DNA from: Lampropedia aestuarii
GTDB taxonomy: Bacteria; Pseudomonadota; Gammaproteobacteria; Burkholderiales; Burkholderiaceae_C
Direction: 5' to 3'
Length of the DNA stretch: 64,000 nt
NCBI RefSeq assembly: GCF_004803635.1
Contig: NZ_SSWX01000001.1
Coordinates: 62,001 to 126,000, forward strand
Every line of letters begins with the position of its first letter. The stretch's first letter is position 1. The notes beneath the pieces are model-generated. The model was given only the letters and a program-made list of their open reading frames with translations, had not been told where the DNA came from and ran no database searches. Below, one piece after another: positions 1-64,000 of the stretch. The translations under genes and the position numbers were made by a program.

Positions 1-210
1 GGCATTGAACCTGGTCAGGTTTTGCAATTGCTCAAAAGTGGCCGACTGGCCCGTGATCCAGAAAGCGGGCCGAATGCACGCATTCGCTTGCCCGATGAGC
101 CCAATGGAGTGCTGCTGATTTTCCGCGTATTTGACCGTGTCTCGTACGGCTTGATCATGGACAACACCGACGCAGTCAACGTCGGCGATAAGCTCACCAG
201 CCCGTCCTGA
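1..210 (+). CDS. C-terminal fragment of a LysM-type peptidoglycan-binding protein (partial)
   Basis: The frame is open from the first base of the window and ends at a TGA at 208-210, leaving 69 residues of C-terminus. The segment ending in RVFDRVSYGLIMDNTDAVNV resembles the C-terminus of the LysM-domain protein that sits just before dprA in many Burkholderiales; that order is recalled, not searched. No LysM repeat is inside the visible part, so the family call rests on the tail and on the dprA neighbour. A strong terminator follows at 251-280. Confidence 0.55.
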   Translation, partial: GIEPGQVLQLLKSGRLARDPESGPNARIRLPDEPNGVLLIFRVFDRVSYGLIMDNTDAVNVGDKLTSPS

Positions 211-250
211 TACACCCCAGCTTGCCCACGTAGGCAAGCATTGATCAACA

Positions 251-280
251 ACCGCCAAGGCCAGCCTGGCGGTTTTTTTT
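251..280 (+). terminator. Rho-independent terminator after the LysM-type gene
   Basis: Stem accgcca (251-257) pairs perfectly with tggcggt (267-273) around a 9-base loop and runs into eight T residues. It separates the LysM-type gene from dprA. Confidence 0.85.
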
Positions 281-359
281 ATACTCGCGCCTGGGCCTTC
301 GCACGCACAACTGACCTGCTGCAGCACGCAGCGCCTCTGCCCACCTCAAGGAGAGCTGC

Positions 360-1688
360 ATGACGCGAGAGGAATTTGAGCACCATATTGCCCCCTGGCT
401 GGCCCTGCAGAACTGCCCAGGCATCGGGCCATTTCGCGCCAACACCTTGATTCGGCAATTTGGCTCGGCCAGCGCCGTGTTTGCGCAACCCACAAACACC
501 CTGGCCGATGTGTTGGGCAGCGAACGCTACGCCATAGCGCTGCGGCAGGCCCTGCGCCCCGAGCAACGCTTGGCGCATGAGGCCGTGTTTGCATGGCTGC
601 ACAGCCCCGTGCCATGGCCAAGCCATGTGCCGCTGGAGAAAGCCCTCATTACCCAAGCGGATGCGCGCTATCCTGCGCAACTCAAAGAAATTGCCGACCC
701 ACCACTGTTGCTGTATGCGTTGGGTGCCAGTGCCCTGCTGGAGTCCAACGCACCACTGTGGTGGCAGCAATGCCTGGGGTTATTGGCTGTAGTCGGCAGC
801 CGTGCTCCCACGCCACAAGGCCAACACAACGCCTTGTACTTCAGCGCCGCAGTGCAACAAGCGGGCCTGTGCGTAGTTTCCGGTTTGGCCCAGGGAATCG
901 ATGCCGCAGCCCATGCTGGCGCACTGACAAATGCCCCGCAAGGCTGCTTGGCCACGGTGGCCGTGATGGGCACGGGCATTGACCGCATCTACCCCCATTA
1001 CCACCAAGATTTGGCCCAACGCATTGCCAACTGCGGCCTGCTATTGACGGAGTACGGACTGGGCCTTGGCCCACTGGCTGGCAACTTCCCCAAACGCAAT
1101 CGCATCATCACTGGTCTGTCGCAAGCGACGTTGGTGGTAGAGGCAACCGAAAAATCCGGCTCACTCATTTCAGCACGGCTGGCGGCAGAGCAAGGCCGCG
1201 ATGTGATGGCGATTCCCGGCTCGATCCACGCGCTCCAATCCAAAGGCTGCCATGGTCTGATCAAACAAGGCGCACAATTGGTCGACCAGGTGGGCGATAT
1301 TTTGGCGGAATTTGGCCTGCCTGCCCCTGCTGTAGATGGCATCGCAAACAGCTTGCCAACGGACATCAGATCAGCCACAGTGGCAAAACCAGCGCGTGCC
1401 ACGCAGCGCACCGCACAAGCGCCCAGCGCCCTCACCAAGGCAGCCAGCCTGACACACCACGCAACACCACCAGCAATGCCAGATCAGTTCAAGCAATCCG
1501 AACACAAACACAACAGCGCCGCCACCCTCTTGGAGGCGATGGGCTACGACCCTGTGCCACTAGAGCAACTGCAAGCCCGCACAGGACTGGCTACAGCAGT
1601 ATTGCAAGCCCAATTGCTGGAGTTGGAATTGACGCAGCAGGTGCAGCGGATGCCAGGCGGGTATTACCAGCGCATCGCGCTGGCTTGA
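360..1688 (+). CDS. dprA: DNA processing protein DprA (Smf)
   Basis: DprA binds incoming single-stranded DNA during natural transformation and loads RecA on it; it acts in the cytoplasm. The 442-residue product has an N-terminal helix-hairpin-helix-like stretch (LQNCPGIGPFRANTLI, about residues 17-32), then the Rossmann-like core with VVGSRAPTPQG (about 143), GLAQGIDAAAHAGAL, a GTGIDRIYP strand, and NFPKRNRIITGLSQ followed by EKSGSLISARLA. The last 55 or so residues form the DprA winged-helix domain after a low-complexity linker. The start is supported by an AAGGAG ribosome binding site at 348-353, seven bases before the ATG. It stands alone in its own transcription unit. Length and domain order are normal for the family. 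Confidence 0.95.
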   Translation: MTREEFEHHIAPWLALQNCPGIGPFRANTLIRQFGSASAVFAQPTNTLADVLGSERYAIALRQALRPEQRLAHEAVFAWLHSPVPWPSHVPLEKALITQADARYPAQLKEIADPPLLLYALGASALLESNAPLWWQQCLGLLAVVGSRAPTPQGQHNALYFSAAVQQAGLCVVSGLAQGIDAAAHAGALTNAPQGCLATVAVMGTGIDRIYPHYHQDLAQRIANCGLLLTEYGLGLGPLAGNFPKRNRIITGLSQATLVVEATEKSGSLISARLAAEQGRDVMAIPGSIHALQSKGCHGLIKQGAQLVDQVGDILAEFGLPAPAVDGIANSLPTDIRSATVAKPARATQRTAQAPSALTKAASLTHHATPPAMPDQFKQSEHKHNSAATLLEAMGYDPVPLEQLQARTGLATAVLQAQLLELELTQQVQRMPGGYYQRIALA

Positions 1689-2178
1689 GCGCACTGCAAG
1701 CTGGTTTGAACCCCGCCTGACTGCTGCAGGCGGCCAAACAAGGCATCGCATTGTGCACGCCCAGCGCTGTCAACTGCATGCTCCGGCGGCTGGCCGTCAT
1801 GGCTGACAGCTTCCTAGCCAAGGCCCTGCGGATTGTGGCGACCAGCGGCGCCCAAAGGAGCCAGCGTGCGCAAAACAGCGCTACCGCTACTGCCCAAGCG
1901 CTTGACCAAACGCGCCAGCGCTACCCTTGATGCGAGTTCAGCTGCCCATAGCGGATACCCCCAGCAACAAACGGCCAATGCCTTGTGTTTGTGCCAAGAC
2001 CTGCAGGGCCTGAGCGTCCGACTCGCAAGACGCAGGTAGCAAGACGCAGGTAAAAAGCGGCCTACGCCGCTCAGCCTCGATTCACAAAAAAAGGCCAACG
2101 CACGGTGTGCGATTGGCCAATGCTGTGCTGATCGCCAAGTGGCCGGAGCAAGCCCGGCCACTTGGCGCATGCGTGCTA
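1689..2178. other. Intergenic region between convergent dprA and apbC, no gene seen
   Basis: About 490 bases with only short, compositionally unconvincing reading frames. It contains a perfect tandem duplication of a 14-mer (gcaagacgcaggta at 2025-2038 and 2039-2052), a terminator for the minus-strand gene (2086-2118), and a strong extra hairpin (2133-2167) with a perfect 14-bp stem and a 7-base loop but no T-tract. Confidence 0.6.
2086..2118 (-). terminator. Rho-independent terminator of apbC
   Basis: Read on the minus strand, GGCCAA-T-CGCAC, loop ACC, GTGCG-TTGGCC is followed by seven T residues. The stem is 11 bp with one bulged base. It lies about 60 bases after the apbC stop codon. Confidence 0.8.
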
Positions 2179-3267
2179 TCAAGTCGATTTGCTAATCGTA
2201 ATAGATGGAAACTTGTGGCTGTAGTCTTTGCTGCGCTGGGCCACTTTGGACGCCACTTTCAAGGCAATATCGCGGTACAAACCTGCCACCTTGCCCGCAG
2301 GATCTGCCACCACCGTGGGTGCGCCACCATCGGCCTGCAAACGGATTTGCATGTCCAGCGGTAAAGCGCCCAAGTAGTCAATGCCGATTTCAGCGGCCAG
2401 GCGTTTGCCACCGTCTTCACCAAAAATGTGCTCGCTGTGGCCACATTGGCTGCAAATATGCACAGCCATGTTCTCCACCATGCCCAAGATCGGCACACCG
2501 ACTTTTTCAAACATGCGAATGCCTTTGCGGGCATCGAGCAACGCGATGTCCTGGGGCGTGCTGACAATCACCGCGCCAGTCAATGGCACACGCTGGCTCA
2601 GGGTCAGCTGGATATCGCCGGTGCCAGGCGGCATGTCAATGATCAAGTAATCCAGGTCAAGCCAATTGGTTTGGCGCAGCATTTGCTCCAGCGCCTGCAC
2701 GGCCATCGGGCCACGCCAGACCATGGCTTCGTCCTGTTTGACCAGGAAACCAATCGACATCGCTTGGATGCCATGGTTTTCAACCGGATGCATGGTTTTG
2801 CCGTCGTCGCTTTCCGGCCGCTGCTGCACACCCAGCATCATTGGCTGGCTGGGGCCGTAAATATCGGCATCCAAAATACCGACACGGGCCCCCTCTTGTG
2901 CCAATGCCAAGGCCAGATTGACTGCGGTAGTGCTTTTGCCCACACCGCCTTTGCCTGATGCCACCGCGATGATGTTGCGCACTTGTGGCAGCAATTGCAC
3001 GCCTTGCTGCACCGCGTGTGCAGCGACCTTGAGCTCAAACTCCACCTGTACGCTGGCTGCGCCCGCGCGCTGGGCCGCCGCTTCTATGTCGGCACGAATC
3101 TGCACGTGCTGTGAGCGCGCCGGATACGGCATCAGCACTTTGAGGGACACACGATCCCCGTCAATTTGCAGGTTTTGGATGCGTTTGCTTACGACAAACC
3201 CCTCACCTGTATAAATATCTTTTACACTCGCCAGTTCTGCGAGCAGGGCTTGTTCCTGCACTGCCAT
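2179..3267 (-). CDS. apbC: Iron-sulfur cluster carrier ATPase ApbC/Mrp
   Basis: A P-loop ATPase of the Mrp/NBP35 family that carries [4Fe-4S] clusters to apo-proteins in the cytoplasm. Of 362 residues, the first 85 or so form a MIP18/FeS-assembly-like domain. The deviant Walker A motif GKGGVGKST lies at about 105-113, followed by the GILDADIYGPSQPMMLG switch region. The cluster-bridging CxxC (CSQCGH) is at about 272-277. The start has a GAGGA sequence about 13 bases upstream. The gene is monocistronic and convergent with dprA. It may serve the iron-sulfur-rich complex I encoded further on, but that is inference; there is no operon link. Confidence 0.95.
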   Translation of the reverse strand: MAVQEQALLAELASVKDIYTGEGFVVSKRIQNLQIDGDRVSLKVLMPYPARSQHVQIRADIEAAAQRAGAASVQVEFELKVAAHAVQQGVQLLPQVRNIIAVASGKGGVGKSTTAVNLALALAQEGARVGILDADIYGPSQPMMLGVQQRPESDDGKTMHPVENHGIQAMSIGFLVKQDEAMVWRGPMAVQALEQMLRQTNWLDLDYLIIDMPPGTGDIQLTLSQRVPLTGAVIVSTPQDIALLDARKGIRMFEKVGVPILGMVENMAVHICSQCGHSEHIFGEDGGKRLAAEIGIDYLGALPLDMQIRLQADGGAPTVVADPAGKVAGLYRDIALKVASKVAQRSKDYSHKFPSITISKST

Positions 3268-3524
3268 ATTGGAATAGTACTTTCCTCAAATAAGGGAGAT
3301 CAAACGCAATGGTTGTCCATCGATAAAATGGCTGGCTTCATCGGTGCGGCCTGAGGGCCCGCGGCATCGGATGCCAAGCCTCTCATGCAAGGCGCAGCCA
3401 TAAAGGGCCAATGACGACAACCACGCCAAAAAGAACGCTGCGATTTGCGCACAATACATAAAAACGATCTGCTGCAGCCAGCAGCCAGCCCGCTTCTTCT
3501 CTATCACTTACATCGCAATACGTT

Positions 3525-4115
3525 GTGAAATTCAGAATTCCACGCCATTCTCTTTTTGGTCTTTTGCTACGTTCACCGTGGTGGATTAGCATTATGCTGG
3601 CCATCGCTTTGTCTGCACTGCTCGCGGCCTTAATCCCGCGCGAATATGTGTTTTTTGCCATCGTCGGCACCTTACCGCTGTTTATTGTGGGTGTGGTGGC
3701 GCTGTGGCGGCAGCTGCAAACCCCTAGCCAAGAGCGTCGCGAAGCGATTTTGGCAGAAGCTGGGCACATGAACTGGGACAGTTTTGCCAAAAGAGCCAAT
3801 GAGTCCTGGCGCATCCTGGGCATCCATGCCAGCCAGCCTGAGCACGCGGGCGCAGACTGGCGCATTGCCCAGGATGGCAAGTACACACTGGTGTATGCGC
3901 GCCGCTGGAAAGCCTCGGTACATGGCCTGGAGCCCTTGCGCCAATTGGCCGAAGCCATGGAGTCCACTGGCATCAACCAGGGTCTGTACATCGCAGCAGG
4001 CGGCGAGCTCAGCCCGCCAGCACTGCGTTATGCGCGCGAGCACAATATTCAAATCTGGCTGGGCGATTCGCTGTCGCTGTTCTTGCTGGGTAAGGAGCCG
4101 CCATCGGCCTCCTAA
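3525..4115 (+). CDS. Membrane-anchored Mrr-like restriction-endonuclease-fold protein
   Basis: A 196-residue protein with two N-terminal membrane segments (about residues 19-38 and 41-60), then a cytoplasmic domain. That domain resembles the Mrr_cat nuclease fold: a conserved-looking Asp in GADWRIAQ, a following strand ending YARRWK where Mrr proteins carry QxK, then helix-strand repeats (GLYIAAGG, IQIWLG). Mrr-type domains cleave modified or foreign DNA, but small membrane-tethered versions have no settled role. The catalytic Q is replaced by R in RRWK, so activity is uncertain. No methylase or specificity gene is nearby. The stop TAA at 4113-4115 is also the first three bases of a dispersed repeat. 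A terminator follows at 4173-4194. Confidence 0.65.
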   Translation: MKFRIPRHSLFGLLLRSPWWISIMLAIALSALLAALIPREYVFFAIVGTLPLFIVGVVALWRQLQTPSQERREAILAEAGHMNWDSFAKRANESWRILGIHASQPEHAGADWRIAQDGKYTLVYARRWKASVHGLEPLRQLAEAMESTGINQGLYIAAGGELSPPALRYAREHNIQIWLGDSLSLFLLGKEPPSAS

Positions 4116-4152
4116 GAACCTGTTCATCATCTCAACAAAGAACAGGCTCTAA
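4113..4152. repeat. Minimal copy of the dispersed inverted-repeat family (two ends back to back)
   Basis: taagaacctgttc at the left and gaacaggctct at the right form an inverted repeat with only about 14 bases between. It looks like the two termini of the longer element (see 22937-23217) with the middle deleted. Its first three bases are the stop codon of the Mrr-like gene. Confidence 0.65.
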
Positions 4153-4172
4153 AAGACCCGTACTCAAACACC

Positions 4173-4194
4173 AAGGGGCCTAATGGCCCCTTTT
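4173..4194 (+). terminator. Rho-independent terminator after the Mrr-like gene
   Basis: aaggggcc, loop taat, ggcccctt runs into four T residues. The minus strand lacks a good T-tract, so it mainly serves the plus-strand gene. Confidence 0.7.
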
Positions 4195-4226
4195 CGCATG
4201 CACAAACCAGTCGTTGTCAGTCGTTT

Positions 4227-4985
4227 TCAGCGGTAGTAAACGCAGATTCTTTGACCATGGATCTCATGGACCTGAATGTCGAGCTCATACAGCGGCTGCA
4301 GCACTTCGGGGCGCACCAACTCTTTGGGCGTGCCCATAGAGGCCAGCTGACCATTTTTCATCGCCACGATGCAGTCTGAATAGGTGGATGCAAAATTGAT
4401 GTCGTGAATCACCACGACCACGGTTTTGCCATGTTCATCGGCCAGGTTGCGCAGCAAGCCCATCATGCTGACGCCATGGTGCATATCGAGATTGTTCAGC
4501 GGCTCATCAAGCAAGATGTAATCGGTGTCCTGGCACATCACCATTGCCACAAATGCACGTTGGCGCTGGCCGCCCGAGATTTCATCCAAATAGCGGCCAG
4601 CCAGTGGTGTTAGCTCGAGCATCTCCAATGCACGGTCAATATGCACCACGTCGTCGCTGCTCAAGCGCCCTTTGGAATGCGGAAAGCGTCCAAACGCAAT
4701 CAAATCGCGCACTGTCAAGCGCAAAGACATCGGGTTGTCCTGCCGCAAAATCGCCAAGCGCCTGGCCAGCACATCGCTGCGTGTGCTGCTGACATCCATG
4801 CCATCGATCAGAATGCGGCCGCTGTCCATTGGCATCAGACGGCTGATCATCGACAGCAAAGTCGATTTGCCTGCACCGTTGGGACCAATAAAAGTGGTCA
4901 CACCTCCCTTGGGGATTGTCAGACTAACACGGTCGACAACAGCCGTCTGGCCATAGCGTTTGGTGACATTTTCAATTTCAATCAT
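4227..4985 (-). CDS. Iron-siderophore ABC transporter ATPase (FepC/YclP/CeuD type)
   Basis: The cytoplasmic ATPase that powers siderophore-iron import through the two permeases encoded just upstream. The 252 residues carry Walker A GPNGAGKST (about 34-42), a Q-loop (LRQDNPM), the signature SGGQRQRA, Walker B DYILLDEPLNNLD, and the H-loop VVVIHD. The closest style is the CeuD/YclP/FatE branch used for catecholate, petrobactin or anguibactin-type siderophores; this is inferred from the sequence, not searched. It is the last gene of a four-gene operon and starts 22 bases after the preceding permease. A purine-rich GGGGGGACTGGA precedes the ATG. Confidence 0.9.
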   Translation of the reverse strand: MIEIENVTKRYGQTAVVDRVSLTIPKGGVTTFIGPNGAGKSTLLSMISRLMPMDSGRILIDGMDVSSTRSDVLARRLAILRQDNPMSLRLTVRDLIAFGRFPHSKGRLSSDDVVHIDRALEMLELTPLAGRYLDEISGGQRQRAFVAMVMCQDTDYILLDEPLNNLDMHHGVSMMGLLRNLADEHGKTVVVVIHDINFASTYSDCIVAMKNGQLASMGTPKELVRPEVLQPLYELDIQVHEIHGQRICVYYR

Positions 4986-5007
4986 TCCAGTCCCCCCACT
5001 CGCGCAC

Positions 5008-6024
5008 TCAGCGTTTTTTACCGCTTAAGAGCAATAACAAAAACACCATGCCACCAATGAATTCAATCACCATGCTCAAGGCCGAGTTGTAGCCCAATAC
5101 ATATTCCAAGATCAGTTGACCGCCCACCAAAGCCACCACCCCCAGCAACACCGAGGCCGCCAAGGTATAGCGGTGGCGCATATTGCCAATGAACTGGTAG
5201 GCCAGATTGGTCACGAGCAAGCCCAGGAAGGTCACTGGCCCCACCAAAGCGGTCGAGATCGAAACAAGTACGGCAATGCAAAACAAAATCTGCATCACAC
5301 GCTTTTGGTAGTCGACCCCCAGGCTGATGGCCATATCGCGCCCCAGGGCAATGACATCAAAGCTATGGCGGATGCGCCACAAAAACAGGCTCAGCAGCAC
5401 CAGAGCCACGCTAGACGCCAGCAGCAAATCGACGGCAACCACATTGAAACTGGCAAAAAAGCGGTCTTGCAAGGAGCCGAATTCACTCGGGTCAATCAGG
5501 CGCAGCATCAACCCAGTCAACGCGCGAAACAAGACCCCGAGCACCACCCCGACGAGCAGCATCAAATGCAAGCTGCGCACAGCGCCTGAAAACAGTGCGC
5601 GAAACAGCACAAAGGCCATCAACACCATCACCGCTGTTTCGCCTGCAAACTTCCATGTGGGGCTGAACGTGGAGACGGCCTGCATCCCAAACACATAGGC
5701 CAGGCTGGTCTGGATCAACAAATACAAGGCATCAAAGCCCATGATGGCCGGCGTCAGAATGCGGTTGTGCGTGATGCTGTGAAACAGCACGGTGGAAACC
5801 CCCACCGCATAGGCCACCAACACCATGGCAGCGAGTTTGCTGCCACGGTATTGCAACACAAACGCCCAGTCGGTTTTGACCTGAATGGTCATGAACATCA
5901 GCACGCACACCAGCGCGAGCAGCGCCAGCAAGCCCAGTTTGACACCTGGGCTTATGCCGGTGAGGCGGCCAGACCACGCGCGGCCAGCTGTGCCAGCACG
6001 AGAAGCTTGAGTCAGTGCATCCAT
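5008..6024 (-). CDS. Iron-siderophore ABC transporter permease, second (FecCD family)
   Basis: An inner-membrane permease of the FecCD/BtuC family, 338 residues with about nine or ten hydrophobic segments. It should form a heterodimer with the permease encoded just upstream. LGVDYQKRVMQILFCIAVL resembles the cytoplasmic coupling region that contacts the ATPase. I chose the ATG at 6022-6024, nine bases after a GGGG purine run. Two TTG codons at 6025-6030 would add two residues and almost abut the upstream stop codon. Spacing of about six bases indicates translational coupling. Confidence 0.88.
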   Translation of the reverse strand: MDALTQASRAGTAGRAWSGRLTGISPGVKLGLLALLALVCVLMFMTIQVKTDWAFVLQYRGSKLAAMVLVAYAVGVSTVLFHSITHNRILTPAIMGFDALYLLIQTSLAYVFGMQAVSTFSPTWKFAGETAVMVLMAFVLFRALFSGAVRSLHLMLLVGVVLGVLFRALTGLMLRLIDPSEFGSLQDRFFASFNVVAVDLLLASSVALVLLSLFLWRIRHSFDVIALGRDMAISLGVDYQKRVMQILFCIAVLVSISTALVGPVTFLGLLVTNLAYQFIGNMRHRYTLAASVLLGVVALVGGQLILEYVLGYNSALSMVIEFIGGMVFLLLLLSGKKR

Positions 6025-6030
6025 CAACAA

Positions 6031-7053
6031 TTACCCCAGCTCCGCGCGTTTGCGCCATAGCAATGCCAGGAACAACACACTGCCCAACACGCCCATGATG
6101 GTGCCGATCGGGATTTCAAACGGATGGATGACCAAGCGGCCAATGATGTCACACAGCAACATCAAGGCCGCACCTGCAATCGCCACCCAGACCACCGAGC
6201 GGCGCATTTGATCGCCCATGAAGAGGCTGACCACATTGGGCACGATCAAACCCAAAAAGGGAATGACGCCCACGGTGACGACAATCGATGAGGTCACCAT
6301 GGCCACAATCAGCAACCCGACAAACATCCAACGACCGTAATGGACGCCCAAACTGGTGGCCACCGATTCACCCATGCCAATGACCGTGAAACGGTCTGCG
6401 GCAAAAAAAGCCGCCACCGTCAAGGCCAAGGACACCCAGAGCAACTCATACCGGCCTTGCAGCACCGCAGAAAAATCGCCAACCGTCCATGCGCGTATCG
6501 CTTGGAGCATGTCAAAGCGGTACGCCAGAAACGAGGTCACGGCCTCAATCACACCAGCAAATACCAACCCAACCAGCGGCACAACCAGGGCGCTGCGCAT
6601 CGGAATGCGCTGCAAGATCAGCAAGAACACGCCTGTGGCTGCCAAGGCAAAACAGGCGGCAATCAGCATTTTGCCCAGCAAAGCCATGCCAGGCGCCACC
6701 AAGGCCACGACCAGCATGCCCAAGCTGGCAGCACTGACGGTGCCCACGGTCGCTGGCTCGACAAAGCGGTTGCGTGCAACCATTTGCATGATCATGCCAG
6801 CCACTGCAATACTGGCACCCGCCAGCAGCAGCGCCAAGGTTCTGGGAATGCGGCTGATGAACAGCACTTGTGCAATCACATCATTGGCTGCGGGGTTGAG
6901 CACATCGCGCAATGAAATGCTACTGGCGCCAACCAGCGTGCTCCACAGCGCCAGGCCACACAGGACCAGACAGGCCAGCACGTAGGCGCCTGTGCCCTGC
7001 AAGGCGCGCCGCCACAGACTTTCACGCTGGTCTTTGAGAGAAGTCACTGGCAT
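6031..7053 (-). CDS. Iron-siderophore ABC transporter permease, first (FecCD family)
   Basis: The first of two FecCD-family inner-membrane permeases, 340 residues with about nine or ten transmembrane helices. VTVGVIPFLGLIVPNVVSLF is the well-conserved segment of this family, and GESVATSLGVHYGRW lies in the ATPase-contact region. With the following permease, the ATPase and the binding protein it makes a complete CeuBCDE/YclNOPQ-type importer; here the binding-protein gene is first. The ATG has no clear Shine-Dalgarno sequence. The gene begins 69 bases after the binding-protein gene. Confidence 0.88.
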   Translation of the reverse strand: MPVTSLKDQRESLWRRALQGTGAYVLACLVLCGLALWSTLVGASSISLRDVLNPAANDVIAQVLFISRIPRTLALLLAGASIAVAGMIMQMVARNRFVEPATVGTVSAASLGMLVVALVAPGMALLGKMLIAACFALAATGVFLLILQRIPMRSALVVPLVGLVFAGVIEAVTSFLAYRFDMLQAIRAWTVGDFSAVLQGRYELLWVSLALTVAAFFAADRFTVIGMGESVATSLGVHYGRWMFVGLLIVAMVTSSIVVTVGVIPFLGLIVPNVVSLFMGDQMRRSVVWVAIAGAALMLLCDIIGRLVIHPFEIPIGTIMGVLGSVLFLALLWRKRAELG

Positions 7054-7122
7054 GCAAACAATGGAAACAAAAGCTCAATCGGTCATTCAAAGGAAAACCA
7101 CGTTCAATCAGCGCATGGCAGC

Positions 7123-8220
7123 TTATTGTGTCGCAGTGCCGCCAGCAGTTTTGGCGAACACCTGGTGCAATTGGCGCACGTTCTGGCGCAGCGCCGTGAT
7201 GCCGGCATTGTCCAGCACATACCAGTTGGTCGCATTCAAATAGACGATCTGCGATTGCTTGCCAGCATTGGTCGCCTTGATCAAGCCGTTGTCCAGCAAG
7301 CGCTCAGCGGCTGCGCCTTCACGGCCAATCGCACTGTCACGGTCGAGCACCAGCAGCCAATCGGGATTGGCCTGCAAAATAAACTCGAACGAGATCGACT
7401 GGCCATGGCGTGCATCACCACTGTTGGCCTGGGCAGGCTGCACGCCATAGCTATCAAACAGCACGCCCATGCGCGAGCCTGGGCCATAGCTGTTAATGCG
7501 ACCGCCACTGACCAGCAGCAGCATGGCTTTACCTGCATGAGGGGTAATGGCCTTCAAATCCTCGATTTCGCTTTGCGCTTGCTGGATCAAGGACTCGGCC
7601 TGGCCCTGCTTGCCAAACAACTCGCCGAGTTTGCGCAGATTGGCAAACACGCTCTCTACCGCATTGCTCTCGTCAATGGCCATGTCGACCGTAGGGCCGA
7701 GTTTGGCCAATTCTGCTTGGCGCGCCTCGCTGCGACGGCCAATGAAGATCACCTCGGGCGAGAACACACGAATGGCCTCGTAATTGGGCTCAAACAAACT
7801 GCCCACCTTGGGCACGCTGGCCGCTTCGTAGGCTTTCAAATGCTCTGGCATCTTGAAAGCAGGCACAGCCACCTCTGCATCGACGCCCAAGGCGTCCAGC
7901 ATATCCAGCGTGGCCAAATCAAACACCACCACTTTTTGAGGATTCAAAGGCACATTGGTGCTGCCTTTGAGCTGCACGAACTCGTAGCGCTGGCCTGATT
8001 GCGCCGCCACTGTTGGAGCGGCTGCGCTTTGCGCCTGGGCCTGCAGTGCCACGCCCATGCCGATCAAGACCAGAGCCGAAGCTGCTGCGCAGGCTTGGAA
8101 TACGTGCTTGACGCGAGTAGCAGCAGCAGCAGCAGCAGCAGCAGTCTGGGCCGTCTTTGGCTGCAAAGCCACTGTTTGTTCACTGGTTGCAAAACCGACA
8201 CGAGAAAGCAAAGCACGCAT
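7123..8220 (-). CDS. Siderophore-binding periplasmic protein (FatB/CeuE/YclQ type)
   Basis: A periplasmic receptor of the siderophore-iron importer, 365 residues from the ATG at 8218-8220; an in-frame GTG three codons earlier is less likely. The hydrophobic export segment (about residues 43-60, ending VALQAQAQ) is unusually far from the start. The 40-residue extension before it contains eight consecutive alanines encoded by a (CTG)8 microsatellite on the coding strand (8121-8144). The mature part is a class III helical-backbone binding protein, with VVVFDLATLDMLDALGV, then PNYEAIRVFSPEVIFIGRR, and WLLVLDRD near the C-terminus. The CeuE/FatB lipobox cysteine is not obvious, so the protein may be soluble. 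A Fur box sits about 80 bases upstream. Confidence 0.87.
   Translation of the reverse strand: MRALLSRVGFATSEQTVALQPKTAQTAAAAAAAATRVKHVFQACAAASALVLIGMGVALQAQAQSAAAPTVAAQSGQRYEFVQLKGSTNVPLNPQKVVVFDLATLDMLDALGVDAEVAVPAFKMPEHLKAYEAASVPKVGSLFEPNYEAIRVFSPEVIFIGRRSEARQAELAKLGPTVDMAIDESNAVESVFANLRKLGELFGKQGQAESLIQQAQSEIEDLKAITPHAGKAMLLLVSGGRINSYGPGSRMGVLFDSYGVQPAQANSGDARHGQSISFEFILQANPDWLLVLDRDSAIGREGAAAERLLDNGLIKATNAGKQSQIVYLNATNWYVLDNAGITALRQNVRQLHQVFAKTAGGTATQ
8121..8144 (-). repeat. (CAG/CTG)8 trinucleotide microsatellite inside the binding-protein gene
   Basis: Eight perfect CAG units on the plus strand encode a poly-alanine run in the N-terminal extension of the siderophore-binding protein. 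Slippage would change length by whole codons without a frameshift. Confidence 0.85.
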
Positions 8221-8300
8221 AGTGGTCACACTGAAAACGCCAAAAGCACCGCAGCTCCAATGGATGATCGGGGCAGCAGCACAGCAATAGCTTGATTAAT

Positions 8301-8319
8301 GAGAATGATAGTCAGCATC
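8301..8319 (-). promoter_or_regulatory. Fur box of the siderophore-uptake operon
   Basis: gagaatgatagtcagcatc matches the 19-bp Fur consensus (GATAATGATAATCATTATC) at 15 positions by my count. It lies about 80 bases upstream of the binding-protein ATG, as expected for iron-repressed transcription. Confidence 0.75.
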
Positions 8320-8859
8320 GATTGTAACCGCACTACCAGACCGCAAGAACATGTTGGCGCCTGCTTTGCCAAATCTGCCGCTGGCCGCATACAGAGCACG
8401 CTGAGCACGCGCGCGATCCGCGCTCTTGATGCCAAGGCAGGCTCTGCACATCGCCCAAATACCTGTTGACGGCCAGCCAAGTGTCAAAAAACCAGCGGAT
8501 CGATACAAAGATGCGCTTTGTTTCATAGGTTTTTCGCGCTCTTTGCACGAACTGGATACAGTGGGACAGATTTCATATTTACAATCGCCTCTCACCGCTG
8601 GCAGTTCGCAGATTTCAAACATGTCACCTGAGTCGTTTTCGATTCATTCTGACGCGACTGGGCTGCGGCGAAAATGGAAGATCGCACAGCAAGCGCTAGA
8701 ATCAGGTTGTCTGTTCGCAGCAGCGACTTTTTTCGATTGCACTGACCTGCAATGCTCACAAGGATGTGAAGCAGCAGCTAAACTCCAAGCATCAGCCTTT
8801 GCCTCATCAAGCAAGTGCTTGCATGGCATTTGTCAACCTAATACTCTAAGGAACTTACA
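8320..8859. other. Intergenic region between the siderophore operon and the SWIB gene
   Basis: About 540 bases without a convincing gene. It should hold the promoter of the minus-strand siderophore operon (Fur box at 8301-8319) and the promoter of the SWIB gene. Short frames exist on both strands but show no recognisable domain or plausible ribosome binding site. Confidence 0.5.
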
Positions 8860-9129
8860 ATGGCTACAGCCCAAAAGCGCACTCCTAATGCGGCATTCAT
8901 GAAGCCTCTCAAACCGAATGCTGCGTTAGCCGCTGTGATTGGCGCAACTCCAGTTCCACGCACTGAAATCGTGAAAAAATTGTGGGACTACATCAAAGCC
9001 AATAACCTGCAAGACGCAGCGAACAAACGCAACATCAATGCCGACGACAAGCTGCGTCCATTGTTCGGTAAAGACCAGATCACCATGTTTGAACTGGCTG
9101 GCTTGATCGGTAAAAACGTCGAAAAATAA
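8860..9129 (+). CDS. SWIB/MDM2-domain protein
   Basis: An 89-residue basic protein: a short Lys/Ala-rich tail (about 1-25) followed by one SWIB domain (PRTEIVKKLWDYIKANNLQD to the C-terminus, including DDKLRPLFGKDQITMFEL). SWIB domains are best known from eukaryotic chromatin-remodelling subunits and from the tail of chlamydial topoisomerase I. Free-standing copies occur in many Burkholderiales. A nucleoid-associated or DNA-topology role is plausible but unproven. The start is fixed by an AAGGA site eight bases before the ATG. It is monocistronic with a very strong terminator, which suggests an abundant small protein. Confidence 0.92.
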   Translation: MATAQKRTPNAAFMKPLKPNAALAAVIGATPVPRTEIVKKLWDYIKANNLQDAANKRNINADDKLRPLFGKDQITMFELAGLIGKNVEK

Positions 9130-9149
9130 GCCGACGTCTCTGCCACTCA

Positions 9150-9180
9150 TTAAAAAAGCGCCTTGTAGGCGCTTTTTTAA
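9150..9180 (+). terminator. Bidirectional Rho-independent terminator after the SWIB gene
   Basis: Perfect hairpin ttaaaaaagcgcc, loop ttgta, ggcgcttttttaa. The A and T tracts on both sides let it end transcription from both strands: the SWIB gene on plus and the quinone oxidoreductase on minus. Confidence 0.9.
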
Positions 9181-9229
9181 TGGCTTCAATACAGCGCGTC
9201 ACCCGTTTGCAAGGCGCACTGCATGCCGC

Positions 9230-10213
9230 TCAAGGCAATAAAATCGTTGAGCCGATGGTTTGCCGCGCTTCCAACTGGCGGTGGGCCTGCTGGACATCGT
9301 CCAGCGTAAAGCGCTGCTCCACATGGATTTTCACTGCGCCACTGGCCACCACGGCGAACAAATCATCGGCCATGGCCTGTGTGCGCTCGCGCGAGGTAGT
9401 GTGCGCAAACAAGGTCTGGCGCGTCACGTACAAAGAGCCTTTGGCCGCCAGCAAGGCAGGGGCAAACGCGGGCACAGGCCCAGAGGCATTGCCAAAGGTG
9501 ACCATCAAGCCAAAGGCTTGCAGGCAATCGAGCGAGCCATCCCAAGTATCCTTGCCCACGGAGTCATATACCACCTTCACGCCTTTGCCACCGGTGATCT
9601 CGCGCACGCGCTCTACAAAATTGTCTTTGCGGTAGTTGATCGCATAGCGGGCGCCATTGGCCAGGGCCAGCGCGCATTTCTCGTCCGAGCCGGCCGTCGC
9701 AATAAATTGCAAGCCCAGCAGTTTGGCCCATTGGCAAGCAATCAAGCCAACACCACCGGCGGCGGCGTGAAACAACACATAATCGCCCGGCTCCAGGCCT
9801 TCAACAGGTTTGCATTTTTTCAGCAAATACTGCGCAGTCAGACCTTTGAGCATCATCGCCGCGCCACTCTCATAGGAGATTTCCTTGGGCAGACGGCAGA
9901 CGTTTTGCGCAGGCATCACGCGCTCCTGGGTATAGCTGCCAATCGGCCCGCTGGCATAAGCAACCCGGTCACCGACTTGCAGGTGCTCAACGCCTTGGCC
10001 GACCTCCAGCACCTCGCCAGCAGCTTCCATGCCCAGGCCCAGTGGCAAATCATTGGGATACAGGCCTGTGCGGTGGTAGACATCGATGTAGTTGACACCA
10101 ACCGCATGGTGGCGAATACGCACCTGCCCTGCTTGGACTGGGCCAACGGGCAGATCAACGATCTGCATGACTTCAGGCCCACCAAATTGCTGAATTTGCA
10201 CCGCCTTGACCAT
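9230..10213 (-). CDS. NADPH:quinone oxidoreductase (zeta-crystallin-like, MDR family)
   Basis: A cytoplasmic zinc-free medium-chain dehydrogenase that reduces quinones with NADPH; 327 residues. The family marks are the GroES-like N-terminal half (GVNYIDVYHRTGLYP), the nucleotide-binding AAAGGVGLIACQWAKLLG, and VYDSVGKDTWDGSL. No structural-zinc cysteine cluster is seen, in line with the QOR branch. I chose the ATG at 10211-10213 because an AAGGAG site lies eight bases ahead of it. An ATG two codons earlier sits almost on top of that site, and a still longer frame has no ribosome binding site. It lies next to an SDR gene on the same strand, with about 110 bases between them. Confidence 0.9.
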   Translation of the reverse strand: MVKAVQIQQFGGPEVMQIVDLPVGPVQAGQVRIRHHAVGVNYIDVYHRTGLYPNDLPLGLGMEAAGEVLEVGQGVEHLQVGDRVAYASGPIGSYTQERVMPAQNVCRLPKEISYESGAAMMLKGLTAQYLLKKCKPVEGLEPGDYVLFHAAAGGVGLIACQWAKLLGLQFIATAGSDEKCALALANGARYAINYRKDNFVERVREITGGKGVKVVYDSVGKDTWDGSLDCLQAFGLMVTFGNASGPVPAFAPALLAAKGSLYVTRQTLFAHTTSRERTQAMADDLFAVVASGAVKIHVEQRFTLDDVQQAHRQLEARQTIGSTILLP

Positions 10214-10324
10214 GAACATATCTCCTTGTGTATTGGATTTGGAAATCGACTCAAGGCAGCGCCGCTGGCACTGCCTGCACACCAGCCAAGCTGGCGCCGT
10301 GCCTATCTGAACGTATGTACGACC

Positions 10325-11152
10325 TCAGAACGTGCCTGGGTAGCTGCCACCATCAATCAGACAGTTTTGCCCGGTGATATAGGCCGCCTGCTGGCTGCAG
10401 AGGAAGGCGCAATAAGCACCAAACTCGTCAGCCTGCCCCAAACGTCCAGCCGGAATGGCCGCGGCTTGTTGGTGGCGCACTTGTTCAATGGTCTGACCGG
10501 ATTTCTCAGCCATTACTGCGAAATTGCCTTTGAGGCGGTCCGTGTCGAATTTGCCTGGCAGCAGGTTGTTGATCGTCACCCCTTTGGCGGCAATGCCAGA
10601 GCGCGCCAGGCCTGCAACAAAGCCTGTCAAGCCGCTGCGTGCGCCATTGGACAAGCCCAGGATGTCAATAGGTGCTTTGACTGCACTGGAGGTGATGTTG
10701 ACAATGCGGCCAAAGCCACGCTCGGCCATGCCATCAACAACGGTTTTGATAATGTCGATGGGCGTCAACATATTGGCCTGGATTGCAGCCAACCACTCGG
10801 CATCGCCCCAATTGCGGAAATCGCCAGGAGGCGGGCCGCCGGCATTATTGACAACAATGTCAAACGCGATGCCTGGCCCCTCTTTCACGCTAAATACCTG
10901 TTCACGGCCTGCGGGTGTGGTGATGTCGGCAGCAACCGCCAGCACCAGCGGTGCTTGGCTTTTACCGCGCTCTTGCGCCCAGGTTCGGGCCAGCTTGCCC
11001 AGCTCATCGGCAGCCTTGTTCAGACGCACTCCGCCTCGGCCATTGATGACGACGTTGACGCCCTCTTGCACCAGCGCCCGTGCGCATCCCAGACCCAAAC
11101 CTGCGCTGGAGCCACACACCAGCGCCCAACGACCTTCGATACCCAATTTCAT
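10325..11152 (-). CDS. SDR-family protein with an altered catalytic motif
   Basis: A 275-residue short-chain dehydrogenase/reductase fold: cofactor motif CGSSAGLGLG (about 13-22), NNAGG (102-106), NITSSAVK with a normal Ser position (155), and a C-terminal GGSYPGTF. The usual YxxxK is missing. At the expected place the sequence reads LSNGARSG, so Tyr is replaced (Ser168 by spacing) and Lys by Arg172. I recall a branch of 3-oxoacyl-reductase-like SDR proteins in Comamonadaceae with the same change. Substrate and even enzymatic activity are therefore open. It lies upstream of the quinone oxidoreductase gene on the same strand. Confidence 0.85.
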   Translation of the reverse strand: MKLGIEGRWALVCGSSAGLGLGCARALVQEGVNVVINGRGGVRLNKAADELGKLARTWAQERGKSQAPLVLAVAADITTPAGREQVFSVKEGPGIAFDIVVNNAGGPPPGDFRNWGDAEWLAAIQANMLTPIDIIKTVVDGMAERGFGRIVNITSSAVKAPIDILGLSNGARSGLTGFVAGLARSGIAAKGVTINNLLPGKFDTDRLKGNFAVMAEKSGQTIEQVRHQQAAAIPAGRLGQADEFGAYCAFLCSQQAAYITGQNCLIDGGSYPGTF

Positions 11153-11303
11153 GGTGAGAGACCACTTTCCTTAAAATGATTTGGACGCTTGGCGGCATCT
11201 AAAGCCACCAGCGACCTCAATTCACAACAGCGCCACATTGTGCCTTGCTTGCGTCCATCGTGCCACGCTCGGTGTACAGCCAGTGCACCACGGCAAAGGA
11301 ATG

Positions 11304-11330
11304 AAAAAACCGCCTATTGCAGGCGGTTTT
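11304..11330 (-). terminator. Rho-independent terminator of tctBA
   Basis: aaaaccgcct, loop attgc, aggcggtttt with six A residues on the plus-strand left side gives a T-tract on the minus strand, just after the tctA stop codon. Confidence 0.85.
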
Positions 11331-11357
11331 GACGTATTGGCTGAGCGTTTAAACCAC

Positions 11358-12872
11358 TCAATCCTCGACGAATGCTTCTTCACGTTTGCTGCGAATCGAT
11401 GGCAGCAGCACAATCAACAGCAGCAGGCCTGCAGCAATCAGCAAGCCAGCAGAGATTGGGCGATTGATCAGCACACTCCAGTCACCGCGCGAGAGCAGCA
11501 AGGCGCGGCGCAGGTACTCTTCCATCATCGGACCCAGGATAAAACCCAACAGCAGCGGTGCAGGCTCAACGGCCAGTTTATGGAACACATAACCGATGAA
11601 GCCGAAAATACCGACCAACCAGATGTCGAAAGCGTTGTTATTGGTGGTGTAAACACCCAATGCACAGAACAGCACAATCGATGGGAACAGCCAGTTGTAA
11701 GGCACGGTGAGCAATTTGATCCAGATGCCAATCAATGGCAGGTTCAAGATGATCAGCATGGCGTTACCGATCCACATCGATGCAATCAAGCCCCAGAACA
11801 GCTCAGGGTTGTTGGTCATCACCTCAGGGCCCGGCTGGATGTTGTGGATTGTCATCGCACCCACCATCAAAGCCATCACCGCGTTAGGTGGGATACCCAA
11901 TGTCAACAATGGAATGAAGGAAGTTTGTGAGCCAGCGTTGTTCGCCGATTCAGGCGCAGCCACACCGCGGATATTGCCCTGACCGAACGGCACTTCGCCC
12001 GGACGCAATTTGGTTTTCTTCTCCAGTGTGTAGGACGCAAAAGATGACAACAAAGCACCGCCACCAGGCAAGATACCCAGCACAGAGCCAAGCAAAGTAC
12101 CGCGGAAGATCGCAGGAACCATCAATTTGAAGTCTTGCTTGGTTGGCATCAAACCGGTCACTTTGGTGACCATGATGTCGCGGCTCTCTGCTGGACGGGC
12201 CAAGTTGGCGATGATCTCACCGTAGCCGAACACCCCCATCGCAATCACGACGAAGTCGATGCCGTCAGTCAATTCAGGAATATCCAAGGCGTAACGCGCA
12301 ACACCAGAGTTGATGTCGGTACCAATCATGCCCAACAGCAGACCCAGCACAATCATCGAAATCGCTTTGAGCAACGAGCCCGAAGCCAGCACCACCGCAC
12401 CGATCAAGCCCAGTACCATCAGCGAGAAATACTCAGCCGGGCCGAACATGAACGCCACAGCAGTCAATGGCACAGCAAACGCTGCAATCACCAAGGTACC
12501 AAAGCAACCGGCGATGAAGGAGCCAATACCGGCCGCGGCCAACGCTGGTCCCGCTCGCCCCTTCTTGGCCATCTGATAGCCATCGATCACCGTCACCACC
12601 GAGGCCGATTCACCTGGCAAGTTCACCAAAATCGCCGTGGTCGAGCCGCCGTACTGGGCGCCATAGTAAATACCGGCCAACATGATCAGGGCCGAGACAG
12701 GCTCCAAGCCGTAGGTGATTGGCAGCAGCATCGCAATCGTGGGCACCGGGCCCAGTCCTGGCAATACACCAATCAAAGTACCTAACAAACAACCGACAAA
12801 AGCGTAGAGCAGGTTTTGCGCCGTCAGTGCGACGCTGAAACCCAGCGCCAAATGGTCAAACATTTCCATCAT
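11358..12872 (-). CDS. tctA: Tripartite tricarboxylate transporter large permease TctA
   Basis: The large membrane subunit of a TTT-family secondary carboxylate transporter, which works with a small permease (TctB) and a periplasmic Bug/TctC-type binding protein. It has 504 residues and about eleven or twelve hydrophobic segments. Family landmarks are GVLPGLGPVPTIAMLLPITY (about 37-56), YYGAQYGGSTTAILVNLPGE, and the repeat of that loop later as GVAAPESANNAGSQTSFIPL. The first of two adjacent ATGs has GGAG eight bases before it. It follows tctB by 19 bases. No binding-protein gene is adjacent, so the substrate cannot be inferred from context. Confidence 0.93.
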   Translation of the reverse strand: MMEMFDHLALGFSVALTAQNLLYAFVGCLLGTLIGVLPGLGPVPTIAMLLPITYGLEPVSALIMLAGIYYGAQYGGSTTAILVNLPGESASVVTVIDGYQMAKKGRAGPALAAAGIGSFIAGCFGTLVIAAFAVPLTAVAFMFGPAEYFSLMVLGLIGAVVLASGSLLKAISMIVLGLLLGMIGTDINSGVARYALDIPELTDGIDFVVIAMGVFGYGEIIANLARPAESRDIMVTKVTGLMPTKQDFKLMVPAIFRGTLLGSVLGILPGGGALLSSFASYTLEKKTKLRPGEVPFGQGNIRGVAAPESANNAGSQTSFIPLLTLGIPPNAVMALMVGAMTIHNIQPGPEVMTNNPELFWGLIASMWIGNAMLIILNLPLIGIWIKLLTVPYNWLFPSIVLFCALGVYTTNNNAFDIWLVGIFGFIGYVFHKLAVEPAPLLLGFILGPMMEEYLRRALLLSRGDWSVLINRPISAGLLIAAGLLLLIVLLPSIRSKREEAFVED

Positions 12873-12891
12873 GATTTATTCTCCGCTGCGC

Positions 12892-13383
12892 TTATCCAAT
12901 GAAGCTGGGCCACACAGGCAGCACCAAACTCAAGCTCTTGATGAAGATCAAGTAACTGCCAAGCGCCAATACGGCACCCAGAATCACGCTGGACTTGAAC
13001 GAAACGTTATGGCCTGCACGACTGGCAATAATCGTCAGTGCAAAAATCGCCACGATCAGACCAAAAGAGGGAATGCCCACCGAAGGCAAACCCACCAGCA
13101 AAATACCGAAAGCAAAGTTGGCCGCCAGGATATAGAACAAAGGCTTCCAACCCCATTTGCCAATCGGGTCACCGTCTGGCGGAGGGTTTCTTCTGAAGAT
13201 CGATGCCAGCACAATCAGCCCGCCCAGGATAGACAGCAAGATTCCCAGAATCATCGGAAAGTAGCCAGGCCCCATACGGGCCGCTGACCCCACCGTGTAA
13301 TTGGTTGCGCCAACCGCAAAGGTCACACCGATTGCGGTAAACATCAAGCCAGCAAAAAAATCTTTTTGACTTTTTATGAGCAT
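12892..13383 (-). CDS. tctB: Tripartite tricarboxylate transporter small permease TctB
   Basis: The small subunit of the TTT transporter, 163 residues with four hydrophobic segments (about 9-29, 43-62, 84-115 as a pair, 135-155) and the family-typical N-terminal start with SQKDFFAGLMF and ARMGPGYFPMILG. I chose the ATG at 13381-13383, which has AGGAG eight bases upstream; the frame extends upstream but without a site. It is the first gene of the tctBA unit and is not preceded by a tctC gene. Confidence 0.9.
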   Translation of the reverse strand: MLIKSQKDFFAGLMFTAIGVTFAVGATNYTVGSAARMGPGYFPMILGILLSILGGLIVLASIFRRNPPPDGDPIGKWGWKPLFYILAANFAFGILLVGLPSVGIPSFGLIVAIFALTIIASRAGHNVSFKSSVILGAVLALGSYLIFIKSLSLVLPVWPSFIG

Positions 13384-13935
13384 GCGCAAAACTCCTAAAA
13401 AACGCGCTTTAACTCGACAACAGGCGATTGCCCTGCTCCTGTATTGCACAAGGTCAAAACAATGCCACTGAAGCTTTCACCGGCGGAATTCTCGCGCTTC
13501 AGCTGTGTTGTCATTACAAGGAAACCCCTAATGCTTACGCATTTGTTCGTCTTTTTTATGCCTTTTGCAATGCAATCTGACTTGAAGCTGACTTATGTCT
13601 GACTAATTACTGACCAATCATCAGAATAGATTCATTGCCGTCGATGCACGCCCGGTTCAAATCAGCACCCAATGCGTGCTGGCGTACACGCGAGCCGAAG
13701 GATTGCGTATGCTGAGCATCCCTAATAGGGTTGGCACGACTGCCTGTAAGCGCTGGGGTTTTTTATGATCAGATGCGTCTAAGCGGTTCAAAATCTCCAC
13801 GCCATTCGCGCTGGGGCTCCAACAACACCTTGCGCCGCCAAGTGCGCAGTGCGGCATGGCCTGTTTACCCCCTCACACACATGGGCAGTAGCAGGCCGCC
13901 ATTACTGCCACCGTATAGGCGCCTTACAGGGCTGC
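13384..13935. other. Intergenic region upstream of tctB and the sensor gene
   Basis: About 550 bases with divergent promoters implied for tctB (minus) and the sensor protein (plus). No gene is supported. A degraded end of the dispersed repeat (taagcggttcaaaatctccacgcc) lies at 13780-13803. The stretch 13500-13630 is clearly richer in A and T than its surroundings and probably holds the tctB promoter. Confidence 0.5.
13780..13803 (+). repeat. Degenerate end of the dispersed inverted-repeat family
   Basis: gttcaaaatctccacgcc matches the terminal sequence seen at 40013 and 22937 almost exactly over 18 bases; the first few bases differ. The following sequence (tggggctccaac) faintly matches the next part of the 281-bp copy. 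No right end is recognisable. Confidence 0.5.
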
Positions 13936-16131
13936 ATGGCGATTGTGATCAGGGCCCCAGCAGTCCATAGGGAAACAGTGACACCACTTCACCTTGCCCC
14001 CAATCCACAACGCGGCCTCAAGCTGCCGCGCTGGGTATGGGCAATCGTGCTGGGCGTGGGCGCCCTGCTAATAGCATTGGCATACCTGCTGGGCACTGTG
14101 CTCAAGCAAAGCGTTCCTACACCGGCAGTCACTACATCGCTGAACGCAGAGCCGTCGCTGCTGCGCTATACCGCACAACTCACCAACCAGGCCCTGAGTG
14201 ACAAACAACGCCTGCTCGATGCCTATGCGTACACGCTGGGTTTTGTCGATAGCAACGACAGCCTTGCCAAGAAGCAATGGCTTAACAGCCACGGCGATCT
14301 GGTGAGTCGACTGTTTGAAGAAACCTGGCTGGTGTTTTTGCCCAGTGCCTCCTCCTCAAATGCTGCACCTGCCGATTTGGTCAGTTGGTTACTGCGTCCT
14401 GGCCAAGCAGCAGTGGCCACACCGCTCACCGGCCCAGTCGCTGGCAAGTTCAGCGAAATACTTGCGCACAAGCTCACCACCAGTATTGAAATCTCATACC
14501 TGGTCGAACAAGGCCAAACACGCGTAGTCCATGCCAGCCCGGCCTTGAACAAGCAAGGTGTGCCGATCGCTGTATTGGTTGCCCTGACGCCATTGAGTGG
14601 CTATTTATCGCTCGATGGCATTGGCTGTCTGAACACCCCAGATGGCCAGTACACGCTGCCCCTGCCATCGAACGCAGCGGTGCTCGGGCCATTTATCATC
14701 AATGCCCACAAACAATTGCTGGCCACCTCGGCCGGGCAAGACACCGAGCAGCTACAAGCACTGCTCAATCAAACTTCAATGCAGTGGCAAGCAGCAAACC
14801 CGCCTCGGTCTCAGATGGACTACGCACTGCAATGGCAGCGTATTCCAGGCACCACATGGCAGATGGGTTTAGCAATCGCCCAAGCAGAAACACAGACCTC
14901 AGAATTCTGGAGCGGGGGCCAAGCCTTGAGTCTGGCAACCGAAGATGAGGCGTTGAGCTGGGCGCTATTGGTTTTGAGCCTGGCTCTAGGGTTGGGACTG
15001 CTGGCTTGGCGCAGCTGCGTCTACCAGCGCAGCAGGACTGGGCCTACGCCAGACAGCTTCACATTGCAGCCGGGCGCCAGCGCCAATTCGGATCGATTGA
15101 AATCCAGCCACTCCCACAGACATGCAGGCCTGACGCCGGGCAATGCGGAGCAGGCGTTTGACTCCCAGGGGCCACCCCCGACAACACCACACGGCCAACT
15201 ACCACCAGGCAGCCTGCCCCTGAGCCTGAGCATGGACCAGCTCAAGCATTCCCGCCAATGCCTGGTCTTGCTGCAGCACAGCAAGATCCAAGCGATGAGC
15301 CAGGCAGCTTTGGAGTTTCTGCAAGCAGACAGAGCACAGCCCACGCCGCGTGCCATCCACAAATTGCTGGCACAACCAGCCGACTATGAGCGCCTGCGTT
15401 TCTTGATTGGCGCTGCTGGCCAAAATCTGCAACCGTTTAGCCTGACGACTGAAATCATCGATGGCCTGGGTTTTCGCCATGTGGTCTACGCCCAAATTTA
15501 TCCGCCCAGCGCCGATGCCCCGCACCAGCGCTTGGTGGTGTTTGAGGCCGAGCAGGCGCGGCTTGCACGCCTGTGCCCAGCAAATCTGCTGCCGCTGACA
15601 GAGCAGCTTCTCAACCCAATCTGTCACCTGCCCACCTTCGCGTATTGGCATGCGCTGCTAGCAGGCCAGTTGCGCCTGAGCGAGTTGCAATCCACCCCGC
15701 CAGGCTACGTGCTGTACTTGGCCATTGATGGCTTTGCCAGCTTAAGCAGTGCTGGCAGCCACGCATTCAGCGATGAGGCCTTGCGCTACACCGCCAATGC
15801 CCTGACCAACGCCTTGAGCCAATTGCCATTGCGCCATCTTCTGGGCCACATCCACAAAGAGCAATTTGCAGTGGCCTGCTTTGGGCTGGATGCGCAGCAC
15901 GCCCAGCAGCTGGCCAAGCATTTGCAGCGCACGATTGCCCATTTGCAGGCCAGCTACCAAGGCGTGCCCATGCTGCTGAGCATCAGCGTGGGCCTGGCCG
16001 CACTGCCGCGGCGGCTGCATGCACTCGATGCCCAATTGAACGCAGCCGATTTGGCCTGCTTTGATGCCGCATCCAAAGGCATTGCAGGGCTGGAGATCGC
16101 CAAACCGTGCAGCACCACCGCGCTGGCTTAG
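13936..16131 (+). CDS. Membrane sensor protein with a degenerate GGDEF domain
   Basis: A 731-residue protein: a membrane segment at about 30-55, a periplasmic sensor region of about 280 residues (55-338), a second membrane segment (339-361), a Pro/Ser/His-rich linker, a PAS-like region (about 430-560) and a C-terminal diguanylate-cyclase-like fold. In that fold LYLAIDGFASLSSAG (about 593) fits the usual LYIDLDGFK strand. The active-site GGDEF position reads GHIHKEQF (about 635), so metal and GTP binding are very unlikely. It probably signals by protein contact or is a receptor. The start is an ATG after a weak AGGG; the frame is open upstream from a GTG at 13849, and later GTG starts are possible. 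Its TAG stop is the first three bases of a dispersed repeat end. Confidence 0.75.
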   Translation: MAIVIRAPAVHRETVTPLHLAPNPQRGLKLPRWVWAIVLGVGALLIALAYLLGTVLKQSVPTPAVTTSLNAEPSLLRYTAQLTNQALSDKQRLLDAYAYTLGFVDSNDSLAKKQWLNSHGDLVSRLFEETWLVFLPSASSSNAAPADLVSWLLRPGQAAVATPLTGPVAGKFSEILAHKLTTSIEISYLVEQGQTRVVHASPALNKQGVPIAVLVALTPLSGYLSLDGIGCLNTPDGQYTLPLPSNAAVLGPFIINAHKQLLATSAGQDTEQLQALLNQTSMQWQAANPPRSQMDYALQWQRIPGTTWQMGLAIAQAETQTSEFWSGGQALSLATEDEALSWALLVLSLALGLGLLAWRSCVYQRSRTGPTPDSFTLQPGASANSDRLKSSHSHRHAGLTPGNAEQAFDSQGPPPTTPHGQLPPGSLPLSLSMDQLKHSRQCLVLLQHSKIQAMSQAALEFLQADRAQPTPRAIHKLLAQPADYERLRFLIGAAGQNLQPFSLTTEIIDGLGFRHVVYAQIYPPSADAPHQRLVVFEAEQARLARLCPANLLPLTEQLLNPICHLPTFAYWHALLAGQLRLSELQSTPPGYVLYLAIDGFASLSSAGSHAFSDEALRYTANALTNALSQLPLRHLLGHIHKEQFAVACFGLDAQHAQQLAKHLQRTIAHLQASYQGVPMLLSISVGLAALPRRLHALDAQLNAADLACFDAASKGIAGLEIAKPCSTTALA

Positions 16132-16168
16132 AGCCTATTCAAAGTCTCGACGCAGTCGCGCAAGGCAT
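16129..16168 (+). repeat. Left-end copy of the dispersed inverted-repeat family
   Basis: tagagcctattcaaagtctc followed by gacgcagtcgcgcaaggca matches the outer 40 bases of the copies at 22937-23217 (reverse strand) and 48258-48523. The TAG stop codon of the sensor gene is its first three bases. No right end is found before the regulator gene begins. Confidence 0.75.
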
Positions 16169-16185
16169 AACAGCCACGCTGGGCA

Positions 16186-16968
16186 TCAGTCTGCATCTGC
16201 CCGATCAACCACCACCAATTGAACCCCGGCACAGGCCTGCGCCAAATCTGCTGGCAGTGGGCAATCGGTGACCAGCACATGCACATCCGACCAAGGCAAA
16301 CTGGTGATCAGCCCGGCAGCGGCAAACTTGCTCGCATCTGCCACCACAACCACCTTGGCCGCCTGCGTGACGACCGCTTGCTTGAATTCGGCCTCGAACG
16401 GATCGAAGTCCAAGCAGCCGCCAGCGCTCAGAGCGGCTACAGAACACACAAAATAATCGGGATGCAATTGGCTTGCAAAGCGCAGCGCATTGGCGCTGGC
16501 CATGGTCATGTCACTGGCCCTCAAGGTACCACCGGGCAGCAATACCGTGTGGCGCTCACCGCTGTGCGCCAGTGCTCTGCCGACCTCCAAAGACGGCGTT
16601 GCCACTGTCATGCCGCGTCGCTCGGCCAAGGCTTGGGCAACATAGCAAGCGGTGCTGCTGTTGTCCAGCATCAGGCTGGCACCGTCAGGCAGCAAGCTGG
16701 AGACCTGCCGCGCCAGGCGCCGCTTGACACCTACGTTGGTATGCAAGCGCAATTGAAACGGCGACTCCTGCATGTCTCGGTGCAAGCTCACGCCACCATG
16801 GAATTTTTGCACGATACCGTCGCCCTCCATGGCTTGCAGCTCGCGCCGGACGGTTTCGCCAGAGACGCCCAAACGCAGCGCCAACTCGTGTGTGGTGATC
16901 GTCGGTGTCGCCTTAAGAATTTCAATAATGCGCTCTTGGCGCACACTTAGAACTGGAGTCATGTGCAT
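16186..16968 (-). CDS. DeoR/GlpR-family transcriptional regulator of the ugp-type operon
   Basis: A 260-residue regulator with an N-terminal DeoR helix-turn-helix (RQERIIEILKATPTITTHEL, then LGVSGETVRRELQAMEGDGI, about 9-50) and a C-terminal sugar-phosphate-binding DeoRC domain (LMLDNSSTACYVAQAL, LPGGTLRASDM, ADASKF). Members sense phosphorylated sugars or polyols and usually repress the neighbouring transport genes. It is the last gene of the operon and starts four bases after the ugpC stop codon (ATG at 16966-16968), so it is probably translationally coupled. The next ATG, two codons on, is also possible. A longer frame would overlap ugpC and is rejected. Confidence 0.88.
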   Translation of the reverse strand: MHMTPVLSVRQERIIEILKATPTITTHELALRLGVSGETVRRELQAMEGDGIVQKFHGGVSLHRDMQESPFQLRLHTNVGVKRRLARQVSSLLPDGASLMLDNSSTACYVAQALAERRGMTVATPSLEVGRALAHSGERHTVLLPGGTLRASDMTMASANALRFASQLHPDYFVCSVAALSAGGCLDFDPFEAEFKQAVVTQAAKVVVVADASKFAAAGLITSLPWSDVHVLVTDCPLPADLAQACAGVQLVVVDRADAD

Positions 16969-16972
16969 GGTA

Positions 16973-18061
16973 TCAGGCGGCCAAAGACAATAAGCGTGCG
17001 CCGGACTGGGCATCAAACAGGCGCAGGCACGACAGCTCTGGTGTCAGCAAAATCGCTTGCTGGGTCACCAGGGCCGCATCAACATCCGCGCGTACCAGCA
17101 CGTCGGCACTGCCGACGCGGATCTGCACATACGCTTCTGCGCCCAGCCGCTCGACCCGCTGCACAACGCCGTGCCAGCGCAACGCGCTCAGGGGCATTTC
17201 GGCAGAATCTGTTGCACTGCTAAGGTGCAGCTCTTCAGGGCGCAAGCCTAACACGGCACCGGGCTGCAGCACGGCATCACCAAACTGCGCTTGCAACCCA
17301 TTCTCGCCAACACCCGCACCAGCAGGCACAGGTAGAAAATTCATTTGCGGCGAGCCAATGAACGAGGCAACAAAACGGCTTGCGGGTTGACGATAGACCT
17401 CCATCGGCGCACCGACCTGGCACACCTGGCCGCGATCCATCACCGCAATGCGCGTGCCCAAGGTCATGGCTTCAACCTGGTCGTGGGTCACGTAGACGAT
17501 GGTGATGCCCAGCTCGGCATGCAAACGCTCCAGCTCACCGCGCATGTGCGTGCGCAACTTGGCGTCGAGATTGGACAGCGGCTCGTCAAACAAAAACACC
17601 TTGGGTTTGCGCACCAGCGCGCGCCCAATGGCCACGCGCTGGCGCTGGCCACCCGATAGCGCATTGGGCTTGCGTTGCAACAAATCGGTGATCTGCAGGC
17701 GCGCAGCGGCCTCTTGCACGCGCTGATCGATTTCGCTGCGTGAGAGCTTGCTGGTGCGCAGCAAACCAAAGGCCATATTCATGTACACCGTCATATGCGG
17801 ATAGAGCGCATAGGACTGGAATACCATCGCGATGTCGCGCTCATGAGGCGCAGCATGCGTGACATCACGTCCGCCAATCAATAGGCGTCCTGCGCTGATG
17901 TCCTCCAATCCGGCAATCATGCGCAAGGTCGTGGATTTGCCGCAGCCCGATGGCCCAACCAGCACCATGAACTCACCGGCCTGAACTTCGAGGTCGAGCT
18001 GGTCAACCACGACATGGTCGGAATAGTGCTTGCTAATGCCTTGTAATGAGATGGCAGACAT
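16973..18061 (-). CDS. ugpC: sn-glycerol-3-phosphate ABC transporter ATPase UgpC
   Basis: A MalK/UgpC-type ATPase of 362 residues: Walker A GPSGCGKST (about 37-45), Q-loop FQSYALYPHMTV, signature LSGGQRQRVA, Walker B VFLFDEPLSNLD, H-loop YVTHDQVEAM. A C-terminal OB-fold (TOBE) regulatory domain follows from about residue 240 (GSPQMNFLPV, LGLRPEEL). It energises import through the two permeases encoded just upstream. Substrate assignment to glycerol 3-phosphate or its diesters rests on the gene set (binding protein, two permeases, ATPase, DeoR-type regulator, phosphodiesterase), not on a substrate-specific residue. Confidence 0.88.
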   Translation of the reverse strand: MSAISLQGISKHYSDHVVVDQLDLEVQAGEFMVLVGPSGCGKSTTLRMIAGLEDISAGRLLIGGRDVTHAAPHERDIAMVFQSYALYPHMTVYMNMAFGLLRTSKLSRSEIDQRVQEAAARLQITDLLQRKPNALSGGQRQRVAIGRALVRKPKVFLFDEPLSNLDAKLRTHMRGELERLHAELGITIVYVTHDQVEAMTLGTRIAVMDRGQVCQVGAPMEVYRQPASRFVASFIGSPQMNFLPVPAGAGVGENGLQAQFGDAVLQPGAVLGLRPEELHLSSATDSAEMPLSALRWHGVVQRVERLGAEAYVQIRVGSADVLVRADVDAALVTQQAILLTPELSCLRLFDAQSGARLLSLAA

Positions 18062-18114
18062 GGGTTTGAATCGTAGTGGCTAATAGGAAAAAAGCTTACT
18101 AATACGCAGAAGGC

Positions 18115-18945
18115 TTACTTTAAGCCAGCGTGCATGAAGCTGGAGACGAAGCGGCGTTGGAAGACAATGAACACCAGCATCAACGGTGCACTGACCACCA
18201 TGGTTGCGGCCATCAGGCGGGGCCAGTCAGCACCGCTATCGGCTTTGGCCAGCAGGCCCAGGCCAATCGGCAAGGTTCGCACGGCTTCACTATTGGTCAC
18301 CAGCAAAGGCCACATATAGTCATTCCAGTGCGTGACCACCGAGATCATCGCAAACGCAATAAGGGTCGGCCTGACCAGCGGCAAATACACATACCACAAC
18401 GTCGCCCAGTGGCCGCAGCCATCCAGGCGCGCCGCATCGGCCAAGTCTTGCGGTACCTGGCGAAAGGCCTGGCGCAACATGAAGGTGCCATAGCCACTGG
18501 CAACAAACGGCACCATCAAGGCCCACAAGGTATTCATCAAACCCAGCTCGCGCACGGTGATGAAATTGGTCAGAAAGGTCGCGTATATCGGGAACATCAC
18601 CTGCAGCAAGAACAGGCCAAACAGCAGATCACGGCCCGGAAATCGCAGACGCGCAAACGCATAGGCAGCCAGTGTGATAGTGGTCAACTGTGCCAGCAAA
18701 ATGCCTGCCGTGACCAAGATGGAATTGATCAAATACGTGCCAAATGGCGCCACCGACAGCGCCGCTGGGTAATTGCCCCACTGCAGCACTTGCGGCCACC
18801 AGCCAGCGGCCGGATCAAAGATTTCCGTGCGGGTTTTGAGCGAGGTCAAAAGCATCCACACCAGTGGGCTGAGCCACAGCAGCAAAGCCGGCACCAGCAG
18901 CCAGTGCATCCAGCGCGAACGTGCAAAAGGTTTGAAAGCAGGCAT
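18115..18945 (-). CDS. ugpE: Glycerol-3-phosphate-type ABC transporter permease UgpE
   Basis: A MalG-like inner-membrane permease with 276 residues and six transmembrane segments. The EAA loop that docks on the ATPase reads DLADAARLDGCGHWATLWYV (about 165-184), and the family motif THWNDYMWPLLV follows. It starts two bases after the ugpA stop codon, which indicates coupling. About 50 bases separate it from ugpC. Confidence 0.88.
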   Translation of the reverse strand: MPAFKPFARSRWMHWLLVPALLLWLSPLVWMLLTSLKTRTEIFDPAAGWWPQVLQWGNYPAALSVAPFGTYLINSILVTAGILLAQLTTITLAAYAFARLRFPGRDLLFGLFLLQVMFPIYATFLTNFITVRELGLMNTLWALMVPFVASGYGTFMLRQAFRQVPQDLADAARLDGCGHWATLWYVYLPLVRPTLIAFAMISVVTHWNDYMWPLLVTNSEAVRTLPIGLGLLAKADSGADWPRLMAATMVVSAPLMLVFIVFQRRFVSSFMHAGLK

Positions 18946-18947
18946 GG

Positions 18948-19880
18948 TCAGCGTCCCATGTAATGCACACGCCGACCCAGCGTCAGGGCGACGATACCGA
19001 TCAGGCCGCCCACGACCAGCAGCAGGATATTGGCAATTGCCGAAGCGCTGCCGATGTCTCTGAACTGGAAGGCATTCTGGTAAATGTAGAAGGTCAGCAC
19101 ATTCGTGGCGTCAGCCGGGCCACCCTGGGTCATCACAAACACGTAGTCAAAGATTTGGTAGGAATGCAGCACCCCTATGACGACGACAAAATACAGCGTT
19201 GGCGAAATCAAGGGCACGGTGATGTGCAGCAACTGGCGAAACCCCGACACGCCATCGAGCCGGGCTGCCTCGTACAAATCACGCGGCACCAATTGCAAGG
19301 CCGCCAGCAAAATCAGCATGAAGTAGCCGGCGTACTTCCACACACTCATGAAGATGATGGCTGGCAAGGCCCAGCGCGGGTCGTAGAGCCATTCGAGCTT
19401 GGGCAGGCCCAAGAACCCCATCAGGCTGTTGATGGGGCCATAGCCGGGTGCATACAAAAACACCCAGACCATGCCCGCGGCCACAGAGGGAATCATTACC
19501 GGGTAGAAAAATGCCGAGCGGTACAAGGCCGTGCCACGCAGCCCGCGGTCGAGCGCCACGGCCAGCATCAGTGCCAGCGTAATCGACGTGGGCACCGTGA
19601 CCACCATATAAACCACCGTATTGCGCAGTGACTTCCAGAACAAGGCGTCATGCCAGAGCCTGACATAGTTCTCCAGGCCAACGAAGTAAATCTCGGGCGA
19701 GCCCAGTTGCACGTCAAACAACCCATACACCACTGAGCGCAAGATTGGCCAGTAGGTGAATGCACACAGAAACAGCAACGAAGGAGCGAGCATCACCACT
19801 GCCGTTGCGAGCTCTCGCCGGCGTCCGCGACGCCAAAGGGCATGCGTGGACGCGTAGGGTTTGGCGGGTAACAGATTCAT
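18948..19880 (-). CDS. ugpA: Glycerol-3-phosphate-type ABC transporter permease UgpA
   Basis: A MalF-like inner-membrane permease, 310 residues, six main transmembrane segments. The EAA loop is DLYEAARLDGVSGFRQLLHI. The start at the ATG 19878-19880 lies seven bases after the ugpB stop codon; longer frames run into ugpB and are rejected. It pairs with UgpE to form the channel. Confidence 0.88.
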   Translation of the reverse strand: MNLLPAKPYASTHALWRRGRRRELATAVVMLAPSLLFLCAFTYWPILRSVVYGLFDVQLGSPEIYFVGLENYVRLWHDALFWKSLRNTVVYMVVTVPTSITLALMLAVALDRGLRGTALYRSAFFYPVMIPSVAAGMVWVFLYAPGYGPINSLMGFLGLPKLEWLYDPRWALPAIIFMSVWKYAGYFMLILLAALQLVPRDLYEAARLDGVSGFRQLLHITVPLISPTLYFVVVIGVLHSYQIFDYVFVMTQGGPADATNVLTFYIYQNAFQFRDIGSASAIANILLLVVGGLIGIVALTLGRRVHYMGR

Positions 19881-19887
19881 GGTGTGC

Positions 19888-21210
19888 TCAACCACGGCGG
19901 CGTGACAAGCGCTGAATCTCCTGATTCGACTTGGCGCTGGCATCGCGCAGCGCCGCATCGGGCGCCACCTCGCCAATCAGCGTGCGGTCAATCGCACTTT
20001 GCAAATGGCTGCGCACCTTGTGGTAGCCAGGCACCTGCAAAAATGCCCCAGCGACCTCTGCCGTGACAAAGGCTGAGCGCGACTCGGGCACTTTGGCTAC
20101 ATGGGCTTGCAACTCGGGCGTATCCCACGACGACTTGCGTGCGGCCAGATAGCCGGTATCAATGCACCACTGGGCCTGGTTGGCAGTATTGGTCATCCAG
20201 CGCGCAAACGTCCAGGCCGCCTGCTTGTGGGCATCGGGCTGGTTCTTGGCGATCAGGATCGGCCCGCCGCCCATCGTCGAGCCCAGTTGCTTGCCTTTGG
20301 GCATCGGTGCCACGCCCACCGGGAAGGATGCAGACTTCAAGATATTCGTCATCGAGCCAGTCGAGTGGTAGAGCATTGCGGTGCGCCCGGCCATGAAGTC
20401 ATTGGCTGAACTCTCCCAGGTCGAGGCCGCGGGCATGTAACCCGCTTGCACCATGCGCAGCCAAAACTCCAGCGCATGCACACTTTCTGGCGCGTCGAAA
20501 CGCACGCCGTCCTTGTTCCAAAACACCAAACCATTTTGGCGCACAAAGCTCTCAAAAATCCAGTCGTGCCAGCCGCCGCCCATCGTCACCCCCCATTGCT
20601 CGGTCGCATCGCCTTTGCGCACAGCCAGCGCCTTGGCAGCAGCTTCCAATTCGACCCAATCGGTCGGCGCGGCTTTGAGACCCACTTTCTCAAACGCCGC
20701 CTTGTTGTAGTACAGCACCGGTGTGCTGCACTGGAATGGCAGGCCATACAGCTTGTCATCGGCCATGCAGGTGCCCAGGAAGCCGGGCAGAAAATCCTGA
20801 AACACATCGTCGGCCTTGGCCAGTGCGGTCACGTCTTCGAGCGCGTCCATGTTTTGGAAAGTGGTCATCATCGAGTTGATGGGCAACCAGGCAGCCGGTG
20901 GCTCGCCCACGCCCAGCGCGGTCATGACTTTTTGCTCGGTATTGTCGTAGCTGCCTGCGTAGATCGCCTCAACCTGGATGTCGCTATGCGCAGCGTTGAA
21001 GCTGCTGATCATCGTCGAGACAATGCGATTGATATCGCCCGAGACACCAACCGGGTACATGAATGCGAGTTTGACGTGTTGTTGGCCGCTAGCCAACAGC
21101 GGCATGCCGCCCAGCATCGCTGCGGCGGACACAGTCATGCTGGTCTTGAGAAATTGGCGGCGCTGGCTTGACAGAATCTGGCTGGGCAAAGCAGGTTTGG
21201 AAGCGGACAT
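19888..21210 (-). CDS. ugpB: Glycerol-3-phosphate-type ABC transporter substrate-binding protein UgpB
   Basis: A periplasmic extracellular solute-binding protein (family 1), 440 residues. The N-terminus has a twin-arginine signal (SQRRQFLKTSMTVSAAAMLGG, residues 14-34), so it is probably exported folded by Tat. Ligand-site-like segments include PFQCSTPVLYYNKAAFEKVG, GWHDWIFESFV and YHSTGSM, as in UgpB-like proteins. It is the first gene of ugpBAEC plus the regulator. Transcription probably starts in the 21211-21362 gap shared with the divergent phosphodiesterase. Another phosphorylated or polyol substrate cannot be excluded. Confidence 0.8.
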   Translation of the reverse strand: MSASKPALPSQILSSQRRQFLKTSMTVSAAAMLGGMPLLASGQQHVKLAFMYPVGVSGDINRIVSTMISSFNAAHSDIQVEAIYAGSYDNTEQKVMTALGVGEPPAAWLPINSMMTTFQNMDALEDVTALAKADDVFQDFLPGFLGTCMADDKLYGLPFQCSTPVLYYNKAAFEKVGLKAAPTDWVELEAAAKALAVRKGDATEQWGVTMGGGWHDWIFESFVRQNGLVFWNKDGVRFDAPESVHALEFWLRMVQAGYMPAASTWESSANDFMAGRTAMLYHSTGSMTNILKSASFPVGVAPMPKGKQLGSTMGGGPILIAKNQPDAHKQAAWTFARWMTNTANQAQWCIDTGYLAARKSSWDTPELQAHVAKVPESRSAFVTAEVAGAFLQVPGYHKVRSHLQSAIDRTLIGEVAPDAALRDASAKSNQEIQRLSRRRG

Positions 21211-21310
21211 GGCAAGGTACTTTCAGTGCAAGATGGGACTCAGGCGGACATCGCAGGCCGTATGCTGACTGGCAATCGTGACAAACTCATGAAATCCACA
21301 TAAATCAAAA

Positions 21311-21337
21311 AATTTCCACAACAAACTATGGAATTTT
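21311..21337. promoter_or_regulatory. Candidate operator between ugpB and the phosphodiesterase gene
   Basis: aatttcca and tggaatttt form an inverted repeat (core TTCCA-N10-TGGAA) in the divergent promoter region. The DeoR-type regulator at 16186-16968 is the likely reader, but this is inference from location and symmetry only. Confidence 0.3.
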
Positions 21338-21362
21338 GAGGAAACGACCTAGACTTGGCAGC

Positions 21363-22178
21363 ATGCACTCCCCTCTTCTGATTGCCCAACTCACCGACCC
21401 GCACCTAGGCACTGGGCCTGCTTTTTTAGGCGGTCGCATCGATACCGAGCGCGCCTTCCAGCGTGCTGTAACCCATGTGGCCGCACTCCAGCCCAGGCCT
21501 GACCTGGTGTTATTGACTGGCGATATGACCGAGCATGGCAGGCCAGACGAATACGCGCGCGTGGCAGCTGCTCTCGCGCCACTGGATATGCCGATTTATG
21601 CCGTGCCTGGCAACCACGACGACAGCCATACGGCCTGCACAGCACTGCCCGCTTATATGCCTGTGGCGCAGGATGCACCAGCAGGCCGCTGCTGCTACCA
21701 CATCCAACTCAAAGGCCTGCACTGCGTGGCGCTGGATACTTCTGTGTCCGGGCATGCACATGGTGTGCTGGACACGCCGCAACTGGCATGGCTGGCTAAC
21801 ACCTTGCAAGCGTGCAGTGGCCTGCCAGTCCTGCTCTTCATGCACCACCCGCCACTGCCTAGCGGCATCGAGGCGATGGATGCCTGCAGCCTGCTGGTAG
21901 GCAGTGAACAACTGGCTGCATTGATACGCCAGCACGCTCGGGTACAGGGCATTTTGTGTGGACACCTGCACCGCGCCGTGCAGATGCAGTTTGCAGGTGT
22001 GCCCGTGCATGTCGCACCGTCGGTAGCGCACCAGATCGCGCTAGATCTGCAGCCAGGTGCAAGCCTGCACGCCCAACTGGAGCCGCCACAAATTTCGCTG
22101 CACCGATGGACGCCCTTGTACGGCCTGTGTACGCATCTGAGCTATGTAGAGCCGTATGGTCCAGCGATTGCATTCTGA
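21363..22178 (+). CDS. Metallophosphoesterase, cyclic-nucleotide/glycerophosphodiester phosphodiesterase type
   Basis: A class III metallophosphodiesterase (CpdA/GpdQ-like), 271 residues. All metal-ligand motifs are visible: QLTDPHLG (D-x-H, about 8-15), LLTGDMTEHG, VPGNHDD (NHD), MHHPPLP and LCGHLHRAV (GHxH). Such enzymes hydrolyse cyclic AMP or glycerophosphodiesters. Beside an ugp importer, release of glycerol 3-phosphate from diesters is the more likely job, taking the place of ugpQ. The chosen ATG has no strong ribosome site; a TTG nine codons earlier (21336) follows a GAGGA-like stretch less well. Transcription is divergent from ugpB, and the next gene follows closely. Confidence 0.82.
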   Translation: MHSPLLIAQLTDPHLGTGPAFLGGRIDTERAFQRAVTHVAALQPRPDLVLLTGDMTEHGRPDEYARVAAALAPLDMPIYAVPGNHDDSHTACTALPAYMPVAQDAPAGRCCYHIQLKGLHCVALDTSVSGHAHGVLDTPQLAWLANTLQACSGLPVLLFMHHPPLPSGIEAMDACSLLVGSEQLAALIRQHARVQGILCGHLHRAVQMQFAGVPVHVAPSVAHQIALDLQPGASLHAQLEPPQISLHRWTPLYGLCTHLSYVEPYGPAIAF

Positions 22179-22230
22179 GGTGATCCGCCACATCGCCAGC
22201 GCGCAAACCCGCGCCACATGCCCTTCAATC

Positions 22231-22920
22231 ATGCCCTCCCTCTTCTCCAGACCACTGGCCTTGTTTGATCTGGACCACACTTTGCTCAATGGCGATGGCG
22301 ATGATTTGTGGTGCCGATTTCTGCTGCGCCACGGCCTGCTGCAGCGCGATGTGCAAGCGCGTAATGAGCAGCTGGGTGCCGACTACCGCGCCGGTCTTGT
22401 GTCAGCCCATGACTTCAGCGCGTTCTACGCCAGCCTGCTGGCCGGACGCTCGCCGGCACAATGGCGGCACTGGCTGCAGTTGTTTTTAGTTCAAGAGATT
22501 CGACCTCGTTTGCCCACCGCAGCCTACGCTTTGGTGGCCGCGCACCGCGCCGCAGGCCACACTGTGGTGTTGACCACCGCCAGCAACCGTGTGATTGCCG
22601 AGCCCAGCGCCGCAGAGCTGGGCTTTCACCACTGCATTGCCACAGAATTGGCGCTGGAAGGCGGAGTGTTTACTGGCCAGGTGCAAGGCACTCCTAATAT
22701 GCGTGAAGGCAAATGCCTGCGCATGCACGCCTGGCTGATTGAGCAGGGCCTGCCACCCCAGACACTGGCAAGTGCCTATTTTTACAGCGACTCAATCAAC
22801 GATCTGCCCCTGCTGAGCCAAGTTGGCGAGCCGATTGCCGTCAATCCCGACCCACAATTGCACCAGCATGCACGCGCCAATGGCTGGCACGTGTTGGATG
22901 TGCTTGGCATTGGTCTTTAG
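22231..22920 (+). CDS. HAD-IB family phosphatase (SerB-like)
   Basis: A haloacid-dehalogenase-superfamily phosphatase, 229 residues: motif I LFDLDHTLL with both catalytic Asp residues (about 11-19), a helical cap, motif II TTASN, a Lys in the EGKCLRM region (motif III), and motif IV YSDSINDLPLL. It resembles the phosphoserine-phosphatase-like HAD-IB group common in Burkholderiales. It starts about 50 bases after the phosphodiesterase and probably shares its transcript, so the pair could strip phosphate from diester products. The frame extends upstream to 22156 but would overlap the preceding gene; the ATG at 22231 fits the family N-terminus. Confidence 0.85.
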   Translation: MPSLFSRPLALFDLDHTLLNGDGDDLWCRFLLRHGLLQRDVQARNEQLGADYRAGLVSAHDFSAFYASLLAGRSPAQWRHWLQLFLVQEIRPRLPTAAYALVAAHRAAGHTVVLTTASNRVIAEPSAAELGFHHCIATELALEGGVFTGQVQGTPNMREGKCLRMHAWLIEQGLPPQTLASAYFYSDSINDLPLLSQVGEPIAVNPDPQLHQHARANGWHVLDVLGIGL

Positions 22921-22936
22921 AAGGTGTTTACGTTCT

Positions 22937-23217
22937 TAGAGCCTGTTCAAAGTCTCCACGCCGACCGCGTTGGAGCCCAAAAGGATACGATGCGCGGCAA
23001 AAACCGCAGTCGGGCTATCTGACCGGCGAAGATTTTCAACAAAGCAGCGTGCCTTTTGGACTCCAACCCCCAATACCAAAAAGAGCTGCAAGGCACAAAA
23101 AAGCGCATGGCTGCGTTGCCAATTTTGCTCATACAGACGTATGCGCTGCAACAGGCGTCTTGTACTGCCTCTTTTTGTGCCTTGCGCGACGGCGTCGAGA
23201 CTTTGAACAGGCTCTTA
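22937..23217. mobile_element. MITE-like non-coding element with 20-bp terminal inverted repeats (best copy)
   Basis: The 281-bp element begins tagagcctgttcaaagtctc and ends with the reverse complement of taagagcctgttcaaagtct, so the outer 20 or so bases pair apart from one position, and pairing extends inwards through acgccg. Inside, a second nested inverted repeat (gcaaggcacaaaaagaggc and gcttttttgtgccttgc on the reverse strand) makes a hairpin of about 100 bases. No coding frame is supported. The right-hand stop TAA (23215-23217) belongs to the neighbouring minus-strand gene. Related copies are at 4113, 13780, 16129, 40013, 42090, 48258, 51510 and 52473. Confidence 0.75.
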
Positions 23218-24120
23218 GTTGAATTCGCGCTCACGCAACCATTTGGTTGCCACCCATTTCTCGCCTTCGACCACCGGCGCGCCACCGTGCAATGACAAGG
23301 TATTGGGGTGTGGTTTGTCATAGCTGAAAAACACGGCCGTTCCTTGCTGGGCGGCCACCTCTAAGCCGGCGTTGGGGAAAGTCGTGCCGCCGCCTGCAAC
23401 TGGCGTATTCAGGTAGAGCAGCAAGGTGCCCACGCGCTGGCCACCTCGGCGTAGCAAAGCCGGGGCACTGGGCGCGTCGGGCTCAAAGTAATCGTAATGT
23501 GGTTTGTATTCCGCCTTGGGGCCGTAGTGCAAGACCTGCAAGCCCTCGCCATTGGCAACAGGCCAGCCGAGCAAATCGGCAATGCGCTGCTCCAGGGCGG
23601 CAATCACAGCGGACTCGCCACGTTCAAAAAACATGCCTTCGCTGGTGCGGTCTTCATTGAGCTCATCACCGCCGTCGGCACTTTGGCTATTGACCGTCAA
23701 TGAGCGACGCATGCGTGGCCTGGCCAGTGCAATGATCTGCTCACATTCGTCAGCCGTCAGCAAGCCCTCCAGCACCACCACTCGGGGCAGCTTCATGCTC
23801 ATGACCACTTTCACATCACGATCGCCTGCGCGCACCCAGGCTGGCGAGCCCTCTAACGCCAAATCAGGCACAGGCACTGCAGCGGGCGCAGCTTCGCTGG
23901 CTGCTGCAGTGTGCAGCTGACCAGGCATGGCATTGCGCTCTTGCAAATGCTCTGAGAGCACGGACTCCAAAGCGGCCAGTGCGACGTCTTCGGACCAGCC
24001 CACATCCAGCATGGCTTGCAAGGCCTTGGGGGCTGAAACGCCAGCTTCGGCTTGGTCAATGATCCACTGGCGCAGCTCCGGCGTTACTGAAGCCAAATGG
24101 GGGTTGACGGTCAATGCCAT
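23215..24120 (-). CDS. 2-oxoglutarate/Fe(II) oxygenase, prolyl 4-hydroxylase-like
   Basis: A 301-residue protein whose C-terminal 200 residues are a prolyl-4-hydroxylase alpha-type double-stranded beta-helix: iron ligands HYD in YKPHYDYF, the distal His in SLHGGAP, and the 2-oxoglutarate-binding Lys in KWVATKW. The conserved entry RSEGMFFERGE-like stretch here reads RTSEGMFFERGE. The N-terminal 60 residues are helical (a UBA-like LQAMLDVGWSEDVALAAL). The family hydroxylates prolines in proteins; the bacterial substrates are mostly unknown. The ATG has GGAG nine bases upstream. Its TAA stop is shared with the end of the MITE-like element. Confidence 0.88.
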   Translation of the reverse strand: MALTVNPHLASVTPELRQWIIDQAEAGVSAPKALQAMLDVGWSEDVALAALESVLSEHLQERNAMPGQLHTAAASEAAPAAVPVPDLALEGSPAWVRAGDRDVKVVMSMKLPRVVVLEGLLTADECEQIIALARPRMRRSLTVNSQSADGGDELNEDRTSEGMFFERGESAVIAALEQRIADLLGWPVANGEGLQVLHYGPKAEYKPHYDYFEPDAPSAPALLRRGGQRVGTLLLYLNTPVAGGGTTFPNAGLEVAAQQGTAVFFSYDKPHPNTLSLHGGAPVVEGEKWVATKWLREREFN

Positions 24121-24192
24121 AGCTCGATCTCCTCAAAATAAACCGTCGAAACGGTGGCTGTGTCTAACGCTAAACATGGGTGCGTAGCCGCC

Positions 24193-24984
24193 TCAAACCC
24201 CCAGCCTATCTGATTCCTTGCGCTTAAATACCAGCTTTTCTTCTGAAGAAGCTTCTGCATCAAAACGATAGCCTTCACTGTCAAATGCCTGCAGGGCCTG
24301 CGGGTGTTCTAGCCGGTGCTCAATCGCGTAACGCGCCATCAAGCCGCGTGCGCGTTTGGCCAGAAAGCTGATGATTTTGTACTGGCCCGCTTTTTCATCC
24401 TGGAACACGCACTCAATCACGCGCGCTTTAAGGCGCTTGGTCTGCACCGCCTTGAAGTACTCGTTCGAGGCCAGATTCACAATGACCGGCATAGTCTGGG
24501 CCTGGATGCGTTCATTCAAATACTGGCTCAGGGGCTCGGCCCAGTAACGGTAGAGATTTTCAGCCGAGCCAACGGCCATTTTCGTGCCCATCTCCAGACG
24601 ATACGGCTGCAAGCGGTCCAACGGGCGAAGCGCGCCGTACAACCCACTGAGGATCAGCACATGGTGCTGGGCCCATGCTAGTGCGTCCGCATCCAGGGTA
24701 GCGGCCTGCAAGCCCTCGTACACATCGCCATTGAATGCCAAGACCGCCTGGCGTGAATTGCTGGGCGTAAAGCGGCTGCTCCAGGCACGGTTGCGTTCCA
24801 CATTCAATTGCGCCAACTTCTCGCTGATGGACATCAGGGACGAGAGTTCAGCCGTGGTTTTGTGCTTGAGCACCTCCATCACCGTCTGCGCCTGTTTGAC
24901 AAATACCGGTTGGGAAGCTTCCAGCGCAGGATCAACCGGAGTTTCATAGTCCAGCGATTTCGCCGGAGAGAGTAAAAAAAGCAT
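24193..24984 (-). CDS. yaaA: Peroxide stress protein YaaA (DUF328)
   Basis: A 263-residue protein of the YaaA/UPF0246 family, which limits intracellular free iron and DNA damage during hydrogen peroxide stress. The hallmark N-terminus MLFLLSPAKSLDY, FNGDVYEGLQA, LSGLYGALRPLDRLQPYRLE and VNLASNEYFKAV are all present. It is transcribed towards the oxygenase gene with a gap of about 70 bases, so the two may form an operon. No ribosome binding site is obvious. Confidence 0.93.
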   Translation of the reverse strand: MLFLLSPAKSLDYETPVDPALEASQPVFVKQAQTVMEVLKHKTTAELSSLMSISEKLAQLNVERNRAWSSRFTPSNSRQAVLAFNGDVYEGLQAATLDADALAWAQHHVLILSGLYGALRPLDRLQPYRLEMGTKMAVGSAENLYRYWAEPLSQYLNERIQAQTMPVIVNLASNEYFKAVQTKRLKARVIECVFQDEKAGQYKIISFLAKRARGLMARYAIEHRLEHPQALQAFDSEGYRFDAEASSEEKLVFKRKESDRLGV

Positions 24985-25208
24985 TCCAAATCCACTTCAT
25001 TCAATGACATCAATGCGCTCAATCACCGCGCATTGTGCCTTGGATGGAGCGCCCCAGGCAATGTGGGCTTATTTTGAAAAACAATGTCACACCGTGCGCA
25101 TTCCAATGCCTATTTTGAGCCGCTGTCGAGGCGCAAAGCTGTCCTGGTCGGCCACTGCACTCGAGCGCCACCCCCAACGTAAGTAGAGGGCAGCGTCAAG
25201 ACATGCCG

Positions 25209-28200
25209 CTAGTGGGCCGCTAGTGGGCGTGGGGCAGTCTCTGGGGCATCTTCGGATGGATCATGGCGGTGCACCAGCCGGTACAGCAGCGGCAGCACCA
25301 ACAAGGTCAGTATCGTCGACGAGATAATCCCGCCAATCACCACAGTCGCCAAAGGCCGCTGCACTTCCGCTCCGGTGCCGGTCGCAATGGCCATGGGCAC
25401 AAAGCCCAGCGAGGCCACCAAGGCGGTCATCAGCACCGGACGCAAACGCGACAAAGCACCTTCTTCCACCGCTTGCGGCACTGACAGGCCGGTTTCACGC
25501 AAGCTGCGAATCGCGGAAATCATCACCAGCCCATTGAGCACAGCGACCCCCGACAGCGCAATAAAGCCAATCGCAGCGGAAATGGACAGCGGAATACCAC
25601 GCATCCACAAGGCCAAGATACCGCCCGTTAAGGCAAACGGAATGCCGGTGAACACCACCAACCCATCGCGCACGTTGCCAAACATCGCAAACAACAAGGT
25701 AAAGACCAGCATCAAGGCTGCAGGAACCACAATTTGCAAGCGCTGTTGGGCTGATTGCAGGTTCTCAAATGTTCCCCCCCAGCGCGTCCAGTAGCCGCTG
25801 GGCAACGCGATGGTCGTCAGTTCGCGCTGCGCTTGCTCGACAAATGAGCCCACATCTCTGCCACGCACGTTGGCACTGACAATGATCAGACGCTTGCCAT
25901 CTTCACGGCTGACTTGGTTCGGGCCAGGGGCCAGTTCAAATTTGGCAATCGCATTGAGTGGAATAAACCCGGTGCGGCTGTCGGCGCTTTGAGGCAAGGC
26001 AATGGGCAGGCGCTCCAACGCCGCCAAGTCATTGCGCACGTCGTCTTGCAATCGCACCTGGATATCAAACCGGCGGTCGCCATCAAAGAGTGTGCCCGCT
26101 TCCTGACCGCCAATCGCGATCGCAATCGCCTGCTGAACTTCGTCCATGTTGAGGCCATAGCGTGAGGCCTCTTCACGGTCAATCTGTACCGTCAGCATGG
26201 GCAAGCCAGTGGTTTGCTCCACCGCCACCTCAGACGCCCCGGCAATGTTTTGCAGCGTATTGGCAATGTTTTGCGCAATGCCCTCCAGCACTTGCATGTC
26301 ATCGCCAAACACTTTCACCGCCACATCGCTGCGCACACCAGAAATCAACTCATTGAAGCGCAACTGTATAGGCTGAGAAAACTCGTATTTGCTGCCAGGA
26401 ATGCTCTCAGCCACTTCCTGAATCTCGGCTAATAAATCATCACGGCTGCGGCCGGGGTTGGGCCACTGGTTCTTGGGTTTGAGCATGATGTAGCCATCAG
26501 AAATGCTCGGCGGCATGGGGTCTGAGGCGACCTCGGCCGTGCCTGTGCGCGCAAACACACGTTCAATCTCTGGGATTTCGCTTATCAGCGCACGCTCTAG
26601 CTGCATCTGCATCTCCAAAGACTGGGTCAGGCTGGTGCCAGGCACACGCATGGCCTGTACCGCAAAGTCGCCCTCATTCAGGTTTGGGGCAAACTCGCTG
26701 CCCAAACGTGTCGCCAGTGCCAAACTAAGCGCTACGGCAACTAGAGCGCCAGCAATCACCAGCAAAGGCACACGCATCACGCCTTTGAGCAATGGCGCAT
26801 ACGCATTGCGCGCCCAGCCCATCAGGCGGTTTTCCTTCTCGCCCACACGTTTGCCAATAAACAGCGCCACGGCAGCGGGCACAAAGGTGATCGAGAGAAT
26901 CATCGCGCCAGCCAGTGCCAACACCACAGTCAGCGCCATCGGGTGGAACATCTTGCCCTCCACACCGGTCAGGGCGAAGATCGGCAGGTAGACGACCATG
27001 ATGATCAATTGCCCAAACAGCAAAGGCCTACGCACCTCCTTCGCAGCAGCAAAGACCTCTTGAAAACGCTCAGCACGGGTGAGCAAACGGCCTTTGAGCG
27101 CTTGCGCGTGGCTCAGGCGTCTGACGCAGTTTTCGACAATGACCACAGCACCATCGATGATGATGCCAAAATCCAGTGCCCCCAGACTCATCAAATTGGC
27201 ACTGATGCGGTATTGCACCATGCCGGTGAAAGTGAACAGCATGGACAGCGGGATGATCAAGGCGGTGATCAGGGCCGCACGGATATTGCCCAAGAAAAGA
27301 AACAGCACCACGATGACCAGAGCCGCGCCTTCGAGCAAATTGCCTTTGACTGTGGCAATGGCTTTTTCAACCAGGTTGGTGCGGTCATACACGGTGACGA
27401 TGTGTACGCCTTCTGGCAGTGAGTTGCGAATCGACTGCATGCGCTCATCCACCGCTTTGGAGACCACGCGGCTGTTCTCACCGATCAGCATGAACACTGT
27501 GCCCAGCACGACTTCACGGCCGTTATCGGTGGCTGCGCCGGTGCGCAGCTCACGCCCAAGCCCCACTTCGGCGAGATCGCGGATGCGCACAGGCTGGCCT
27601 TGCACGGTGCTCACAATCACCTCTTTGAGGTCTTCAATGCCTTGCACCTGGCCAGGGGCACGAATCAGGTATTGCTCGCCTTGACGCTCAATAAAGCCGG
27701 CGCCCACATTGGTGTTGTTGTTCTGCAGTGCAGTGACCAGCCGATCCAATGAAATGCCGTAGGAGACCAGCTTGTCTGGATGGGGGGAAATCAAGTACTC
27801 TTTAGCAAAACCGCCGATCGAGTTGATCTCGGTGACTCCTGGCACGGTACGCAATTGTGGCTTGACCACCCAGTCCTGGATCTCGCGCAAATCCATCAGC
27901 GTATAAGGGCTGCCATCTGCTTTAGTGGCCCCCTCCTCGGCTTCGACGGTCCATAAATAGATCTCCCCCAGCCCGGTGGAGATGGGCCCCATGGTTGGCG
28001 CAATCGCTGCCGGCAGGCTATCGCGCGCTTCTTGGATACGCTGGTTGACCAATTGGCGCGCGAAATAAATATCCGTGCCATCTTTGAAAATCACCGTGAC
28101 TTGCGAGAGTCCATAGCGCGAGAGCGAGCGGGTTTGCTCCAAGTTGGGCAAGCCCGCCATCGCTGTCTCAATCGGGTAGGTGATGCGCTGCTCGGTCTCC

Positions 28201-28376
28201 AGCGGTGAGTAGCCAGGCGCCTGTGTATTGATTTGCACCTGTACGTTGGTGATGTCAGGCACAGCGTCAATAGAGAGCCGCTGGTAGCTATAGCCCCCAA
28301 AAATGGCCATCCCCACCACGGCCATCATGACAAGCCAGCGCTGCTCAATGGCAAAGCGAATAATGCGTTCAAACAT
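25209..28376 (-). CDS. czcA: Heavy-metal RND efflux pump inner-membrane subunit CzcA
   Basis: A 1055-residue RND transporter of the HME family. It exports divalent cations (Co, Zn, Cd or Ni) from periplasm and cytoplasm by proton antiport. Twelve transmembrane segments with two large periplasmic loops are visible. The HME signature in the fourth segment, LDFGIIIDGAVVIVENC (about 400-416), supplies the proton-relay Asp and Glu residues and is the form typical of Co/Zn/Cd pumps. It has an AGGA site before its ATG and follows czcB by 12 bases. Exact metal specificity cannot be read from sequence. Confidence 0.92.
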   Translation of the reverse strand: MFERIIRFAIEQRWLVMMAVVGMAIFGGYSYQRLSIDAVPDITNVQVQINTQAPGYSPLETEQRITYPIETAMAGLPNLEQTRSLSRYGLSQVTVIFKDGTDIYFARQLVNQRIQEARDSLPAAIAPTMGPISTGLGEIYLWTVEAEEGATKADGSPYTLMDLREIQDWVVKPQLRTVPGVTEINSIGGFAKEYLISPHPDKLVSYGISLDRLVTALQNNNTNVGAGFIERQGEQYLIRAPGQVQGIEDLKEVIVSTVQGQPVRIRDLAEVGLGRELRTGAATDNGREVVLGTVFMLIGENSRVVSKAVDERMQSIRNSLPEGVHIVTVYDRTNLVEKAIATVKGNLLEGAALVIVVLFLFLGNIRAALITALIIPLSMLFTFTGMVQYRISANLMSLGALDFGIIIDGAVVIVENCVRRLSHAQALKGRLLTRAERFQEVFAAAKEVRRPLLFGQLIIMVVYLPIFALTGVEGKMFHPMALTVVLALAGAMILSITFVPAAVALFIGKRVGEKENRLMGWARNAYAPLLKGVMRVPLLVIAGALVAVALSLALATRLGSEFAPNLNEGDFAVQAMRVPGTSLTQSLEMQMQLERALISEIPEIERVFARTGTAEVASDPMPPSISDGYIMLKPKNQWPNPGRSRDDLLAEIQEVAESIPGSKYEFSQPIQLRFNELISGVRSDVAVKVFGDDMQVLEGIAQNIANTLQNIAGASEVAVEQTTGLPMLTVQIDREEASRYGLNMDEVQQAIAIAIGGQEAGTLFDGDRRFDIQVRLQDDVRNDLAALERLPIALPQSADSRTGFIPLNAIAKFELAPGPNQVSREDGKRLIIVSANVRGRDVGSFVEQAQRELTTIALPSGYWTRWGGTFENLQSAQQRLQIVVPAALMLVFTLLFAMFGNVRDGLVVFTGIPFALTGGILALWMRGIPLSISAAIGFIALSGVAVLNGLVMISAIRSLRETGLSVPQAVEEGALSRLRPVLMTALVASLGFVPMAIATGTGAEVQRPLATVVIGGIISSTILTLLVLPLLYRLVHRHDPSEDAPETAPRPLAAH

Positions 28377-28388
28377 GGGACTTCCTAC

Positions 28389-29609
28389 TCAATGGCCGTG
28401 ATCGACAGACGATTTACCCAACTCCGCTTTGAGCATGAACGCCCCTTCGGTGACATAGGTCTGACCGGCACTCAAGCCAGCCAGGATTTCCGTATATTCC
28501 GCATCGCTGCGCCCCATCTGCACAGGTTGGGCTTTGTAGCCATGATCGTCCAGCACAAACACAACGCTCTCCTGCGCATCAAGCCATTGAATGGCCTTAC
28601 TCTTGACCGCAATCGGCACCTGGCTTTCCTCGGTCATGACCTCGACATTGACAAACAAGCCCGGCCGCCACAGATCCTGCGGGTTGGCCAATGCCACGCG
28701 TGCAGCTGCGGTACGGGTCAGCTCACCAATCAAGGCCCCGACGTAGGCCACCTTCCCTTCAGCGGACGCATCAAATGCGGTGGCACGCACCCTCACCGGT
28801 GCACCAACTTGCACCAAGGGCAGCTGCGGAGCCGAGACATTCATCTCTGCCCAGACGTAGCGCATGTCTGAGATGGTGAAAGAAGCGGTGCTTTCATTGA
28901 CCAACTCCCCCACGGTCAAATGTTTTTCCACCACAACCCCCTCAAATGGGGCACGCAATTCATAGCGGCTCACGCCAGCCGCACCGCCAGTGGCAGCCAC
29001 ACTGACACCAATCGCACTCAGCCGCTGAGAGGCATTGCGCACTGCGATTTCTGCCTCTTGCAACGCTTGGCGTGCTTGCAAATAGTCTTGTTCTGCGGAA
29101 ATTTTCTCTTCCCACAATTGCTTCTCACGTTGGTAGATTGTTTGCGCCAAAGCCAGGCGCTGGCGTGCTGTTTGCAGCTCGCTGCGCTGATCTGCCACTG
29201 CAGCGCTTTGAATGACCGCCAATAACTGGTCCTTTTTGACTTGCTCGCCCAGTTGGGCATGCACTGACTCCACAACCCCTGCCGCACGCGGCACCACATG
29301 GGCCGTGCGGTCCTCATCAAAGCGAATTTCACCGGGCAGCAATGTGTCTTTGCGAATCACCGCCGGCCCCGCTTCGGCCAGTGCAATACCAATCATCTTG
29401 GCCTGCGCCTCAGTGAGCTCGACAACGCCCTCCTCGTCGTGGTCGTCGTCGTCATCTTCTGCATGCACGGCTGCGGCCGTCTGCGTTGCAGTCTGTGGCG
29501 CGCGCAGTATCAGTGCGCCACCAACCATGCCGCAGGCCAGGATCACGGCAACCGCAATCCAGTGTTTGGGAGTTAAAAGGGCTGAGTCGAATTGTTGTTT
29601 CTCGGACAT
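28389..29609 (-). CDS. czcB: Heavy-metal RND efflux periplasmic adaptor CzcB
   Basis: A membrane-fusion (adaptor) subunit, 406 residues. One N-terminal anchor (about 14-32) is followed by an acidic and histidine-containing stretch (HAEDDDDDHDEEG, about 44-56) that may bind metal, then barrel-sandwich, alpha-hairpin (about 140-215) and beta-barrel domains (LRAPFEGVVVEKHLTVGEL, YVWAEMNVSAPQL). It bridges CzcA and the outer-membrane channel CzcC. The ATG is two bases after the czcC stop codon, so translation is coupled. Confidence 0.92.
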   Translation of the reverse strand: MSEKQQFDSALLTPKHWIAVAVILACGMVGGALILRAPQTATQTAAAVHAEDDDDDHDEEGVVELTEAQAKMIGIALAEAGPAVIRKDTLLPGEIRFDEDRTAHVVPRAAGVVESVHAQLGEQVKKDQLLAVIQSAAVADQRSELQTARQRLALAQTIYQREKQLWEEKISAEQDYLQARQALQEAEIAVRNASQRLSAIGVSVAATGGAAGVSRYELRAPFEGVVVEKHLTVGELVNESTASFTISDMRYVWAEMNVSAPQLPLVQVGAPVRVRATAFDASAEGKVAYVGALIGELTRTAAARVALANPQDLWRPGLFVNVEVMTEESQVPIAVKSKAIQWLDAQESVVFVLDDHGYKAQPVQMGRSDAEYTEILAGLSAGQTYVTEGAFMLKAELGKSSVDHGH

Positions 29610-29611
29610 GA

Positions 29612-30988
29612 TTAAATTCCGCTGGGGATAGTCGCTGTAGGGGCCACGGTGGCAGTAGGGATCAACGAAGAGGTGCCCAAAAGGCGGTCAATTTCAGCGC
29701 GCGCACGGTGCGAGGCCATGCGTTGCTCCAGCAGCTGGCGCTGCCCTTCAAACAAGGAGCGCTGGGCATCGAGGACCTCTAAAAAATTGAAGCGGCCCAA
29801 AGTAAAGCCACGCACAGCCAGGTTGTAAGCGGACTCAGCCGTTGGCACGACCTGGCTCTCTAGCAAGGCCACTTGCTGGTTGCTGCTGAGCAGTTGCTGG
29901 CGCGCAACCAAAACCTCAGCCTGCAATTGCAGGCGCTGGTTCTGCAGCATTTGCTGCGCCTGGTCGACTTTGCGCAGGGCCTGCAGTTGATTGCCTGCAT
30001 TGCTGTCAAACAGCGGCAGCGGAATACTGACCCCTACGACCAACTGGTTTCTGCCCAGGTCATTGGCCCGTTTCACACCCAAACTCAGAGTCGGGTCCTG
30101 CAAGCGCTTGCTGCGCTCTACGCTGGAGACGGCCTGGCTTTGCTCCAGCGCTCGGCGCGCCAGCAGCATGTCTGGCGCCTGGTCGATCAGGTGCTCAATC
30201 TGATCTGCCGTCGGGGGCTCAGGGATGCTGGAGAAATCGCCAGTGGCGCGGCCAAGCGCGCCCGCCCTGCCGCCCCATAGCGAGGCCAAACTTTGCTGGG
30301 CCACCACGATCAATGATTGTGCCTGCTGTACCTCCAATAAGACATTGGCCTCAGCCACTTGCGCACGGCTGGCTTCCAGCGGCACTGAGGTGCCAGCCCT
30401 CACCCGCTTTTGCGCCGCATCCAAGGCCTGCTGGGCCAGCGCGTGCGTTTTCAGCGCATTCTCTTCGCGCTCTTGCGCCAGCAGCAGCTCATAGAAAGCC
30501 GTGACGACCTGAAAGCGCAATGCGGCTTCGGTCTCAAAGATGTTGGCACTGGCCAGCGCTTTCTCGGTTTCGGCCTCGCGTATGCGGGCTTCGCGCTTGC
30601 CACCAATCTCAATCAACTGATTCACTTGCAGCGTGATCGAGCGCTCTTTTGAGCGCGTATCTTCCTGGCTGTATGCCAGCTCTGGGTTGGGCCGCGCCTG
30701 GCTTTGCAAGATCGCCCCTTCGCTGGCGGCAACGCCATATTGCGCAGCTTGCAAACCTGGATTGGCAGCAAATGCTTGTCGCATGGCCATCTCCAGCGTA
30801 ATGGTATGCGGCAAGACCGATGCGCGATCGTCCGTGGCCAATACTGGCGCGACAGCTCCTGTCTGCGCTACAGCGAGTACGGGCCAAGGCGCAGTCACCG
30901 CGATAGCGGCAAGAGCAGCAAGCCATGCCAAGAGTTTGCCGTGCATGCGATCACGGGGGTGATCGCTCTGCTGCGATGGGGTGGCCAT
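29612..30988 (-). CDS. czcC: Heavy-metal RND efflux outer-membrane channel CzcC
   Basis: A TolC-like outer-membrane factor, 458 residues from the ATG at 30986-30988, which has GGAG eight bases upstream. A hydrophobic signal segment (about 18-38, WLAALAAIAVTAPWPVLAVA) is followed by two OEP repeats (TLEMAMRQAFAANPGLQAAQ; LEQSQAVSSVERSKRLQDP) with long coiled-coil stretches. An alternative ATG 14 codons later would give a more compact signal peptide but has a poorer site. First gene of czcCBA. Confidence 0.9.
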   Translation of the reverse strand: MATPSQQSDHPRDRMHGKLLAWLAALAAIAVTAPWPVLAVAQTGAVAPVLATDDRASVLPHTITLEMAMRQAFAANPGLQAAQYGVAASEGAILQSQARPNPELAYSQEDTRSKERSITLQVNQLIEIGGKREARIREAETEKALASANIFETEAALRFQVVTAFYELLLAQEREENALKTHALAQQALDAAQKRVRAGTSVPLEASRAQVAEANVLLEVQQAQSLIVVAQQSLASLWGGRAGALGRATGDFSSIPEPPTADQIEHLIDQAPDMLLARRALEQSQAVSSVERSKRLQDPTLSLGVKRANDLGRNQLVVGVSIPLPLFDSNAGNQLQALRKVDQAQQMLQNQRLQLQAEVLVARQQLLSSNQQVALLESQVVPTAESAYNLAVRGFTLGRFNFLEVLDAQRSLFEGQRQLLEQRMASHRARAEIDRLLGTSSLIPTATVAPTATIPSGI

Positions 30989-31207
30989 GCGAACTTCTCC
31001 AGAAAATAGGATTGATTGACACATGACCAACTTGAGTACCACCTGTGGGCAACAATGCCACCCTTGATCTTCCAAGTGCGAGCAATGTGCGGCCCTGACA
31101 GCCATCACGCAGGCCATCGAGGCAGCACTTCGCTCTCCATCTAATGCGGACTTCATGTGCAGTGGCACGAATATAGGAATGGCGTGCCGACATAAAGCTG
31201 TCTGGAG

Positions 31208-31225
31208 GATTACAAATTTGTCATC
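31208..31225. promoter_or_regulatory. Candidate CzcR operator between czcC and czcR
   Basis: gattacaaatttgtcatc is an 18-bp palindrome with one mismatched pair (core acaaatttgt is perfect). It sits 43 bases upstream of the czcR ATG in the 279-bp divergent promoter region of czcCBA and czcRS. Location and symmetry fit binding by a dimeric OmpR/CzcR-family regulator; there is no direct proof. Confidence 0.5.
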
Positions 31226-31267
31226 ATTGCGCGCGCCCGTGGCGGCTGCACTAGGAAAAAGATACTC

Positions 31268-31957
31268 ATGCGATTGTTGTTGATTGAAGACCAGGCCACA
31301 CTAGGCCAATACTTGCGCAAAGGCCTCACGGAAGAAGGCTACATAGTCGATCTGGCATCCGATGGAATTGAAGGCTTGCACCTGGCCATGGAACTCGACT
31401 ACAGCCTGATCATTTTGGATGGCATGCTGCCTGGTATCGATGGTTTTTCACTCCTCACGGCGCTGAGGCAATCGAAAACCACTCCGGTCTTGATGCTGAC
31501 CGCTCGTGCCGATATCGAAGACCGTGTGCGCGGGCTGCAAAGCGGAGCCGATGACTACCTGATCAAACCCTTTGCATTTTCTGAGCTTGTGGCGCGCATT
31601 CAAGTGCTGCTGCGCAGGCTGCATGCACCCCACCAAACCGCCGAGCCCACCTCACTCAAAATTGCCGACTTGGAGGTCGATCTGATTCGCCGCAAAGCCG
31701 TGCGCGCTGGCCTGCGGCTCGAACTCACCGCCAAGGAGTTCAATCTGCTGACGCTGCTGCTGCGCAGGCAGGGCCAGGTGCTCTCCCGCACCGAACTGGC
31801 CTCGCAAATCTGGGACATGAACTTTGACAGCGACACGAACGTGGTTGAAGTCGCGGTACGGCGTTTGCGCATCAAAGTGGATCAGCCATTTGTATCGGCG
31901 CTGATTCACACGGTACGCGGCATGGGCTATGTCTTGGAGAGCCGAGCCGCACCATGA
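31268..31957 (+). CDS. czcR: Heavy-metal response regulator CzcR (OmpR/PhoB family)
   Basis: A 229-residue response regulator: receiver domain with acidic pair ED (7-8), phosphoacceptor Asp51 in LIILDGMLPG, Thr in MLTARAD, Lys in LIKPFAF, then an OmpR-type winged helix (ELTAKEFNLLTLLLRRQGQV, TNVVEVAVRRLRIKVD, VRGMGYVLE). It should activate the divergent czcCBA operon when CzcS senses excess metal. The stop codon overlaps the czcS start in ATGA. Confidence 0.92.
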   Translation: MRLLLIEDQATLGQYLRKGLTEEGYIVDLASDGIEGLHLAMELDYSLIILDGMLPGIDGFSLLTALRQSKTTPVLMLTARADIEDRVRGLQSGADDYLIKPFAFSELVARIQVLLRRLHAPHQTAEPTSLKIADLEVDLIRRKAVRAGLRLELTAKEFNLLTLLLRRQGQVLSRTELASQIWDMNFDSDTNVVEVAVRRLRIKVDQPFVSALIHTVRGMGYVLESRAAP

Positions 31958-33354
31958 AACTAGCAAGCCGCGCATCGCATTTGGGCCAACGTCTGTCCGG
32001 CTGGCTGGCATGGCTGAGCTTATTGGGCTTGGGCACGGTCAGTGTGATCGTGTATGGTCTCTTTGACGCCAACCTCAGCGCTAGGCAACAGCAGCTGTTA
32101 GAGCGCAAGCAACAGGTTCTGCTGCATTGGTTTGCCGACGCCAGCAGCGCGCCAGTCAACACAACACTGACCCATATGCTGACGGACTTCATGGCGGCAG
32201 ACGCCAGCTACACAATGCGCTTGACCGCAGCCGACGGCCGGACGTTGTTTGACAATACCTTGCCCCAAGCCCAAGCGGGGCGCGTATTGCAACGTGTCTT
32301 TGAGCTGCCTATCACGCCCCCTGGCTCGTCCACAGCCAGCCATGCCAAGGCCACCTTGGTCATGGATTTGCGCTCGGATGACGCACTGCTGCGTACTCTC
32401 GCCTGGATCTTGGCCGCATCGATGCTTGCCGGTGCTGTGATTTTGTCGCTGCTTGGTGGACTGCTGGTGCGACTGAGTCTGCGTCCAATGCAATCCCTGG
32501 TTGAACAAATCAACGACCTGTCTGCCAAACAACTCGAACGCAGGCTTGATGGCCAAGGGCTGCCGCAAGAGTTGATGCCTCTGGTGACGCAATTCAATGC
32601 CTTGCTAGACCGTTTGTCTGAAGCGTATCGGCAACTTGAATCATTCAATGCCGAAGTGGCGCATGAAATGAACACGCCACTGGCCACGCTGATCTCCAGC
32701 ACCGAAGTGGTATTGCGCCAGCCAAGATCGGCACACACCCTGGAAGAGACTTTGGGCTTGCATCTTGAAGAGCTCAGGCAACTGGCCTCCATTGTCAAAG
32801 ACATGTTGTTTCTCTCGCGTGCTGACCAAGGTATCGGCACGCGAGCCACCGGTATTTACAGCCTTGCGGCGATAGCGCAGGAGGTCGCATCGTTTTACGA
32901 TGCAGTGGCTTTGGAAGCCGATGTGACACTGCAAGTGCATGGTGATGCGCTTGCGCCATGCGATGCCGCGCTGATGCGACGCGCCATTTTCAACCTGCTC
33001 AGCAATGCCACGCGTTACGCGCAGGCAGGCACCTGCATTTCGATTCACATTGCCGCACCTGCGCAAGAGCAAGCAGTGATCAGTGTGACCAATCGTGGCC
33101 CGGAGATTGCACCGGAGCATCTCGCACATATTTTTGAGCGCTTCTACCGCGCAGACAACTCGGCTGCAACGCCCCAAAACCATGGTTTGGGATTGGCTAT
33201 TGTGCAAGCAATCGCCAAATTGCACGGTGGCTCGGTGTTCGTGCAGTCCGCACAGGGCCAAACCTGTTTTGGCATAATTTTGCCCTGCCCTGCCCAAGCA
33301 CACCAAGCGCCCACTGGCAACCGCAACACCGGGCAAGAGCCTGTACCTGCATAG
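31954..33354 (+). CDS. czcS: Heavy-metal sensor histidine kinase CzcS
   Basis: A 466-residue membrane kinase: first membrane segment at about 17-37, periplasmic sensor domain (38-145), second membrane segment (147-172), HAMP domain (173-225), the dimerisation/phosphoacceptor domain with His237 in AHEMNTPLATL, then the ATPase domain with N box (FNLLSNATRYA), G1-like VTNRGPEI, F box (IFERFYRAD) and G2 (NHGLGLAIVQAI). The H box differs from the common HELRTPL (Met-Asn for Leu-Arg). It overlaps czcR by four bases and should phosphorylate CzcR. Confidence 0.9.
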   Translation: MKLASRASHLGQRLSGWLAWLSLLGLGTVSVIVYGLFDANLSARQQQLLERKQQVLLHWFADASSAPVNTTLTHMLTDFMAADASYTMRLTAADGRTLFDNTLPQAQAGRVLQRVFELPITPPGSSTASHAKATLVMDLRSDDALLRTLAWILAASMLAGAVILSLLGGLLVRLSLRPMQSLVEQINDLSAKQLERRLDGQGLPQELMPLVTQFNALLDRLSEAYRQLESFNAEVAHEMNTPLATLISSTEVVLRQPRSAHTLEETLGLHLEELRQLASIVKDMLFLSRADQGIGTRATGIYSLAAIAQEVASFYDAVALEADVTLQVHGDALAPCDAALMRRAIFNLLSNATRYAQAGTCISIHIAAPAQEQAVISVTNRGPEIAPEHLAHIFERFYRADNSAATPQNHGLGLAIVQAIAKLHGGSVFVQSAQGQTCFGIILPCPAQAHQAPTGNRNTGQEPVPA

Positions 33355-33722
33355 GCCTGCGCGCGCAGTGCCATCGGCCTGCCACACACGGGCGCCTAAG
33401 CGCGGCTGACGCCGCCCAGCCAACCGAAGGTTTGCGGTGCAAACCTGGCGTAAAACCATTGGCAGTGCAACAGGTACGACCAGGCAGTACAACGATGCAT
33501 CAAGCGTGGTGTGAGCGGCTGTAGGCAGGTACACAAACGCCGACAAGCATGTCGGCGTTAGATAAGAGTGGCGTGTCTCACGCACTGCGATGCTAGTCCA
33601 GCAAGACCGGCTGTACCCTGAGTTGGTGAGCAGCAAGGCGGCTTGCCAGGTTCAACATCCATCGCTGGGTATGACCTAGCGCGCAGCATGGCTGCCTCTA
33701 AGTCAGACCCGGCTTCAGCGCA
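33355..33722. other. Intergenic region between convergent czcS and rne
   Basis: 368 bases with no supported gene. A strong perfect hairpin (aacgccgaca at 33536-33545, loop agca, tgtcggcgtt at 33550-33559) lies in the middle and may end transcription from either side. Its T-tract is poor on both strands (TTTGTGT on the minus side), so it is only a tentative terminator. Confidence 0.5.
33536..33559. terminator. Strong hairpin, tentative terminator between czcS and rne
   Basis: A perfect 10-bp GC-rich stem with a 4-base loop sits between two convergent transcription units. Neither side has a long T-run, so it may work with Rho or as a 3'-end stabiliser. Confidence 0.45.
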
Positions 33723-36700
33723 TCACTGGTCAAATGGGAAATGCTGGCTGCGCAAATCCTTGCGGGTCTCAACCAACTTCAGCGGCTTGTCATCGAGCAC
33801 CACAGCGGCAGGACGCTGACGCGGCACGTGTACGGCTTTTGGTGCAGCCGCAATGGCCGCTTGTACTTGCGCCACTTTGTCGGCATCCGAATGCACCCAC
33901 TGCAAGCCTGCAGAAGACGCCACTGAGGACAGCCCTGCCACATCCAACACAAACGCTGCTGGTGTTGCTGATGCCACTGGGGCATCGGCCTGCACGCTTT
34001 CAGAGGGCACAGGCGCTTGCGGCGCGCTGGCCTGCACCACTGCAGCTGGCTCGGCCACTGGCGTGCTTGCTGCAGCAACTTGCTCAATAGCCTGTGCAGC
34101 TGGTGCTGCTGGTGCAACAGGAGCTTCCGCAGGCTGAACAATTGCCGCTTGCACCGCTGCTGCAGGCTGAACCTCAGCCACTGTTGGCTCAGCCGCTGGG
34201 GTTGGCTGTGTCCCCTGTGCTGCCGCACGCTCAAAGTAGCTGCGGCGGCGTGGTGCGTCCTCTGCGGCGACCGCGGTTTGCTCGGACGCAATGCCTGCGC
34301 CTGGGCTGTGAGCCTCATCTTGCGCGGCCTGAACTTCTGGCTGACTCAGGTCACCCGTCAGTGCGCCATTGGACTCTTCCGCCTCCCGGTCCTGACGGCG
34401 GCGATCACGGCCATAGCGATCACGCGAGCGGCGCTCACGGCGCTCTTCACGCTCACCGGCTTGGGGGCTTGCTGGCGCATCCACTCCAGCGTCACCATCG
34501 GCTTGCAGTTTTGCCTCTTGGGCCACGCCCAACGCAGCAGCATCTTGCAGCCCAACCTCTTCCACGCCACGCTCGTCACGCCCATTGCGCTGGCCTTCAC
34601 GGCCTTCGCCTGGGTTGCGGCGGTTGCGGTTGCGGCCAGTACGCTGGCCTTCACGCTCAGATGCGCTCACATTGCCAGTGCTGTCCTGCGTCTGCGCTTC
34701 CTGGCCAGGTTGGCCAGGCACTTGGCCGTCCTGCTCCACACTGATTTGTGGACGTGGTCGGCGTTCCGAGCGCTCTTGGCGCTCTACGCGTTCTGCCTCG
34801 CCACGTTCTGGACGGTCAGCGTCGCGGCGCTCATTGCGGTTATTGCGGCCCTGGCGTGGCTCATTGCGATCCGAGCGCTCTGCACGGTCTTGACGTGACT
34901 CGCCACGTGCTTCTGAACGCTCCAGACGCTCGGCGCGCTCGGGCTTGCCATTGCTGCGCTCATTGCGCTCTTGCAGGTTGCTGCGTTCACCACGCTCCTG
35001 GCGCTCGCCACGGGCGGCACGCTCTTGGCGCTCGCCACGGCCTGCTTCACCTTGCTCAGCACGACCTACAGATCGGCCGGCATTGCCGCCGCTGCCATTG
35101 CGGCTTCGACCTCGTGCATCTTGACGTCGTTCTTGGCCACTGGCGCCATTGCGCTTGCGGTCTGCGCTCGCATCGGATTTACTGCCTTCCTTGGCTGCGC
35201 TCTCTTGCGCGTTGGCCACGGGCTTGGAGCCAGCCGAGCCACCAAACAGGCGGTTCCAAATACGGTCCAACCATCCCCATGCTGAGGATTTGGCAGCTGG
35301 CGCTACCGCTTCAACCGGCTTGGCCACTACCGGAGGCGGCGCGTCATGCACTACGCCTTTGATACGCGGTGTCTGGCGGTTGGTCGGCTCCTTGGAGCGG
35401 CGTGAGTTGGCCAGCGGATCTTCGATCTCTTCAGCCAGTGTGTAGCTGGCTTCTGGATCGTCAAGGCGGTTGTCGTCACTCTTGAGGCGCTCCATCCGGT
35501 AGTTAGGCGTCTCCAATGCCTTGTTGGCAACAATCTGCACGTTGACACGCTGCTGGATCTCAATCTTGGTGACTTCTGCACGTTTTTCATTGAGCAAAAA
35601 GCTGGCAACTTCGACTGGCACCTGGCAGTTCACTGCCGCTGTGCCGTCTTTCATCGACTCTTCTTGGATCACACGCAGGATTTGCAATGCCGAGCTTTCG
35701 ATATCGCGCACATGGCCTGTGCCGCCGCAGCGTGGGCATGGGATCGAGGCGCCTTCTGACAGTGCAGGCTTGAGACGCTGGCGGCTCATCTCCAGCAAGC
35801 CGAACTTGCTGATGGAGCCAAATTGCACGCGGGCGCGGTCCTGGCGCAGCGCATCGCGCAGGCGGTTCTCGACTTCACGGCGGTTTTTCGCCTCTTCCAT
35901 ATCAATGAAGTCAATCACCACCAGACCACCCAGGTCGCGCAGGCGCAACTGGCGCGCCACTTCATCTGCGGCTTCGAGGTTGGTACGGGTGGCCGTCTCT
36001 TCAATATCGCCGCCCTTGATCGCACGGGCTGAGTTGACGTCAACGGCCACCAAGGCCTCGGTCTGGTCGATCACAATTGCGCCGCCCGATGGCAGTTGCA
36101 CGGTACGGGCATAGGCCGACTCAATCTGGTGCTCAATTTGGAAGCGCGAGAACAATGCCGCTGGATCGCGGTAGCGTTTCACACGTGATGCATTTTCTGG
36201 CATCACATAAGCCATGAATTGCGCGGCCTGGTCGTAGATCGCATCGGTGTCGATCAGGATCTCGCCAATATCGCTGTTGAAGTAGTCACGAATGGCGCGA
36301 ATCACCAGATTCGACTCGTGGTAGATCAAGAATGCGCCCTTGCTTTGTGCAGCCTCATCAACCGCTGCCCAGAGTTTGAGCAAGTAGTTCAAGTCCCACT
36401 GCAATTCTTCGGCCGTGCGGCCAATGCCTGCAGTGCGGGCAATGATCGACATCCCTTTGGGATATTCGAGCTTGTCCATCGCTTCCTTGAGCTCGCTGCG
36501 GTCATTGCCTTCAATGCGGCGCGACACCCCGCCGCCGCGTGGGTTGTTGGGCATCAACACCACATAGCGGCCAGCCAGACTGATAAAAGTCGTCAGTGCC
36601 GCACCTTTGTTGCCACGCTCTTCTTTCTCAACCTGAACCAGCAATTCCTGGCCTTCATGGATGGCCTCGTTGATCTTGGCCTGGCTGATCGAAATGCCCT

Positions 36701-36938
36701 CAGCAAAATACTGACGGGAGATTTCCTTGAAGGGCAAAAAGCCGTGGCGCTCTTCGCCGTAATCAACAAAGCAGGCCTCAAGGCTGGGCTCAATGCGCGT
36801 GACAATGGCTTTGTAAATATTGCCTTTGCGCTGCTCACGGCCTTCAATTTCGATTTCATAGTCGAGCAGTTTTTGCCCGTCCACAATCGCCAAACGGCGC
36901 TCTTCTGGCTGAGTGGCGTTAATCAACATCCGCTTCAT
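33723..36938 (-). CDS. rne: Ribonuclease E
   Basis: The main endoribonuclease of mRNA decay and rRNA/tRNA processing, 1071 residues. The catalytic half has an S1 domain (about 36-125), a 5'-sensor/RNase H-like region, the DNase I-like active site with Asp300 ([14 protein letters not shown]) and Asp343 ([15 protein letters not shown]), and the zinc link C401-PRC-404. From about residue 510 comes a disordered scaffold rich in Arg/Glu/Gly (repeated RGERQER/RAER-like units, about 620-780) and then Ala/Pro/Gln/Val, ending in a basic [13 protein letters not shown] tail. That half should bind RNA and degradosome partners. AAGGA precedes the ATG. The scaffold repeats create long but meaningless frames on the opposite strand. 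Confidence 0.96.
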
Positions 36939-37765
36939 GGATGTGTTCCTTCATACGATGCGTCCGGCATATGCTATACGGGCCTCCAAGCCCGATCCAC
37001 ACACCAAATCTAGTGTTCAAAAGTCGACAGATTTTTTGAATCTGTCACTGGTGCCACTGATGACACTGAACATCCGCCGATCAAGGAATTACAGATAGCA
37101 ATCCACCATGCGCACTCCGTTTACAGTGCCAATCTTAAGTAGGGTGGGATTACCAAAATAGAAGCAAAAGCAGGGCTTGAGCCATGCACCACAGGCTTTC
37201 TCCTGGGAGCCAATGGCGACTGCTGAATCTCAGGCAGATGGGCGCGTCGATCCACCACCCCACATGGGCGTGTCAACCGTTGCCCAGGCGCAAGCACAGA
37301 CAGCAGCAGGATCAAGGACAAAAAAACCATCAGCATGAGTTTGCTCAACATAGACAAAAAGCGGCACTAAGCCGGGCACCACGGTGACTGCCGCTTAAGC
37401 AGTGGATACGCACCCAAACTGCCTGCTGCTTTTTGCAAAATTCCAATCAACAATGTGTTCAATGCCATCGATTGCCCCTGCTTGGCCCAAGTTGTTATAG
37501 GCTTATGGCCTGTGGGCAGGTTCAATGTGGCTCAAATGCTCTGTATCGGGTCGCGCAGTCGCTCTTCAAATCAATCTCGAAGCCGACCTTGCTATGGACA
37601 AAGCCAGCTTAAAAGGCCGCGAAATGCTAAAACTTGCCTCTTCGCAGCGTTTTGCGTGACGACAATTGAATCAATGCACTACACTCGCAGCGCTTTTCAA
37701 GAAGACTATCATCTACCTTTCATACAGGCAGTCTGATTATAGAGGCCAAAACAGCCATTGCGCAC
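36939..37765. other. Divergent rne-rluC intergenic region, including the rne leader
   Basis: 827 bases. On the rne side a hairpin with a perfect 8-bp stem (gacagatt at 37026-37033 and aatctgtc at 37039-37046) lies about 90 bases before the rne start. Long structured leaders autoregulate rne in Escherichia coli, so a similar role here is possible. A second inverted repeat (agcggca at about 37360 and tgccgct at about 37390) is also present. One weak small frame (37121-37351, minus) is listed separately. Nothing else is supported. Confidence 0.5.
37121..37351 (-). CDS. Possible small secreted or membrane peptide (weak)
   Basis: A 76-residue frame beginning MLSKLMLMVFLSLILLLSVL, which looks like a signal peptide or single membrane helix, followed by a low-complexity, Arg/Pro-containing tail without recognisable domain. 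No ribosome binding site is visible. It lies in the long leader region upstream of rne on the same strand. It may be chance; the hydrophobic N-terminus is the only argument for it. Confidence 0.2.
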   Translation of the reverse strand: MLSKLMLMVFLSLILLLSVLAPGQRLTRPCGVVDRRAHLPEIQQSPLAPRRKPVVHGSSPAFASILVIPPYLRLAL

Positions 37766-38782
37766 ATGGCCCCTCACTCATTTCACAAAATGGCAGCCCC
37801 CACTCCGTCTCCACAAACTCCACAAGTCCAATTTCTGACCGTAGAAGAAGAATGGGATGGGCAGCGCCTGGACAACTTTTTGTTCCGCACGGTCAAAGGG
37901 GTGCCCAAAACACATATCTACCGAATTATCCGCAGCGGTGAGGTGCGCATTAACAAGGGCCGCGCGCAAGCAGATACGCGCCTAGCGACTGGGGACATGA
38001 TTCGCGTGCCGCCGGTGCGGCTGGCCAGCATCTCTACTGAACAAGCCAAAGCGCCTGCTGCGCCAGCCAAAAGCTTTCCCATCCTGTATGAAGATGACTG
38101 GCTACTGGCGATTGACAAACCCGCCGGCGTGGCTGTGCATGGCGGCAGTGGTGTGAGCTTTGGCGTGATTGAGCAATTGCGCGCAGCCAGACCCGAGGCC
38201 CGCTTTCTTGAATTGGTGCACCGCTTGGACCGCGAAACCTCTGGCATCTTGCTGATTGCAAAAAAACGCAGTGCCTTGGTGCATTTGCAAGACCAGTTCC
38301 GCGAGCGCAGCACCGGCAAAACCTATTTGGCGCTTGTCAAAGGGCATTGGCCACTGAATAAGAAAGTGGTTGATACGCCGCTGCGCAAATACCTGCTGCC
38401 CGACGGCGAGCGCCGCGTGCGCACAACAACCAAGGACGATGCAGAAAGCATGCGCTCCTTATCGCTGGTGCGGGTGCGCACGCACTATGAACCGATCGCA
38501 CAGCAGGGCTTGCCAGCGACCAGTCTGCTGGAAGTCACGATCAAGACCGGTCGCACCCACCAAATCCGGGTGCACACCGCCAGCAGCGGCCATCCGATTG
38601 CTGGCGATGACAAATACGGCGACTTTGACTGGAACAAGCGTTTGGCCAAACAAGGCCTGCCGCGCATGTTTTTGCACGCCTGGCGTCTGAAATTCAGCCA
38701 TCCAAGCAGCAACGAGGCGATTGAATTGCGGTGCGAACCAGGTGCAGATTTGTTCAATCCTGCTGAGCGAACGCCTGAATAA
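37766..38782 (+). CDS. rluC: 23S rRNA pseudouridine synthase RluC
   Basis: Pseudouridine synthase of the RluC/RluD family, which isomerises uridines of 23S rRNA (955, 2504 and 2580 in Escherichia coli). 338 residues: an N-terminal S4 RNA-binding domain (about 32-95, WDGQRLDNFLFRTVKGVPKTHIYRIIRSGEVRINKGR split across it), then the catalytic domain with the Asp of VHRLDRETSGILL and the late motif KTGRTHQIRVH. The first ATG has no clear ribosome site; one eight codons later is also possible. It is divergent from rne, the same neighbourhood as in many proteobacteria. Confidence 0.95.
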   Translation: MAPHSFHKMAAPTPSPQTPQVQFLTVEEEWDGQRLDNFLFRTVKGVPKTHIYRIIRSGEVRINKGRAQADTRLATGDMIRVPPVRLASISTEQAKAPAAPAKSFPILYEDDWLLAIDKPAGVAVHGGSGVSFGVIEQLRAARPEARFLELVHRLDRETSGILLIAKKRSALVHLQDQFRERSTGKTYLALVKGHWPLNKKVVDTPLRKYLLPDGERRVRTTTKDDAESMRSLSLVRVRTHYEPIAQQGLPATSLLEVTIKTGRTHQIRVHTASSGHPIAGDDKYGDFDWNKRLAKQGLPRMFLHAWRLKFSHPSSNEAIELRCEPGADLFNPAERTPE

Positions 38783-38986
38783 GCTGCGCCACCTGGTTGT
38801 TTGCGTTGCGCACTATGCATTACGCGCAGAGAAATCAATATGCCAAACAATGGTTCAAGGTTATCGCACTGATTACGCTGCAACTGAGCAAAGAATTTGC
38901 CACAATTACGTCTTAAAACGCGTGTCACAGTCCCCACTGAGCACGCGTTGAGTCCATTTCCGATCTGGAACACACAGGAAAAACCC

Positions 38987-39304
38987 ATGAGCGACGTTCA
39001 ACAACGCATTGACCAATTAGTCAAAAACAACCCCATCGTGCTTTTCATGAAGGGCTCGGCCAGCTTCCCAATGTGTGGCTTCTCGGGCCGCGCAACCCAA
39101 ATCCTCAAGGCCTCAGGCGTTGATCTGAAGACACTCACCACCGTCAACGTGCTCGATGACGCGGAAATTCGCCAAGGCATCAAAGATTACAGCCAATGGC
39201 CCACCATTCCTCAGCTGTATATCAACGGCGAGTTTGTTGGCGGCTCGGACATCATGATGGAAATGTACGAATCGGGCGAGCTGCAAAAGTTGCTGGCCGC
39301 TTAA
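38987..39304 (+). CDS. grxD: Monothiol glutaredoxin GrxD
   Basis: A monothiol glutaredoxin, 105 residues, that binds and transfers [2Fe-2S] clusters as a glutathione-bridged dimer. Active-site CGFS at residues 30-33, preceded by FMKGSASFPM, and the glutathione-binding WPTIPQLYINGEFVGGSDI. The ATG at 38987 has AGGA nine bases upstream; the frame runs 30 codons further upstream without support. It stands alone here, about 200 bases after rluC. Confidence 0.95.
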   Translation: MSDVQQRIDQLVKNNPIVLFMKGSASFPMCGFSGRATQILKASGVDLKTLTTVNVLDDAEIRQGIKDYSQWPTIPQLYINGEFVGGSDIMMEMYESGELQKLLAA

Positions 39305-39613
39305 ACTTCTTCAATCACCAACTGACGCGGTTGTCACAGCAAGCTGCCAATATGGCGGCCCAGCTCAGAGCACGGTCTTGCTCGGCCATCGCGACGCCCT
39401 ATTGGGTTTTGGTGCGCAAGGCCAGCCGATTTTGACAGCGATGGCCTGCTGGTGATGTAAACACCAGCCGACGGCACGCACTGCCTGGCCAGCGCCAGTG
39501 ACCAGCAACACTCCAAGGCCTGCACGAATGTTGCTGTGGGGCCTTCCGCTGGCCAGACGCCCCCCCCACTTTAGCCACGCCAGATCAGGCCGTGCTGAAC
39601 CAGTATTTTGAAC
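39305..39613. other. Intergenic region between grxD and the globin gene
   Basis: 309 bases with no supported gene. A 10-bp inverted repeat built on a tggcca palindrome (ctggccagcg at 39485-39494, cgctggccag at 39547-39556) is present. The region is GC-rich with a run of eight C residues near 39560. Confidence 0.4.
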
Positions 39614-40015
39614 ATGCAGCAGATTGAACAGCCCAACCCTCAGGCCAGCCCGTTTGAATGGATTGGTGGCGAGCAACAAGTGCGCGCACTGGTCGACCGT
39701 TTTTACGACCTGATGGACTTGGAGCCCGCCTACCAAGCCTTGCGTGCGGTTCATGGTGATTCTTTGGATGAGGCGCGCAATAAACTGTTTTGGTTTTTGT
39801 GCGGTTGGCTTGGCGGCCCTGATTATTTCATCGAGCGTTTTGGCCATCCACGCCTGCGCATGCGCCACATGCCATTCGCCATAGGGATTCGTGAGCGCGA
39901 TGAATGGGTCGCCTGCATGGACCAGGCGATGCAGGAGCTGGAGGTGCCTGAGGCTTTGCGCACAAGACTCAGCCACAGCTTCATGCAAACGGCCGACTGG
40001 ATGCGTAACCGCTAA
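39614..40015 (+). CDS. Group II truncated haemoglobin
   Basis: A 133-residue 2-on-2 globin of group II (TrHbO type). The N-terminal FEWIGGEQQVRALVDRFYDLMD carries Tyr B10 (Tyr31). The proximal haem ligand is His85 in LRMRHMPF, and the group II hallmark Trp G8 is Trp98 in RDEWVACM. Members bind oxygen, peroxide or nitric oxide. I start at the ATG at 39614; an in-frame TTG two codons earlier is possible, and neither has a good ribosome site. Its TAA stop is the first three bases of a dispersed repeat end. Confidence 0.9.
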   Translation: MQQIEQPNPQASPFEWIGGEQQVRALVDRFYDLMDLEPAYQALRAVHGDSLDEARNKLFWFLCGWLGGPDYFIERFGHPRLRMRHMPFAIGIRERDEWVACMDQAMQELEVPEALRTRLSHSFMQTADWMRNR

Positions 40016-40165
40016 GAGCCTGTTCAAAATCTCCACGCAGACCACACAACAGCGAGAGTTGCAGCGCAAGCCTGCACCATCGCTGCTGCATCTGAGCAGC
40101 TGCTATTGCGTGAGCCGCAAAGCCGACCAGTCGTGCGGCCAAATGGTTTGAAAACAGCGTGGCAG
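40013..40165. repeat. Copy of the dispersed inverted-repeat family with a weak right end
   Basis: The left end taagagcctgttcaaaatct, then ccacgcag, is nearly identical to other copies. A decayed right end may be the tttgaaaacagcgt at about 40149-40162. The interior keeps little similarity. The TAA is the stop codon of the globin gene. Confidence 0.55.
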
Positions 40166-40301
40166 CCGCTACACTTTAACAATCTATTCAAACATCACCG
40201 CATTGATTGCGTTCGATGTGCGCCTTCGACCGCCTTGGCCATTGTGCACGCACACTCCGCGTTCAGTCTTTACGACCTGCCGACCTAGAAAGCTCTGCCA
40301 C

Positions 40302-42092
40302 ATGTGGTTTGCCAATATCTCCATCCGCTCCAAGCTGTTGTGGGCCTTTTTCATACTGGTGGCTCTAGCCGGCGTTTTGGGCTTTGTGTCCTTGCGCCAG
40401 CTGATGCATGTGCACCTGACCAGTGAAGAGGTCAATCTGCGCTGGCTACCGGCGATTTCCGAGTCTGGCCAGCTCTCCACTGCACTGAACCGCGTGCGCC
40501 GCATTGAAAGCCGCCTCTCCACGGTGCGCAACATGGCAGAGCTGCAGCAATTCCAGTCCATCATCGACCAGCGTTTGGAGCAGCTCAAAGAGCATGAAGC
40601 GCGCTTTGAAAAAAGCGCCAGCGATGCCCAGTCCAGCGCACTGCTGCTTGACTACAACCGATCACTGTCGGCTTACAACACGGCCCGGGTCGAATTGTTA
40701 GGCTTGGCGCAACAAGCACTGGAGTATTTAGTAGAGCACCAAGTCCGCAACCAGGAATTGTTCCAAGGCATCAGGGACTACTACTCTGGCCCGTTGGAGC
40801 AAAGCTTCGCAGAAGTCGAGAACCAGATCAGCCGACTGCAAAAGTGGAGCAATGACAAGGCCGATGAGGCCAATCTGGTGGTTGCCAGCACCTACCGCGC
40901 AGCGATTGTGCAAATCTCCATCGTCTTGATCTTGACCATTGCAGCAGCACTGGTGTTGACGATTCTGATCACGCGTTTGATCACCGAGCCGGTGCGCCGT
41001 GCAGTCAACGCAATGCAAGCGGTCTCACAAGGCAACTTGACCGCCCCGATCAGCATCACCGGCAAAGACGAAATGGGCCAGATGCTGATGGCACTTGAAT
41101 CAATGCGCCAAAAACTCCAGTCTGTGGTGTCTGGCGTGCGCAGCAATGCCGAAGGCGTGGCAGCGGCCAGCAGCCAGATCGCCCAAGGCAATAACGACCT
41201 GTCCATTCGCACCGAGCAACAAGCCAGTTCGCTCGAAGAGATTGCTGCGTCGATGGAGGAGCTAGGCTCGACCGTGCATCAAAATGCCGACCATGCGCAC
41301 ATGGCCAACCAAGTGGTGATCAATACGACCAAAACCGCCATCGATGGTGGCGAAGTCATGCAGCAAGCGGTGCAGACCATGCAGACCATCCTCGACGGTG
41401 GGCGCGAGATCGAAGAGATCATTGCAGTCATCGACAATATCGCCTTCCAAACCAATATTCTGGCGCTCAATGCCGCCGTTGAAGCCGCGCGCGCCGGTGA
41501 ACAAGGCCGCGGCTTTGCCGTCGTCGCCAATGAAGTGCGTAGCCTGGCACAACGCAGCGCTGAATCCTCCAAAGAAGTCAAAGCCCTGGTCGCAGGCAAT
41601 GCGGCACGCGTTAACCGAGGCGCCGATTTGATGGGGCAAGCAGGCAAGGCCATGGAAGAAATCGTCCAAAGCATTCGCCATGTCACCGACCTGGTCGGAG
41701 AGATCAGTGCCGCCAGCACCGAGCAAAGCGCCGGCGTCTCCCAGGTTGGTGAGGCGATTGTGCAAATGGACCAAGTCACCCAGCGCAATGCGGCCTTGGT
41801 CGAAGAAAGCGCTGCAGCAGCAGTCAGCCTCAGCCACCAGGCGCAGGAGCTGCTCAGCTCGGTTGAAGTCTTCAAACTGGCACACACAGAGACCGCCGCC
41901 ATGCATCAGCGCAAGCCCATGGCCGAGCACCTTGCCGGAGGTTCCAAAGAGCCTGGCCGCAGTGGCTTGCAGCACACGTCCTACGCGCATACTGCCACAG
42001 CCCATCCGGCGCCCCCCGCCCCAAAGGCCGCCAATCACCAATCAAGCACCCCGCGCAACACCAAAGACGATGCGAATTGGGAAAGTTTTTAA
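40302..42092 (+). CDS. Methyl-accepting chemotaxis protein (4HB sensor, Tsr-like)
   Basis: A 596-residue chemoreceptor: membrane segment 1 at about 11-31, a four-helix-bundle periplasmic ligand domain (35-190), membrane segment 2 (192-215), HAMP domain ([20 protein letters not shown]), then the long signalling coiled coil. The tip is [20 protein letters not shown], then [18 protein letters not shown]. The protein ends DDANWESF, a version of the NWETF pentapeptide that tethers the CheR methyltransferase and CheB methylesterase, so it should be a high-abundance, self-adapting receptor. The ATG at 40302 fits the family start ([12 protein letters not shown]). No other chemotaxis genes are nearby. 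A repeat copy follows at its stop codon. Confidence 0.93.
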
Positions 42093-42267
42093 AAACCTGT
42101 TCATCACCTCCACGCAGCCGCGCAAAGCCCCCAATGAGGCTGTGCGAGGCGTCTGATGCGGCTCGGACATGCTGTATGAGCACAACGGGCAACGCTGCAA
42201 TGCGCTTTTGCGTGCCTTGCCTTGTGGACTTCAACGCGGCTGCGTCGAGATTTTGAACAGGCTTTAA
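42090..42267. mobile_element. MITE-like element, internally deleted 178-bp copy
   Basis: Left end taaaaacctgttcatcacct, then ccacgcagccgcg; right end cgcggctgcgtcgagatttt, then gaacaggcttt, so the termini pair as inverted repeats. The interior matches the 281-bp and 266-bp copies through atgagcac, gcaacgctgcaatgcgctt and gtgccttgcc, then jumps to the right terminus. This is what an internal deletion of the longer form would give. The TAA stop codon of the chemoreceptor gene is its first three bases. Confidence 0.7.
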
Positions 42268-42325
42268 TAAGAACGTGTTGATTAATTAAAGAGTCTGACC
42301 GAGGTCAAAGCAGCACGCCAATAAA

Positions 42326-42344
42326 GAGAATGAAAGGCGTTATC
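42326..42344 (+). promoter_or_regulatory. Fur box upstream of the MFS exporter and DHB-AMP ligase genes
   Basis: gagaatgaaaggcgttatc matches the 19-bp Fur consensus at 14 positions by my count and lies 35 bases before the MFS start codon. This places the two-gene locus under iron control. Confidence 0.65.
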
Positions 42345-42378
42345 ATCTACGGTTTGCTTTGCGCACCTACGCTACGCC

Positions 42379-43608
42379 ATGCCCACCAGCCCATTTCGCC
42401 TAATCCCTCTTCTTTTTACCACTTTAGTTGGCACCATGGCCATGATGGCTTATGTGGCCATCATCGGTCCTGTCGTGCGCCAGCTGGGTGTCTCTGAGGT
42501 CATCGCCGGCGTCTCAATGGCCGTTGGCGGCATTTTCTGGATGCTTATGGCCCGGCCCTGGGGCCGCATGAGCGACCGCAAAGGCCGCAAACGCGTCTTG
42601 CTGATCGGTCTAGGCGTATTTGCCATGGGTTATGTGGCTTTGGCAGTTTTTGTCGACATGGCATTGCATACCGCTCTCAACCATGTACTGCTGGCTGGGG
42701 TTCTAATTGCAGCGCGTGCCGTGATTGGTGCGTTTTATGCGGCTGTACCGCCTACTGCGGCCGCAGCGATTGCCGACCACACGACACCGCAGACGCGCCA
42801 GCAAGTCATGGCCAAACTTGGTTCCGCCAATGCATTAGGGATTGTGGCTGGCCCTGCAATCGTCAGCTACGTCAGTGCCTACGGCCTTGAATGGGGCTTT
42901 TATGCAACTGCGGCACTGCCGATCATGGGTTTTTTAGCCATTGCACTGTACTGGCCACACGGCACCGCGCCACGCGCAGTCCCAACACCAGCGCCAGGCA
43001 CCTCAAGCAACCCTGCTCCTGCGACTGGCAAGCTCGCCTTGTTGGATGTGCGCTTGCGACTGGCGATGGCGACCGCCTTTGTGGCGATGATGAGCGTCTC
43101 CATTGCCCAAGTCTCGGTCGGCTTTTTTGCGATGGACCGCCTGGGCTTGGCCGCCGACCAAAGCGTGCGCGCAGCCGGCAATGCCTTGGCTTGCGTGGGC
43201 ATTGCCGTAGTAGTGTCACAGCAATTTGTGATTCGTCTCAAAGGCATTGCCTTGCACCACTGGATGATCGTCGGTGCGTTGATTTCGATGCTGGGTTTTG
43301 GCAGCGTGATGTTTGTCCACCAAACCTGGTCCTTGCTGCTGGCCTATGGAGTCAGTGCGTTCGGCATGGGATTTATTTTTCCATCATTCCAGGCAATGGC
43401 CGCCAACGCAGTACATGCAACAGAACAAGGTGCGGCTGCTGGCAACGTCTCGGCCGCGCAAGGTTTGGGCATGGTACTGGGCCCCTTGATTGGCACCGCG
43501 CTCTACACCTTGTCGCCCATTGCGCCTTATGCATGGATCGCACTGTCTTTAATCGCACTGACGTTGGTCCTGCTGTACCGTGCTAAGCTGGGCCGCATAG
43601 CCAAATAA
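42379..43608 (+). CDS. MFS transporter, probable siderophore exporter
   Basis: A 409-residue major-facilitator permease with twelve predicted membrane segments. The loop 2-3 motif is RPWGRMSDRKGRKRVLLIG (about 54-72), and a hydrophilic Pro/Ala-rich central loop (about 195-215) separates the halves. It is preceded by a Fur box and followed, 118 bases later on the same strand, by a catechol-activating AMP ligase. The EntS-like role of exporting a siderophore or its precursor is therefore a contextual inference; the protein itself does not show the substrate. Confidence 0.8.
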   Translation: MPTSPFRLIPLLFTTLVGTMAMMAYVAIIGPVVRQLGVSEVIAGVSMAVGGIFWMLMARPWGRMSDRKGRKRVLLIGLGVFAMGYVALAVFVDMALHTALNHVLLAGVLIAARAVIGAFYAAVPPTAAAAIADHTTPQTRQQVMAKLGSANALGIVAGPAIVSYVSAYGLEWGFYATAALPIMGFLAIALYWPHGTAPRAVPTPAPGTSSNPAPATGKLALLDVRLRLAMATAFVAMMSVSIAQVSVGFFAMDRLGLAADQSVRAAGNALACVGIAVVVSQQFVIRLKGIALHHWMIVGALISMLGFGSVMFVHQTWSLLLAYGVSAFGMGFIFPSFQAMAANAVHATEQGAAAGNVSAAQGLGMVLGPLIGTALYTLSPIAPYAWIALSLIALTLVLLYRAKLGRIAK

Positions 43609-43726
43609 AGTCGCCTCAGTGCATGCCAGCCGCAGGCTGAGTCCGCTTATAGCGCAGCGCTGCATGGTGCACTGCGCAGCGGCTCATTGCATGCGCCCCC
43701 CCTGCCATCACCATTGATTGAACTCT

Positions 43727-45421
43727 ATGCCACAGTCCTCAACCTCCACTAGCCGACACCAATACCCTCTCAAACAAGAGTGGCCTGCTGAGCTGGTTCA
43801 AAAATACCGCGAAGCCGGTTACTGGCGCGGCGAAACCATGACTGGCTTTTTGCGCCACAATGCCAGCGAGTTTGCCGAACGCATTGCGATTGCCGGCTTC
43901 AGTGGCGACCAATGGCAGCGCTGGACATATGCGCAATTGTGGAACAAGGTGGAGACCGCAGCCGCCGGCTTCCTGGCTCTTGGCTTGCAACCTGGCGACC
44001 GTGTGGTCGTGCAAATTGGCAATATGCCAGAGTTTTACAGCACCGTGTTTGGCCTCTTTCGCGCGGGTCTGATTCCGGTGTATGCACTGCCTGCGCACCG
44101 CCACACTGAAATCGTGCATTTCGCACGCAAAGCCGAGGCTTCGGCCTACGTGACGATGCAGCAGTATGAGCAGTTTGACTACCGCGCATTGGCACGCGAA
44201 GTCCAGGCCCAGTGCCCTGCACTGGAGCATGTGGTCATCATCGGCGAAGCCCAAGAGTTCCATGCATTCCATGGCTTTAAAGCCCAGCCTGGGTTGCTGC
44301 CCACACAAGACGCCGACCCGCAAGCCGTGGCCTTCTTGCAAATTTCGGGTGGCAGCACTGGCCTGTCGAAATTGATTCCGCGCACGCACGACGACTACAT
44401 CTACAGCTTTAGAGCCAGCAACGAGATTTGCAACATCACCGAACGCAGCGTCTATATGGTGGCCTTGCCCGCCGCACACAACTTCCCAATGAGCTCACCG
44501 GGCGCATTTGGCGCCTTGTATGCGGGCGCGGCCGTAGTCCTCAGCCCCAACCCTTCGCCAGAAGCCGCTTTTCCACTGATCGCACAGGAGCAGGTCACGG
44601 CCGTGGGCCTGGTTCCTCCATTGGCACTGCTGTGGGCACAAGCAGCGCAAAGCAGCGCATATGCGTTGACCAGCTTGCAGGTTGTACAAGTCGGTGGCGC
44701 CAAGCTAACGCCAGAGGCGGCTCGCCGCGTCATCGGCGGTTTGCAATGCCAATTGCAACAAGTCTTTGGCATGGCAGAAGGCCTGGTGAACTACACCCGC
44801 CTCAACGACTCGGAAGAGACGATCATTGGCACGCAAGGGCGCCCCATCAGCCCAGGCGATGAGATCCTGGTCGTTGATGACCACGGCCACCCACTGGATT
44901 CTGGCAAGACAGGCTATTTGCTCACACGCGGCCCGTACACATTGCGCGCCTACCACAACGACGATGCGGCCAACGCCCGCAGCTTCACCGAAGACGGCTT
45001 CTACCGCACTGGCGACGTGGTGCTGCGCACGGCCGAAGGCTATCTGATCGTGCAAGGCCGTGCCACCGACCATATCAACCGTGCAGGCGAGAAAATCTCG
45101 GCGGAAGAAATTGAAGACCATTTGCTCGCCCACCCGCAAGTGTTTGATGCCACTGTCGTTTCCGTTCCTGACGAATTTTTAGGTGAGCGCAGCTGTGCCT
45201 TCATCATTGCCAAAGCAGGCGAACAACCGCGTGCAATTGAACTCAAACAATGGTTTAAGACGCGTGGCGTAGCAGCCTTCAAAATTCCAGACCAGATCGT
45301 TTTTGTTGACTCATTTGGCACCACGGCAGTGGGCAAGACCAGCCGCAAGGAGCTGCGTGCAACACTGCGCCAAAACCTGCTTGACGCAGAAAAAAATGCC
45401 AAAGATTCGCATCGCCAATAA
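43727..45421 (+). CDS. 2,3-dihydroxybenzoate-AMP ligase (EntE/DhbE-like)
   Basis: An ANL-superfamily adenylating enzyme, 564 residues. It activates an aryl acid (2,3-dihydroxybenzoate or salicylate) to the acyl-adenylate and loads it on an aryl carrier protein in catechol siderophore synthesis. Core motifs: A3 SGGSTGLSKLIPRTH, A4 region LPAAHNFPMSSPGAFG (the HN[FY]PxSSPG pattern of DHB-specific ligases), A5 FGMAEGLVNYTRL, A7 YRTGDV, A8 GRATDHINRAGEKIS, A10 lysine in VGKTSRKEL. The ATG at 43727 is chosen over a TTG three codons earlier. No isochorismate synthase, DHB dehydrogenase, carrier protein or NRPS gene is adjacent. Confidence 0.88.
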   Translation: MPQSSTSTSRHQYPLKQEWPAELVQKYREAGYWRGETMTGFLRHNASEFAERIAIAGFSGDQWQRWTYAQLWNKVETAAAGFLALGLQPGDRVVVQIGNMPEFYSTVFGLFRAGLIPVYALPAHRHTEIVHFARKAEASAYVTMQQYEQFDYRALAREVQAQCPALEHVVIIGEAQEFHAFHGFKAQPGLLPTQDADPQAVAFLQISGGSTGLSKLIPRTHDDYIYSFRASNEICNITERSVYMVALPAAHNFPMSSPGAFGALYAGAAVVLSPNPSPEAAFPLIAQEQVTAVGLVPPLALLWAQAAQSSAYALTSLQVVQVGGAKLTPEAARRVIGGLQCQLQQVFGMAEGLVNYTRLNDSEETIIGTQGRPISPGDEILVVDDHGHPLDSGKTGYLLTRGPYTLRAYHNDDAANARSFTEDGFYRTGDVVLRTAEGYLIVQGRATDHINRAGEKISAEEIEDHLLAHPQVFDATVVSVPDEFLGERSCAFIIAKAGEQPRAIELKQWFKTRGVAAFKIPDQIVFVDSFGTTAVGKTSRKELRATLRQNLLDAEKNAKDSHRQ

Positions 45422-45816
45422 GCGCAATGCTGCTTGCAAAAAGCGCGACTCGTAAAGCGGATGCGACCAGCCGCATGCTGCACCTGGTCGTGGCCGTCGC
45501 CCATCATCACAGTGCCAATGGTTCAATCTGCGCAGTGTCAACGGGAAAGTGTGCAGATAACCATCTGGTATATGCGGTTTAATGCAACACTTTTGAGTAG
45601 AAAGCGCAGCGTGCCACGATGCGCAATCTGCCCACCGCCTCAGCGTCTAATTGGCGGCACCAGCAGGCCAGCAGCGGCTTTGCCGGCAGTGTTTTCTCTC
45701 TTGCCAATTTCGCATCAGAGTTCTAGAATTTGTAACAGTTATAAAAATCAAAGGCTTATAAAGATTTTTTTTGATTTTTTGGTCACAATACCCTTGTTAC
45801 AAATTCACTTCCGACT
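45422..45816. other. Intergenic region upstream of ompR
   Basis: 395 bases without a supported gene. The last 100 are AT-rich and contain a perfect 11-bp inverted repeat (gaatttgtaac at 45726-45736, gttacaaattc at 45796-45806). The half-site GTTACAAA resembles OmpR boxes, so ompR may regulate itself. Confidence 0.5.
45726..45806 (+). promoter_or_regulatory. Candidate autoregulatory OmpR half-sites before ompR
   Basis: Two perfect 11-bp inverted half-sites (gaatttgtaac and gttacaaattc) are separated by 59 bases and flank an AT-rich stretch with T-tracts just before the ompR start at 45817. They resemble GTTACA-type OmpR recognition sequences; binding is inferred only. Confidence 0.4.
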
Positions 45817-46587
45817 ATGAATACTGAAGAAAACGTTCTGATTGAAGATGGGCAAGAGCCCTCCAGTGCGGGCCGCGCAGACAAAATCCTGATTGTGGAT
45901 GACGATGCTCGCATTCGTGATCTGCTGCGCCGCTACCTGTCTCAAGAAGGCTTTGAGGTCATGGTCGCTGAAGACGGCAAGGCGCTCAACCGCATCATGC
46001 TGCGTGATACGTTTGATCTGATTGTGCTGGACCTGATGCTACCTGGCGAAGATGGCTTGTCGATTTGCCGCCGCCTGCGTGGCAATAACGACCGCATCCC
46101 GATCATCATGCTCACAGCGAAAAGCGAAGAAGTCGATCGCATCGTGGGCCTGGAAGTCGGTGCTGATGACTATTTGGGCAAACCTTTTAACCCGCGCGAA
46201 TTGCTGGCGCGAATCCACGCCGTGCTGCGCCGCAGACCTGCACTGGAAGCCCCCGGCGCCCCAGCTGGTGACAGCGCGATCGCACACTTTGGCTCCTTCA
46301 CGTTCGACATGGGCGCGCGCTCATTGCATAAAAACGGCGAAGAGCTGCCTTTGACCACAGGTGAATTCGCGATGCTCAAAGCGCTGGTACGCCACCCACG
46401 CCAGCCACTCTCGCGTGAAAAGCTGGCTCTTTTGGCACGTGGCCGTGAGTTTGAGCCTTTTGATCGGAGCCTGGATGTGCAAGTTTCGCGGCTGCGCAAG
46501 CTGGTTGAAGAAGACGCGACTTCGCCACGCTATATTCAGACCGTCTGGGGTGTGGGCTATGTGTTCGTACCCGATGGCAACAATTAA
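45817..46587 (+). CDS. ompR: Two-component response regulator OmpR
   Basis: A 256-residue OmpR: receiver domain with the DDD acidic cluster (28-30), phosphoacceptor Asp72 in LIVLDLMLPGEDGLSICRRL, Thr in MLTAKSEEVDR, Lys in LGKPFNPRELLARI, then the winged helix (LPLTTGEFAMLKALV, REKLALLARGREFEPFDRSL, DVQVSRLRKLVE, TVWGVGYVFVPDG). The DNA-binding half is very close to enterobacterial OmpR (LLARGREYEPFDRS-type). It is convergent with its likely kinase gene envZ, with a shared terminator between them. Confidence 0.93.
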   Translation: MNTEENVLIEDGQEPSSAGRADKILIVDDDARIRDLLRRYLSQEGFEVMVAEDGKALNRIMLRDTFDLIVLDLMLPGEDGLSICRRLRGNNDRIPIIMLTAKSEEVDRIVGLEVGADDYLGKPFNPRELLARIHAVLRRRPALEAPGAPAGDSAIAHFGSFTFDMGARSLHKNGEELPLTTGEFAMLKALVRHPRQPLSREKLALLARGREFEPFDRSLDVQVSRLRKLVEEDATSPRYIQTVWGVGYVFVPDGNN

Positions 46588-46617
46588 GCGCTTCTACCGC
46601 TCTTGAAAACCAACTTC

Positions 46618-46655
46618 AAAAGGCTTTACAGCAACGCGCTGTAAAGCCCTTTTTT
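46618..46655. terminator. Terminator between convergent ompR and envZ
   Basis: ggctttacagc (46622-46632), loop aacgc, gctgtaaagcc (46638-46648) is a perfect 11-bp stem with T6 on the plus side and A-rich sequence before it, so it can work in both directions. Confidence 0.85.
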
Positions 46656-46706
46656 GCGCCTTCGTGCTGGATCGCCAGTGCTACTGGCGCGCCTCTACAT
46701 GCCCAT

Positions 46707-48185
46707 TTACAGCTGCGAAGGTCGAAACGTATTGCGCTTGATTTTTGGCCGTTGCAAACGCTGCTCTTCTTCCCATTGCTGATTGCTTGGGGCCTGGTCC
46801 AAGCGAATGTGCGCGACCAAGCCACCCGAAGGCGTATTGGTCAGCGCAAAACGCCCGCCCATGCGCTGGATCGTCTTGTCTACAATCGACAGGCCAAGGC
46901 CCGCGCCTGCACCTGCATCGGCTGTGCGCGCCGTATCACCACGGAAAAATGGTTTGAGCAAATTACCCAAGTCAGACTCGGCCACACCGGGGCCATGGTC
47001 CCTGATCTTAAGGAACACGTATTTCTCATTGGCAAATGTGGTGGCCAGAATGTCTACCTCTGTGGTGCTGGTTCCTGGGGTTTTACCATAGCGGCGTGCA
47101 TTCTCTAGTAGATTGGTGATCACACGGGCCAACTCGACCTCGTCGGCAAACACATACAAGTCTTCTGGCACGTTGGCACGTACCTTCATTTCGCCAAACT
47201 CTTGGATCGAGAACACGCAGTTGGAGACCACCGCCTGCAAATTCACACTGGCGCGCACGCCTGAGATTGGGCGCGCATAATCCATGAACTTGTCAATAAT
47301 GGCATCAAGCTGCACGATATCTGCGACCATGTGGTCACGGGCTACTTCGTCGTTGACGCTCATCTCGGTCTCAAGTCGCAACCTGGCCAATGGCGTTCGC
47401 AAGTCGTGCGAAATACCGGCCATCATCACGGCCCGATCCTGTTCAACCTTGGCCAATTGCTCGGCCATGCGGTTAAAACCAATATTAAGCTGGCGAATTT
47501 CACTGGTGGCCACCTCCTCATTGAGCTGGCTATTGCCAAAATCACCCTCGCGCAAACGGAAGGTCGCATTAGAGAGTTCCTGAATGGGTTTATTGAGCAA
47601 GCGTGTAATCACCGCTGCACCTAACAAAGACACGGCAATCGCAATGATCAACCACAGCAAAACGGTGCGCCCACCAACCGGCGTCAGCCGCGAGCCGTCC
47701 ATCAGCAACCAGGTGTAGTCATCGCCCAAAAGAAAACTCACCCATAGGCCTTGAATGCCATTGACACTAGTGGCCACCAGGGTTTCAGGGCCGATCCGTT
47801 TGCGTAGTTCTTCAGTAATTTTTTGGCCCAAAGCGGTATCGGGCATCAACTCATAGGTATCAGTAGGCTCATGGGGCTGGATGCGCATGCCCTCCTGCTC
47901 AGACAGGGTTTTGAGCAATGAAATGCGCGCAATCGAATCCGAATGCGTCAGCCCCACCCGGCTCAGGTTGACCATGCTGGCAATTTGCTGGGCCGTATGC
48001 AGTGTGCGCGGCTCAAAATCCAAAGCACGGAAAGACTGTAACCAGGCCAAAATAGTGGCAATCAGCAGCAGCGCCAACAAAATAAACGTGCGCCAAAAGA
48101 GCGTCACACGAATGCGCTTTTGGCGTGAGCCAATGTGTTCTATATAAATCAACGACGGATCGTTGGGCGTTTCATAAGCATCCAT
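46707..48185 (-). CDS. envZ: Sensor histidine kinase EnvZ-like
   Basis: A 492-residue inner-membrane kinase: segment 1 at about 29-50, periplasmic domain (51-172), segment 2 (174-194), HAMP (195-248), H box MMAGISHDLRTPLARLRLE with His260, N box LARVITNLLENARRYG, G1 IRDHGPGV, F box LLKPFFRGD, G2 GAGAGLGLSIV. It ends with a basic tail (RLQRPKIKRNTF). The H box and downstream RLRLETEMS are typical of EnvZ partners of OmpR. Here it is encoded on the opposite strand from ompR and tail to tail with it, not in the usual ompR-envZ operon. Confidence 0.88.
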   Translation of the reverse strand: MDAYETPNDPSLIYIEHIGSRQKRIRVTLFWRTFILLALLLIATILAWLQSFRALDFEPRTLHTAQQIASMVNLSRVGLTHSDSIARISLLKTLSEQEGMRIQPHEPTDTYELMPDTALGQKITEELRKRIGPETLVATSVNGIQGLWVSFLLGDDYTWLLMDGSRLTPVGGRTVLLWLIIAIAVSLLGAAVITRLLNKPIQELSNATFRLREGDFGNSQLNEEVATSEIRQLNIGFNRMAEQLAKVEQDRAVMMAGISHDLRTPLARLRLETEMSVNDEVARDHMVADIVQLDAIIDKFMDYARPISGVRASVNLQAVVSNCVFSIQEFGEMKVRANVPEDLYVFADEVELARVITNLLENARRYGKTPGTSTTEVDILATTFANEKYVFLKIRDHGPGVAESDLGNLLKPFFRGDTARTADAGAGAGLGLSIVDKTIQRMGGRFALTNTPSGGLVAHIRLDQAPSNQQWEEEQRLQRPKIKRNTFRPSQL

Positions 48186-48864
48186 AAATTGTCCTCAACC
48201 ATCACCGTTTGCGTTAATCCGTCATTGCACCCTATGCAATTCAAGGCAATCACGCCTTAGAGCCTGTTCAAAGTCTCGGTGCAGTCGCGCAAGGCACAAA
48301 AAAGAGGCAGTGTAAAGCGCCTTTTGCAGCTCAGACATGAGTATGGGCACTACTGGCACGCCGCAATGCGCTTTGGTGTGCCTTGCCCTTAGGACTGGCG
48401 ACTAAAAGGCCACTGTTTTGTTAAAAATCATCATCAGCCAAGTAGCCTGACTGGTTATTTACCGCGCATTGCAGCCTTTTGTACTTCAACGCGACTGCGT
48501 GGTGATCATGTGCAGACTCTAAGCTGCCGACCGGAGCCTTCTGGCCTTAAACCAGCAAAACCATGGGTTTAGAGATTGATTCTGGCAGACCATCGCATCG
48601 ATTGATGGGAAAATACAAGAAAAGTGATCAAACAATCAAACAATGTGATACAAATAATACCAATTGAAATCTAGCAACAATTTGGGCATAGGTTCATTCA
48701 GAGAGTCGGTTGCGTTGTGCTGTGTGCATTCAGCAGTGGCTGCATGGATTTGGCGTTTCTGAACCACGCAATGTCTGTTGTATGGCAATACGCGCACAGC
48801 GCTAATTATTTGATATAGCTACCACTAGCATAGGAACGCTTCGCCAGAGATCAAAAGGTAAATA
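48186..48864. other. Intergenic region between divergent envZ and the GGDEF-EAL gene
   Basis: 679 bases. It contains the 266-bp MITE-like copy (48258-48523). The rest (48524-48864) is AT-rich, with a short repetition (gtgatcaaacaatcaaacaatgtgat near 48625-48650), and no supported gene; it probably carries the promoter of the GGDEF-EAL gene. Confidence 0.5.
48258..48523. mobile_element. MITE-like element, 266-bp copy with a decayed right end
   Basis: Starts tagagcctgttcaaagtctc and continues gcagtcgcgcaaggcacaaa, aaagaggcagt, then gtgtgccttgcc, and later tagcctgactggttatttac and cttcaacgcgactgcgt. The order and spacing of these blocks match the 281-bp copy at 22937-23217 read on its reverse strand. 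The right end reads gatcatgtgcagactctaag, where the other copy has gactttgaacaggctctaag, so it has drifted. No coding capacity. Confidence 0.7.
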
Positions 48865-51357
48865 ATGGATGCTCAGCGACACCACTTGAAGTCTCGCGTG
48901 CCAATAAGGCCCTCTGAGGCCGCCCCCACCAATCAAGAAGCACCATGGCGCGCCAAATGGGTGCCGTTGCTCGGCACGCTGCGTGCAAGCTGGCCTTTGA
49001 TCACGATCATCGTGATTCAGGCACTGATTGCACTGTATTCCATTTATATTTTGTCAGCCGTGCGCACCTATGTTGGTGGTGAGAGCCTGTGGAGCAAAGG
49101 CCAGAAAGAGGCGATCTACCAACTCAGCCGTTATGCCCTGACAGGCGATAACAGTGCCTATGCGGCCTATGCCAAAGCCTTGAGCATTCCGCTGGGTAAC
49201 AGGGATGCCAGGGTGGCCCTCATGCACGGCGATCCCGATCACGTCGCGGCCAGCATCGGTTTGGCCAAAGGCGGCAACCATTCCGATGACATTGGCAGCG
49301 CCATCAACTTGATGCTGTTTTTTGGTACATCAGCCCTGATGCGGGACACTGTCAAGTACTGGGAAATAGGTGACCAATATATTGCCCAAATCAAAGACTT
49401 GGGCGATGAAATCCACAGCCACTGGCAAAGCGGGATTGTCGATTCCGCGATCCAGGACCAATGGCTTACAAGCATCAACCAACTCAACACTGAGATCGCC
49501 CCTTTTGCGGCCAGCTTTACCACCTCCCTAGGCCACAGCTCACGCCTGGTCGTGCAGATTTTGATGTGGACAACCGCTTGCACCGCCGTGCTGATGGGGG
49601 TTTTGATCGTATGGCGCAATTACGTTTTGATCATGCAGCGCGAACGTGTACAGCGCGCGCTCAACAATGAACGCAAACAAGCAAAAGTCACACTGGCTGC
49701 GATTGGTGATGGCGTAGTCACCACCGATGCGGCAGAGCGGGTCTTGTACATGAACCATGCCGCCGAGCGCATTTTGGCGCTGCCTGAGGCGCAAGCGCAA
49801 GGCAGGCCCCTGCACGAGGTCTTGCGCTTTGAGAGCCGCCCAAACGGGGCTTGCACCGCGTACGAATCTGAGGCGGATACCGCGCATCAAGACCCAAGCC
49901 GCCAGATACGCCAAATCCAGCGCCATGATGGCCAAGTCATCTCGGTGCGCACTGTGACTACCAACCGCTCAGGTTTTGAGGGCGATGTTGACGGCAAAGT
50001 CGTGGTCTTGCATGACGCCACGCAAGAGCAAAGCTTTCTGGAGCAAGTGAGCTGGCACGCCAACCACGACTCCTTGACCTATCTGATGAACAGGCGCGCA
50101 TTCGAGCGGCGCTTGCAACAAGTACTCAGCCAGCCCCGTCAAGTTGGCGCAGAAGGGGTTTTGCTCTACATCGATATTGACCAATTCAAGCTGGTCAATG
50201 ACACCTGCGGCCACCAAGCAGGCGACTTTATTTTGCGCGAAATCTGCGCTATCTTACAAAGCAAAGTCAGCCGCGATCAAGCATTGGCGCGCTTGGGCGG
50301 GGACGAGTTTGGCATTTTGCTGCTCAACCACTCATTGCAAGCGGGCATGGCAATTGCCGAGCAATTGCGCTATGCAGTGCGCGAGACACGCTTTCGTTGG
50401 CAAGAGCGTGAGCTCAGCACCGGTCTGAGCATTGGCATGGTGCTGCTGAGCAACGAGTTTGACACTATGGAAGAGGTGATGCGCCTGGCCGACATGGCCT
50501 GCTACCAGGCCAAGGACGATGGCCGCAACCGTGTGTGCCTGTACGAGCCCCATAACGACGAGTTCTCTCGCTTGCACAATGAAATGGACTGGATTCGCAG
50601 GCTGCGCAATGCACTCGATACCCACCGGTTTGAGCTGCATGCACAGCCGCTGCTCGATTTGCAGAACGGGCCAAACACCTCAGCAGGCGTGCATATCGAG
50701 CTGCTGTTGCGGCTGCGCGATGAGCGCGGCAATCTGGTGCCGCCTGGCACCTTTATCCCTGCCGCAGAACTGTATGGTCTGATGCCTGAAATTGACCGTT
50801 GGGTGATTCGGCATGCGTTCAAGCACCTGCGCAATACCCCACGCATACAAGGCCAGCTGATAGGCCTATGCGCGATTAACCTCTCCGCAACCAGCATTGG
50901 TGATCCCGAGCTACTCGAATACATCCACGAACAATTCTCGGTCAGCCGCATCGATCCAGCACTTATTTGCTTTGAAGTCACAGAAACCAGTGCCATTACC
51001 AAACTGGCGCAAGCCCAAAGCCTGATCACCTCGCTGCGACAAATTGGCTGCCGCTTTGCGCTGGATGACTTTGGCGCGGGCATGTCTTCGTTTCGCTACC
51101 TCAAACACTTGCCAGTGGACATACTGAAGATCGATGGCAGCTTGATTGTGTCCATGCTTGAAGATCCCGCCAGCCTCGCCATGGTCGAAATGATCCACCA
51201 TCTTGCCCATATGATGGAGATACAAACGGTAGCCGAATTTGCCGAAAACAGCGCCATCATTGATCAGCTGCGCACAATTGGGGTGAATTACGCGCAGGGC
51301 TATGGCGTCTCCCAGCCGTTGCCCTTCATGACCACCAAACCAGCACCAATCGGCTAA
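48865..51357 (+). CDS. Membrane GGDEF-EAL cyclic-di-GMP enzyme with a PAS domain
   Basis: An 830-residue protein: membrane segments at about 44-66 and 228-252 with a periplasmic sensor between them, a PAS domain (about 275-385, AAIGDGVVTTDAAERVLYMN), a GGDEF domain with intact LARLGGDEFGILL (about 477-481) and LYIDIDQFKLVNDTCGHQAGD, and a C-terminal EAL domain. The EAL signature reads ELL (IELLLRL, about 611), but the other catalytic residues are in place: NLSATSI, FEVTETSA, LDDFGAGMSSF, LKIDGSLI, AEFAEN and QGYGVSQP. Either synthesis or breakdown of cyclic-di-GMP is possible. An AAGG site lies before the ATG. Not clustered with other signalling genes except the neighbouring envZ. Confidence 0.92.
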   Translation: MDAQRHHLKSRVPIRPSEAAPTNQEAPWRAKWVPLLGTLRASWPLITIIVIQALIALYSIYILSAVRTYVGGESLWSKGQKEAIYQLSRYALTGDNSAYAAYAKALSIPLGNRDARVALMHGDPDHVAASIGLAKGGNHSDDIGSAINLMLFFGTSALMRDTVKYWEIGDQYIAQIKDLGDEIHSHWQSGIVDSAIQDQWLTSINQLNTEIAPFAASFTTSLGHSSRLVVQILMWTTACTAVLMGVLIVWRNYVLIMQRERVQRALNNERKQAKVTLAAIGDGVVTTDAAERVLYMNHAAERILALPEAQAQGRPLHEVLRFESRPNGACTAYESEADTAHQDPSRQIRQIQRHDGQVISVRTVTTNRSGFEGDVDGKVVVLHDATQEQSFLEQVSWHANHDSLTYLMNRRAFERRLQQVLSQPRQVGAEGVLLYIDIDQFKLVNDTCGHQAGDFILREICAILQSKVSRDQALARLGGDEFGILLLNHSLQAGMAIAEQLRYAVRETRFRWQERELSTGLSIGMVLLSNEFDTMEEVMRLADMACYQAKDDGRNRVCLYEPHNDEFSRLHNEMDWIRRLRNALDTHRFELHAQPLLDLQNGPNTSAGVHIELLLRLRDERGNLVPPGTFIPAAELYGLMPEIDRWVIRHAFKHLRNTPRIQGQLIGLCAINLSATSIGDPELLEYIHEQFSVSRIDPALICFEVTETSAITKLAQAQSLITSLRQIGCRFALDDFGAGMSSFRYLKHLPVDILKIDGSLIVSMLEDPASLAMVEMIHHLAHMMEIQTVAEFAENSAIIDQLRTIGVNYAQGYGVSQPLPFMTTKPAPIG

Positions 51358-51509
51358 GGCACCGCCCCAAAGGCGATGCAGACGAGCCTAAAGCGTCGAC
51401 AGGTGCGCTGCACCCGCGGCCCACAGCTGCGCGACGACGCACTCGCTGTTGCAGGTCAATTGGGGCAAGCTGGCGCATGCACGCAAACACAGTCATGGGA
51501 GCCTGGCTG

Positions 51510-51523
51510 TTTGAACAGGTTTA
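51510..51523 (-). repeat. Solo end of the dispersed inverted-repeat family
   Basis: tttgaacaggttta matches the outer terminus of the element in reverse orientation, with one change (ggct to ggtt). No partner end was recognised, though gcgcgacgacgc some 75 bases upstream is reminiscent of the next inner part. Confidence 0.4.
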
Positions 51524-51552
51524 GAATATCAAAAAAACATCAACCTCGTACC

Positions 51553-51762
51553 ATGATTGCTTCTCCACTGTCTCTGTATTCGACAACCAATCCTTTGCTG
51601 ACTTTGATTATTTGGTTCGACAACAAGACGCGTTTATTCAAGGCCCAAAGCCCCGATTTGGCTGGCTGGGAATCACAGGCAGCCACTCCACACGCGCTGC
51701 ATCAACAGCTGATTCAAGCCCTCGATTTACAACGCGCGCGTTTGCAGATAGCGTTTCGTTGA
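51553..51762 (+). CDS. Small hypothetical protein (69 residues)
   Basis: A frame of 69 codons starting MIASPLSLYSTTNPLLTLII and ending LQRARLQIAFR. It has one hydrophobic patch near the N-terminus and an amphipathic C-terminal half. I recognise no family, and there is no clear ribosome binding site. The frame is open further upstream (to 51376), but that part is low in plausibility and crosses a repeat end. It lies between the GGDEF-EAL gene and the convergent DUF1178 gene. Confidence 0.35.
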   Translation: MIASPLSLYSTTNPLLTLIIWFDNKTRLFKAQSPDLAGWESQAATPHALHQQLIQALDLQRARLQIAFR

Positions 51763-51877
51763 ACGCATTCCCCCAAACCAATCACTGCGCCTGACCAGGC
51801 TATGCCATCGGGCCTGGCGCTAGGCGCATAACGCTGTCATCTGATGCGTATGGCCTCAGCCTGTTTTTGAGCGGGCA

Positions 51878-52396
51878 TTACTGCAGCGGCTCTTTGGCTT
51901 GTGCTGCCATGGGCAACACAGGCACTCCCTCCTCCAGCAGCTCAACCACTTCGTCCATACTGGCCTGGCCGTGAATGAGGCGCTCAGGGGCCTGGCCTTC
52001 GTGGATTTTTCTCGCCTCATCGGCAAAATCGCTGCCCACATCTTCTGCTGTGGCCAATACCGCTCTGGAGTACGCCAGCCACTGTGCATGCAGGGCTGCC
52101 AGGGCTTGCTGCTGCTCAGGGCTTGGTGCAACCTGCGCACTACTGGCGACAGCTTGCGCTGGCTCAACAGCAGCGTGCTGCGGCGTATGCTCTGTAACAG
52201 CCCGGGGTCTGACCTCCGTTTGGCGGTTGCTTTTCATTGCGACATATGGCGCACTGAGGCTTTTCTCGACATGCAAGCTATCGCATACCGGGCAAGTCAG
52301 CATGCGCTTGGCGCGCTGCGTCTGGTAGTCATCTTCCGAGCTGAACCAGCCTTCAAACTGGTGGCCCCGCTCACACCGAAGATCCAAAACCTTCAT
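51878..52396 (-). CDS. DUF1178 family protein
   Basis: A 172-residue protein of unknown function conserved in many beta- and alphaproteobacteria. Family marks: MKVLDLRCERGHQFEGWF with a zinc-finger-like Cys, then CPVCDS (a CxxC pair) at about 37-40, a variable Gln/Ala-rich middle, and a conserved C-terminal half ending with ADEARKIHEGQAPERLIHGQ and EEGVPVLPM. The two cysteine positions suggest a metal-binding N-terminal ribbon. I chose the ATG at 52394-52396 because the family begins MKVLDL; seven codons upstream are open. It follows nuoN on the same strand after 280 bases that include a terminator. Confidence 0.88.
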   Translation of the reverse strand: MKVLDLRCERGHQFEGWFSSEDDYQTQRAKRMLTCPVCDSLHVEKSLSAPYVAMKSNRQTEVRPRAVTEHTPQHAAVEPAQAVASSAQVAPSPEQQQALAALHAQWLAYSRAVLATAEDVGSDFADEARKIHEGQAPERLIHGQASMDEVVELLEEGVPVLPMAAQAKEPLQ

Positions 52397-52472
52397 GTCA
52401 ACAGTCTTTATAAACAAAAGAAAATACAGATCAGCATGCCTGACTGGCCATGCCTCACACCAAAACGCCCCT

Positions 52473-52490
52473 TAGAGCCTGTTCATCATT
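52473..52490 (-). repeat. Solo end of the dispersed inverted-repeat family downstream of nuoN
   Basis: tagagcctgttcatcatt matches the outer terminus of the element (compare 4113 and 42090, which also have gttcatca in place of gttcaaag). No second end is visible before the nuo terminator at 52623. Confidence 0.5.
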
Positions 52491-52622
52491 AAAAAGTCAG
52501 TAAGCCATGGTATAGCAGTGTTGGATATTTGTCTGCAAATGCACACATTGGCCCCCTACCCTCGCCCCAAACACGGCATGCACAGCCAGAAAAAAGGCTG
52601 TTAAGCAGGACCTGGAAGCCAT

Positions 52623-52653
52623 AAAAAAAGCCCCGTAAATACGGAGCTTTTTG
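52623..52653 (-). terminator. Rho-independent terminator of the nuo operon
   Basis: Read on minus: agctccgta, short loop, tacggggct followed by seven T residues; one G-U pair in the 9-bp stem. It lies about 25 bases after the nuoN stop codon. Confidence 0.8.
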
Positions 52654-52676
52654 CAGTCAGTTATGGCTGGCTGCCA

Positions 52677-54176
52677 TTAGCCTCTGAGTGCATTCAGAAT
52701 GGCTTCTGTACACAAGGCCATCAAGCCACCTGGAACCAGGCCCAACACCAGCATCAATGCGGCATTGATAGACAAAACGCCTTTGACATCCCAGCGTGCA
52801 CGAATCGGGCCTGCTTGTGGGTCAGCAGCATCGAAGTACATGACTTTCACAACGCGCAGGTAATAGAAAGCGCCAATCAAGGACATGATCACAGCAAACA
52901 CGGCAATCGCAATGTGGGTCACTGTACCTGTCGAGATCAAAGCTTGCAATACAGCGAACTTGGCGTAAAAACCGACCAATGGTGGGATACCAGCCATTGA
53001 GAACATGCACATCGCCATGATGCCGGCATACAAAGGGCTGCGCTGGTTCAAACCCGCCAGATCGGAGATCTGATCGGCCTCAAAACCATCACGGGCCAGC
53101 AGCAGCAAGATGCCGAAAGTCGCCAGTGTCGTCAGCACATAGGTGATGACATAGAACATCGCAGAGCCGTAAGCGGCTTGCGCAGCGTCTGCAGTGAACT
53201 CACCGCTTTGCACACCTGACATCAAGCCCAGCAGGATGAAACCTACTTGAGAGATGGTCGAGTACGCCAGCATGCGCTTGATATTGCTTTGTGCAATGGC
53301 AGCGACGTTACCGATGAACAGCGATGCAACAGCCAAGATGCCAAACATTTGCTGCCAGTCAGCGGCCAGCGGCAGCAAACCATCGACCAACAAACGGATG
53401 ATGATGCCAAAAGCGGCCAGCTTAGGCGCCGAGGCAATCAACAAGGTCACCGCAGTTGGCGCGCCGTTGTAGACGTCAGGAACCCACATATGGAATGGCA
53501 CCGCACCCAGTTTGAACGCCAAACCGGCAACCAGAAAGACCAGACCAAACACCAACACTTGCTGGTGCTCGAACAGCCCCAAGTTGATCACACGGAAAAT
53601 CTCACCAATGTCCAAGGAGCCTGTTGCGCCATAAATCATCGACATGCCATAGAGCAGGAAACCACTGGCCATCGCGCCCAGCACGAAGTACTTCATTGCC
53701 GCTTCAGTCGCTTGGCTGTCATCGCGACGCAAGGCTACCAATGCATAGCTTGACAGTGTCAGCAATTCAAGACCCAAGTAGAGCAACAGCATATTGTTGC
53801 CAGAGATCATGAAGCAAATACCCAGCAAAGAGAACAGCGACAGAGAGTACAACTCACCGCCACGCATCATGTCGCGATCAGCCGCATATGGGCGTGCGTA
53901 AATGAGCACCACCATCACACTGACGGCAGCGAAACCTTTGAGCCAGCTGGCCAAGGAATCGGCTACAAACATGTTGCCAAAACCATAAATCGTATTGGCA
54001 TTCACCGCATAGGTGAAGAACATGCCCGCCACCACCGCCAGCGTCAGCATCGTGAGCCAATGAGTGGTGTCGCGCATACGGCGCTTCTCGCCCAGATCGA
54101 CCAGCGTAATCACGCAGGACATGATCAGGAGTACAAGTTCGGGATAAACGGCTACCCAGCTATATCTGTCAATCAT
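52677..54176 (-). CDS. nuoN: NADH-quinone oxidoreductase subunit N
   Basis: An antiporter-like proton-pumping membrane subunit of complex I, 499 residues with about 14 helices. The family core includes [16 protein letters not shown] (helix 5 Glu), the broken-helix Lys of [20 protein letters not shown], and [19 protein letters not shown]. The ATG at 54174-54176 has a GAGAGAGA purine run in front. It starts 19 bases after nuoM and is the last nuo gene, as usual. Confidence 0.95.
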
Positions 54177-54195
54177 CGTTTCTCTCTCTGGGCTA

Positions 54196-55671
54196 TTACT
54201 GCAGTTTGCTTTGCGCGATGTGCGCCAGCAGGTTAACGACCGAGGTGTCCATAATGTCCGTGAATGGTTTTGGATGCACACCCATGTAAATCACGCAGAC
54301 CGCCAAAATCACCATCACCAGCATTTCGCGGCAGTTGATGTCTTGCAACTCTCTGACATGGTCGTTGGTGATATCACCCAAGTAGACCTTTTTGTACATC
54401 AAGAGCGAATACGAAGCGCCAAGAATCAGAGCCGTCGCAGCCAAGAAGCCGACTGTGAAGCTGTGCTGCACCGCGCCCAGGATCACCATCCACTCACCAA
54501 TAAAGCCTGCAGTGGCTGGCAAGCCCGCGTTGGCCATTGCAAACAGCAGTGCAAAAGCGGCGAACTTGGGCATCGTATTGACCACACCACCGTAATCAGA
54601 GATTTCACGGGTATGCATGCGGTCATACAAGACACCGATGGCCAAGAACATCGCAGCTGAAACAAAGCCGTGGGCAATCATTTGTGCAATCGCACCGGTC
54701 ATGCCCAACTGGTTGAACAGGAAAAAGCCCAAGCTGACAAAGCCCATGTGTGCAACAGATGAGTAAGCCACCAGCTTTTTCATGTCCTGCTGAACAATTG
54801 CCACCAGGCCTACGTAGATCACAGCGACCAGTGACAGGCCGATCATCAGCCATGCATATTCTTGGGCAGCATCAGGAGAAATCGGCAGCGAGAAGCGCAG
54901 GAAGCCGTAAGCGCCGAGCTTCAACATGATCGCAGCCAACACAGCAGAGCCACCAGTTGGCGCCTCTACGTGCACGTCAGGCAACCAGGTATGCACTGGC
55001 CACATTGGAATCTTCACGGCAAATGCGGCAAAGAAAGCAAAGAAAATCCAAGTCTGCTCTGTCAGCGACAAAGGCAGCGCATGCCAGCTCAGGATGTCAA
55101 AGCTGCCGCCAGAGACGTTGTACAAGTAGATCAAGGCCACCAAGGTCAACAACGAACCCAGCAAGGTATACAAGAAGAACTTGAACGCAGCATAAATCTT
55201 ACGTGGACCACCCCAGACACCGATGATCAAATACATCGGAATCAGCGTGGCTTCAAAGAACACGTAAAACAACATGCCATCGAGCGCTGTGAAGACACCA
55301 ACCATCAAGCCAGACAAAATCAAGAATGCAGCCATGTACTGGTTGACACGCTCGGTGATGCTCTGCCAGGAAGCAATCACCACGATGACCGTGATGAACG
55401 CTGTCAAAGGCACAAACCAGAACGACAAACCATCAACACCCAGGTAGTAGTGGACATTGAAGCTGGAGATCCACAGTGCTTTTTCAACAAACTGCATTTG
55501 CGCAGTTTGCGTGTCAAAGCCTGTGTAGAGCGGCACCGTCACTAGCAGGCCCACAATCGAGCCAACCAACGCCAGCCAGCGCACCATATTGGCATGCCCA
55601 GGTTTATTGAGGGGCAGCAGCAAGACACCCACCACAATGGGCACCCAAATCGCGAGACTTAACCAAGCCAT
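54196..55671 (-). CDS. nuoM: NADH-quinone oxidoreductase subunit M
   Basis: An antiporter-like proton-pumping subunit, 491 residues, about 14 helices. Key sites: Glu in [20 protein letters not shown], Lys/His of [20 protein letters not shown], and [25 protein letters not shown] precedes the ATG. It starts 13 bases after nuoL. Confidence 0.95.
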
Positions 55672-55684
55672 TTTTATTGTTCTC

Positions 55685-57697
55685 CTAGTAGTTCCGCCAC
55701 ACGAAATACGTCATGAGCGCGAACACACCCAGAATCATGACCAACGCATAGTAATAAATGAAACCGGATTGGAACTTACGCACGATGCCAGAGAGCCAAC
55801 CCACCATTCTCCAAGAACCATTGACCACGGTACCGTCGATGATTTTTTGATCACCGACTTTCCAGAACACCTTACCGAGCTTCATGAATCCACCTGCGAA
55901 TACATTGATCCACAGTTTGTCCATGTAGTACTTCTCTTCCAGCAACTTGTTGATCGGGCTGAGCGTGCGCTGAACAGCAGCTGGCAAAGCCGGATTGATC
56001 AAGTAGCAGTACCAAGCGGCAAGCACACCTGCCAAGGCCAACCAGAACGGTGCAGTCCAAATCGCATGCATGGTCATGCCCATGACAGAGGTGAATTCTT
56101 CACGCAGCACGGCCATTGCTGGGTGGCCATTCACATCGGCAAAGGTCACACCGTCAAAGAACTCACCGAACAGGAAACCAATGACCAAGTAACCGGCAGC
56201 AATTGAAGGAATCGCCAACAACATCAGTGGCACGGTAACAACCCATGGTGACTCATGCGGTTTGCTGTCATGGCCATGATCATCATGGTGGTGCTCATGC
56301 GCATGCGGATCTTGGTCATAGCGCTCTGGACCCCAGAACACCAGGAAGTACATGCGGAACGAATAGAACGCAGTGATAAATACACCAGACAAAACGGCCC
56401 AGTAAGCAATGTCAGCAGCCCACAGATTGCTCGAATGCACTGCAGCGATGATCGCATCTTTTGAATAGAAGCCTGCGAACAAAGGAGTACCGATCAAGGC
56501 CAGCGAACCAATCAACGAAGTCCAGTGGGTGATTGGCATGTATTTGCGCAAGCCGCCCATATAACGCATGTCTTGGTTGTGGTGCACCCCCATGATGACC
56601 GAGCCAGCACCCAAGAACAGCAATGCTTTGAAGAACGCGTGGGTCATCAAGTGGAATACGGCGACGTTGTAAGCCGAAGCTCCCAAAGCCACTGTCATGT
56701 AACCGAGCTGCGAGAGTGTCGAGTAGGCCACCACACGCTTGATGTCGTTTTGAATCAAGCCCAAAAGACCCATGAAGAAAGCAGTGATCGCGCCGATGAT
56801 CATGATGAAGTTCAGCGCAGTATCCGACAACTCATACAGTGGGGAGAAACGCGCCACCATGAAAATGCCTGCAGTCACCATCGTCGCGGCGTGAATCAGC
56901 GCCGAGATAGGTGTTGGGCCTTCCATAGAATCAGGCAGCCAGACATGCAAAGGAAACTGGGCCGATTTACCCATCGCACCGATGAACAAACAGATCAGCG
57001 CAGCAGTCAACAAGCTCCAATCCGTACCAGGCACGACCTGACCGATCAGCTGGTCTTTTTGTGCAAACAGCTCGCTATAGCTGAATGTATTGGTGCTGGC
57101 CACCAGCAGGCCAATACCCAAGATGAAGCCGAAGTCACCAACACGGTTGACCAGGAAGGCCTTCAAGTTGGCAAACACTGCGGTGGATTTGGTGTACCAG
57201 AAACCAATCAGCAAATACGACACCAGGCCCACAGCTTCCCAACCGAAGAACAGTTGCAGCATGTTGTTGCTCATCACCAGCATCAACATCGAGAAGGTGA
57301 ACAGCGAGATGTATGAGAAGAAGCGGTTATAGCCCTCGTCTTCGTGCATGTAGCCAATGGTGTAGATGTGCACCATCAAGGACACAAACGTCACCACCAC
57401 CATCATCATGGCTGAGAGCGAGTCGATCTGGAAGCCCACTTCCATCACCAAATTGCCCAGAACAGCCCACTGGTAGAGCGTTTCATTGAAAACTGGCGCG
57501 CCGTTGAGCACTTTCCACAAAGTCATCAAAGAGATCATCAGCGCAATGAATACGCCGGCAATCGTGATGCTGTGGCTGGCTTTACGGCCAAGTTTATTGC
57601 CCCCCATCTTGGTGCCGAAGATACCAACGATGGCTGAGCCGATCAGTGGTGCCATAGGCACCCAAATCAGCGTGGAAGCGGAGAGTGTAGGAGTCAT
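55685..57697 (-). CDS. nuoL: NADH-quinone oxidoreductase subunit L
   Basis: The distal proton-pumping subunit of complex I, 670 residues with about 16 helices and the C-terminal lateral helix running along the membrane arm. Sites: FFGWEAVGLVSYLLIGFWY, KSAQFPLHVWLPDSMEGPTP and IKRVVAYSTLSQLGYMTVAL. A His/Asp-rich loop (DPHAHEHHHDDHGHDSKPHE, about 470-490) is longer than in enterobacteria but common in Burkholderiales. AGAGGG precedes the ATG. Confidence 0.95.
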   Translation of the reverse strand: MTPTLSASTLIWVPMAPLIGSAIVGIFGTKMGGNKLGRKASHSITIAGVFIALMISLMTLWKVLNGAPVFNETLYQWAVLGNLVMEVGFQIDSLSAMMMVVVTFVSLMVHIYTIGYMHEDEGYNRFFSYISLFTFSMLMLVMSNNMLQLFFGWEAVGLVSYLLIGFWYTKSTAVFANLKAFLVNRVGDFGFILGIGLLVASTNTFSYSELFAQKDQLIGQVVPGTDWSLLTAALICLFIGAMGKSAQFPLHVWLPDSMEGPTPISALIHAATMVTAGIFMVARFSPLYELSDTALNFIMIIGAITAFFMGLLGLIQNDIKRVVAYSTLSQLGYMTVALGASAYNVAVFHLMTHAFFKALLFLGAGSVIMGVHHNQDMRYMGGLRKYMPITHWTSLIGSLALIGTPLFAGFYSKDAIIAAVHSSNLWAADIAYWAVLSGVFITAFYSFRMYFLVFWGPERYDQDPHAHEHHHDDHGHDSKPHESPWVVTVPLMLLAIPSIAAGYLVIGFLFGEFFDGVTFADVNGHPAMAVLREEFTSVMGMTMHAIWTAPFWLALAGVLAAWYCYLINPALPAAVQRTLSPINKLLEEKYYMDKLWINVFAGGFMKLGKVFWKVGDQKIIDGTVVNGSWRMVGWLSGIVRKFQSGFIYYYALVMILGVFALMTYFVWRNY

Positions 57698-57715
57698 TGT
57701 TGTTATCCCTCTGCC

Positions 57716-58024
57716 TTAGCCCTTGAGTGTCGTCAAATCATCAGCGCTGATGCTGGTGCGAGCGCGGAAGAGCTGCACCAAAATAGCCAAACCGATCGCC
57801 GCTTCAGCAGCAGCCACGGTCATGATGAAGAACACAAAGACCTGGCCATGCAGATCGCCCAAAAAGTACGAAAAGGCCACAAAATTCATGTTCACAGCCA
57901 AGAGCATCAACTCAATGGCCATCAACAGAACAATCAGGTTTTTGCGGTTGAGAAAAATCCCAACCACGGAAATTGCAAAAAGAATGGCCCCCAGTGACAG
58001 GAAGTGGCCCAACGACAAACTCAT
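57716..58024 (-). CDS. nuoK: NADH-quinone oxidoreductase subunit K
   Basis: A small membrane subunit of complex I, 102 residues and three helices, with the conserved helix-2 Glu in [19 protein letters not shown] and the helix-3 Glu in [13 protein letters not shown] that help carry protons. Its ATG overlaps the nuoJ stop codon (ATGA). Confidence 0.95.
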
Positions 58025-58683
58025 GGCTTCACCTCACCTTGTACTGCATCGCTTTGGGTTTGAGTAGATTCGACTGGCTCGGCTTTTTTGACCGCAGCCA
58101 TTTTCACAATGCGTACGCGGTCTTTGGCCTTGACTGCAATTTGCAATGCCGGATCAGTCATTTTGTTGTCTTCGCGCTTGCGCAGTGTCAGTGCAATCGC
58201 CGCAATCATACCGACCAGCAAAATCACACCCGCCACTTGGACTGGCAGAACATACTCGGTGTACATCAAGATGCCCAGCTCTTTGGTGTTGTTGTAGTCA
58301 GGGTTGATCGCAATCAATTCGCCAGCTGCATCGGTGCTTGGGAAACCAATCCACAACACCGCAATCATTTGGCCAACGATGACAGCAAAAATCAGCAAAG
58401 CCAATGGCAAGTGCTTTTTCAATGAGCCCTGCAAACGCTCAATACGGATATCCAGCATCATCACAACGAACAGGAACAGCACCATCACCGCTCCCAAATA
58501 CACCATCACCAGCAAGATCGCCAGAAACTCTGCGCGCATCAGCAACCAAATGCCAGCCGCTTGAGAAAAGGCAAAAATCAGGTAGAGCACGGCATGCACA
58601 GGATTGCGTGCCGTGATGACGCGCACTGCTGAAAATAGCAGTACGGCAGCGAACAAATAGAAAAATATGGTTCTGACGTCCAT
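58021..58683 (-). CDS. nuoJ: NADH-quinone oxidoreductase subunit J
   Basis: A membrane subunit of complex I, 220 residues, five helices ([20 protein letters not shown], then [18 protein letters not shown], with [20 protein letters not shown] as the broken helix 3). The C-terminal soluble tail is longer than in Escherichia coli. The ATG at 58681-58683 is preceded by an AGAG stretch. It is separated from nuoI by 156 bases, the only real gap in this operon. Confidence 0.94.
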
Positions 58684-58839
58684 CTCTGTGTTCTCTTCGG
58701 CCCTTGAACAAGGCGATTCATTTAGAAGATGTGGCACACAACAAGGCACCAACCCCCTTGACGTTTGTGACCTCAATACGGAATGCAAGCGCGACGCCTA
58801 CACACTGAAACTGTGTTTGCATGCAGCGCCGCATTTTCA
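58684..58839 (-). other. Spacer between nuoI and nuoJ
   Basis: 156 bases with no reading frame worth calling. All other nuo junctions in the window are 19 bases or less or overlap. It could hold an internal promoter or an RNA-processing site; no convincing motif was recognised. Confidence 0.4.
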
Positions 58840-59376
58840 TCAACGGTAAGGCGCATCCGCTGCCTTGGCTGCGGCGATGTCCTTTTCATAGCGATCGCCA
58901 ACAGCGAGCAGCATTTCTTTGGTGAAATACAGGTCACCGCGTTTTTCGCCGTGGTATTCGAGAATTTGCGTCTCCACAATCGAATCAACCGGGCAGCTTT
59001 CTTCGCAGAAGCCGCAGAAAATGCATTTGGTCAAATCGATGTCGTAGCGTGTCGTGCGGCGTGAACCATCGTCACGCACATCGGACTCAATGGTGATCGC
59101 CATTGCTGGGCAGACTGCTTCACACAGTTTGCAAGCAATGCAGCGCTCTTCGCCATTTTCATAACGGCGCAACGCATGCAGACCACGAAAACGAGGTGAC
59201 AGCGGTGTTTTTTCCTCAGGAAACTGCACCGTAACGTGGCGACTCATTGCGTAGCGCCCAGTCAAAGCCATGCCCTTGAACAACTCCCAGAGCATAAAGC
59301 TCTTAAAGAAGTCTTTCAACGAGAAGGCACTTTGTGGGGCAACTTGCGCCACTTTTTCTTCAGTAGTAACAGCCAT
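58840..59376 (-). CDS. nuoI: NADH-quinone oxidoreductase subunit I
   Basis: The ferredoxin-like subunit carrying clusters N6a and N6b, 178 residues. Two [4Fe-4S] motifs: [12 protein letters not shown] and [12 protein letters not shown]. The N-terminal helices ([20 protein letters not shown]) anchor it to the membrane arm. GGAG lies before the ATG. It starts 12 bases after nuoH. Confidence 0.95.
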
Positions 59377-59388
59377 CGTATCGCTCCA

Positions 59389-60450
59389 TCAGTGCCAGAT
59401 GTTCAGTGGCGAGAACAACCAAGCGCCAACCACTACTACCCAAATCAGGGTCACAGGGATGAAAATTTTCCAGCCCAAGCGCATCACCTGGTCATAACGG
59501 AAACGTGGGAATGTACCGCGAATCCAGATAAACCAGCTGACGATCACGGAAGCTTTCAGACCCAGCCAGATCCAGCCTGGAATAAAGTCCAGGAATGCCA
59601 CTGGAGAGCTCCAGCCACCCAAGAACAAGACCGCACCCAGGAACGAAACGAGCCAGATGCTGGCGTACTCGGCCAGGAAGAAGATCGCAAAGCCCATGCC
59701 GGAGTATTCCACCATGTGACCAGCCACGATCTCGCCTTCGCTCTCAACCATATCGAATGGTGGGCGATTGGTTTCAGCCACGACCGAGATCATGTAGACA
59801 CCAAATAAAGGCAGCAGCGGCAACCAGTTCCAGGACAGGAAGTTCAGCCCCTTATCAGCAAACCAGCCAACTTCCTGAACACGCACGATCTCAGAGAGGT
59901 TCATGCTGCCAGTGACCATCACAACAGCCAAGAAGCAAAAGCCCAAAGCAATCTCGTAGCTGATCATTTGCGCAGAAGCGCGGATCGCCCCCAGGAATGG
60001 GTATTTGGAGTTGGACGCCCAACCGGCAATGATCACACCGTACACCTCGATTGAGGTAATCGCCATGACCAGCAGCACACCTGCATGGACGTTGGCCAGT
60101 GCCAAATCAGGACCAAAAGGAATCACCACCCACGCAGCCAAGGCTGGCATGATGGCCATCACAGGCCCCAGCAGATACAACTTATAGCTGGCAGCCGTTG
60201 GACGGATCAGCTCTTTGGTCAACAGCTTCAAGCCGTCAGCCAATGGCTGCAGCAAACCCCATGGACCCAAACGGTTGGGGCCGTAGCGCACCTGAATCCA
60301 ACCGAGCAGCTTACGCTCCCACAATGTCAAGTACGCCACAGCGATCATCAACGGCGCCACGATGGCGATGATCTTGATCAAGTTCCAAATCACTGGCCAA
60401 GCAATGCCACCCAACGTGGCTGCGCCCCAGTTATAGAAAGAGTCCATCAT
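59389..60450 (-). CDS. nuoH: NADH-quinone oxidoreductase subunit H
   Basis: The membrane subunit at the quinone site, 353 residues and eight helices. Conserved loops: [40 protein letters not shown] and [20 protein letters not shown]. The first of two ATGs overlaps the nuoG stop codon. Confidence 0.96.
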
Positions 60451-62639
60451 GCATTCACCTCTTCTGCATTGGCACGAGGCGCAGATGCTTGAATCTGTCC
60501 TTCCAACTCAACCTCAACTCCAGCCAACGCACCCAATTGGCCATCTTTAGTGGCCTGCAATGCAGGAGCGCGGCGTACCAAGCCATCCAACTGGTACATG
60601 CTTGCAACCACGGGTGCTGCTGTTGCTTCCTGGATTTGCGCATCAACCGCACCAGCAGCGTTACTCAGCAGCTGTGCCGGCACAAATGCAGGCTTGTCCG
60701 CACCAACACACTGGGCAAGCACTTGCTGCGAATCTTCGTAATCAAACCCTGGCACACCCAGCAGGTTGCCCAAGACGCGCAGGACTTTCCACGCTGGACG
60801 GGTTTCAGCCAATGGCTTGACCACCGCGTGGAAGCTCTGCAGTCGGCCTTCAGCGTTAACAAAGCTGCCCGAGGTTTCCGTGAACGGCGAGATTGGCAGC
60901 AAGACGTCAGAGAACTCCAAGTTCGTTTTGAACGGGCTCAGGGTCACAACCATCTCGGCTTTTTGCAGGCCTGCAACGGCAGCTTGACCAGCAGCGCTAT
61001 CAAATTGCGGCTCAGTATTGAGCAGCACAACCGCTTTCGAACCACCGTCAAGGATTTGCTTGGCGTTCAAACCACCCTTTTGAGGTGTCGCACCAACCCA
61101 TTGCGCACCGACAGTATTGGCCGCTTCGGTCAAGAAACCCACCGATGCACCAATCTGTTCGCCCAGCCAGTTGGCCAAACGCAAAATCGCTGTGGCACGC
61201 GCATGGTGTGCAACGGCATTGCCGAGCAAAATCGCTTTGGCACCCGTGCCTGCCAGCAATTGCTTGGCTACAGCGGCGTCTTCGGCTTGTGCTTGGGTCC
61301 CGACTGGCGAGGCCACGCCTTTTTCAGCGGCAACGGCAGCCACCAACTGCGACAAGCGTGTCAGCCATTGCGTAGCTGGCAGTGTCCAGGCCTTGGCCAA
61401 TGGCATCGCCCAGTCGTAAGCGGCCTCTGCAAATGAATAGACCTGTGCCCCTGCCTTGGTGGCTTCGCGCAAACGCAATGCAAACAGAGGGTGCTCTTTG
61501 CGGATGTTTGAGCCAATCACCACTGCCTGGCCCAGAGACGACAGCGATGCAATCGACGTACCCAGCCAGCGCACACCTTGTGCTGATTCAAAATCAGCAT
61601 GGCGCAGGCGGTAGTCGATGCTGTCACTGCCCAGACCGTTGATCAATTGTTTCGTCAGGAACAGCTCTTCCAGAGTGCTGTGTGGGCTTACCAAAGCGCC
61701 AATACTGCCAGCACCGTGGTCATTTTTGATTTGTTTGAAACCGTTGGCGACGTATTCCAAGGCTTGTTGCCAAGACACCTCATGCCATTGGCCGCCTTGC
61801 TTGACCATTGGCGTGGTCAAACGGTCAGCGCCATTCAAAGCTTCATAAGAGAAGCGATCACGGTCAGCAATCCAGCACTCGTTCACCGCTTCGTTCTCGA
61901 ATGGCAGCACGCGCATGACTTTGTGGTTTTTGACCTGAACAATCAGGTTCGCGCCAGACGAGTCGTGCGCAGCGATCGATTTGCGGCGTGACAACTCCCA
62001 AGTGCGGGCGCTGTAGCGGAATGGCTTGCTGGTCAAGGCACCAACTGGGCAAATATCGATCATATTGCCAGACAGTTCCGAGTCGACCGTATCGCCACGC
62101 ACTGTGGTGATTTCTGCATGCTCACCACGGTTGATCATGCCCAGCTCCATGACGCCAGCCACTTCCTGACCAAAGCGCACGCAGCGGGTGCATTGAATGC
62201 AGCGGCTCATCTCTTCCATCGAGATCAGCGGGCCGACATTTTTATGCAGTACTACACGTTTTTCTTCTTGGTAGCGCGAGCTGCCTTGGCCATAACCGAC
62301 GGCCAAATCTTGCAGCTGGCATTCGCCACCTTGGTCGCAGATCGGGCAGTCCAACGGGTGGTTAATCAGCAGAAACTCCATCACAGACTGCTGGGCCTGG
62401 ACGGCCTTGGCGCTGCTGGTATGCACAACCATGCCTTGCGTGACTGGTGTCGCGCAGGCCGGCAAGGCTTTAGGGGCTTTTTCCACGTCCACCAAGCACA
62501 TGCGGCAGTTGGCGGCGATGGATAGTTTTTTGTGGTAGCAAAAATGGGGAATGTAGGTGCCGGCTTTCTCAGCAGCATGCATGATCATGCTGCCTTCTTG
62601 CACTTCAACCTTTTTGCCGTCCAGTTGGATTTCAACCAT
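60447..62639 (-). CDS. nuoG: NADH-quinone oxidoreductase subunit G
   Basis: The large peripheral-arm subunit, 730 residues. An N-terminal [2Fe-2S] domain ([20 protein letters not shown]), a His-Cys3 [4Fe-4S] cluster with [14 protein letters not shown], the [4Fe-4S] [14 protein letters not shown], then a molybdopterin-oxidoreductase-like domain without cofactor residues. GGAG lies ten bases before the ATG. It overlaps nuoH by four bases. Confidence 0.95.
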
Positions 62640-62654
62640 TTGTGACTTTCTCCA

Positions 62655-64000
62655 TCAGGCGGCCGCGCGTTGTGCGGCGTTAGCGGCTGCGGCTGCCGCA
62701 ATGGCCCCCGCCATACCAGGCAAGACCGGGTCTGTTGGCGCAGGTGGCTGCGCCTTGGCGATCAAAGCCTCAAATTCAGGGCGGAAATGCTTGAGCATCG
62801 CACGCACGGGCATTGCTGCAGCATCACCCAAGGCGCAAATCGTACGACCTTGGATATTGCCTGCAACGTTGTCAAGCAGCTCCAAATCGCCTGGCCTGCC
62901 TTGACCTTCCAAAATACGGTGCACGACACGCGACAGCCAGCCTGTGCCTTCACGACAAGGCGTGCATTGACCGCAGGATTCATGGGCGTAGAAATATGAC
63001 AGACGAGCCAAGGACTCCACCATGCAGCGTGAGTCGTCCATGACGATCACTGCACCAGAGCCCAGCATCGAGCCGGCCTTGGCGATGGAGTCGTAATCCA
63101 TCGTGCACTCCATCATCATGTCAGCAGGAACCACCGGAGACGAAGAACCGCCAGGAATCACAGCCTTGAGTTTGCGACCTGGGCGCATGCCACCGGCCAA
63201 CTCCAGCAGTTTGGCAAATGGCGTGCCCATTGGCACTTCGTAGTTGCCTGGCAATTGCACGTCGCCACTGACCGAATAAATTTTGGTGCCGCCATTATTC
63301 GGCTTGCCGCACTCCAGATACGCTTTGCCGCCGTTGCGCACAATCCATGGCACAGCTGCAAAGGTTTCGGTGTTGTTGATGGTAGTGGGCTTGCCGTACA
63401 GGCCAAAGCTGGCTGGGAACGGCGGCTTGAATCGTGGTTGGCCTTTTTTGCCTTCCAGCGACTCCAGCAAAGCGGTTTCTTCACCGCAGATATAAGCACC
63501 AAAACCATGGTGGGCGTGCAGCTGAAAGCTCAGCGAAGAACCCAGAATATTCTCGCCCAGGTAGCCTGCGGCGCGCGCCTCTTCCAAAGCAGCTTCAAAG
63601 CGTTCATACACCTCGAAAATTTCGCCATGGATGTAGTTGTAGCCCACGCTTGCGCCCATGGTGTAGCCGGCAATGATCATGCCTTCAATCACGATGTGCG
63701 GATTGAACATCAGGATGTCACGGTCTTTGCAAGTCCCAGGTTCACCCTCGTCCGAGTTGCAGACCACGTATTTTTGGCCTGGGAATGAGCGCGGCATGAA
63801 GCTCCACTTCAAGCCTGTCGGGAAACCCGCACCACCGCGACCACGCAAGCCTGACTCTTTCAACGTGGCAATCATGTCGTCCTGCGACAGACCCGCACCA
63901 CCGTCCTTGGCCAGGACTTTTTTCAAGGCCTGGTAGCCGCCACGTGCCTCATAGTCCTTGATCGACCAGTTGTGGCCGTTCAAACCATCCAAAATTTGTG
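62655..64000 (-). CDS. nuoF: NADH-quinone oxidoreductase subunit F (partial, 5' end beyond the window)
   Basis: The NADH- and FMN-binding subunit. The frame is open to the window edge; the visible part begins ...[18 protein letters not shown], which is normally about 20 residues into the protein, so only a short N-terminus is missing. Sites: [15 protein letters not shown] (FMN/NADH), [20 protein letters not shown], and the N3 cluster cysteines in [16 protein letters not shown] at 63990 is not the start because the family sequence continues through it. nuoG follows after 15 bases. Confidence 0.95.

Follow-up and report, generated by a model that had tools for sequence, protein, structure and literature searches.

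The interior of a MITE is commonly regarded as leftover filler sequence. Correia elements, or NEMIS, of Neisseria use a TA target and TIRs other than those of the element described here, and REP sequences are not known to make target duplications. Correia/NEMIS resemble our element in being short (~105–155 bp), non-coding or with short frames, mostly intergenic in the 155-bp form, and able to form RNA stem-loops (PMC2229807, in part). The Caulobacter CIR, like our element, consists of two inverted-repeat arms and a linker and is conserved between species; however, it carries a GANTC motif, is ~110 bp long and appears in the relevant part of PMC2229807 without the outer-end pairing described for other repeats. 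The pneumococcal RUP is, like our element, a MITE whose mobilization in trans was deduced from the TIRs that it has in common with an IS, but it is of the IS630 type, has a TA target and is described for one species in that part of PMC2229807. REP or GTAG palindromes with RAYT are also numerous, small and mostly downstream of genes, yet they span only 20–40 bp, bear a GTAG or CGTC tag and often neighbor RAYT genes (PMC3733652, in part). In the rice MITE mPing, internal sequences are reported to affect mobility (PMC9921582, in part). The IS5 family (DUF4096 and DDE in two overlapping frames, TNA targets) shares TIR sequence, TNA duplication, genome and genus with our element, which differs in that it does not code for protein, is one third as long and carries a folded module absent from the IS copies at the 10 loci searched.

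The element occupies 276 non-coding base pairs (22939–23214) of the window, by which we mean the whole 64,000-nt stretch of Lampropedia aestuarii DNA analyzed. A first-pass annotation had described a 281-bp inverted-repeat element here; the element is real, but its bounds are corrected to 22939–23214 with TTA on either side (Table 1). The termini, put at ~25 bp in that annotation, are indeed 25-bp TIRs, and the outer arms including the flanks (22935–22963 and 23190–23218) are 93% complementary over 29 nt. An inner hairpin of ~100 nt is likewise present, but as two arms rather than one; the inner repeat pairs 23088–23101 with 23172–23185. The element folds more stably than its shuffled counterparts both as RNA (−134.2 kcal/mol, whereas 200 shuffles gave −84.2 with sd 4.6; z −10.8) and as DNA (z −9.3). 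On one side of it a HAD-type (histidinol-phosphatase-like) gene ends at 22920; on the other side is a convergent ORF that matches no NCBIfam entry and whose stop codon coincides with the right duplication.

Table 1. Features of the element and its relatives in the window.
Feature	Position	Strand	Remarks
Left target-site duplication, TTA	22936..22938	.	
Left TIR, GAGCCTGTTCAAAGTCTCCACGCCG	22939..22963	+	24/25 positions pair with right arm
Inner hairpin arm 1	22969..23067	+	consensus fold of 17 elements
Conserved structured module (model R1)	22991..23047	+	71.1 bits, E 9e-19 in window
Inner hairpin arm 2	23088..23185	+	inverted repeat and consensus fold
Right TIR	23190..23214	-	
Right duplication, TTA	23215..23217	.	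stop codon of 301-aa ORF 23215-24120 (- strand)
Remnant of ~40 bp, TIR to TIR, TAA flanks	4113..4152	+	
Degenerate left-end fragment	13786..13850	+	
Short remnant, one TIR end	16129..16170	-	
Solo end	40013..40043	+	
Internally shortened copy, both ends	42088..42268	-	weak module-like match 42143-42200 (E 0.15)
Second full-length copy, decayed	48257..48523	-	73% identical; module 48413-48468 on - strand, 32.8 bits
Solo end (weak)	52472..52490	+	

Eight relatives had been proposed in the window. We recovered three two-ended copies (4113, 42088 and 48257) and four single ends or fragments, but not the relative at 51510, which was absent from both the TIR scan (≤4 mismatches) and the end-motif scan of the window. 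Both ends are thus present in only four window copies, the element itself included. The copy at 48257, for which a shared block order over the whole length had been stated, is full length but decayed. In the 4.17-Mb genome (75 contigs), the TIR matches 62 + 59 = 121 times (≤2 mismatches) and the core hairpin 41 + 39 = 80 times (≤3 mismatches), versus 0 for each reversed-pattern control. The anticipated hundreds of copies are about right if single ends are counted, but not otherwise. Among 48 fetched loci, 41 gave a core alignment of >180 bp and were retained as the aligned copies. Their divergence from the core consensus is low (median 3.8%, maximum 21.9%), and much of the spread is therefore recent. 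The exact TIR occurs in 3/200 genomes of the family, and these three belong to the element's own genus.

We looked for target-site duplications and found identical 3-bp TNA flanks in 25/41 aligned copies; the other 16 lack identical 3-bp flanks. TNA is present on both sides in 31 copies and identical in 25 of these, a count equaled in 0/10,000 permutations. When the flanks of seven copies were joined and used as a query, each of the ten same-genus genomes gave a match somewhere. At the three of the seven queried sites that could be resolved, relatives lack the element; the intergenic DNA is too diverged to define an exact junction. Four relatives (G005, G007, G001 and G009) have both neighboring genes without the element at one of these sites; at the two others, one relative (G005) has the same gene pair and no element. 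Another TIR end directly abuts the duplication at 8/82 flanks, versus 3/4510 control positions. Such abutment, far commoner than chance, is to be expected, because an element that begins with G and ends with C remakes CTNAG at both junctions when it inserts into CTNAG.

Every TNA target forms a stop codon on one strand, and insertion at a gene's stop can therefore leave that gene intact. Active targeting of stop codons was considered and rejected: 9/41 copies lie on the stop of a neighboring ORF (≥100 codons only), but this amounts to 9/82 sides, a rate not clearly higher than the 36/532 of nearby TNA sites. There is no significant strand bias relative to the flanking genes (13 vs 7, p 0.26; 7 vs 5, p 0.77). 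Placements between convergent genes exceed those between divergent genes (29 vs 10, against 8 vs 14 for random positions; p 0.006). Gene orientations in these counts come from a crude ORF caller, with 41/90 and 18/42 copies dropped owing to a called, maybe spurious, ORF through them and 2 more dropped for genes too far away.

A transposase with the same terminal repeats, which the first-pass annotation had suggested seeking, is found in the genome in decayed form. An 841-bp IS5-family element (G000:C74:131206-132046) has both TIRs, each matching the MITE at 16/18 bases; its DUF4096 and DDE domains lie in separate pieces, and this copy is frame-disrupted and looks broken. This IS sits in or beside another decayed IS5-like transposase gene (G000:C74:130661-132046; pieces at L051 979-1499). 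Four same-genus genomes (G001, G002, G006 and G008) hold related IS, ~842–848 bp long, whose TIRs read, for example, GAACCTGTTCAAA[GA]TCTT, and GA[AG]CCTGTTCAAA[GA]TCTT or GA[AG]CCTGTTCACGATCT. In these relatives, TNA is identical at 5/7 complete IS copies with both flanks readable, and DUF4096 and DDE_Tnp_1 score over the cut-off in both frame pairs tested (n = 2). Two IS copies directly abut a module-bearing element (L056/L092 in G002 and L072 in G006). Inside the IS copies themselves, no module was detected at E ≤ 1 in 10 loci, and IS5-type transposition thus does not need the module. As a separate observation in the element's own genome, one MITE copy (G000:C2:40570-41200) lies ~230 bp from a cognate transposase gene fragment (72% identical), with another TIR-like end between the two.

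Another TIR class, mostly GAACGTGTTTACGATCTTTT or GAACCTGTTTACGATCTTTT, is carried by 11/41 copies. The cores of these 11 copies are 2.4–6.2% off the same consensus; the median over the full set of 41 is 3.8%. The arms agree at an average of 22.4/25 positions within a copy but at 14.5 across TIR classes, both arms having changed together. In these copies the exchange of TIRs appears to be recent.

The core reaches well beyond the genus. We found relatives of it, ~71–89% identical and with the same architecture, in three same-genus genomes (G005, G002 and G004). Model R1, built from 14 modules, detects the 57-nt module in at least 49/250 order genomes (34/121 genera) and at least 30/274 class genomes (27/222 genera), own genome included in each; these counts are lower bounds, because filters were strict and scoring was limited to 22 or 20 places in each genome. 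The core, present in 49/250 order genomes, is thus far more widespread than the exact ends, which occur in 3/200 family genomes, a difference that the first-pass annotation had missed. An exact inner-module pattern had hits in at least 120 GTDB genome stretches; among the matches listed, most are Burkholderiales and one is a Desulfovibrionaceae MAG. These stretches contain 122 pattern matches, of which the 101 with full flanks were used. The module lies inside a TIR pair in 86/101, versus 4/101 shifted controls (64 vs 0 at a stricter score). The 86 TIR-bounded elements fall mainly into two sizes, with 54 at 160–169 bp and 12 at 260–269 bp. Loci selected with the model (39 fetched, 36 analyzed, 2 of these too short) gave TIRs in 30/34, versus 2/68 controls; here sizes are less uniform (n = 30), with 5 at 158–170 bp, 12 at 256–267 bp and 13 others. 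The TIR types of module elements include GARCSTGTT (TNA), and GGCRACGCTGAATAAGTC and GGATCCTCTGCACGAATC (often CTAG, CTAA, TTAA or CCAG), and length is exactly 161 bp in 30/55 short elements of three main TIR types, as loosely sorted. For the YTAR-flanked types, no cognate transposase with the same TIR was present in the fetched loci; TNA and YTAR targets are presumably those of IS5 subgroups, and the link of the YTAR types to IS5 rests on such target-site rules. These comparisons show that the interior module persists while the TIRs, both arms together, change between subfamilies and taxa.

Carriage of the element by plasmids and phages looks rare. A 273-bp element had no match in either a phage or a plasmid collection, a second element had 0 matches, a Comamonas element matched 6 plasmid records, none with 80% query coverage, and the exact core pattern hit 1 viral contig. 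Two plasmids do carry elements: the IncP plasmid pRK1-5 of Cupriavidus basilensis has a one-module element with CTAA/CTAG flanks, and a Comamonas odontotermitis plasmid has a longer TNA-type element. No plasmid site without the element could be shown.

Alignments of the core indicate that its fold is maintained. Double compensated changes occur in 40/94 consensus pairs of a 17-element alignment, where 94.7% of cells pair versus 83.6% when shuffled and ≤43.7% when slid; further pair types, however, are no more numerous than in shuffles (80 vs 79.6; 251/500). In 76 modules from 65 chosen loci, aligned by fitting to the model and so favoring the structure, double changes are seen in 16/17 pairs, and the share of cells that pair is 96.9%, versus 75.7% shuffled and ≤43.5% slid. 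The best-conserved segments of the 76 modules, CAAGGCG, CGCAG, CRAGG and GCAACGCC, are partly paired and partly unpaired, and the unpaired AA of GCAAC and A of CRAGG are ≥95% conserved. In 58 short elements (155–170 bp), GGGATGG and ACCGCCC, which flank the module outside the search pattern, are 96% and 93% conserved, while TIRs of the same elements average only 65% and 72%. Most of the long elements tested contain a second, inverted module: in a set of 12 elements (~268 bp), taken from this genome and its same-genus relatives, arm 2 matches R1 on the opposite strand in 11 at E ≤ 0.0024 and in the twelfth at E 2.9, with a module spacing of ~105 nt. The window copy gave no second match at E ≤ 1. 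Opposite module pairs, 104–121 nt apart, recur at seven order- or class-level loci. Accordingly, a single module within TIRs appears to make up the short form, and an inverted pair of modules within TIRs the long one.

By every feature testable here, the window element is very probably a MITE: it is short and non-coding with TIRs and TNA duplications, is present in dispersed copies, is missing between orthologous gene pairs in relatives and shares its ends with an IS. Read from sequence, the anatomy is clearly that of a non-autonomous IS5-type MITE, and the proposal in the first-pass annotation of a MITE family that would be mobilized in trans fits the TIRs, the TNA duplications, the empty gene pairs and the TIR match to the IS5 family. 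The reading we favor, to which we assign a probability of roughly 0.6, is that of an IS5-type MITE that would be moved in trans, with the module kept as a DNA-level aid to mobilization. The common TIRs and targets suggest that a resident IS5-family transposase would move the element; the IS of its own genome, however, looks broken. The module may be kept as a DNA hairpin or cruciform that would improve mobilization of so short an element, and a host or transposase protein possibly binds its conserved internal loop. Taken by itself, the assignment of the module as a cis-acting fold at the DNA level that would help IS5-type mobilization stands just below an even bet. It is suggested by the IS5-like target duplications and the recurring element length, and it fits the absence of significant strand bias, small as those numbers are. 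Against it, the conserved loops and compensated stems would also suit an RNA, and a strict need for the module is disfavored by the IS copies, which move without it.

The module could instead work as RNA, and the first-pass annotation had likewise thought of RNA structures: transcribed with its neighbors, it would stabilize, terminate or process mRNA, or act as a small RNA, and insertions carrying it would be better tolerated. In favor of such a role are the compensated stems, whose internal loops have conserved bases, and the surplus of placements between convergent genes, and RNA-level effects of ERIC and NEMIS have been described (PMC2229807, in part). Yet 3′ placement is expected anyway of harmless insertions, there is no significant strand bias relative to genes, and no Rfam family corresponds to the module; we consider an RNA role unlikely. 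A known ncRNA was rejected, as the gathering-score Rfam scan of the window gave 0 matches, and permissive scans gave one match in four loci (E 4.5) and two in the element (E 0.49 and 3.9), all far below family cut-offs.

Less likely still is an absence of any selection on the module, with a spreading, transferred MITE lineage in which hairpin-templated repair from arm to arm mimics compensation. TIR and stem arms do change together, related sequences can covary without structure, as the counting tool warns, and the further pair types of the 17-element alignment equal those of shuffles. Neutral spread with arm correction accounts for the paired changes but not for the fixed loops, that is, the unpaired A residues of GCAAC and CRAGG; nor do the strong conservation of GGGATGG and ACCGCCC beside variable TIRs and the recurrence of exactly 161 bp across three main TIR types favor it.

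Y1 elements are not known to make TIRs or target duplications. That the element is REP-like, an alternative offered in the first-pass annotation, and mobilized by a Y1 (RAYT) transposase is very improbable and was rejected: although Y1_Tnp genes are commoner in genomes with the module (41/49 vs 114/201 of 250 order genomes, p 0.0005, phylogeny ignored), 97,787 bases around 20 Y1 genes in 17 module-bearing genomes contain 0 modules at E ≤ 0.05, and our elements have both TIRs and target duplications.

With the favored reading of a trans-mobilized IS5-type MITE, what appears to be new is the conserved folded core that recurs with different ends, which is unusual for such elements; searches of the open-license PMC literature brought up neither module nor ends. 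More tentatively, and with the balance of our judgment somewhat against it, an old module found in Burkholderiales and in other orders within that GTDB class may be a parasite of the IS5 superfamily whose ends are swapped to fit the resident transposase. Such a parasite would keep its core for very long and would exist in a one-module (~161 bp) and an inverted two-module (~266 bp) form. If this holds, bacteria would have, in logic, their own counterpart to SINEs, with a conserved structured core and exchangeable mobilization signals. A conserved interior with exchangeable ends across an order and beyond makes it testable whether the inside of a MITE acts in transposition or in host RNA. The series of elements offers natural material for the study of TIR switching, and R1 can serve as a model in searches for many intergenic repeats of Proteobacteria that lack annotation.
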